Translations under genes and position numbers: made by a program
Shown: positions 1-32,592 of the stretch, piece by piece
Layout: the number at the start of each line of letters is the position of its first letter
Numbering within the stretch: position 1 is the stretch's first letter
Notes under the pieces: model-generated
Seen by the model: the letters and a program-made list of their open reading frames with translations, nothing else
Database searches by the model: none
Told to the model about the DNA's origin: nothing
Source of the DNA: a virus
DNA: 32,592 nt
Virus record (IMG/VR): IMGVR_UViG_3300025097_000027
Span: 1 to 32,592 of that record
Strand: one strand, 5' to 3'

Positions 1-3000
1 GTACAACACTGACGCTTAAACAGTCACCCGGCCCCAAGTCGATTACTTCTCGAGGTATGGGTATACAGACGGCTTATAACATAGCGAATATTAAAACAAA
101 TCGCGATATAACACCTGCCACTTTTGGTAACTATGATAAGAGTTATGAAATTGTCATGACAAACGGCCGCAGTATTAATAACGGATATCTATCAGAAAGT
201 GGAAGTATTGTCATCGCGCCCATAACTGCCGGCTATATATACGGAATGGTGGATTTCGCTGCTCCCGTAAGAGGCAGAACCGAGCACGTAATTGCTAATC
301 AGTTCTCTGCCCCTGGTGGCCCAGAGACACAAGGCGTATACGGCAGGGATAAAGAATCTGGCGAGTACTCGATTTATAATACATTAAACTATCGCAATCT
401 TTCAGTAAGAGATCCACTGAATCTCCTATCAACGGAAAGATCAGAACAGTTTGGCTATAGATCAGGTTCAGCCACGCAAGCATCTATTCACATGACCAAT
501 AGAAACTACTTCCACTCTACCGGAGCCCTGGGCGAGACTTCAAAGCCAGATAACCGGTTTGTGCAGCATGCTATACCACAAAATGATTTTGGATATTCTT
601 GGATAACGGCCAGCGCGACGAATACAAAGTTTGATTTTGTTGAGGCCAACGACAGCTTTGGGCACCAGCACCTGTTTACTACTTCAAGTGCAAAGTCAAT
701 ACAGTTTTTGACTCAGGGTCAGGAAACGATAATAGACGGTGATCACGGTGATGAAGTTTACTTCTTTAGCGTATCGAATTTTGGCACCCAAGTAAAGGAG
801 ACGGTCGATTTCTTGGGTCTCAACTCCGTTTTACTAGAAGATCTAAACGAAAGAACCAACACCTTCGGCAATTCTAGTTATGTGTTCCCTCGCGCCGAGG
901 TCGAGAGCACGAGTAATGCTTCTTATATACGCGCCGCGGCGTCCTTTATCAACCCGTTCAGGCTGATCAACGCTCCTAACGAATTCAGCAGCATCGGCCG
1001 CGTCGGGGGAAATCAGTCCGACGGAGCAATTCTTCTCAACACCATTATTCTCAATCGCCACGGGCCCTATGGTTGGCCGTCATGGAAGCAATTAAGGGGC
1101 GGAGAACACCCAATAATGAGAGCCCACAGAAAAACAAATACTTTTTCTAGGGTCTTTTTGGGAGATCCAACAATTGGGACTGGCTCCATAGTGCCCGCTA
1201 GAAATACCCCTTCAATGAATCTCGGAGCCCAAATGTCCTCAGAGATCTCGAACGCATATGCGCGCACGAACCACTTGATAGCGGAAGGGAATACGCTGCA
1301 GACTAAGAGCAGGATGGTAAAAAATTATACAGATGTGCCAGTTACAGCTAGATTTTCTGGAGCAAGATGTATAACACACCCTCAGCCTCTTGGCGCCTCA
1401 CGCCGAGCGCTCGAGCAGTCCATGGTCAATATGTATGACCCACGTCACCCACAACACTTTGTTTCATCAACTCCCGGCCGCCTAAACGGTGGTGCCTTAG
1501 ATCAGCAACTGAGAGAATCTAATTGGAAATATGATAGACACTATTATGAAGGCCTTCAGCTTGGGTCTCTCTTAGCTACAGAGGCAATGGTTACAACCTA
1601 TCAGAATAATCTAACCAGTTTTGCAAACATGCAAATTCTTAAAGATACGATGTCTAGTGAAAACTCTGAATCTCAATATCTTGATTTTCTTGGTAATTAT
1701 TTAGAGTTGAATGAAGGTGGCAATAACAGATTAATCGAGCTAAACTATATTGAGAAAATTTACCCAAGAGAGATTAACACGTTTACAAAGAATGCAAGAG
1801 GAAGAGTCAATTTTGATTATTTCCCATGGAAGTCGACTAGAGCAGCAAGAAATTTATTGTTGACAGGCAATATAAATCACCAAACCAGCTCAGTACTGCT
1901 AAGTTTGCCAACAGTTAAGGCATTCTCAAAGTACACTAGTCTCAATCAGGATGATTATAAGAAGTCATTATTTGGAGACTATGATGTTTTAGACATGTCA
2001 ACTGCTACAACTAGCAGCTTAAACCTGCAGATTGGTAGTTACATAAGCTCATCCACCTGGCCACTAGATTCTAGAAAGGACTTCAGCGCTTTACCAGTTG
2101 ATATAGGAAGATCTTATTTCACTTTGGGGAAGAGCTTTTTAACTAGCAGCATAGGTGCCCAGGGAACTAGAGCTGAAGGTGTATTACAAAATGATTTTAG
2201 TACCTTTCCACTTGGTTATAACGGTTTGTATGGAACCCCTCCGTTTTCGACCGTTTACAACAGACGCATACCACAAGAGTATTCTACTAGCTCATATTTA
2301 GCTGGAGAAGCAAAGTGGTCCGCAGCAGACACTACTCGCGGCCCATTCTATGATTCCTACACTGACTACTCAGAAGAAATAAGGCTTGTAGGCCAAGATC
2401 ACTCTATTGTGCCAGAATTTAGAATGAGCGAATATGTAGAGCAGGTATTATCGGAAGAAAGACGATATCCGGACATTGGAGATGACTTTTTGTCTCTTAC
2501 TGGGGCAGCTTACCCTAATTCATCCGGAGATGTGAATATCGGAGGAAACTTCTTTAAAACTTATTCAAACAGCGATTTCTTGAAATACTTTTCAACATAT
2601 GATGAAGAGATTGTCGGCGCGGAAGGAGACAAGAATAATAAAATTGCCCACGCAAGAATTAACTTTAAGTGCAAAGCAGCGATGAAATTCCTGCCCTACA
2701 AAGGATTTTATCCAGCAGAAAGGGCATTGGAACTAACTACGCTGTTTCAGAAGCATTATCTTAATTCACAAGTTATTGATGCAGCAGAGATAGCTGACCC
2801 ACCTGCAGGTATTAGTGCAGAAGACGCAAAAAGGTATGCAACTTTACGCGCCAACGCATCGAGATATCAAGCCTCTAAGCCTTTGTTTGGCCCTGGCATA
2901 TTGTTCAACTCAATTAAAGCCGGCACTGCAGTCGATTACCCTGTTTTTTATGGAGACTTCTCAAGTGTATACGCGAACATGGCTACTGGAAGCGCAATCC

Positions 3001-5810
3001 AGAGTTTCACGGCGCTCTCTATGTCAGCCACTACTGCTTTTACTGGTTCATTAATTAATTCCACTACTGATGGTGGTATACCCCGAATTAAAAGTCATAC
3101 AACTAAGAGAATCCAGTTTGAGGATTTGATGAGCCCTGTAAACTTATTTCAGGAAGATATTTATGATAACGAACCACACCCAAGCGCAAGTCTGATCTAT
3201 GGTACAGATCACTGGCACAGAATCATAGAGAGGCCTTCATTTTTCGGCTTTTTTGAACCTAAAGATGCCCGAAAGCGCTTAGGCCTGAATTTGGGGAATA
3301 CAAAAGAGAAATTTTCCAAACAACTAGCACCATATACCATGGCAATACAAAATTTTGCAGCGGAGACTGTCAACTTCTTTATTGATGATGGCCACTTGAC
3401 AACAGCAATATCAAAGCCAATAAAAGAGAATTTCACGTCCGGGTCGTCATATAAGATGAGAGCAAGAATAACGAATGTGGATACGACAATGTATGATAGA
3501 CATTCTGCCTTCGGCCCACCAGTAGACGACGGAGGAGACGGAGTTGATTTGACAGTATACACACAATCCGTACCCAGCGCATATGCAAATATGGAAATCT
3601 CTTTCAATGACCATTCCGGCTCTGGAGGTGGAACACAAAAATACGATATTGCGGGTCAGAGCAACCAAAGTTATTTACCGTTTTTTAGCTTTAGAGATGA
3701 GGAATTTGAAAGCTTAGACGTGTATCTATATGATTCCACTAGTTATTCTCCACCTGGTGGCCACGACGCCAGCTTTTCAGGAGGAGATCTCTTGATATAC
3801 CAGGGAAGCGCCACTGACACAGCTTTAATAGATGTAAAGACATCCAAGGGTCTAGGTGCGACAGTAGCAAACCTTGTGGCGCTGGCACTGACAAGCAGTG
3901 TAACAGGACTAGATTTTACAGCCAATTCAGCCGGCGCTGTACTATCTGTTTCTTCTTCTTATCTGGGTGCACCCGCGAATGGACTTCTTTTCTACGAGAA
4001 ACCATGGTTTAAAGATGTTAACGACGGTGAGGTAACACTTAGCACTAATATTTATGCAGAAACAAACCCTGCCTTCGCATGGGAGGTTGCCCCGTCGATT
4101 TGGACTACTTCAAGCGTCAATTCAAAGACAGAACATGGATTTATGCCTTACGTTCCACCATTTTTAGATCCTAACGCAGACCCCTACGTGGAAATTACAT
4201 TTACACCAGCAGAAACAAAGGAATACGGTGCAAAGGATATTATAGAAAGCAGCACTTTTGAATACTTTAACTTTAATGAGGTGCCTTCAAACTCTGCCAC
4301 TAACACAAACTATAAGCACGCGATGTCACTTTCTGCTTCCTTGAACTTGGGACTGTGCGTTAGTTTGAGAACAGATAATATAGAAGCGATTGCAGATGCC
4401 GGCCAACCCGGGAAAGATGCAAATCGATTTCGCGTTGACCCGAATCAAAAACTTTCAAGATGGGTTATTCAGACGAAGTGGGAAACCCCCGTATTAGACT
4501 TTACCCATGTTAGCGCTTCTGCTCTCGATCTAGCTGGCAGCTCTGTAACTGTCGTGAGTGGTTCTCCATGGAAGAACAAGTATTGGGACTCTTATTACGA
4601 ACGCGGCCTTGCACGCCCGAATGTGACGGCCGGAAACTTTCTGACATCATCCATGGGAATGTGGCATCAAAAGGGGGAGATGTTGAAAGCTACTTCTCCT
4701 AAGGGCTACTTTTTGAAGATAGAAGATGTGCCAAACCCAGTATCCAAGCTTCCCGGTCTTGCTGAGAAGCTCGGCTTTAATACCGCTGACAGAGAATACT
4801 CAAAGGTCTCCGGCCTGAACGAGCCAAAGACTTACCGCCGACGCATCGGCCCTGTTGAAAATCGCAAACTGGTAAAGGAAGCGATAGTGGCAATCCCCTA
4901 TGTAATCAGAGAAGACGATGGCAATAAGGTAGAATTTATTAAATTCCACACGGGACATTACGACGATGCCCGAACGAATGTTGAAACACTTAAAAAAGAG
5001 CTTGAATCAAAACCGCTTACTGATGAAATAACAACTATTCGTCAGTATAGAGAATTCCTTAAAAATATGGATATTAGAACTAAGACACTTAAAAGTGACT
5101 CGCCCATTAATGCAATAGAATATCAGCTTTTTATGATGGACGAATATATCTTGCCGCCTCAACTAGACTTTCTAAGAAACGATGTAAAAATGACAAGTCC
5201 AAATCCATTTATGATGTATTTCTTTCAGTTTCATGCGTCTTTTAACCAGGAAGATCTTTCAAATATATGGCAAAACTTATATCCCACAACGGCAGACTCC
5301 ACAGCTAATCCAAGATATTCGTATACTAATGATGAACAACTCAGTCGACTTCGTCCGCACAACGACACCTCTTACGTCAGTCATTATTTGGAGACTGTCG
5401 ATTTCAATGGATCAAACTTGTCTCCAGCCGCAGACCCTCGTGCAACATTTTCACCGAAAGATAAAAATAACAAAACGCGTTGGTTGGTATTCAAGGTGAA
5501 ACAAAGGGGCAAGACTAGCCTGGAAGAAATAAGAAAACTCTCTATTGACCCTAGGTCCTCAAATATTGAAAAGATGGAGTATGTAAAAGATAGTAAGTCA
5601 TCTCTTGGAGAACTAGCGCTTCCCGAAGGTCTTCCAGGCAGGCTAGAAGACGGAACGACCTCCCTGCAGTACAACTGGCCCTACGATTACTTTTCATTCG
5701 TTGAACTAATTAAACTAGAGACTAAGATTGATAGTTATAACTATGATTCTGCAGCCCTCCCAGCGGTGGATAACTTCCCAGATGTCTCGACGCGCCGGAC
5801 GAAGGATTAA
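1..5810 (+). CDS. Giant virion structural protein, 5'-truncated by window edge
   Basis: The reading frame is open from base 3 with no stop, so the gene starts upstream. The ATG at 57 is only the first internal Met, and at least 1,935 residues are present. No catalytic motif is visible. The sequence is rich in Ser, Thr, Tyr and Asn, as in phage fibre, neck or baseplate proteins. A conserved-looking block rich in Gly, Pro, Trp and His (GPYGWPSWKQLRGGEHP) lies near residue 336 counted from the Met at 57. I recall such a block from very large virion proteins of uncultured marine phages, but cannot check it. A Gly/Ser-rich segment around residues 1230-1310 looks like an inserted beta module. The last 350 residues are more charged and contain a Trp/Lys-rich stretch (TRWLVFKVKQRGKTS). 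It is followed at 7 nt by the next structural gene. Exact virion location is unknown. Confidence 0.8.
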   Translation, partial: TTLTLKQSPGPKSITSRGMGIQTAYNIANIKTNRDITPATFGNYDKSYEIVMTNGRSINNGYLSESGSIVIAPITAGYIYGMVDFAAPVRGRTEHVIANQFSAPGGPETQGVYGRDKESGEYSIYNTLNYRNLSVRDPLNLLSTERSEQFGYRSGSATQASIHMTNRNYFHSTGALGETSKPDNRFVQHAIPQNDFGYSWITASATNTKFDFVEANDSFGHQHLFTTSSAKSIQFLTQGQETIIDGDHGDEVYFFSVSNFGTQVKETVDFLGLNSVLLEDLNERTNTFGNSSYVFPRAEVESTSNASYIRAAASFINPFRLINAPNEFSSIGRVGGNQSDGAILLNTIILNRHGPYGWPSWKQLRGGEHPIMRAHRKTNTFSRVFLGDPTIGTGSIVPARNTPSMNLGAQMSSEISNAYARTNHLIAEGNTLQTKSRMVKNYTDVPVTARFSGARCITHPQPLGASRRALEQSMVNMYDPRHPQHFVSSTPGRLNGGALDQQLRESNWKYDRHYYEGLQLGSLLATEAMVTTYQNNLTSFANMQILKDTMSSENSESQYLDFLGNYLELNEGGNNRLIELNYIEKIYPREINTFTKNARGRVNFDYFPWKSTRAARNLLLTGNINHQTSSVLLSLPTVKAFSKYTSLNQDDYKKSLFGDYDVLDMSTATTSSLNLQIGSYISSSTWPLDSRKDFSALPVDIGRSYFTLGKSFLTSSIGAQGTRAEGVLQNDFSTFPLGYNGLYGTPPFSTVYNRRIPQEYSTSSYLAGEAKWSAADTTRGPFYDSYTDYSEEIRLVGQDHSIVPEFRMSEYVEQVLSEERRYPDIGDDFLSLTGAAYPNSSGDVNIGGNFFKTYSNSDFLKYFSTYDEEIVGAEGDKNNKIAHARINFKCKAAMKFLPYKGFYPAERALELTTLFQKHYLNSQVIDAAEIADPPAGISAEDAKRYATLRANASRYQASKPLFGPGILFNSIKAGTAVDYPVFYGDFSSVYANMATGSAIQSFTALSMSATTAFTGSLINSTTDGGIPRIKSHTTKRIQFEDLMSPVNLFQEDIYDNEPHPSASLIYGTDHWHRIIERPSFFGFFEPKDARKRLGLNLGNTKEKFSKQLAPYTMAIQNFAAETVNFFIDDGHLTTAISKPIKENFTSGSSYKMRARITNVDTTMYDRHSAFGPPVDDGGDGVDLTVYTQSVPSAYANMEISFNDHSGSGGGTQKYDIAGQSNQSYLPFFSFRDEEFESLDVYLYDSTSYSPPGGHDASFSGGDLLIYQGSATDTALIDVKTSKGLGATVANLVALALTSSVTGLDFTANSAGAVLSVSSSYLGAPANGLLFYEKPWFKDVNDGEVTLSTNIYAETNPAFAWEVAPSIWTTSSVNSKTEHGFMPYVPPFLDPNADPYVEITFTPAETKEYGAKDIIESSTFEYFNFNEVPSNSATNTNYKHAMSLSASLNLGLCVSLRTDNIEAIADAGQPGKDANRFRVDPNQKLSRWVIQTKWETPVLDFTHVSASALDLAGSSVTVVSGSPWKNKYWDSYYERGLARPNVTAGNFLTSSMGMWHQKGEMLKATSPKGYFLKIEDVPNPVSKLPGLAEKLGFNTADREYSKVSGLNEPKTYRRRIGPVENRKLVKEAIVAIPYVIREDDGNKVEFIKFHTGHYDDARTNVETLKKELESKPLTDEITTIRQYREFLKNMDIRTKTLKSDSPINAIEYQLFMMDEYILPPQLDFLRNDVKMTSPNPFMMYFFQFHASFNQEDLSNIWQNLYPTTADSTANPRYSYTNDEQLSRLRPHNDTSYVSHYLETVDFNGSNLSPAADPRATFSPKDKNNKTRWLVFKVKQRGKTSLEEIRKLSIDPRSSNIEKMEYVKDSKSSLGELALPEGLPGRLEDGTTSLQYNWPYDYFSFVELIKLETKIDSYNYDSAALPAVDNFPDVSTRRTKD

Positions 5811-5816
5811 TATAAG

Positions 5817-6641
5817 ATGGCTTTTTTCGACAAAAAACAAGACGTTATAGATATAAAGCTTACACAGTTTGGAAAAAACTTGTTAGCAAGAGGCCATTTT
5901 CGGCCAGTCTATTATCAATTTTTCGACGACGGTATCTTATATAACTCTGAAGCTGCAGATATAACTGAGAAGCAGAATGAATCAGAAGATAGAATAACTG
6001 AAACTCAGAGGATGAGAACGCAACATATAGTGACTCCAGTCTATAAGCGTTTCGACCAGAACGAAAATTTAATAAATTCAGGTTCTTTAAAACCCTTTAT
6101 GGAAATCAAAAGAAGGCAAGATCCAATCATCGCAGACAAGATTTTGAAGTATCCTTTACAGGATTCTATGGTTAATTCCCCTTCCGCGCCGGCTTTCAAT
6201 GTAAACATCTTAGATTCAGGCATCAGCAGCTCTGTCGACACCGTCGCAACCAGTGGAATTTCCTTGGCAATACCGCAGTTAAACATATCATCCTCTTATG
6301 AACTTTTCGAAGATAGAATAAGGGAAATAGAAATCCCAGAAGAATTGGTCGAATATCAGAATTATATGGACCTACTATCTAACGAAGTTGAGTTTTTGGA
6401 CAAATCTTTAATAAAAATAAAAGAAGAAAATATAGTCATAGACATCGAGGAACTTCATATTGACAATCTTTTAGAGAACTTTGAGCTTGAGATATTTGAA
6501 ATCGACGAAGATGGAAAATTAATAAGATTAGAATCGGAAGAAGAAGTTAAGAAATATTTTGAAATACAGATTGATGAAGAAATTGAAGAGCGCGCCCCAA
6601 GCGATGCAAGATCTGACCGTTTCCGCAGGGACAGGGAATAA
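5817..6641 (+). CDS. Virion-associated protein with shared N-terminal module (274 aa)
   Basis: Start ATG at 5817 is preceded by AAGGA at 5802-5806 and lies 6 nt after the upstream stop, so translation is probably coupled. Residues 1-45 (MAFFDKKQDVIDIKLTQFGK and on) match the N-terminus of the 353-residue protein at 12828: MAF, D, I, LT, G, then ARG-F, then an acidic DD/DE and a Tyr. The rest differs. The C-terminal third is very acidic and helical (many E, I and L from about residue 165), ending in a short Arg/Asp-rich tail. No enzyme motif is seen. Its position between very large structural genes supports a virion or assembly role; the exact function is unknown. Confidence 0.75.
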   Translation: MAFFDKKQDVIDIKLTQFGKNLLARGHFRPVYYQFFDDGILYNSEAADITEKQNESEDRITETQRMRTQHIVTPVYKRFDQNENLINSGSLKPFMEIKRRQDPIIADKILKYPLQDSMVNSPSAPAFNVNILDSGISSSVDTVATSGISLAIPQLNISSSYELFEDRIREIEIPEELVEYQNYMDLLSNEVEFLDKSLIKIKEENIVIDIEELHIDNLLENFELEIFEIDEDGKLIRLESEEEVKKYFEIQIDEEIEERAPSDARSDRFRRDRE

Positions 6642-6647
6642 TTTAAA

Positions 6648-9600
6648 ATGCCAGCACACCACAATCCGATAGGAATGTCAGAATTACTTCCTAAGATTGC
6701 AATCAGAAGGATTGTTATCTCCGGAGAAAAGGCGACGCTTACCTGTGTTCTTCGCAGACCTAGAGAAGTAAACTATGACAATTGGCTAGGGTCTGCAGAA
6801 TTTAATTCTTATATTAAGTATTATTTTATTGCTGCACCGGGGTTAGCACCTAGTCAGATTTCTAAATTCTATTACCCAAGCCAGAGAGTAGGTCACCTTA
6901 TGCTTTCCCCAGAGCGCCCCATGGAAAATTGGGAAGACTCCTTGGGGCCAGCATCACCTGACCTTAACGGAGAAATAGAGAACCCATATAACCTCAAAGG
7001 TCACACTGCTTTGACTTTAGACGAGATTTTGCAAGGTCAATATTTCGCTCAAGACCCGCTCACGGCGACGGAAACTCAAGAAGTTATTCCGGAAGATGAC
7101 CAAAGCGGCTCAAATACGCCATTTCAGGTTTCTATTAACTTAATTAACGACCCTTTCTCGTCTCGGGCCCGCAGACCCGAATTAAATATACTGGCATTCG
7201 CCCAATTAGATCTAAAAAAGATAAAAGAAGATTTTGGATTAAGTGTTCTTAGGCCCCTAGCTGAGATTGGAAGTGAATTACTTTATGAGAAATGTTTAGT
7301 ATCTTCACCGGATGCCCAGAATAATAGAATGATTGTACCAGAGACGAGAAAGATATTCTTTACGCCCGATGGCGACCCCTATGACGGGCCATCTCATTAC
7401 CATAGTAGCCTTCGACCCGGGCCCAACAATTATGTGGGATGGATGACTGGCCCAGCAGAAGGAGACATGTCCGAGCGCCAAGAACTAACATCGAGGGTTA
7501 TTCCAAATAACAAAATTGTCTCAAGACTTTTTATTGAAGAAGCATTGAATTTTCTTGGAGAACCCGTAACTGATACAAACACTTTCTCTGGTTACGTCGG
7601 CCCTGGTGAAATAATCGCCACACCAACTGGGAATTTATCTTTTGGAGATGACATACTCCAGACTTTAAAAGCGCAATCCGGACTTATGACATCAATTGGT
7701 TCGGCAGAAAACAATACATATCACGAAGAGCTGAAAAAACTAACAATTAAAAGCATTAAAAAAGGAAATGTTAATGTGTCCGACGCGAGAATTCATCCAA
7801 ATGATTTATCGTGGATTCAAATTAATAATGGCGCCCGTTCATATCACGGTAATATCTTTCTGATAAAAGTCGGTGATATCTTATCAAACAACTCGAGCTT
7901 CGGCCATATTCTGGATTTGCATGAGGGCCAAGACTTTCTGGGTTCCTGGAGCCAGGCCATATATGCCGATATAATATCCAAATCGAAGCTGCAGCAACTT
8001 TCGGTTTTCAGAAGGAGAATCACTAGTGGAAGCGTAGGGAATAATTCGGTTTCTACTCCAGAGCCTGAAATTTATGACACCGACGTACCAGAGAAATATA
8101 TTATTAACACTACTTCATCAAGAGTGGAGAACTCAACATCCTTTCTCCAAACCAAAACTAATTCCCTTGCACAGATACGAGAAAATTACTCAACGCCCAG
8201 TCCAAACAAGACTATAATTCTCAACGACTATGATTTATTTGAAAATGTTAGTTATGGCTGGTATGAGTACGTTTTAGACATCACCCTCGAAGACGGCATA
8301 AAAAAGTACATGGTTGAAAAGCAATCTGAGTTTGCTAGCGCTCTCAAGGTCTATTCAGAACATGTAACAGAAGCCAGAAGGCCTTACCTTGATCACAGGC
8401 AATCAAACTACTATAACGGAAACCAATTCGCAGATGGTTTATCAGATCAGAGAGCAAGAGAGGTGAACAACACAACTGGAAACTATAATTTTTCGATTGA
8501 CGATTTTACACCGTCTTTCAAAGCGCTTTCAACTCAATCCCGGTATAGGACCGACAATATTGTAGAAGCCTATATTTCTGTTTATTATTTGTTAACTGCA
8601 AATTCTGGGTTTAGTTACACTTCTAAATCTGCTCTTAAAACTAGTCTGCTAGCGGAAAACACAACTTTACAAAGTTTAGAATATTTTCTAGATTTGTGCT
8701 TAAAGTTGAAAACAAGATTAGATTCAATCATAGACCAATCCGGAAAAGCACTAGGAGAGATCACAAATCTTGGGCCCTTTCAAAAGAATGTGAATAAGGG
8801 CCTGCAATTCCCGGATAAACTCATAAGACTGCGCGGCGTTGCGAATATAAGATCAGAAGCAGTAAGAGGAATAAGCGTGTTTACAACTCCAGAAACTACT
8901 GAAGCCAATAATGTTGCAGCTGCAGGCCCGGGCTCATTCTTCGCCCTGACATCGGATAAGAGTATTAAATCAAATCCTTCCGTAAAAATACCAAACCTCG
9001 CAGGTACTGGAGAATTCTCTGAAGCAACTGCTAAGATATTTGAGATGGAAATAATAGCCACTCCAGGGGCAGCAACCACATCAGAAGAGCTATCAAAACT
9101 TTCATCTAAGGTGATGGCAGCTGTAGAGAGGAGCAAAGTAGCAGAAATAGTTTCAGAAAATAAAGAGAATGGTATTGATAATGAGTTGGTAGAGTTTGAT
9201 GAGTTGTTAGCTCAGTATGGTAATACTACATTTAAATCTTTAGTCTCAGAAGCAGTAGGCACAAGCGCCGCGGCCACAGAAAATAAAACACCAGAAAAAG
9301 TAAAGTATATATCTGAAGATCTTCAGTCTTCAATTTATAGTTCTATAATTTCTTCCGACAATCAAAAACACTTCGAGGAAGAGACAGAAAAACAATACAA
9401 AGATTTATTCTTTAGAAAGGAAGCATTAGGTGACCTTTACGGTAAAGTAAAAACTCTCTTGGCGACTCACAAAAATATAACTAAAGCAAAGAGTGCGACT
9501 TCCTATAGAGAAAAGATAACAGGAGATGCAAGCACTGGGAGAACAAGAGACCAAAAAAATAAGAATTTCCAAGAAGCTGAAAGCTCTATAAAAGATAAGA

Positions 9601-9815
9601 TATTTAACCCGTATACAATTGACCCAGTAGAAGGTTTGGTTCCCGCGCAAACTGGTGGCACAACTGGCATAGTTATCTATAAGAAAGATAGCGATTCATT
9701 GTCTGGGGTAGTGTTAGCGAACAATGTAAAGTTTCTTAAAGTGGAAGCGGAAGTGGAACAGGCCACCACTAGCCAGTCTAGAAGACCTCCGACTAAAGGA
9801 GGAAAATCTTACTAG
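6648..9815 (+). CDS. Large virion structural protein (1,055 aa)
   Basis: I do not recognise this protein. It begins at ATG 6648, 6 nt after the previous stop, with a weak AGGGA about 11 nt upstream. The N-terminal 60 residues form a compact-looking segment (MPAHHNPIGMSELLPKIAIR). Residues about 150-400 contain mixed beta-type sequence. A block near residues 375-450 (ISLIS-like alternating hydrophobics, HPNDLSWIQINNG) suggests a beta-rich domain. The last 250 residues are Glu/Lys/Ser-rich and probably helical or coiled coil, and the extreme C-terminus is basic (RRPPTKGGKSY). No transmembrane segment or catalytic motif was seen. Size and neighbours make a baseplate, neck or fibre role likely, but this is inference. 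The stop codon lies inside the left arm of a stem-loop. Confidence 0.75.
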   Translation: MPAHHNPIGMSELLPKIAIRRIVISGEKATLTCVLRRPREVNYDNWLGSAEFNSYIKYYFIAAPGLAPSQISKFYYPSQRVGHLMLSPERPMENWEDSLGPASPDLNGEIENPYNLKGHTALTLDEILQGQYFAQDPLTATETQEVIPEDDQSGSNTPFQVSINLINDPFSSRARRPELNILAFAQLDLKKIKEDFGLSVLRPLAEIGSELLYEKCLVSSPDAQNNRMIVPETRKIFFTPDGDPYDGPSHYHSSLRPGPNNYVGWMTGPAEGDMSERQELTSRVIPNNKIVSRLFIEEALNFLGEPVTDTNTFSGYVGPGEIIATPTGNLSFGDDILQTLKAQSGLMTSIGSAENNTYHEELKKLTIKSIKKGNVNVSDARIHPNDLSWIQINNGARSYHGNIFLIKVGDILSNNSSFGHILDLHEGQDFLGSWSQAIYADIISKSKLQQLSVFRRRITSGSVGNNSVSTPEPEIYDTDVPEKYIINTTSSRVENSTSFLQTKTNSLAQIRENYSTPSPNKTIILNDYDLFENVSYGWYEYVLDITLEDGIKKYMVEKQSEFASALKVYSEHVTEARRPYLDHRQSNYYNGNQFADGLSDQRAREVNNTTGNYNFSIDDFTPSFKALSTQSRYRTDNIVEAYISVYYLLTANSGFSYTSKSALKTSLLAENTTLQSLEYFLDLCLKLKTRLDSIIDQSGKALGEITNLGPFQKNVNKGLQFPDKLIRLRGVANIRSEAVRGISVFTTPETTEANNVAAAGPGSFFALTSDKSIKSNPSVKIPNLAGTGEFSEATAKIFEMEIIATPGAATTSEELSKLSSKVMAAVERSKVAEIVSENKENGIDNELVEFDELLAQYGNTTFKSLVSEAVGTSAAATENKTPEKVKYISEDLQSSIYSSIISSDNQKHFEEETEKQYKDLFFRKEALGDLYGKVKTLLATHKNITKAKSATSYREKITGDASTGRTRDQKNKNFQEAESSIKDKIFNPYTIDPVEGLVPAQTGGTTGIVIYKKDSDSLSGVVLANNVKFLKVEAEVEQATTSQSRRPPTKGGKSY

Positions 9816-9838
9816 TTTATCTATTTATTTTAAACTAG
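9812..9838 (+). promoter_or_regulatory. Stem-loop spanning a stop codon, CTATTTA in the loop
   Basis: CTAGTTTA at 9812-9819 and TAAACTAG at 9831-9838 are perfect 8-bp inverse complements, with an 11-nt loop (TCTATTTATTT) between them. The TAG stop of the upstream gene is at 9813-9815, inside the left arm. The loop holds CTATTTATT, related to the AACTATTTA element seen elsewhere upstream of virion genes. Immediately after it, GATAAATA (9841-9848) resembles the T4 late promoter TATAAATA and lies 6 nt before the next ATG. There is no U-tract after the stem, so a rho-independent terminator is unlikely. A protein-binding operator, an mRNA-stability hairpin or a processing site are the alternatives. 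Confidence 0.4.
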
Positions 9839-9853
9839 CGGATAAATAATATT

Positions 9854-12751
9854 ATGCCAATACAGAATCCATGTGAAGAGGAAGCCACTCCCCCTGCCCC
9901 ACGACGTCGCCGGCGAGGCCGCCGCTCGAGAACAGCAGAGGAAACTAGCTCCCGTCCAGAAATTACTCCGAATCCGGAAGAGCCGTTTGCAGAGGCAGCA
10001 CCGCAGGTTTCTCTGCCTCAGACGTCAGAAGAAACCTCGCCCCTGACACCCCAACCAGAAATACAGTATGTTTCAGCGACGAGAGACTTAACAACAATTG
10101 ATGAGAATAGTTTTTATCAGTTGGCTATTTCACAACAGCTAACCGAAAGAAAGCTAATTGGCTCGTCAATATGGCTTTCTCAAAAAACAAATGAGGAGGT
10201 TGTAAGACAAGCAGATCGCTTCCGTCTTGCGATTCTAAATTTTTGGAGTTTTGATGGCGATTCAGAAATCATGGTTCACCGACTAATTGATGACCCCAGA
10301 ACAGGGCCTGTACACCGGTCCTTTGCAGGTGGCGATAATTCCTTCTTTCCCCAGTATGTGGCGATATCTTTTCACCCATTTCCCCCTCGCGGCCGGAACG
10401 ATCTCGGTGGCCAATACCTTAAGCACACCTTTGGCACTCCCACTCCAGATTATCCTTATTCAACGATAGAGAATTTTCCATTTATTTTTAATAAAGACCG
10501 GTTTCTTCGAACCCAGGCAGATATGCAAGCAAATACAAAGGCTTCCCATCTCATGGACATTTATTTAAAGGGCCGCGAGTCATCCGAATGGTCAACAGGC
10601 CCCCGGGGCACTTGGTGGCCATTCAATCCAGAAAAAAGGAATTTTTATAAAGGCGGGAACATAGATTTTGGAAAGCAGTTTCAAGACTATGTCTTTGATG
10701 CGCCCGCTGCCTTTTTTGAAAGCGAGATGAATAATGTATTGATGTCTCCATCTGACAGTGCAGATATCAAAGTCAAAGCAGAAAATCACGAACTACATGC
10801 AGACATCGAGACAGAATTGCAAGTGCCCAATGTATACCAGTATTATCAAGCTAAACAAATAACTCGTCTTATCGACGATAGCCAATTACTGGTTGAAAAC
10901 TTACCACCCTTTGAGGTGGCATATAACCAGATGCTGATTTCAAATTATGAAGAAATTGAGAATGATCTTGATTTCGAAACAGAGTCAGTTTTAAAATTCC
11001 CAAGTAATAAAGTCGAAACTTTGGAGGAAATAAACGAAGCTCTGAGAGGTAGCTTGACTAACTATGTGGAAATAGGAATAAACACGACACAGGCCGGCTA
11101 TATTAATTCACTACTTCAGAGAAATAGGATGGATACAATAGTCATGGAATTCCTGACGGATGATATTACATACAACCATTCTCGAGAAATAGAACGAAAG
11201 CTTTTCACAAAAGTGCTGGATGATCAATTCATCTCAACAGATGGAGAACAAAACGTTAACAATACGGTTAACGATAAAGCAATACAAAATATAGAGGAAG
11301 ACGTTTTTGTTGGGTTTGACCAACAAATATCTGCCGTTCCTGCAAACACTGGCCGCAACACTGCAGGATATTTTTGGCCAAGGGAACTTATGGAGTACCC
11401 ACTTTATTATACAGGTTGGGCCAACCAGGAAATGGCGAAGTTAGAAGAAGCAATAAGAAGTCAAATATTTATAAACCAAATGGATCAACATATTGAGGAA
11501 GCAAAACTAGAAAGATCTTTCGCAGATATTTTATATGGAAGAAAAGCTTATTCTGAAGTCATTGGCTACAAAGTTGAGAAGTACAGGATAAACAAAGAAG
11601 AAGATGGAACAGAAACAGAAGAAAAGATTCAAGAATTTTTATTGATGGACAATGACAACATTTCGAGAATAAATCTGTTAGACACCCAAATCTTACCAGG
11701 CAGAAAATATATATATAAGATTTTTACTATAAACTTTGTTATAGGCACAAAATATGAATACGTCGAGAATATGACGCAATATTCTTGGGCTCCAGGAGGA
11801 TCCGTAGACAATGTTCAGAATTATCATCATTCAACAGCAACCTTTAATATAGGGGTTCGCTCTGGCCGTTCAATATCTTTAATTTATGCACCCTTTTTTG
11901 AGAAAACAGTAGCGATATCTGATAAGCCGCCACTATCTCCACAGGTTTCTTTCTTGCCTCATCATGGAATCGATAATAAACATTCAGTGTTATTGGAAGC
12001 GAATTACGGAGAGATAGAAGAAATACCAGTAGCTATATATCCAGAAGACGAAGGCTTGGTAGAAGAATCTTCACGCGCCCAAAACAAGCGCCCTGGATCT
12101 AAAATATTATATAAGTCAGATTCTTTGCCAACTGAATTCGAGATGATAAGGATTGAAAACCAGCCAGAGAGTTATCGCGACTTTTCACATGATATGGCGG
12201 TAAGAAGACGAGTACCAGCCACTGGGAAGACAGGTTTTTTTATTGTCGACTTGGAGCCAAATAAGTATTATTATTATATATTTAGGGCTTATGATAAGGG
12301 AGGGTTATCTAACCCGACAGAGGTTTTCAGGGTTCGTATAGTAAGTTATCAAAACGGCATTTTTATGGAAATGGAACCATATGAGATGTATGTTAAGCCT
12401 AAAGATTTTAAACTTTCATTTGAGAGAATGTTAAAGATACGCCCAAGTGTTGACCAACGAATCATTAATTTTGATCAAGTATTTGAAGAAATAGAAGTAG
12501 AACCCCAAGAAGATGAATCTTCGCTCAGCCGACTTCGAAAAGAACTTGGCCTCAAGGGCCCTGCTGACACGAAGAGTTTTCAAAATACTGCGCCAACTAA
12601 AGAAAAAGTATCGATAGGAAACGTTAGGCAAGAAGACAAAGTGTGGGATAAAAACTTTAAAATTCGAATAAAATCAAAAACAACTGGCAAAAAGATAGAT
12701 TTAAATGTCACCTTTAGCAACAAGAAGACTACCATTGCAGCTGAAGAGTAA
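9854..12751 (+). CDS. Virion protein with fibronectin-III-like modules (965 aa)
   Basis: The start ATG at 9854 has only a weak upstream GCGG, so the initiation signal is unclear. Residues 1-75 are disordered: an Arg cluster near residues 18-26 (RRRRRGRRSR), then Pro/Glu/Thr-rich sequence. Two regions look like fibronectin type III domains from their beta-strand pattern and the P-x-K-Y-x-Y-x-I/F-x-A signature. One is about residues 555-640 (LPGRKYIYKIFTINF) and one about 690-835 (LEPNKYYYYIFRAYDKGG, followed by LSNPTE). The C-terminal 120 residues are Lys/Glu-rich. FN3 modules are common in phage tail and baseplate proteins, so a tail-associated virion protein is the best call. No enzyme motif was seen. 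It could equally be a neck or fibre protein. Confidence 0.75.
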   Translation: MPIQNPCEEEATPPAPRRRRRGRRSRTAEETSSRPEITPNPEEPFAEAAPQVSLPQTSEETSPLTPQPEIQYVSATRDLTTIDENSFYQLAISQQLTERKLIGSSIWLSQKTNEEVVRQADRFRLAILNFWSFDGDSEIMVHRLIDDPRTGPVHRSFAGGDNSFFPQYVAISFHPFPPRGRNDLGGQYLKHTFGTPTPDYPYSTIENFPFIFNKDRFLRTQADMQANTKASHLMDIYLKGRESSEWSTGPRGTWWPFNPEKRNFYKGGNIDFGKQFQDYVFDAPAAFFESEMNNVLMSPSDSADIKVKAENHELHADIETELQVPNVYQYYQAKQITRLIDDSQLLVENLPPFEVAYNQMLISNYEEIENDLDFETESVLKFPSNKVETLEEINEALRGSLTNYVEIGINTTQAGYINSLLQRNRMDTIVMEFLTDDITYNHSREIERKLFTKVLDDQFISTDGEQNVNNTVNDKAIQNIEEDVFVGFDQQISAVPANTGRNTAGYFWPRELMEYPLYYTGWANQEMAKLEEAIRSQIFINQMDQHIEEAKLERSFADILYGRKAYSEVIGYKVEKYRINKEEDGTETEEKIQEFLLMDNDNISRINLLDTQILPGRKYIYKIFTINFVIGTKYEYVENMTQYSWAPGGSVDNVQNYHHSTATFNIGVRSGRSISLIYAPFFEKTVAISDKPPLSPQVSFLPHHGIDNKHSVLLEANYGEIEEIPVAIYPEDEGLVEESSRAQNKRPGSKILYKSDSLPTEFEMIRIENQPESYRDFSHDMAVRRRVPATGKTGFFIVDLEPNKYYYYIFRAYDKGGLSNPTEVFRVRIVSYQNGIFMEMEPYEMYVKPKDFKLSFERMLKIRPSVDQRIINFDQVFEEIEVEPQEDESSLSRLRKELGLKGPADTKSFQNTAPTKEKVSIGNVRQEDKVWDKNFKIRIKSKTTGKKIDLNVTFSNKKTTIAAEE

Positions 12752-12785
12752 ACAAGAAATATAAAAGGATTATTTAAAATAAAAT

Positions 12786-12798
12786 ACTATTTATTAGT
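12786..12798 (+). promoter_or_regulatory. TACTATTTATTAGT element upstream of structural gene
   Basis: ACTATTTATTAGT lies in the 76-nt non-coding gap between two virion genes and about 30 nt upstream of the ATG at 12828. It contains the CTATTTA core shared with other pre-gene sites in this window. It is also locally symmetric (ACTA / TAGT). A late promoter or regulator site is inferred from position and recurrence only. The rest of the gap is A/T-rich with no other clear signal except the GGGAG ribosome-binding site. Confidence 0.35.
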
Positions 12799-12827
12799 GA
12801 TTTTTAATATAAAAAGGGAGTGTTTTA

Positions 12828-13889
12828 ATGGCTTTTTTAGACAATTCTGGCGACATCATATTAGACGCAGTACTAACTGACGCCGGCCGCCAACGCATGG
12901 CGAGAGGAAATTTTAAAATTACAAAGTTTGCGTTAGGTGACGAAGAGGTTAATTATGGTGTCTTTAACGGCGCCCACCCTAGCGGCTCGGCTTTTTATGA
13001 TCTTGAAATTATGCAGACCCCAGTACTGGAAGCTTTCACCAATAACACCTCACTTATGAAGAGCAAACTAGTCACCATGACAAGGAATAACATTCTTTGG
13101 CTCCCCACATTTAAATTAAATAATAATGAACAGAACAAAACACAAGTTGATAATGACGAGTTTAAAGGAGGATATGTGCTGTTGGCGGACACTCAGACTG
13201 AGCAAAACGGCGGCTCACAGCCTTTGAACGTATTTTTACAGGGAATTCTCAGGGGAGAAGGTACGAGTTTTATTACCGACAAGACAACCCACATTGCAGT
13301 CGATCAGGGAATTGACAGTACAGAATCAGGACTTTCTTTTAAATCTTCTTTATCGGACGACTTAGTGGAGACAGCTTTTCTAATCAGAGCTGACCACCGC
13401 CTGATTCAAATCCATCAATTAGCGGGGAACAGCATAGCATCTGGCGTCCCAGCGGTCTCTTCCCCCTTGGTTAACCAGTTCGTCGATGATGACGGCGTCG
13501 CTTCCTACTACGTTTCGATCGGCGACGGCACCTCCTGTGTTGAAGGTAAGCCGGGCACCGGCGCAAAAATTATCGATGCAAGAGCGCAGATACGGCCGTC
13601 CATAATTGGTAATTCGGATCCCCTCACTTTCGCGGAAACTTTTGAAGCTTTCGAAGGGCCCTTAGGCTCTATATTAAGAATTTACCCGCGGACGTCAATG
13701 CATGTGAGACAATCGACTGCATTGTTTAACGAAATAGGAACAACTATCACATCCGGCAAAGACATCGTCATCAAGGGCGATTACACATTAAGTACTTATA
13801 AATATATTGACACATTAATCAACGTTGTTGGTGTCACAACAGGGTACTCTATCGACATCCCAATAAGAATAGTAAAGAGAACTTCATAG
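12828..13889 (+). CDS. Virion protein sharing N-terminal module with the 274-aa protein (353 aa)
   Basis: Start ATG 12828 follows a GGGAG ribosome-binding site in a 76-nt gap. The first 45 residues (MAFLDNSGDIILDAVLTDAG and on) match the start of the 274-residue protein at 5817, including the ARG-x-F step and the following acidic DEE/Tyr. The remaining 300 residues are unrelated to that protein and look beta-rich, with repeated Gly/Ser/Thr turns and no catalytic motif. It is followed at 14 nt by a pair of paralogous virion genes and is probably co-transcribed with them. An attachment role for the shared N-terminal module is a reasonable guess, since modular phage tail-fibre and baseplate proteins reuse attachment domains. 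Function is not established. Confidence 0.78.
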   Translation: MAFLDNSGDIILDAVLTDAGRQRMARGNFKITKFALGDEEVNYGVFNGAHPSGSAFYDLEIMQTPVLEAFTNNTSLMKSKLVTMTRNNILWLPTFKLNNNEQNKTQVDNDEFKGGYVLLADTQTEQNGGSQPLNVFLQGILRGEGTSFITDKTTHIAVDQGIDSTESGLSFKSSLSDDLVETAFLIRADHRLIQIHQLAGNSIASGVPAVSSPLVNQFVDDDGVASYYVSIGDGTSCVEGKPGTGAKIIDARAQIRPSIIGNSDPLTFAETFEAFEGPLGSILRIYPRTSMHVRQSTALFNEIGTTITSGKDIVIKGDYTLSTYKYIDTLINVVGVTTGYSIDIPIRIVKRTS

Positions 13890-13903
13890 TTTAGGAGAGA
13901 ACA

Positions 13904-14929
13904 ATGGCCAATACATTTTTTAAGAGTTTTGCAGAGTCTGATAGAACCAGCTCTCGAACGTTGCTTCACGAGGCAATTCCAATTACAGGCACTTTAGTAT
14001 CAGGCACTTATAGCGCCAACTCAAATATTAAAACTTTTTCACACGGCATGTTTCAGTCAGTGTATGACTATCCTTACGCAAGCTCATCGGCAAATCACAT
14101 TTTTGATGTGACTTATGGCTATCATGCTTCTTCTTCTTTCTTTGGGGCATCTAACACACAACACTCCAAGAAGAGTAATATTTATTCTCAAATGGCCCAG
14201 GTTCTTTCTGGATTTGACACTGACAGTAAAATCCGAAGATTTGACCAAGACGGCGATTTCGCTGCAGGCGGCCCCAAATATGACGAAGCATTTGTAGTTA
14301 CTTTTTCCCGTCTGCTGACGAAAGACGAAATTAAAAAAGGAAGCTTTTCCATGACGCTTGGTACAGGCTCCACTTATGCTGCTCCCTTCGCGTCCGGCTC
14401 CACTATAACCGATACAGGAGCGGCTACGAGTTATAACGTCAACTCCCCAGCTGGAGAATATGGTATTCTTAAAGATGCATCTAGTAATAGTGTCGGCCTA
14501 TTATATTATCAAGCCGGCATAGCAATCCTATCCAGTTCCGTCCTCGGCCCTGTTCCCACGACACAGATGGACGCTGCCGGGCAATTCCACGGAGCACTAG
14601 CTACTGGATCTAACATAGACGCCCTAGGAAATGCATTCTTACATAGGGTCCAAAACATCCAATTCAACAATACAACAGAATTGAATTCTACAATTTATTT
14701 TTGCAGAGCAAATCATAACGAGTTCAATTATAGTTCAAATCCGACCTATTTAAGCGGAAGTAAAATTCTAGTAAAGAATAATGACAATCAAATGCCACCT
14801 AGGTCATATGCTACAACTGTTGGCCTGTACTCTGCAGATAACGAGTTGTTGGCGGTTGCAAAGCTTTCTGAGCCTCTTCGAAAGGATCCCACGAATGAGT
14901 TGACCTTGAGGGTCAGATTGGACTACTAA
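13904..14929 (+). CDS. Virion protein, paralogue A (341 aa)
   Basis: It starts at ATG 13904 with AGGAGA 6-11 nt upstream. It is paralogous to the next gene. Both have a central segment with KGS then alternating hydrophobics, then a G-I-L-x-D/E stretch, a V-G-x(2-5)-Y-x-x-GI step, and a closing block ending in a near-identical terminus. That terminus reads VGLYSADNELLAVAKLSEPL here and VGIYDENKNLIAVATLANPV in the neighbour; both proteins end in MRLDF/VRLDY-type sequence. The N-terminal 120 residues are specific to this copy (Ser/Tyr/His-rich). No enzyme motif is present. It is probably a structural component of the tail, neck or head; I cannot place it further. Confidence 0.78.
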   Translation: MANTFFKSFAESDRTSSRTLLHEAIPITGTLVSGTYSANSNIKTFSHGMFQSVYDYPYASSSANHIFDVTYGYHASSSFFGASNTQHSKKSNIYSQMAQVLSGFDTDSKIRRFDQDGDFAAGGPKYDEAFVVTFSRLLTKDEIKKGSFSMTLGTGSTYAAPFASGSTITDTGAATSYNVNSPAGEYGILKDASSNSVGLLYYQAGIAILSSSVLGPVPTTQMDAAGQFHGALATGSNIDALGNAFLHRVQNIQFNNTTELNSTIYFCRANHNEFNYSSNPTYLSGSKILVKNNDNQMPPRSYATTVGLYSADNELLAVAKLSEPLRKDPTNELTLRVRLDY

Positions 14930-14930
14930 A

Positions 14931-16133
14931 ATGTCTTTCAAAAGGTTTGATGGCCAAGACTTAATATACAGTACCTTGGTTGCCAAGCCGGCCTATAAAT
15001 TTGTAATTCACAGTGGCTCTGTCTATAAGGAAGATGAAATTCTCTTAGACGGCAACTTTTCCAACAAAGTAAAACATATATCAAACGGCGAAATAAGTTT
15101 ACATGAAATAAACATTAATCGCCCATCTGACTCATTGGCTTACTCCTTCATCGAAAAAGATACTACAAGGTACGCTAATCGAACAATAAGCACGTCACAA
15201 TTTGACGACCAAGACCAGTTTGCACCAGGTGCCCACCTCACTCAAAGCTATCCAATGAAAGCTGGACTAAGCAGGATATTTGTAGACTCTGGCCCAGAAT
15301 TTACTGATCAAACTTTTGAGAATATTGGCTCTACAATCCCTGCAGGCGCAAATAAGAAATATATTAGAGCACTTAAGAACGTGATAAACAGTCGCGACGC
15401 TTTCGGTCAGGTATTCGAATATGGCACCTTGGGCACCGCCAAAGTTAATCTGGTCTGTGCGCCAGGGATTTTTTATGGCTCAACAATAGACAAGGGCTCC
15501 GTTGAATTAAATTATTATATAACCGGCACATTGGTTGCTCAGCTTAAGGACTCTAACAAAGACGGAATTCTAATAGAAACAACCGGTCCAAACGTCGGCT
15601 CCACAGCGGGAATGGCGATATACGAGCAGGGTATAATGCTTCTGACTGGCTCTTGGGATCTTTCTGCTGGCTCATATACTGATCAGTTTTTCCAAGGATC
15701 GCTAGGTCCTCCGACTTGGTTATCTTTCGGTACTGGCCTCCCCGTCGTGGGCGAGACAATCAATCACACCAGTGTGGTTTCTTCTTCTTATGATATAAAG
15801 TTTAAAGGCACAAACAAGATTCCAACCTTGACCATGTTTGCTTTCGCGGAAAAAGGAAGGTATAACTTCTCTACAAACCCTAGTTTCTTTGTGCGAGATA
15901 GCAAACAATCATCATCCGGCAAAAGAAGCTACTCCGAGCCAAATAAGATAATTAAAAATATAACAAAATCTAATTTTGTGAATTTCGATGCACCGTTTCA
16001 GAGTACAACATATATTTCAAAAGTTGGGATATACGACGAGAACAAAAACCTCATAGCAGTGGCAACATTAGCAAACCCAGTGAAAAAGACATCTGATCGT
16101 GATTACATGATTAAGATGCGCCTAGACTTCTAG
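14931..16133 (+). CDS. Virion protein, paralogue B (400 aa)
   Basis: The ATG at 14931 follows the previous stop by one nucleotide and has no obvious SD, so translational coupling to paralogue A is likely. The C-terminal 250 residues share the pattern of paralogue A: an FYGSTIDKGSVELNY-like strand, an internal GMAIYEQGIMLLTGS step equivalent to VGLLYYQAGIAILSS in A, and the closing VGIYDENKNLIAVATLANPV. It is about 60 residues longer, mostly in the N-terminal part and in a Lys/Ser-rich insertion around residues 320-350. Tandem duplicated virion genes can form hetero-oligomers or serve as alternative subunits. The role here is unknown, and no catalytic residues were seen. Confidence 0.78.
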   Translation: MSFKRFDGQDLIYSTLVAKPAYKFVIHSGSVYKEDEILLDGNFSNKVKHISNGEISLHEININRPSDSLAYSFIEKDTTRYANRTISTSQFDDQDQFAPGAHLTQSYPMKAGLSRIFVDSGPEFTDQTFENIGSTIPAGANKKYIRALKNVINSRDAFGQVFEYGTLGTAKVNLVCAPGIFYGSTIDKGSVELNYYITGTLVAQLKDSNKDGILIETTGPNVGSTAGMAIYEQGIMLLTGSWDLSAGSYTDQFFQGSLGPPTWLSFGTGLPVVGETINHTSVVSSSYDIKFKGTNKIPTLTMFAFAEKGRYNFSTNPSFFVRDSKQSSSGKRSYSEPNKIIKNITKSNFVNFDAPFQSTTYISKVGIYDENKNLIAVATLANPVKKTSDRDYMIKMRLDF

Positions 16134-16140
16134 TGCCAAA

Positions 16141-16752
16141 ATGAAAGTAGATGGCAAATACCAGCTTTTAGTTGTAAGAGCAAGATATTTAAAAACTACT
16201 TTAAAATTATCTAAAGACATTTTCCAACATGCCCACACTACCTTCATGGAAGCTCTTTCAAATAATCCGAATATTTTACCCGTCAAAAAATCATCCAGGC
16301 CGCGGCCCAATCCGGAGATACAAGAATCAGCCCCATTCGAGGCACCAGAAGATGAAGGGGAAACTGTAGAGGCAATAAAAGAAGAAAAAGATGAAAACTT
16401 AAAGCAAGTTTTTAAAAAGATAGCCGCAAAAGTTCACCCGGATAAAACACTAAACGATCCTTGGGAAGAGAAGAGTTATAAAGCATTACTTTTTGAAAAA
16501 GCAAGAATGTATTTAGAGGCCAACGACTATTGTGGTATAGTAGAGATCGCTGAAGAATTAGGAATAAAACCGCCATCGCCGACAAAGAAGCAAATTCAAA
16601 TGATGAAAAAGACTAACCGCATCTTGGAAGATGAAATAGACACGATAGAAGAATCTCTGGTTTGGGGCTGGTATCATGCAGAAGGCGAAGAAAAAGAAAC
16701 TTTAATGGAGAAATACATTGAACACCTCAGGAAAAACAATACTCGGCCTTGA
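16141..16752 (+). CDS. J-domain-like (DnaJ-type) protein (203 aa)
   Basis: A DnaJ-like core is visible at residues about 83-145. Helix II (LKQVFKKIAAKV) is followed by an HPDK loop with H99-P100-D101, then a helix with the expected Lys/Ala-rich pattern (SYKALLFEKARMYLEANDY). HPD is the motif with which J-proteins stimulate DnaK/Hsp70 ATPase. The N-terminal 75 residues are a different helical and Pro-rich region; Gly/Phe-rich and zinc-finger parts of full DnaJ are missing. The ATG at 16141 is 8 nt after the last virion gene, with no strong SD. The 3' end overlaps the resolvase gene by 35 nt. Recruitment of host DnaK for virion assembly or replication is inferred. Only the HPD loop and flanking helices support the call. 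Confidence 0.7.
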   Translation: MKVDGKYQLLVVRARYLKTTLKLSKDIFQHAHTTFMEALSNNPNILPVKKSSRPRPNPEIQESAPFEAPEDEGETVEAIKEEKDENLKQVFKKIAAKVHPDKTLNDPWEEKSYKALLFEKARMYLEANDYCGIVEIAEELGIKPPSPTKKQIQMMKKTNRILEDEIDTIEESLVWGWYHAEGEEKETLMEKYIEHLRKNNTRP

Positions 16753-17269
16753 TATCTCAACGTCTATAACAGGCGCAACCATTCTGCAACATGGCAAAAT
16801 AATCGAAAGCTTATTTTGGGACACTAGAAATAAACGATTGTTTCCTACCTTTTACGAAAAAGCTAAGTTTATAAAGAATAAATTGATAGAGATGGAAGAC
16901 AGATATCCCATTGACAAAATTTATATAGAACAATCATTGCAATCTTTTAGATCTGGATTCTCTTCAGCCAAGACACTATCCACCCTTTCGAGATTCAACG
17001 GCGTGGTCTCTTGGATGTGTTACGAGTTGTTCGATATGCAGCCAGAGATGTTGGCCGCCACTTCGGCTCGCAAGCAGGCCGGCGTGGCCATCAAACGCGG
17101 CGAGAATGCTAAAGAAAAAGTTTTGCAGTTTATACTTGACAAATACCCCGATCTTGAGGTATTATATACAAAGCATGGTAATCCAAAACCTGGAACTTAC
17201 GATATGTGCGATAGTATAATAATAGCCTTAGCGGGAGAAAACATTGTCAGAAAAGGCGGAAATCCTTAA
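16718..17269 (+). CDS. RuvC-like Holliday junction resolvase
   Basis: The RNase H-fold resolvase pattern is clear. The first acidic residue is D12 in ILGLDIS, E71 is in IYIEQS, and the C-terminal acidic pair D162/D165 is in YDMCDSIIIALAG. At 183 residues it is near the size of bacterial RuvC (about 170). It would cut four-way junctions made during recombination-dependent replication or clear branches before packaging; T4 uses the unrelated gp49 endonuclease VII. The start is TTG at 16718, chosen because GGAG (16707-16710) is 7 nt upstream and the protein then begins just before the catalytic strand. It overlaps the J-domain gene by 35 nt and the primase gene by 26 nt, so the three genes are probably translated together. 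Confidence 0.87.
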   Translation: MNTSGKTILGLDISTSITGATILQHGKIIESLFWDTRNKRLFPTFYEKAKFIKNKLIEMEDRYPIDKIYIEQSLQSFRSGFSSAKTLSTLSRFNGVVSWMCYELFDMQPEMLAATSARKQAGVAIKRGENAKEKVLQFILDKYPDLEVLYTKHGNPKPGTYDMCDSIIIALAGENIVRKGGNP

Positions 17270-18161
17270 AAAAGCCCTCGGCCGCAACTGGACTACCAGC
17301 GGCGAAATGCTTTTCCGTTGCCCAAAATGTGATCACGACAAGCTCAAAATGTCCGTAAACATTGAGAAAAACGCTTTTAAATGCTGGGTCTGCGGCTTCT
17401 CCGGAAATAAAATATCATATCTCATTGGCAAATTTGCACCAGAATATTATGGAGAGTGGTCAAATCTTGCAGACGAGGTCGACCTTTCAAAATATGAGTT
17501 CATTTTTGAAGAGCCGACAGAAGAGCCAGATCAGATTATCAAATTGCCAGAAGGATTCAAAACTCTTACCGGCAAGAAAACACCTGAGAAGCGAAAAGCA
17601 TTGGAATATTTATATTCCCGCGACGTAACCGACATTGATATTCTAAAATGGAAAATCGGCTATTGTGATTTCGGCGAATACGAACACCGCATAATCATTC
17701 CCTCTTTTAACTGCAAAGGCCAACTGAACTACTTCATCGCGAGATCTTATTCCGGAGATTGGATGAAATATAAGAACCCAAGAGTTAATAAAAATATTAT
17801 CTTTAACGATTTAAATATAGACTGGGATGACGACATTGTTATAGTCGAAGGTGCATTTGACGCGATAAGGCACAAGAATGCAATCCCCATACTTGGTTCC
17901 CTGCTTCGGGAGAGTCACAAACTCTTTCAGAAAATTTGCAGGAACAAAGATAAGGTGTTCTTGGCCCTGGACACAGATGCGAAAGGTAAAGAGATGGCCA
18001 TCGCAAAGAAGTTTAAAGAATATGGGGTGGAATGTAAAAGTATTCCAATTGAGCCCTATTCAGATGCAGCCGAGATACCTAGACAAGAATTTGAACACCG
18101 AAAACTAAATGCTGACTTTATGACAGATTTAGACTATTTAAAATACAAACTTGATTTTTGA
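17244..18161 (+). CDS. DNA primase, zinc-finger plus Toprim (T4 gp61-like)
   Basis: A CHC2-type zinc finger lies at the N-terminus with C26-P-K-C29 and C47-W-V-C50. A Toprim domain follows: E202 in VIVEGAFDAI and D243-T-D245 in FLALDTDAKGKE, the metal-binding residues of DnaG-type primases. At 305 residues it matches stand-alone T4-type primases rather than a primase-helicase fusion; no Walker motifs are present. It would make RNA primers for lagging-strand synthesis with a helicase not in this window. The start is TTG at 17244, with GGGAG at 17233-17237. Its first 26 nt overlap the resolvase gene. This is the second TTG start in a row. Confidence 0.9.
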   Translation: MSEKAEILKKALGRNWTTSGEMLFRCPKCDHDKLKMSVNIEKNAFKCWVCGFSGNKISYLIGKFAPEYYGEWSNLADEVDLSKYEFIFEEPTEEPDQIIKLPEGFKTLTGKKTPEKRKALEYLYSRDVTDIDILKWKIGYCDFGEYEHRIIIPSFNCKGQLNYFIARSYSGDWMKYKNPRVNKNIIFNDLNIDWDDDIVIVEGAFDAIRHKNAIPILGSLLRESHKLFQKICRNKDKVFLALDTDAKGKEMAIAKKFKEYGVECKSIPIEPYSDAAEIPRQEFEHRKLNADFMTDLDYLKYKLDF

Positions 18162-18175
18162 AGAGGACCCCCAAC

Positions 18176-18349
18176 ATGGACATAACCAAACGCAGACTAA
18201 AAGAGATTATCAAAGAAGAAATGGATCATCTCGCCGCAACAGGAGACTTGACCGCGCTCACTGAATCGGAAAAACAAGCATTCGCTATCATTCTTGAAAA
18301 GCTCACCCCCGGCCAGCTCTCCGAATTCGGCCTTAAAAAAACTTCTTGA
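18176..18349 (+). CDS. Small helical protein with ITKRRLKEIIKEE N-terminus (57 aa)
   Basis: The ATG at 18176 is preferred over an upstream in-frame TTG at 18158 because AGAGGA (18162-18167) sits 8 nt before it. The 57-residue product starts MDITKRRLKEIIKEEMDHL, an amphipathic basic/acidic helix, and ends with a short Leu/Gly/Lys segment. Similar N-termini are, from memory, common on small proteins of marine T4-like phages, with no assigned function. The stop TGA (18347-18349) lies inside the -35 box of the following promoter, so the gene ends exactly where a new transcription unit begins. Function unknown. Confidence 0.65.
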   Translation: MDITKRRLKEIIKEEMDHLAATGDLTALTESEKQAFAIILEKLTPGQLSEFGLKKTS

Positions 18350-18374
18350 CAAAGCTCTCCTAATATTATATAAT
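18346..18374 (+). promoter_or_regulatory. Perfect-consensus sigma-70 promoter
   Basis: TTGACA (18346-18351) and TATAAT (18369-18374) are separated by exactly 17 nt: both boxes and the spacer match the bacterial housekeeping consensus. The expected start point is near 18381, giving a leader of about 18 nt that contains GGAG (18390-18393) before the ATG at 18399. It should be read by unmodified host RNA polymerase, as in early transcription of T4-like phages. The -35 box overlaps the stop codon of the upstream 57-residue gene. No operator-like inverted repeat was obvious beyond the A/T-rich run. Confidence 0.85.
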
Positions 18375-18398
18375 ATATAAAATAGCATTGGAGAATAA

Positions 18399-21300
18399 AT
18401 GAGATTTGCTCATATTGCTGATACCCATATCAGGAATCTAAAATATCACTTTGAATACAGAGAAGTATTCCAACAACTTTATAAATCACTAAAAGAAGAA
18501 AAAGTAGATTATATCATTCACTGCGGGGATATCGCCCACACTAAAACGCAGATATCACCAGAATTTGTAGATCTTTGTAGAGAGTTCTTTGTAAGCCTCT
18601 CTTCTATCGCGCCAACTTATATTATTTTGGGCAATCATGACGGAAATTTAAGGAACAGTAGCCGCCAAGACGCTTTGTCGCCGATAGTGAAAGCCATAAA
18701 TTCCACCAGTTTAACCCTAATTAGGAATGCAGGCGAAGTAAAACTTAAAGAAAACTTCTGCCTGAACGTACTTTCTGTCTTCGACGAGGACAACTGGATA
18801 GCACCAACAAACAAAGAGGCAATAAACATTGCCCTATATCATGGAGCTATCGATAAATCGAAGACTGATAGTAACTGGACACTAGGAGGTGATCATGATA
18901 TTAGCATCTTTAATGATTTTGACTTTGGTTTTCTTGGCGACATACACAAAACCCAGAAGCTAGACAGCAGCGGCCGCATTTGGTATCCTGGCTCAACAAT
19001 CCAGCAGAACTTCGGTGAGTCACTAGACAAAGGATATTTACTATGGGATATTCAAAGTAAAGAAGACTTTACTAACAGACTTATAACTTTTACTAACCCT
19101 AAACCCTTTATAACACTCGAGCTTACTAAGGCAGGCAACCTTCCTCGCAAAAAGCCGCCCCAAGGCGCGCGCCTCAGAATTGTTTCAAGTGAAAATGTTA
19201 CTTTAGATAAAGTAAGAAAAGCTGTGGACATTGTCAAGTATAGAGACAATCCAGAATCGGTGACATATCTAAACAGAGCCGCTGGCAAACAAATAGCAGT
19301 TCAAGCACCAGAGGGGATAAATCAAGAAGACCTTAGAGATCTTAAGACCCAAGAAAAGCTCATGGCAAAGTACCTTGAAGAGTTTGAAGTTTCTGAGGAT
19401 GTCTTAGAGAAAGTATACGATCTAAACAAGAGATATAACACACAGGTTGAAGAAGAAGAAGACGTGATGAGAAACGTGCACTGGTCTTTGCAATCTTTGG
19501 AATGGGATAACTTATTCAATTATGGCGACGGCAATGTTATTGACTTTACAAAACTCGAAGGCATAGTTGGAATATTTGGAAAGAATTACTCAGGCAAGTC
19601 ATCCATTGTCGATACTCTTTTATATTCTTTATATAATTCTACTTCAAAATCAATAAGAAAAAATCTTAATATCATTAACCAGAACCGCCCAAGTTGCATG
19701 GCCAAGGCAGTAATCATGGTTAACGATACAGAGTACTCTATAGAAAGGACGTCAGAGAAGTACACTAAGCGTTTAAAGGGCGTTGAGACCAAGGAGGCTA
19801 CCACTGACCTGGAATTCTATAAACAGGGCTTAGACGGCAACGTTGTGGGCTTAAACGGGACGTCTAGACAGGACACTGATAAGAATGTTAGGAAATACTT
19901 TGGAACACTTCAAGACTTCCTAGCGACTTCAATGGCTAGTCAATTAGATTCTCTGTCTTTCATCAATGAAGGTTCGACCAAAAGAAAAGAATTTTTAGCT
20001 AAGTTTTTGGATTTGGAAATATTTGATAAGAAATTTAAAATTGCCAAAGAAGAATCCGCAGTGACCAAAGCGGCTTTAAGGCGCCTCGAAGGTATCGACT
20101 TTGAGGTTGAGATAGGTAATATTGAAAAAGAGATAACCACTAGCGAATTAAGCATTGAATCAAACAAGGCAGCATGTGTTTCACTAAGAAGTGATATCGC
20201 AGAAGAGAGAGAAGTCCTAAGTGAACTGGAAACAAAAATAGAATCAGTACCAGCAGAAATTATTGACCCAGTCATGACTACCGCAAGAATAGAACAAAAG
20301 AAAGAAAACATTCTCAGAGAAACTTCAACCAAAACAGAGTCGATTAAAGAATTAGCGGAGAGTGAAAAGAGATTCGAAAAAATAGCTTCCTTTCTGTCCG
20401 ACTTTGATATATCTTCCTATCAACAAAAGAAGATTCTTATAGATGAAAAGAAAGATCATTTAACATCCTTATTCAAAATCATAGAGAACGAATCAGAAGA
20501 AACCTCACGAAACCGCCGTAAGCAGAGTCTGCTTTCGGAAGTACCTTGTGGTTCGAGCTTCCCTACTTGTAAGTTTATTAAAGACGCCCACGCGGCAACA
20601 AATTTAATTCAAATTTCTGATTCTAATATTTCCTCGTGTTCTCGCGAGGTTAACGAAACCGGCGCGCTGATAAGAGACCTCGAACCGCAAAAGGTAGAGG
20701 ATCATATACAAAAATATAATGTTCTCGTTGACAAAAGAAACACTCTTGCAACTTCGATAGTAACTAATAAACTTAGAATTGAAAAAGCAGAAAGCAATTT
20801 ATTCAAGGAGCAAGTCGAGCTTGAACAGTTGCAAAATAAAAGTTTAGAATATGAACAAAATAAAGAAGCAATAGAAAATCTCAAAGAGCTGCTGGGTGCA
20901 TGTCAGGAGAAGAGAAGGAAAATTATAAAAATAGATAAGAAAATAGAGGAATGCCAAGCAAGGGTAATGCAGTTGCATAAAAACCATGGTTCGCTAGAGC
21001 AGAAGCTCACCTATATTAAAGAACAAAAAGATGAATATGAAAACCTCCAAAGTGACTTCGCCGCATACCATTTACTGATGACTTGTTGTCATCCTAATGG
21101 TGTTTCTTACGACATTATTAAGAGAAGGCTTCCCTATATCAACCAAGAAATCGCCAAAATATTGACGAATATTGTTGAATTTGAAGTTTTTATTACTAAC
21201 AACGAAGACAAACTAGATATTTTTATCAAACACGCCAAGCATGATCCGCGTCCCCTAGAGATGGGATCTGGAGCAGAGAAGACCATCGCGTCGATGGCAA

Positions 21301-21536
21301 TAAGATTAGCATTTCTAACTGTATCCAGTTTACCAAAGTCTGATCTATTTATACTGGATGAGCCAGGCACAGCTTTAGACGAAGAAAATATGGAAGGGTT
21401 TGTAAGAATACTGGATATGATAAAAGGATATTTCAAGACAGTTCTTCTTATCTCTCATCTAGACAATCTTAAGGACTGTGTCGATATGCAAATTAATATT
21501 GAAAGAAAAGACGGCTACGCGCACGTCAACATATAG
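18399..21536 (+). CDS. Single-chain Mre11/Rad50 (SbcD-SbcC, gp47-gp46) fusion nuclease-ATPase
   Basis: Residues 1-340 form an Mre11/SbcD nuclease: D8-x-H10, GD44, the G-N-H-D block ending at H80-D81, a YHG motif near 148 and GDIH near 184. From about residue 359 a Rad50/SbcC ATPase begins (HWSLQSLEWDNLFNYGDGN), with Walker A G394-KNYSGK-S401, a long coiled coil (about 520-900), signature MGSGAEKT at 955-962 and Walker B LFILDEP with D987-E988. In T4 and bacteria these are two genes (gp47/gp46, SbcD/SbcC). Here one uninterrupted frame of 1,045 residues carries both in nuclease-ATPase order. The hook in the coiled coil is C717-G-S-S-F-P-T-C724, not CxxC. The complex resects DNA ends for recombination. 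GGAG lies 5 nt before the ATG, behind the promoter at 18346. Confidence 0.93.
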   Translation: MRFAHIADTHIRNLKYHFEYREVFQQLYKSLKEEKVDYIIHCGDIAHTKTQISPEFVDLCREFFVSLSSIAPTYIILGNHDGNLRNSSRQDALSPIVKAINSTSLTLIRNAGEVKLKENFCLNVLSVFDEDNWIAPTNKEAINIALYHGAIDKSKTDSNWTLGGDHDISIFNDFDFGFLGDIHKTQKLDSSGRIWYPGSTIQQNFGESLDKGYLLWDIQSKEDFTNRLITFTNPKPFITLELTKAGNLPRKKPPQGARLRIVSSENVTLDKVRKAVDIVKYRDNPESVTYLNRAAGKQIAVQAPEGINQEDLRDLKTQEKLMAKYLEEFEVSEDVLEKVYDLNKRYNTQVEEEEDVMRNVHWSLQSLEWDNLFNYGDGNVIDFTKLEGIVGIFGKNYSGKSSIVDTLLYSLYNSTSKSIRKNLNIINQNRPSCMAKAVIMVNDTEYSIERTSEKYTKRLKGVETKEATTDLEFYKQGLDGNVVGLNGTSRQDTDKNVRKYFGTLQDFLATSMASQLDSLSFINEGSTKRKEFLAKFLDLEIFDKKFKIAKEESAVTKAALRRLEGIDFEVEIGNIEKEITTSELSIESNKAACVSLRSDIAEEREVLSELETKIESVPAEIIDPVMTTARIEQKKENILRETSTKTESIKELAESEKRFEKIASFLSDFDISSYQQKKILIDEKKDHLTSLFKIIENESEETSRNRRKQSLLSEVPCGSSFPTCKFIKDAHAATNLIQISDSNISSCSREVNETGALIRDLEPQKVEDHIQKYNVLVDKRNTLATSIVTNKLRIEKAESNLFKEQVELEQLQNKSLEYEQNKEAIENLKELLGACQEKRRKIIKIDKKIEECQARVMQLHKNHGSLEQKLTYIKEQKDEYENLQSDFAAYHLLMTCCHPNGVSYDIIKRRLPYINQEIAKILTNIVEFEVFITNNEDKLDIFIKHAKHDPRPLEMGSGAEKTIASMAIRLAFLTVSSLPKSDLFILDEPGTALDEENMEGFVRILDMIKGYFKTVLLISHLDNLKDCVDMQINIERKDGYAHVNI

Positions 21537-21545
21537 GAGGATTTC

Positions 21546-21752
21546 ATGGTGGCAGAATTAAAAGCATTCGCAGACAAATATACAGAGAAGTTTATATCTA
21601 GGAAGTTTCTTGCATGGGTAACAGCAACAGCTTTGTGTGCTTACGGTACGGTAACCAGCGATAATTGGACAGCAATTACACTTGCTTACATTGGGACACA
21701 AGCCTTGGTCGACATGGCCGTACAGTGGAAGCACGGCCCTAACTCAGAATGA
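21546..21752 (+). CDS. Small membrane protein, holin-like (68 aa)
   Basis: A strong AGGAGG (21535-21540) precedes the ATG at 21546. The product has a short Lys/Glu-rich N-terminus and then two hydrophobic segments, about residues 21-37 (FLAWVTATALCAYGTV) and 43-61 (WTAITLAYIGTQALVDMAV), with a charged C-terminus. Two short membrane spans, small size and position in front of two coiled-coil membrane proteins suggest a holin or holin-like role. No lysis enzyme is next to it and no holin signature motif was recognised. The stop overlaps the next ATG (ATGA). Confidence 0.55.
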   Translation: MVAELKAFADKYTEKFISRKFLAWVTATALCAYGTVTSDNWTAITLAYIGTQALVDMAVQWKHGPNSE

Positions 21753-22150
21753 CTTGGCTGCTCTTTAAGAAATCGATGTCGCAAGCTTGGTCTTGGCTCA
21801 GGACGCATTGGCAAATTCCATTTTTAATAGCTTGGAGTATCCTGATTTGGATCTTGGCCAGACGTAACACTGAAGCTATAATGGAAGTAATTGAAGCCAA
21901 GAAAGAATCTCACGAAAGGCAAGTAGAAGTCCTCAAAAGCTCTCATAGAGATGAGCTTTTAAAAATGGGAAATCTCATAAAAGAATATGAAAGCTCATTG
22001 TCTCGTGTGGAAGATGAATTCAGGAAGAAAGAAAAAAAGCTTTCAGAGGCTCAAAAAAATGAAATCAAGAAGGTGGTGATCAAATCAAAAGGAAACACCG
22101 ATGAAATTAAGAAAAGAATTGAAGAAGAGTTTGGTATTAAGTTTGTGTAA
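21749..22150 (+). CDS. Membrane-anchored coiled-coil protein, possible i-spanin-like (133 aa)
   Basis: The ATG overlaps the upstream TGA by 4 nt (ATGA), so translation is coupled. One N-terminal transmembrane helix (about residues 21-38, WQIPFLIAWSILIWILARR) is followed by about 90 residues of Glu/Lys/Ser-rich coiled coil, placing the coil in the periplasm if the N-terminus is inside. This is the topology of phage inner-membrane spanins (Rz-like) and of other anchored coiled-coil proteins. It overlaps the next gene by 50 nt in another frame, reminiscent of nested Rz/Rz1 pairs. No sequence signature proves spanin function. Confidence 0.5.
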   Translation: MTWLLFKKSMSQAWSWLRTHWQIPFLIAWSILIWILARRNTEAIMEVIEAKKESHERQVEVLKSSHRDELLKMGNLIKEYESSLSRVEDEFRKKEKKLSEAQKNEIKKVVIKSKGNTDEIKKRIEEEFGIKFV

Positions 22151-22616
22151 TAGATTTTTTATTTGTTTGTTGATACTTGCTTTCCCCATGCCTTCGAAGG
22201 CAGAACTCATTATTGGGGGGGAACCTATCCCACCCGGCACCGCAGCCTATGTAGATGATGTAGCTTTACTCGAAGATATAGGCCTGCCAGGTCCAGGTGT
22301 ATTTTGTTATGACCACCGCGCAAATGCCATTCTTATTACTGCAGCTGCTCGAGCTGATGCGCGCTGTGAATTACAGATGAAGTATGAAACAGAAAAGCAA
22401 AAAATAAAATATGAGTTTAGAATAGAAAAATTGAATATAAGGATAGAGAGCTTAACAAACCAACACAAAGAAATTACCAGTATCAAAGATAAGGAAATTG
22501 ATAGACTTAGTGCTGCAGCTTTAAAGAGACCCAACGATTACACCGCTTGGTGGGCCTGTGGTGGGTTTTTAGTTGGCGTTGTCAGTTCTGCATTACTCTT
22601 TTCAGTGATAAAATAA
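22101..22616 (+). CDS. Exported protein with C-terminal membrane anchor (171 aa)
   Basis: The first 34 residues look like a signal peptide: basic start, hydrophobic core (FFICLLILAFPM) and a signal-peptidase-I-like SKA-E site; no lipobox is present. The mature part has a Gly/Pro-rich head (ELIIGGEPIPPGTAAY), a Cys-containing middle and a coiled coil (about residues 85-140). A transmembrane helix (WWACGGFLVGVVSSALLF) ends at the C-terminus. AAGGA (22089-22093) is 7 nt before the ATG, and the start lies within the upstream gene. A periplasmic coil anchored by its C-terminus resembles a one-component spanin, except that the N-terminal lipid site is missing. I judge a lysis or envelope role plausible but unproven. 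Confidence 0.55.
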   Translation: MKLRKELKKSLVLSLCNRFFICLLILAFPMPSKAELIIGGEPIPPGTAAYVDDVALLEDIGLPGPGVFCYDHRANAILITAAARADARCELQMKYETEKQKIKYEFRIEKLNIRIESLTNQHKEITSIKDKEIDRLSAAALKRPNDYTAWWACGGFLVGVVSSALLFSVIK

Positions 22617-22619
22617 ATT

Positions 22620-22988
22620 ATGAAGAAAGATTATAACAAAATAGCAAAATATGAAAAGGCGATTAAAGACAAATATGGCCAAGAAGCTATCGAGAACCCT
22701 AAAAATAGTTGGAGCAAAGAAAAAGAAAATATCTATTTGCGAGACTTAAAAGCTTTTTACAGCCCGAACAAGAAGGTCAAGAAGATAACATCAGAGCCCG
22801 GCTTTGAGATTATCGAAAAAACTACCACTAAAGATTGTACAAGAGAGTGCCCTGTTTGCGATTCTTATTCAATGAAAGCCGCGGATGATCTGTACATGCT
22901 TAAGTTCGAATGTTGCTTTGATTGTTACATCCAATACGTCGAAGGTAGAGAAGAAAGATGGAAAACGGGTTGGAGACCAAAAGAGTAA
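22620..22988 (+). CDS. Cysteine-rich (zinc-ribbon-like) small protein (122 aa)
   Basis: The protein begins with a Lys/Glu-rich helical half. Two cysteine clusters follow in the second half: C-x3-C-P-V-C and, about 20 residues later, C-C-F-D-C. This could bind one zinc ion. It ends with a basic, Trp-containing tail (EERWKTGWRPKE). The ATG at 22620 follows the previous stop by 3 nt with no clear SD, so coupling is likely. I do not recognise the family. The stop codon lies just before the first copy of a repeated AACTATTTA element. Confidence 0.6.
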   Translation: MKKDYNKIAKYEKAIKDKYGQEAIENPKNSWSKEKENIYLRDLKAFYSPNKKVKKITSEPGFEIIEKTTTKDCTRECPVCDSYSMKAADDLYMLKFECCFDCYIQYVEGREERWKTGWRPKE

Positions 22989-23011
22989 CTATTTATATTA
23001 TAAACTATTTA
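22987..23011 (+). promoter_or_regulatory. Paired AACTATTTA elements upstream of the packaging/head operon
   Basis: AACTATTTA occurs at 22987-22995 and again at 23003-23011, 16 nt apart start to start, with TATTATA between them. The second copy ends 17 nt before the ATG at 23029. A similar pair with 17-nt spacing precedes the scaffold gene. Recurrence ahead of virion and packaging genes on the + strand suggests a promoter or regulator site. No good sigma-70 -35/-10 pair is present here. Confidence 0.45.
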
Positions 23012-23028
23012 CAGCAGAGGTTTTACAC

Positions 23029-23532
23029 ATGGCTACAACTTTAGAAATTGTTAACTGCATCTCACAGGTGCTGGCAAACACATACGATGGCGCGCTCGAC
23101 GAAAAGGGTGAGCCAATTAAAATAGGTCTTCGCAGAGAAGACGGCGACCCACTAATCGATAAGAGGGTGATGGATGGCTTCGGTGCTCACGTATCTGGCG
23201 ACCGTCTTCATATAAAATATCATGCAGAAATTCCGCTAAAAGAAGTCCACAGTAATGGCTTCGAGGGTGAAATGGAATCCATGGTCGAGAAAGTAAAATC
23301 TTTTCTTCAAAAAGAATATAAGAAGATCAAGAAATTTGCCCTTGCCTTATCTGAGCCTAGCGAGGTTGATGTTCTAGTAGAATATGTTTCTCGCATTCGC
23401 TGCAGCGTGAAGGTTCACAAGTGCTATAAGATTGGCGGCACAGACGCAGAAGCAAATGACTCTTACACTGACGGAAGAGAAATCGAGCCTGAATTCAAGA
23501 AGATGATGGCTCTTGGTGGCTTAAAGAAGTAG
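23029..23532 (+). CDS. Unknown protein just upstream of terminase (167 aa)
   Basis: The frame is open upstream to an earlier Met at 22885, but that would overlap the Cys-rich gene by 104 nt. The ATG at 23029 has AGAGG (23016-23020) at 8 nt and follows the paired AACTATTTA elements, so it is the likely start. The product begins MATTLEIVNCISQVLANTYD and has mixed alpha/beta sequence with a helix at about residues 84-98 and no known motif. T4 places its small terminase (gp16) directly before the large subunit, so that role is possible by position. I see no helix-turn-helix or other sequence support for it. Only 6 nt separate it from the terminase gene. Confidence 0.7.
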   Translation: MATTLEIVNCISQVLANTYDGALDEKGEPIKIGLRREDGDPLIDKRVMDGFGAHVSGDRLHIKYHAEIPLKEVHSNGFEGEMESMVEKVKSFLQKEYKKIKKFALALSEPSEVDVLVEYVSRIRCSVKVHKCYKIGGTDAEANDSYTDGREIEPEFKKMMALGGLKK

Positions 23533-23538
23533 TTAAAT

Positions 23539-25125
23539 ATGGCATTCTCTCTTTCCAAGAAAGAAATAATGAAAGAGATAGTCAAGTGTGGAAAAACTCC
23601 TGATTATTTCATCAATACTTACGCGAAGATAACGCACCCCCAAAAGGGATTAATACCTTTCCACCTCTACGACTTCCAAAGAGATCTACTTAAAGATTTC
23701 GAAGATTACAGATTTAATGTAATTCTAAAAGCTAGGCAGTTAGGTATTTCTACTATATCGGCCGCCTACGTGGCTTGGCTCATGCTTTTCCATCGTGAGA
23801 AGAACGTTCTAGTCATTGCAACTAAGTTCAGTACTGCCGCGAATCTAGTAAAGAAAGTAAAAGCAATTATAAAAAACCTTCCACAATGGCTGAGAATTTC
23901 AGAAGTTGATATTGATAACAGGACTAGTTTTGTTTTATCAAACGGATCCCAGATAAAAGCTAGTTCAACATCGGGCGACGCAGGTCGTTCTGAAGCATTG
24001 TCTTTGTTAGTCATTGACGAGGCCGCACATGTCGAGGGTCTTGAAGAATTGTGGATGGGTCTATATCCTACCTTGTCGACCGGTGGCCGATGCATTGCAC
24101 TTTCCACACCAAACGGTGTCGGCAACTGGTTTCACAAAGTATACTCAGAGGCTGAAAGTGAAACCAATGACTTCAAGCCTACTGTATTGCCATGGCAAAA
24201 GCATCCTGACCGCGACCAGGCATGGTTCGAGAAAGAAACAAGAAACATGTCTCGCAGAGAAATTGCTCAAGAGCTTGAATGCAATTTTAATATGTCTGGG
24301 GAAACAGTGTTTTCTTCCGAGGATTTGGAAAAGCATTTAAGCACATGTAGAGAACCAAAATATAAAACAGGATTCGATCGTAATTTGTGGATTTGGGAAA
24401 ACTATACAGCAGGCCAAGATTATTTTATTTCTGCAGACGTCGCCAGGGGTGATGGTAAGGACTTTTCCACCGCATTAGTATTCAAAACAAACACTATGGA
24501 AGTTGTAGCAGAGTACAGGGGAAAAATAACACCTGATCTTTTCTCTAAAATTTTATATGATATTGGGTTAGAATATGGTAGTGCACTTTTAGTAGTGGAG
24601 AATAATACAGTTGGGTTCGCAGTTTTGGACAAATTAAGAGAAGCAGCATACCCGAATCTTTATTATTCTGTGAAGTCAACTCATGAGTTCGTCGACGAAT
24701 ATCAAGCAGAGAACATGAATAACGCGATCGCAGGGTTCTCAACGACCTCCAAAACAAGGCCTTTGATTATAGCAAAGATGGAAGAATTTGTAAGAAACAG
24801 CCTAATTAAGATATATTCAACTAGACTTATAGCTGAAATGAAGACATTTGTTTGGAATCATGGCCGCCCAGCTGCAATGAGGTCATATAACGATGATCTT
24901 ATTATGGCATGTGCAGTCGGCTGTTGGGTCAGGGATACTGCTCTCTCTGCGAACCAAAGAGAGCTTGAATACGATAAAGCATTTCTTGGGGCGATAACTA
25001 GAACAGGAAATCAATTAGACACCAGAATTGGTGGTATGTTAGGTCAAAAAGACATGAAACTTCATGACGAGGCCAGAGAGCACAGGAGCAACCTAGAACA
25101 ATTTCCCTGGCTTTTTAAAGGATAA
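23539..25125 (+). CDS. Terminase large subunit (T4 gp17-like)
   Basis: This is the ATP-driven DNA packaging motor. The N-terminal ATPase has a gp17-type Walker A variant (K64-A-R-Q-L-G-I-S-T), Walker B LLVIDEAAHV with D160-E161, and a coupling motif (STPNGVGNWFH). The C-terminal RNase H-like nuclease has D300 in FISADVARGDGKDF, a LLVVENNTVGF strand with the next acidic residue, and the DDLIMACAVG strand. At 528 residues it is shorter than T4 gp17 (610), missing mainly terminal extensions. It makes headful cuts and pumps DNA through the portal encoded 3 nt downstream. The start ATG at 23539 is 6 nt after the previous stop. Confidence 0.95.
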   Translation: MAFSLSKKEIMKEIVKCGKTPDYFINTYAKITHPQKGLIPFHLYDFQRDLLKDFEDYRFNVILKARQLGISTISAAYVAWLMLFHREKNVLVIATKFSTAANLVKKVKAIIKNLPQWLRISEVDIDNRTSFVLSNGSQIKASSTSGDAGRSEALSLLVIDEAAHVEGLEELWMGLYPTLSTGGRCIALSTPNGVGNWFHKVYSEAESETNDFKPTVLPWQKHPDRDQAWFEKETRNMSRREIAQELECNFNMSGETVFSSEDLEKHLSTCREPKYKTGFDRNLWIWENYTAGQDYFISADVARGDGKDFSTALVFKTNTMEVVAEYRGKITPDLFSKILYDIGLEYGSALLVVENNTVGFAVLDKLREAAYPNLYYSVKSTHEFVDEYQAENMNNAIAGFSTTSKTRPLIIAKMEEFVRNSLIKIYSTRLIAEMKTFVWNHGRPAAMRSYNDDLIMACAVGCWVRDTALSANQRELEYDKAFLGAITRTGNQLDTRIGGMLGQKDMKLHDEAREHRSNLEQFPWLFKG

Positions 25126-25128
25126 AAA

Positions 25129-27156
25129 ATGGCTAAAAAATTAAAGAACAATCCAAGAAACCCACAAAGTCTTTTATTTCGAAGACTAACCCGACTGCTA
25201 TCAGGCCCTCTAGTCAATTACAGAACGCAGACCAACCACCGCTTAAAGCGAATGGATATAGACAAGTACGCTTCAAAGTTTACTTCTGCTAGCGGCCGCG
25301 ACTTTAAAAAAACAGCATATAGTCCATACGATAACCTACAAGCGCAAGCCATGGCCAGTCAAGCAAGGACAGAGCGATATGTGGACTTCGATCAAATGGA
25401 GTATACTCCGGAGATTGCCTCTGCTTTGGATATCTATTCTGACGAAATGACGACTCACAGCGGCCTGCAGAAAGTCTTGAGCGTTAAGAGTGACAATGAA
25501 GAGATTAAAACAATCCTAGAATCACTTTATTACGACATTCTTAATGTAGAGTACAATCTCTTCTCCTGGTGCCGAGCAATGTGTAAGTACGGAGATTTCT
25601 TTCTATATCTCGATTTAGACGAAAAGGTCGGCATTACGAGCGTCATTGGTCTACCCACATCAGAAGTTGAAAGGCTCGAAGGTGAAGACAAGGGAAATCC
25701 AGATTATATACAATATCAGTGGAACACTGCCGGCCTAACTTTTGAAAACTGGCAAATAGGTCACTTTAGAGTCCTAGGAAATGATAAGTATAACCCATAT
25801 GGCACATCAGTATTGGAGCCTTCACGACGAATTTGGCGACAACTAACCTTGCTAGAAGACGCAATGATGGCCTATCGTATTGTCAGATCTCCCGAAAGGC
25901 GCGCCTTTTATATAGATGTCGGGTCAATCCCACCGCAAGATATCGAACAGTATATGCAGAAGGCGATGACACAGATGAAGCGAAACCAAGTTGTTGATCC
26001 TGACACCGGCCGTGTCGACCTTCGTTATAACCCGCTTTCAATTGAAGAAGATTATTTTATCCCTGTCCGCGGCGGCCAAAGCGGAACAAAGATAGAATCG
26101 ATTCAAGGTGGTAAATATACAGGTGACATCGACGACGTTAAATATTTAAGAGATAAGCTATTTTCAGCATTGAAGATACCAGCTTCTTATCTCTCTTCTG
26201 ATTCAGACAAAGCCGCAGAAGATAAGACGACTCTTGCTCAAAAGGATATTAGGTTTGCAAGGACTGTTCAAAGGCTTCAGAGATCTATTATAACAGAACT
26301 TGAGAAGATCGGCACAATTCACCTTTACACAATCGGATATAGAGAAGAAGACCTGGTTAGCTTTAAGCTATCCCTCAACAATCCTTCAAAGATTGCCGAG
26401 ATGCAAGAACTTGAGCACTGGAAGACAAAGTTTGACATTGCCTCCTCGGCCACCGAAGGCTTCTTTTCTAAGCAGTGGCTAGCCAAAAAGCTATTTGGTA
26501 TGTCAGACGAAGAATTTATCCGAAACCGAAGAGAAATGTTTTATGACCGTCGCTTTGAAGCCGCGCTTGAGACTGCAGCCGAAGCTGAACAGGCCGCTGC
26601 CACGGCACCCGGCGGCGAACTCGGTGGGGATATGGGAGAGGAAGGTGGTACAGGTATGGCAGGGATGGAACCTGAACTTGGGGCCCCCACAGGGGAAGGT
26701 GACTTAGGCGGAGATCTAGGTGGAATGGAACCTGAAGGCGCCGGCGCCCCAGAGGGGCCTGAAGAGGGCGACCTTCTCGCAGCACCACCTGGCAAAAGGG
26801 ACGATGGTATTGGAAAACAAACAAACCGAAAAGGTCACACGACTACCTCAAAATCTCATGGCTGGTACGAGCCCCGAGGTTTATCTTTAGCCGGCGACAG
26901 AAGAAAATCATCCGGTCCCCGCAAAAAGAATATGAACAGGGCGGCATCCCCGGAGGTGGGAACACGCAGAAAAACACTACCAGGATCGCAGGAGTTAACA
27001 AGTCTTGCAAGAGGGACTGGTGTTTATGAGAGTAAACTAACTATTTATTCTAAAGAAGAAGAAAAAAAGCTTTTAAAAGATCAGGAAGAGTTGAAAGTTT
27101 TGTTTGAGGATTTAAATTTAAAATCGAGGAAAAATAAAGATGAGACTGAAACATAA
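25129..27156 (+). CDS. Portal protein (T4 gp20-like) with long C-terminal extension
   Basis: This is the dodecameric head vertex through which DNA enters. The core (about residues 60-500) has the T4-type portal layout: PEIASALDIYSDE near the start, a YGDFFLYLDLDEK strand, a PYGTSVLEPSRRIWRQL clip/stem segment and GGQSGTKIESIQGGKYTGD. A DIDDVKYLRDKLFSALKIP helix and SDKAAEDKTTLAQKDIRFAR follow. At 675 residues it exceeds T4 gp20 (524). The extra C-terminal part is Gly/Glu/Pro-rich with two 20-residue repeats, then a basic Lys/Arg/Ser-rich segment and a Lys/Glu helix. It lies 3 nt after terminase and overlaps the next gene by 17 nt. An AACTATTTA copy sits at 27039-27047 inside the coding sequence. 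Confidence 0.93.
   Translation: MAKKLKNNPRNPQSLLFRRLTRLLSGPLVNYRTQTNHRLKRMDIDKYASKFTSASGRDFKKTAYSPYDNLQAQAMASQARTERYVDFDQMEYTPEIASALDIYSDEMTTHSGLQKVLSVKSDNEEIKTILESLYYDILNVEYNLFSWCRAMCKYGDFFLYLDLDEKVGITSVIGLPTSEVERLEGEDKGNPDYIQYQWNTAGLTFENWQIGHFRVLGNDKYNPYGTSVLEPSRRIWRQLTLLEDAMMAYRIVRSPERRAFYIDVGSIPPQDIEQYMQKAMTQMKRNQVVDPDTGRVDLRYNPLSIEEDYFIPVRGGQSGTKIESIQGGKYTGDIDDVKYLRDKLFSALKIPASYLSSDSDKAAEDKTTLAQKDIRFARTVQRLQRSIITELEKIGTIHLYTIGYREEDLVSFKLSLNNPSKIAEMQELEHWKTKFDIASSATEGFFSKQWLAKKLFGMSDEEFIRNRREMFYDRRFEAALETAAEAEQAAATAPGGELGGDMGEEGGTGMAGMEPELGAPTGEGDLGGDLGGMEPEGAGAPEGPEEGDLLAAPPGKRDDGIGKQTNRKGHTTTSKSHGWYEPRGLSLAGDRRKSSGPRKKNMNRAASPEVGTRRKTLPGSQELTSLARGTGVYESKLTIYSKEEEKKLLKDQEELKVLFEDLNLKSRKNKDETET
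26665..26784 (+). repeat. Two 60-bp imperfect tandem repeats in the portal extension
   Basis: ATGGAACCTGAA occurs at 26665-26676 and 26725-26736, exactly 60 bp apart. The encoded 20-residue units begin GMEPELGAPTGEGDLGG and GMEPEGAGAPEGPEEGD. The repeat lies in the disordered Gly/Glu/Pro-rich extension of the portal protein and keeps the reading frame. Confidence 0.6.
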
Positions 27157-27973
27157 CAAGAAGAGAAATACTGCGTTTGTATATGAGGCACTCGTTAGGG
27201 AATTGACGAAATCGATTGTAAAGAAGAATAAAAATAAACAAAAAAGAATTGTTTTAATTATGAAAGAACACTTTGCAAAAGGCACTGAGTTAAATAAAGA
27301 ACTTGATCTCTATAAAAGCGTATATGAAACAAGAGCAATTGAGAAGCGACTAGCAGAAAAGATTATTGTAGAAGCGAAAGAAAAATACCTAGGCTTAAAT
27401 AAAAAGGTAATATTCCAAGAGCAATCTTCGCTGATTAACAAAATAAATAAAACCTTGTCAAAAACTTTGTTTACTAATTTTGTGCCAAACTATAAAAATC
27501 TAGCAACGGTATACTCAATCTTCCAAGCCGCGCTGCCAATAAAGGATAGGGTATTACTAGAAGAGAGCATTGTTATCCAGATGTCAGAATCTTGCAAAAC
27601 ACAAGAAACACAGGCCCCCGTCGACAACTTGGTATATAAAACTTTTGTAGAAAAATTCAATGAAGAATATTCAAATGGCCTAAAAGAAAGTCAAAAGATT
27701 CTTTTAGAAAAATATATTTCCTCTTTTTCCGACAGTGGTTTGGAATTTAAGTACTATCTAAATGAGGAGGTCGGTTCGTTGAAAGACCAGCTTCTTGAGT
27801 GCAAGAAAGACGCGGACATTAGCGAAGACGCTAGTTTAAAAGAGAAGATAGATAAAGTATATTCCATATTGGAGTCTTACCACGAGAGGGAATTAGACAC
27901 TGATATGATTGAAGTTGTCTTAAAAACACAAGATTTAATAGAAGAGATAAAACAAGATGCCACTATCAGTTGA
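27140..27973 (+). CDS. Unknown Lys/Glu-rich helical protein (277 aa)
   Basis: The ATG at 27140 has GAGGA (27126-27130) 9 nt upstream and overlaps the portal gene end by 17 nt. The product begins MRLKHNKKRNTAFVYEALVR and is mostly charged and helical (many K, E, L, I), with a few short hydrophobic stretches and no transmembrane helix or motif. A conserved-looking protein sits at this place, between portal and protease, in marine T4-like phages as I remember them; its function is not established. It overlaps the following gene by 17 nt. An assembly or scaffolding accessory is a guess from position. Confidence 0.75.
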   Translation: MRLKHNKKRNTAFVYEALVRELTKSIVKKNKNKQKRIVLIMKEHFAKGTELNKELDLYKSVYETRAIEKRLAEKIIVEAKEKYLGLNKKVIFQEQSSLINKINKTLSKTLFTNFVPNYKNLATVYSIFQAALPIKDRVLLEESIVIQMSESCKTQETQAPVDNLVYKTFVEKFNEEYSNGLKESQKILLEKYISSFSDSGLEFKYYLNEEVGSLKDQLLECKKDADISEDASLKEKIDKVYSILESYHERELDTDMIEVVLKTQDLIEEIKQDATIS

Positions 27974-28511
27974 AATAGAGAAGTCCCCAAGAATAAGCCT
28001 CAAGGCGCGCCGTACTCTAGATGGCAGTGTCATGATATTCGATCATGAAGATATTGATATTGTCCTTTCCGGCGACGGCACAAAATGTATTTCTTTTCCT
28101 AAGCACAAGTTGAGTGATAAAGTATACCAAGCCCAAGACAGAATGTTCGAATACCTCATTAAGCGAGGCATAATCGAAAATGCATCAGTCCGAGGCGGCA
28201 ACGTGCACGGCTCTCTCGAAGGTAAAATTTCAGAGTCAAAAATTCCAGGAGTCGACGCACTCCAAGCATGCTTATATATATTGAGCGAATATCTAAACCA
28301 AGAGCGCCCATATTTTAAGAGCGCAGCAGAGTTTGAAGATGATCGTCTAGACTATCTGCTTAATCCTAGCGACGAGAACTCAACAGAGCTAGGCGATGTC
28401 GCACAGTCAAACAGAAAGGGTTCTATGCATCCTGGCATCCGGCCATTTGGCTTTCAATACAACTATTCCCTTATCCGAGAGAACGCAAAAAAGAAAGAAG
28501 AGGAAGGATGA
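27957..28511 (+). CDS. Unknown head-module protein (184 aa)
   Basis: It starts at ATG 27957 inside the preceding gene. The product begins MPLSVEIEKSPRISLKARRT with a beta-type N-terminal half, a helix around residues 60-70 (QDRMFEYLIKRGI), and a charged, Lys/Glu-rich C-terminus. No catalytic or binding motif was recognised. It is in an unbroken chain of overlapping genes from portal to the small membrane gene (4-nt overlap ATGA at the end), so it belongs to the head operon. Function unknown. Confidence 0.7.
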   Translation: MPLSVEIEKSPRISLKARRTLDGSVMIFDHEDIDIVLSGDGTKCISFPKHKLSDKVYQAQDRMFEYLIKRGIIENASVRGGNVHGSLEGKISESKIPGVDALQACLYILSEYLNQERPYFKSAAEFEDDRLDYLLNPSDENSTELGDVAQSNRKGSMHPGIRPFGFQYNYSLIRENAKKKEEEG

Positions 28512-28798
28512 GCCTGCTTTATTTTTCTCTCTCTTGCGCCGGCCTGACCCAAATACTAGTATACGGAAAGATTCTAGACAAAATCCGCCCCACCAAAGGC
28601 TGGATGGGAGATCTTTTATCTTGCACTATGTGTACTGGCTTTTGGTCAGGCATTTTTTTGTGGTCCCTAAACGATTATACAAAACTATTTACTTTTGACA
28701 ATTCACCAGTAACTGCTTTGTTATTAGGTTTTCTGGGTTCGTTAATAAGTTATATTTTTGATGTAGTTTTTGATGATAACGGTATAAAAGTTAACTAA
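28508..28798 (+). CDS. Small membrane protein, DUF1360-like (96 aa)
   Basis: The ATG overlaps the upstream TGA by 4 nt (ATGA), with AGAGGAAGG just before it. The product has two or three hydrophobic segments: residues 1-20, a middle CTMCTGFWSGIFLW stretch and an LLLGFLGSLISYIF stretch near the C-terminus. The L-x-C-x-x-C-x-G-F-W-x-G motif is what I associate with DUF1360-type small membrane proteins of bacteria and phages, but I have not searched. Role unknown; it may sit in the host membrane. An AACTATTTA copy lies at 28683-28691 in the coding sequence. Confidence 0.65.
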   Translation: MSLLYFSLSCAGLTQILVYGKILDKIRPTKGWMGDLLSCTMCTGFWSGIFLWSLNDYTKLFTFDNSPVTALLLGFLGSLISYIFDVVFDDNGIKVN

Positions 28799-28831
28799 AA
28801 GGGAAGCCAAAAGAGGCTTTAGGAGATATAA

Positions 28832-28897
28832 ATGAAATCTTTTGCCACAATAAGATGGTATATTAGACCCGTTGCTAACTGTTGCAAGGGAGCTTAG
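28832..28897 (+). CDS. Possible 21-residue leader peptide upstream of the prohead protease
   Basis: An ATG at 28832 follows a well-placed AGGAG (28821-28825, 6 nt spacing) and opens a frame of 21 residues (MKSFATIRWYIRPVANCCKG and a final Ala) ending at TAG 28895-28897. A small hairpin (AAGCC 28804-28808 / GGCTT 28815-28819) lies just before the SD. The stop codon sits inside a short stem-loop that competes with another stem ahead of the protease start. The strong SD and isolated position in a 132-nt gap make translation plausible, but a 21-residue frame can occur by chance. It may be a genuine micro-protein or a regulatory leader. Confidence 0.45.
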   Translation: MKSFATIRWYIRPVANCCKGA

Positions 28898-28917
28898 CTG
28901 AAGCGGTTGACCACCGC
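28892..28917 (+). promoter_or_regulatory. Two overlapping stem-loops before the protease ribosome-binding site
   Basis: Stem 1 pairs GCTT (28892-28895) with AAGC (28901-28904). Stem 2 pairs GCGGT (28903-28907) with ACCGC (28913-28917), loop TGACC. They share bases 28903-28904, so both cannot form completely at once. Stem 1 contains the TAG stop of the small leader ORF. Stem 2 ends 1 nt before AAAGAGG, the SD of the protease gene. Stems are short (4 and 5 bp), so significance is uncertain. Confidence 0.35.
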
Positions 28918-28930
28918 AAAGAGGAAAATT

Positions 28931-29533
28931 ATGAAACTTATAAGAGAATATTTTGAACTCTGTGAAGGAGGGATATGCCAAGACCTTCTGACAGAAGCCG
29001 AAAAGAAATATGTTTCCGACGGCGGGCTCATACTCTCAGGCCTCATGCAAATGGCGGAGACAAAGAATGGCAACGGCCGTATTTACCCACAGGCTATCCT
29101 CGAGAGAGAAATTAAGAGTTATAGGCGCCTTGTCGAAGGTCATAGGGCCCTTGGCGAACTTGATCATCCGGATTCTTCGGTCATCAATCTGGTGAGCGTA
29201 TCCCACATGGTGACTTCGGTCTGGATGGAAGGCAAGAAGTGTATGGGGAAAATAAAAGTATTAGACACCCCTGCAGGCAAAACGCTAAGAGCGCTAGTTG
29301 AATCCGGCGCCCAACTAGGTATTTCGTCCAGAGGTATGGGTTCGGTAAAGGAGAGTAACGGAACAACGATGGTGGAAGATGATTTTCAGCTAATATGTTT
29401 TGATATTGTTTCAGAACCATCTACACCTGGTGCTTTCATGATGACAGAAGCAAAAGATAAGACAAACGTTTATAATCGAGCTGATAGGATTAATAGATCG
29501 TTAAGTAACATTTTATATAAGTTTGAGAATTAA
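28931..29533 (+). CDS. Prohead protease (T4 gp21-like)
   Basis: This serine protease matures the prohead by cutting scaffold and capsid protein. The catalytic His is H79 in GELDHPDSS and the nucleophile is in GISSRGMGS (S132/S133), matching the gp21-type arrangement. ATG 28931 is chosen over an in-frame TTG at 28907 because AGAGG (28920-28924) lies 6 nt before it and T4-like proteases start with a short MKLI-type segment (here MKLIREYFELCEGG). Possible self-cleavage sites of the L-x-E type are L10-C-E12/G13 and L20-T-E22/A23. At about 200 residues it matches T4 gp21 (212). The stop is followed directly by a GTG start. Confidence 0.92.
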   Translation: MKLIREYFELCEGGICQDLLTEAEKKYVSDGGLILSGLMQMAETKNGNGRIYPQAILEREIKSYRRLVEGHRALGELDHPDSSVINLVSVSHMVTSVWMEGKKCMGKIKVLDTPAGKTLRALVESGAQLGISSRGMGSVKESNGTTMVEDDFQLICFDIVSEPSTPGAFMMTEAKDKTNVYNRADRINRSLSNILYKFEN

Positions 29534-29965
29534 GTGAAGAAATCAGAATTAAAAGCGATGATAAAAGAGTGTGTCAAAGAGGCATTATTTGAAGAAGGCA
29601 TACTTTCGGAGATTATAGCCGAAGTTGCATTTGGAATCACCAAGGCGCAGAATTTGATTGCGGAAGCTAAAGAACCAGAGAAATTAGAGAAAGCTAGCAA
29701 TAAGATCAGCGTCCCTCTTTTGAAAGAAAAAGAGGAGAACCATCGTAAAAGGCTTCTTGAAACAAAAAGAAAGATGCTTGATGCGATAGGGGGAGGCAAG
29801 ATGAAGAATGTTTTTGAAGGTACTAAGCCTTTAAGTACCAGCGGTTCTCCGGGTTCAACCGACGCCGGCTCTAGTCCTCTTTCAGGAGTCGACCCGTCGG
29901 ATTCGGGAGTAGATATAAGTAATTTGTTTAATTTAGCAGGTGACAAGTGGAAAGCACTAAAGTAA
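29534..29965 (+). CDS. Small scaffold- or core-like protein, GTG start (143 aa)
   Basis: GTG at 29534 immediately follows the protease stop codon, so translation is coupled; no separate SD is evident. The product begins MKKSELKAMIKECVKEALFE, a charged helix. A Lys/Glu-rich helical middle and a Ser/Gly/Pro-rich, probably disordered, C-terminal part (SGSPGSTDAGSSPLSGVDPS) follow. An I-A-E/A site near residue 44 fits the protease specificity of T4-type gp21. No known motif was recognised. Position between protease and the later scaffold gene suggests a prohead core component; this is inference. Confidence 0.7.
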   Translation: MKKSELKAMIKECVKEALFEEGILSEIIAEVAFGITKAQNLIAEAKEPEKLEKASNKISVPLLKEKEENHRKRLLETKRKMLDAIGGGKMKNVFEGTKPLSTSGSPGSTDAGSSPLSGVDPSDSGVDISNLFNLAGDKWKALK

Positions 29966-29975
29966 AGGATTTATA

Positions 29976-30215
29976 ATGGGAAGAAGAACACCAGTCCATG
30001 TTGACGTTTATGTCAGGGATCAGGACCAAACCGAGAAAATGATTAAGAAATTCTCGAAAAAAGTAAAGAAGTCGGGAATTCTAGAAGAAGTTCGAGACCG
30101 AAGATACTTTACAAAAAAATCAACTAAAAGAAGAATGAAAAAATTAGAGCGACTAAGACTAATTAAGATAGCGAATGCAAAACAAAAGGCACGCTATGAA
30201 AACGAATATAAGTAA
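29976..30215 (+). CDS. Ribosomal protein bS21-like protein
   Basis: The 79-residue product is very basic and carries the bS21 pattern at about residues 24-52: FSKKVKKSGILEEVRDRR, then Tyr-Phe and a K-x-S-x-x-R-R-x-x-K run. The order G-[IV]-L-x-E-[VL]-R-x-R-x-[FY] followed by a Ser/Thr and a basic helix is diagnostic. bS21 binds the 30S subunit near the anti-Shine-Dalgarno end of 16S rRNA and helps initiation. Phage-encoded bS21 copies are known in marine phages. AAAGGA (29964-29969) is 6 nt before the ATG. The residues before the core (MGRRTPVHVDVYVRDQDQTE) are longer than in bacterial bS21. The gene sits between protease/scaffold-like genes and a small virion-like gene, so it is probably expressed with the head operon. 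Confidence 0.85.
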   Translation: MGRRTPVHVDVYVRDQDQTEKMIKKFSKKVKKSGILEEVRDRRYFTKKSTKRRMKKLERLRLIKIANAKQKARYENEYK

Positions 30216-30229
30216 CGGAGATTTTAGAA

Positions 30230-30580
30230 ATGGCAGGTTCAGGGTTTAATCACATACCAAACGCCGGTGAAGGAAGAAAACATCAAAGTTGGGGAAGAAC
30301 AAGACAACCGAAGAATGTTACTGGAACGCAAAACGGTTCTATCATTGTAGACACAGAATATAACACAGAAAACCAAAGGTATCTCTTGGTATACACCTCC
30401 GCGGCCGTTGAAGCCGGCGCTATTGTAGTTTGGAGTCACGCCATACAAAACTGGTTAACATTAAATACGGCCGACACAGTTGCCAACCAGCTGCATATAT
30501 ACGATCTCGGAGGTTCCGATAAAGTTAAATGTACTGATCTCAATGCCGGCGTTGTAAAAATGGCAACTAGCACCTTCTAA
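30230..30580 (+). CDS. Small virion-like protein (116 aa)
   Basis: The ATG at 30230 has GGAG about 9 nt upstream and follows the bS21-like gene by 14 nt. The N-terminal 35 residues are basic and Gly/Asn-rich; the rest is beta-type (alternating Val, Ile, Tyr, Leu with Thr/Ala), ending in KMATSTF. This could be a head-decoration or fibre-tip-like subunit from size and location between head genes. No motif supports a specific name. It is the last gene before a 105-nt gap that carries a paired AACTATTTA/AACTATTCA element. Confidence 0.6.
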   Translation: MAGSGFNHIPNAGEGRKHQSWGRTRQPKNVTGTQNGSIIVDTEYNTENQRYLLVYTSAAVEAGAIVVWSHAIQNWLTLNTADTVANQLHIYDLGGSDKVKCTDLNAGVVKMATSTF

Positions 30581-30619
30581 ACCACCTCAAAATTTTTTCC
30601 TTCCCTTTAAACACTCCAC

Positions 30620-30645
30620 AACTATTTACTTAGAGAAACTATTCA
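30620..30645 (+). promoter_or_regulatory. Paired AACTATTTA / AACTATTCA upstream of scaffold and capsid genes
   Basis: AACTATTTA (30620-30628) and AACTATTCA (30637-30645) are 17 nt apart start to start, in the 105-nt gap before the scaffold gene. This copies the 16-nt-spaced pair ahead of the gene at 23029. Upstream in the same gap, AAAATTTTTTCC lacks a preceding stem and is not a convincing terminator. A late promoter or regulator site is inferred. Confidence 0.45.
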
Positions 30646-30685
30646 CACTCGTCTATCTGTGTATCATTTTAGGAGTTTTAAAACA

Positions 30686-31891
30686 ATGTCAAGTTTACTA
30701 GAGAGAGCAATTATCGATGCTACCGCACTAAAAGAGGCAGCACTTAAGAATGCTGAAAACCTTGTGATTGAGAAATACTCGAAAGAAGTGAAGGATGCAG
30801 TAGCTACTCTTTTGGAAGCCGAGGGCGATGAAGACCTTCTAGGCGACTTTGGAGGAGAAGAGGAACTAGAAGGTTTTGACTCCCCTGAGCTAGACGCAAT
30901 TGACCCCATGGGAGCAGATCCTATGGAAGACACAGCAGAAGAAGAAGCCGCTCAAGAGTTCGCAGACAGTACGTTAGGAGAAATTCCAGATGCTTTCGAC
31001 CCCGACCTTGGCGATCCAGACGACGAAATAATTAATATTAAACTTGATTCCTTACGCGCAGAACTGCCCGATGAGGAAACCGGCGTCTTCGGTGGAGATG
31101 ACGAGCTGACTGACGATGAGCTTGGCATTGATATTATTGACGACGAAATTGAAGATGATGAAGAAATTGATCTAGATTTGGATTTAGATACCGATTTCGA
31201 AGCACCAGTTGATACAACCCCTGACTTTGACGCTGAACCTGCATCTATAACACCAGAAATGGTAGCAGAAGTCCTCAGCGAGATGAATTTGGAAGATGAA
31301 GACATCGACCTTGAAGAAGTCATGGAGGCCGTTAGGGTAGATTTCGAGCCCCAAAAGAGCGGCTGGGCGGGCACTCCTGAGTCTGTCATGAAAGAGTATG
31401 AGCAGATGCTCCTTGCTCGCGAACAAGATACAAAGATTAAAGAAGAAAATGAAGAATTGCGGAAAACAGTAGCAAGTCTTCAGAAAGAAAGTAAGATTCT
31501 GACTTCTGCAGCCGAAAAATTACAGGCGCAGAACAAGAAATATGTTACAACGTTAGAAACTTTGCAAGAAAAGTTGGAAACCACAAATGTCTCCAACGCG
31601 AAGCTGTTGTATATTAACCGCGCTTTAGAGAATGCCTCCCTGAATGAGCGACAAAAGCAAAAAATTGTTGAATCCATTTCCAAAGCCGAAACCGTACAAG
31701 AAGCAAAGATAGTGTTTGATACACTTTGCGAGACTGTTACTTCTTCCCCTGCAGAGAAGAGAGTAAATAGCCTCAGTGAAGCTGTCTCAAGGCGATCAAC
31801 GTTACTTGTCGCCGCTCGTGAAGAGCAAAAAGATAGGGCAGCTAACCCTGCATTCGATAGATTGCAAAAATTAGCAGGAATAGTTAAATAA
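30686..31891 (+). CDS. Prohead scaffold/core protein (T4 gp22-like role)
   Basis: ATG 30686 is preferred over an in-frame GTG at 30659 because AGGAG (30671-30675) lies 10 nt before it. The 401-residue product has a helical N-terminus (MSSLLERAIIDATALKEAAL), a long Asp/Glu-rich region (about residues 45-205), a coiled coil (about 245-315) and a basic C-terminus ending LQKLAGIVK. Acidic plus coiled-coil layout directly before the capsid gene is typical of T4-type scaffolds. L-x-E sites matching gp21 specificity are L15-K-E17/A18 and L42-L-E44/A45. It would form the core around which the capsid assembles and then be cleaved. Sequence similarity to gp22 is weak by eye, so the call rests on composition and position. 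Confidence 0.78.
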   Translation: MSSLLERAIIDATALKEAALKNAENLVIEKYSKEVKDAVATLLEAEGDEDLLGDFGGEEELEGFDSPELDAIDPMGADPMEDTAEEEAAQEFADSTLGEIPDAFDPDLGDPDDEIINIKLDSLRAELPDEETGVFGGDDELTDDELGIDIIDDEIEDDEEIDLDLDLDTDFEAPVDTTPDFDAEPASITPEMVAEVLSEMNLEDEDIDLEEVMEAVRVDFEPQKSGWAGTPESVMKEYEQMLLAREQDTKIKEENEELRKTVASLQKESKILTSAAEKLQAQNKKYVTTLETLQEKLETTNVSNAKLLYINRALENASLNERQKQKIVESISKAETVQEAKIVFDTLCETVTSSPAEKRVNSLSEAVSRRSTLLVAAREEQKDRAANPAFDRLQKLAGIVK

Positions 31892-31915
31892 CAATATTTT
31901 TGGAGGTATAATACA

Positions 31916-32592
31916 ATGTCTGTATTACAAAAACTAACTGAAGGTGTTGTCTCTCGTGACGTCCGTAAGGAAGGTGCAGCTCTTCTCACTAAGTGGGAAG
32001 CTACTGGTCTTCTGGAAGGTCTTAACAATGGACAAGCCAAACAAAGTATGGCCGTTCTCCTTGAGAACCAGGCTAAGGAGCTTCTTCGTGAGGCTTCATC
32101 TATGGCAGCTGGCGACGTCGAAGGCTTCGCAGCAGTTGCATTCCCAATTGTCCGCCGTGTATTCGGTGGATTGATTGCAAATGATCTTGTCTCGGTTCAG
32201 CCGATGAGCTTGCCATCTGGCCTCATCTTCTTCCTTGACTTTACGCATGAAAATGGTGTGCTCGGCGCCACAACCGCCGGCTCCGTTTACGGTGGAACTA
32301 GAGCAAACGGCGAGCCGGTCGTTGGTCGACAGATTACTGGCGGTGTGCACTTGAATTCAAGAGCCGGCGCCGGCGGCCACTACGAGTTGGGCCATGGTGC
32401 CACTTCTCCAACTGGATCGGTTGTTAAGCAGATGGACAACGCTGTCATCGGCGCCCTGGGCGCGAATGGTTCTAAAGCTATTTCAGCACTAACTGAAGCA
32501 GAAAAGAAGATTTTGCGTTATGATCCAGACCTACTTGCAGCAACAAGCGAGTTTGTTCTTGTAGTCAAGGGTGACAATACAGCGGTCACAGA
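31916..32592 (+). CDS. Major capsid protein (T4 gp23-like), 3' end beyond window
   Basis: GGAGG (31902-31906) is 9 nt before the ATG at 31916 and the frame stays open to the window end, giving 225 residues of a longer protein (T4 gp23 is 521). The N-terminal 60 residues are helical. A segment near residues 72-102 (FPIVRRVFGGLIANDLVSVQ, then PMSLPSGLIFFLDF) aligns with the gp23 region that reads MVRR, LI, D, VQPM, P-x-G and a Phe-rich strand. L57-R-E59/A60 fits the prohead-protease cleavage rule and lies near the known T4 gp23 cut after residue 65. Codon use here looks richer in C-ending codons than in neighbouring genes, as often seen in highly expressed capsid genes. Confidence 0.9.
   Translation, partial: MSVLQKLTEGVVSRDVRKEGAALLTKWEATGLLEGLNNGQAKQSMAVLLENQAKELLREASSMAAGDVEGFAAVAFPIVRRVFGGLIANDLVSVQPMSLPSGLIFFLDFTHENGVLGATTAGSVYGGTRANGEPVVGRQITGGVHLNSRAGAGGHYELGHGATSPTGSVVKQMDNAVIGALGANGSKAISALTEAEKKILRYDPDLLAATSEFVLVVKGDNTAVT

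Follow-up and report, generated by a model that had tools for sequence, protein, structure and literature searches.

A gene for ribosomal protein bS21 is almost universal in one large marine clade of phages, in which it is always co-directional with the capsid genes. The member of this clade described here is represented by a 32.6-kb fragment of viral DNA (hereafter the window).

Placement of bS21 in the head operon

An ATG-initiated open reading frame of 79 residues fills exactly, stop codon included, the interval given for bS21 in Table 1. Its identity, as proposed in the first-pass annotation, was borne out by the Pfam search, residues 11-61 matching PF01165 (Ribosomal_S21) with E=1.5e-12 and 47.5 bits against a curated cut-off of 27. 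It also matches PHROG 21469 ("ribosomal protein S21"), and phmmer with the window sequence identified 36 different bS21 sequences in the PDB at E<=1. Thirty-six relatives, each of which individually matches PF01165, were combined into a profile, which recovered bacterial bS21 chains in the PDB (best E=1.2e-13) with an alignment beginning at bacterial residue 4. These matches show the gene to be a true bS21. An AlphaFold model from the single sequence, of low confidence (mean pLDDT 70, pTM 0.32), places helices at residues 16-33 and 47-78, as expected of the two-helix bS21 architecture; Foldseek with this model gave no meaningful match.

The surrounding genes lie on the plus strand in the order TerL, gp20 portal, three genes of unassigned function (starting at 27140, 27957 and 28508), gp21 protease, X143, bS21, Y116, gp22-like scaffold and gp23, and are assigned by content and order to an operon of the T4 head type. 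The location of bS21 within a head operon, also asserted previously, is upheld by Pfam profiles for gp20, gp21 and gp23; the gp22-like scaffold matched no Pfam or PHROG family. bS21 is two genes from gp21 and three from gp23, and is separated from X143 by 10 nt. Outside this operon the window holds a gene with a weak DnaJ-domain match, a cluster of three small genes that are possibly lysis genes, and a single long reading frame combining SbcD/Mre11-like and SbcC/Rad50-like domains, which are normally encoded by two genes.

Table 1. Features of the window, in window coordinates
Feature	Position	Strand	Basis
203-aa protein, weak DnaJ-domain match	16141..16752	+	E=3.6e-4, below Pfam cut-off
Single 1045-aa ORF, SbcD/Mre11-like metallophosphatase (T4 gp47-like) plus SbcC/Rad50-like AAA/SMC (T4 gp46-like)	18399..21536	+	
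Three small overlapping genes, possible holin and spanin-like lysis genes	21546..22616	+	membrane-like segments by eye; last two overlap in different frames
Terminase large subunit (TerL)	23539..25125	+	tblastn to annotated phage terminases, 43% identity
gp20-like portal	25129..27156	+	PF07230 E=1.7e-81
g277, 277-aa gene after portal	27140..27973	+	prohead-protease-like motifs
gp21-like prohead protease	28907..29533	+	PF03420 E=1e-28; PHROG 207
X143 (143 aa, GTG start), conserved partner gene, putative processed prohead-core protein	29534..29965	+	synteny; L/I-x-E enrichment
SD-like AAGGA upstream of bS21	29965..29969	+	sequence
bS21 (rpsU-like), 79 aa	29976..30215	+	PF01165 E=1.5e-12; PHROG 21469; PDB bS21 chains
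Y116 (116 aa), small gene after bS21, in part of clade	30230..30580	+	position, relatives
gp22-like scaffold	30686..31891	+	position, acidic/coiled composition, synteny
gp23-like major capsid protein, cut by window end	31916..32592	+	PF07068 E=1.8e-11; PHROG 138

Conservation of this placement was assessed in three IMG/VR samples, each comprising the best 80 matches to one query; because the samples overlap and include close relatives, the counts hold for this clade and not for all T4-like phages. Among marine contigs selected by gp21 match regardless of bS21 (gp21 identity at least about 61%), 62 of 80 carry bS21, invariably downstream of gp21 and on the same strand, at a median of 856 nt. 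The other 18 all break off 44-2628 nt past gp21, short of gp22 and gp23, so that bS21 is missing from no contig that spans the whole interval. Contigs selected by bS21 match have the gene in the head cluster in every case (80/80), together with X143 in 78. The third sample was selected by X143, using a subset of the X143 alignment as query since the full set was too diverged; here a same-strand bS21 is present in 74 of 80, within 60 nt in 64 of those. Of the remaining six contigs, five stop within roughly 1 kb, and the sixth (L256) has, further down its length, a divergent bS21 match that falls below the cut-off. Insertions of up to 2.5 kb are frequent between gp21 and X143, with X143 and bS21 usually still adjacent.

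The bS21 gene is under purifying selection, with a median dN/dS of 0.11 over 35 close pairs (which are not independent), beside medians of 0.12 for X143, 0.05 for gp21 and 0.04 for gp20. Distances among bS21 sequences track those of the portal gene (Mantel r=0.66, p=0.001), to the same degree as X143 (0.66) and more closely than gp21 (0.49), a pattern that fits long-term inheritance of bS21 with the head module.

Sequence features of bS21 and its partner X143

The segment HVDVYVRDQDQTE had initially been taken for a phage-specific N-terminal extension, a view rejected by alignment: it is mostly a normal bS21 N-terminal segment, corresponding to VIKVRENEPFD in E. coli, and only about seven residues (MGRRTPV) are additional, part of which is often missing in related phages, many of them starting later. 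The E. coli and F. johnsoniae proteins served as references, and the E. coli-type alignment was confirmed by the PDB matches. In 168 unique relatives the canonical bS21 residues (E. coli numbering) are F19 in 99%, R33 as R/K in 93%, R35 in 85%, K40 in 92%, P41 in 80% and T42 as S/T in 95%. The position of E. coli E24 is occupied by lysine in 98% of these sequences, and helix 1, RRFKRSCEKAG in E. coli, reads about RRFxKKVKKxG in the clade, making it unusually lysine-rich compared with both E. coli and F. johnsoniae. The clade-wide peculiarity of the sequence is located in helix 1.

The gene that almost always precedes bS21, X143, represents a conserved unannotated family of about 130-160 residues. 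Its members share (L/I)xEEG at the end of an N-terminal helix, the motif (L/V)FEGT and, towards the C-terminus, GVDIS...W. Nothing credible was found for it in Pfam, the PDB or PHROGs, and its structure model, of low confidence, contains only separate helices. L/I-x-E is the sequence after which T4 gp21 cuts, and it is found in the core and internal proteins (PMC9026906). Relative to shuffled sequences, the motif [LIVF]xE[AGS] is enriched 3.4-fold in gp21, 2.2-fold in gp22, 2.1-fold in gp23 and 3.6-fold in X143 (2.48 per protein against 0.69 expected), and is not enriched in bS21 (0.98-fold), TerL (0.9-fold) or gp20 (0.6-fold), these counts, the members being related, amounting to a single conserved pattern and not to a series of independent events. 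Enrichment was also observed in g277 (2.7-fold), a candidate for a further core protein. An early N-terminal site is present in 76-93% of gp21, gp22, gp23 and X143 sequences (83% for X143), in 3% of bS21 and in none of TerL or gp20. The bare L/I-x-E motif shows a mild 1.7-fold excess in bS21, explained at least in part by the bS21 core (GILEEV, where E. coli has LAE). X143 thus looks like a processed protein of the prohead-core type and bS21 probably is not a processed head protein; the motif enrichment of the one and not the other argues against a virion role for bS21.

Translation signals and type of host

In Bacteroidota, an aromatic residue of bS21 (Tyr54 in F. johnsoniae) helps to sequester the anti-Shine-Dalgarno (anti-SD) tail (PMC9723584). 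The equivalent residue in the window protein is R61, which is not aromatic, and among the 168 relatives this position is R in 70%, K in 10% and A in 10%. Of the clade's head genes, 56% are preceded by an SD-like site, as against 12% of random positions, with start codons assigned crudely; gp23 has one in 14 of 16 cases, and none was found at six head genes of the Flavobacterium phage immuto. The use of SD sites, combined with the missing aromatic residue, argues against a Bacteroidota host. Twelve large relatives had neither a psbA nor a psbD family, and the reading as a psbA-bearing cyanophage was dropped on that ground. A scan of bacterial genomes returned a single marginal locus (Segetibacter) and no clue to the host.

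The promoter searches identified no late promoter. The T4-type late promoter TATAAATA is in slight excess over the whole window, with no exact site in the head operon, and sigma-70 promoters are near chance (8 found, 6.7 expected), a count that deprives of credibility the 10/12 match at 29948-29977 overlapping the start of bS21. Terminator-like sites number 10, against 4.3 in shuffles, and eight of them are on the minus strand.

Possible roles and comparison with known phage systems

Among virus-encoded ribosomal proteins, bS21 is the most often detected (PMC6375957). In the clade described here we consider it probable that a functional bS21 is made late with the head proteins, enters the host 30S subunit and favours SD-led late phage mRNAs, and on sequence evidence late replacement of the host bS21 on the 30S platform appears the most likely mechanism. 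The protein would be made late in infection from one polycistronic message with X143 and its neighbours; it would take the exchangeable bS21 site of the host 30S platform, beside the anti-SD tail, and would thereby shift initiation toward abundant SD-led late phage mRNAs such as that of gp23. Late co-expression of bS21 and the structural genes, suggested in the first-pass annotation, is plausible, and co-directional gene packing is consistent with it. The favoured model is supported by the identity of the protein, its fixed placement and strand, purifying selection, divergence with the head genes, the canonical residues, the SD-like sites before head genes and the lack of a processing signature. 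Published support is the incorporation of the bS21 of Pelagibacter phage HTVC008M into E. coli ribosomes (PMC6375957) and the transcription of bS21 with structural genes in other phages (PMC9723584). Against the model stand the low in vitro activity of the ribosomes with the HTVC008M protein, which kept only about 5% (PMC6375957), and the failure to identify a late promoter. We found no demonstration in the literature of selective translation of phage mRNA by a phage bS21.

Packaging of bS21 in the head, so that it is injected and acts on ribosomes as soon as the next infection begins, was raised as a possibility by Chen et al. (2022, PMC9723584). Such packaging, or service as a small basic internal head protein, would be in keeping with the position of the gene amid gp21, gp22 and gp23 and adjoining that of a putative core protein, and with the very basic composition of the product (27 K+R, 10 D+E). 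We regard it as unlikely, given that bS21 shows neither the motif enrichment nor, beyond rare cases, the early N-terminal site that mark the head and core proteins, and that its conserved bS21-specific residues would be needless for a mere DNA-binding head protein, though bS21 could be packaged unprocessed. Slightly less likely again is a role as an inhibitor, displacing host bS21 to stop host translation, or off the ribosome, in binding phage RNA or regulating the operon. The near-abolition of E. coli translation by the HTVC008M protein and the lysine-rich helix 1 speak for this reading; however, the in vitro effect may stem from a mismatched host, and placement among late genes would make a general shut-off during capsid synthesis improbable. 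The least probable reading, which we consider quite remote, is that of a captured host gene devoid of phage-specific role, retained by chance or as a mild supplement to host bS21. The largely canonical sequence would agree with this, as would the retention of bS21 elsewhere in the genome of HTVC008M, but position and strand are held in 62/62 informative contigs sampled by gp21 and in 74/80 sampled by X143 (five of the six exceptions are truncated early), despite gene insertions nearby, and the gene is under purifying selection.

Late replacement of host bS21 could be extended, tentatively and with considerable doubt, to a proposal that the clade's bS21 is a core head-operon gene obligately paired with X143 as a new prohead-core family, its lysine-rich helix 1 tuning SD-dependent initiation, so that ribosome remodelling would be linked to the making of capsids in hosts outside the Bacteroidota.

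Several known phages share parts of this arrangement. HTVC008M, the experimentally tested case in which the viral protein enters 70S ribosomes (Mizuno et al. 2019, PMC6375957), is likewise a marine T4-like phage with bS21, but unlike in the window its gene adjoins those for CobS and Hsp20, at a distance from the head region. Flavobacterium phage immuto (NC_055915), one of the cultured phages that come nearest in TerL and portal (43%), has the same order of head genes and no bS21 anywhere in its 160-kb genome, whereas the uncultured 484-kb phage LR756508 has bS21 directly before gp22/gp23. Of 13 records searched end to end, 12 had a single copy of bS21. Similar in layout to the window is the cultured Microcystis phage Mel-JY01 (PP395634), with protease, hypothetical protein, RpsU and then gp22-like and capsid genes, all co-directional. 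It differs in that its TerL is only 42% identical, its bS21 is diverged, another gene follows bS21, and the gene preceding bS21 is not detectably X143. A tblastn search of cultured phages with the window bS21 returned nothing at E 0.01, though Mel-JY01 carries one, which was missed because the protein is short and diverged. The gene immediately after bS21 in Mel-JY01 (L012:8430-9596) has a C-terminal stretch that by eye is ADP-ribosyltransferase-like; T4 Alt is a head-borne ADP-ribosyltransferase. This cultured phage is a possible, more distant test organism.

The linkage of bS21 to head genes is itself already known from other phages, and was published with late transcription by Chen et al. 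(2022, PMC9723584). In 388 of 900 published bS21 phages they found one or more core structural genes no more than ten genes away from bS21, and metatranscriptomes show bS21 transcribed with structural genes in other phages; those authors propose a takeover of ribosomes late in infection (PMC9723584). Their freshwater Bacteroidetes myophages resemble the window in having bS21 within the TerL-portal-protease-capsid region; they have it on the opposite strand, with a Tyr54-type aromatic residue and predicted Bacteroidetes hosts, whereas in the window phage bS21 is co-directional, arginine occupies the Tyr54 position and SD sites are present. Because the head genes of those phages do not form a single operon and bS21 is encoded on the other strand, the published timing is not directly transferable; nor is the Bacteroidota model, the anti-SD-blocking aromatic residue being absent and SD sites being used. 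To what was known, the present analysis adds near-universality within a clade, co-directionality, the conserved partner gene X143, and a bS21 devoid of processing signals and of apparent non-Bacteroidota character. A clade with near-universal, co-directional bS21, SD use and no processing signals offers a cleaner test case than the Bacteroidetes phages already published for asking whether phages customise ribosomes for late translation.
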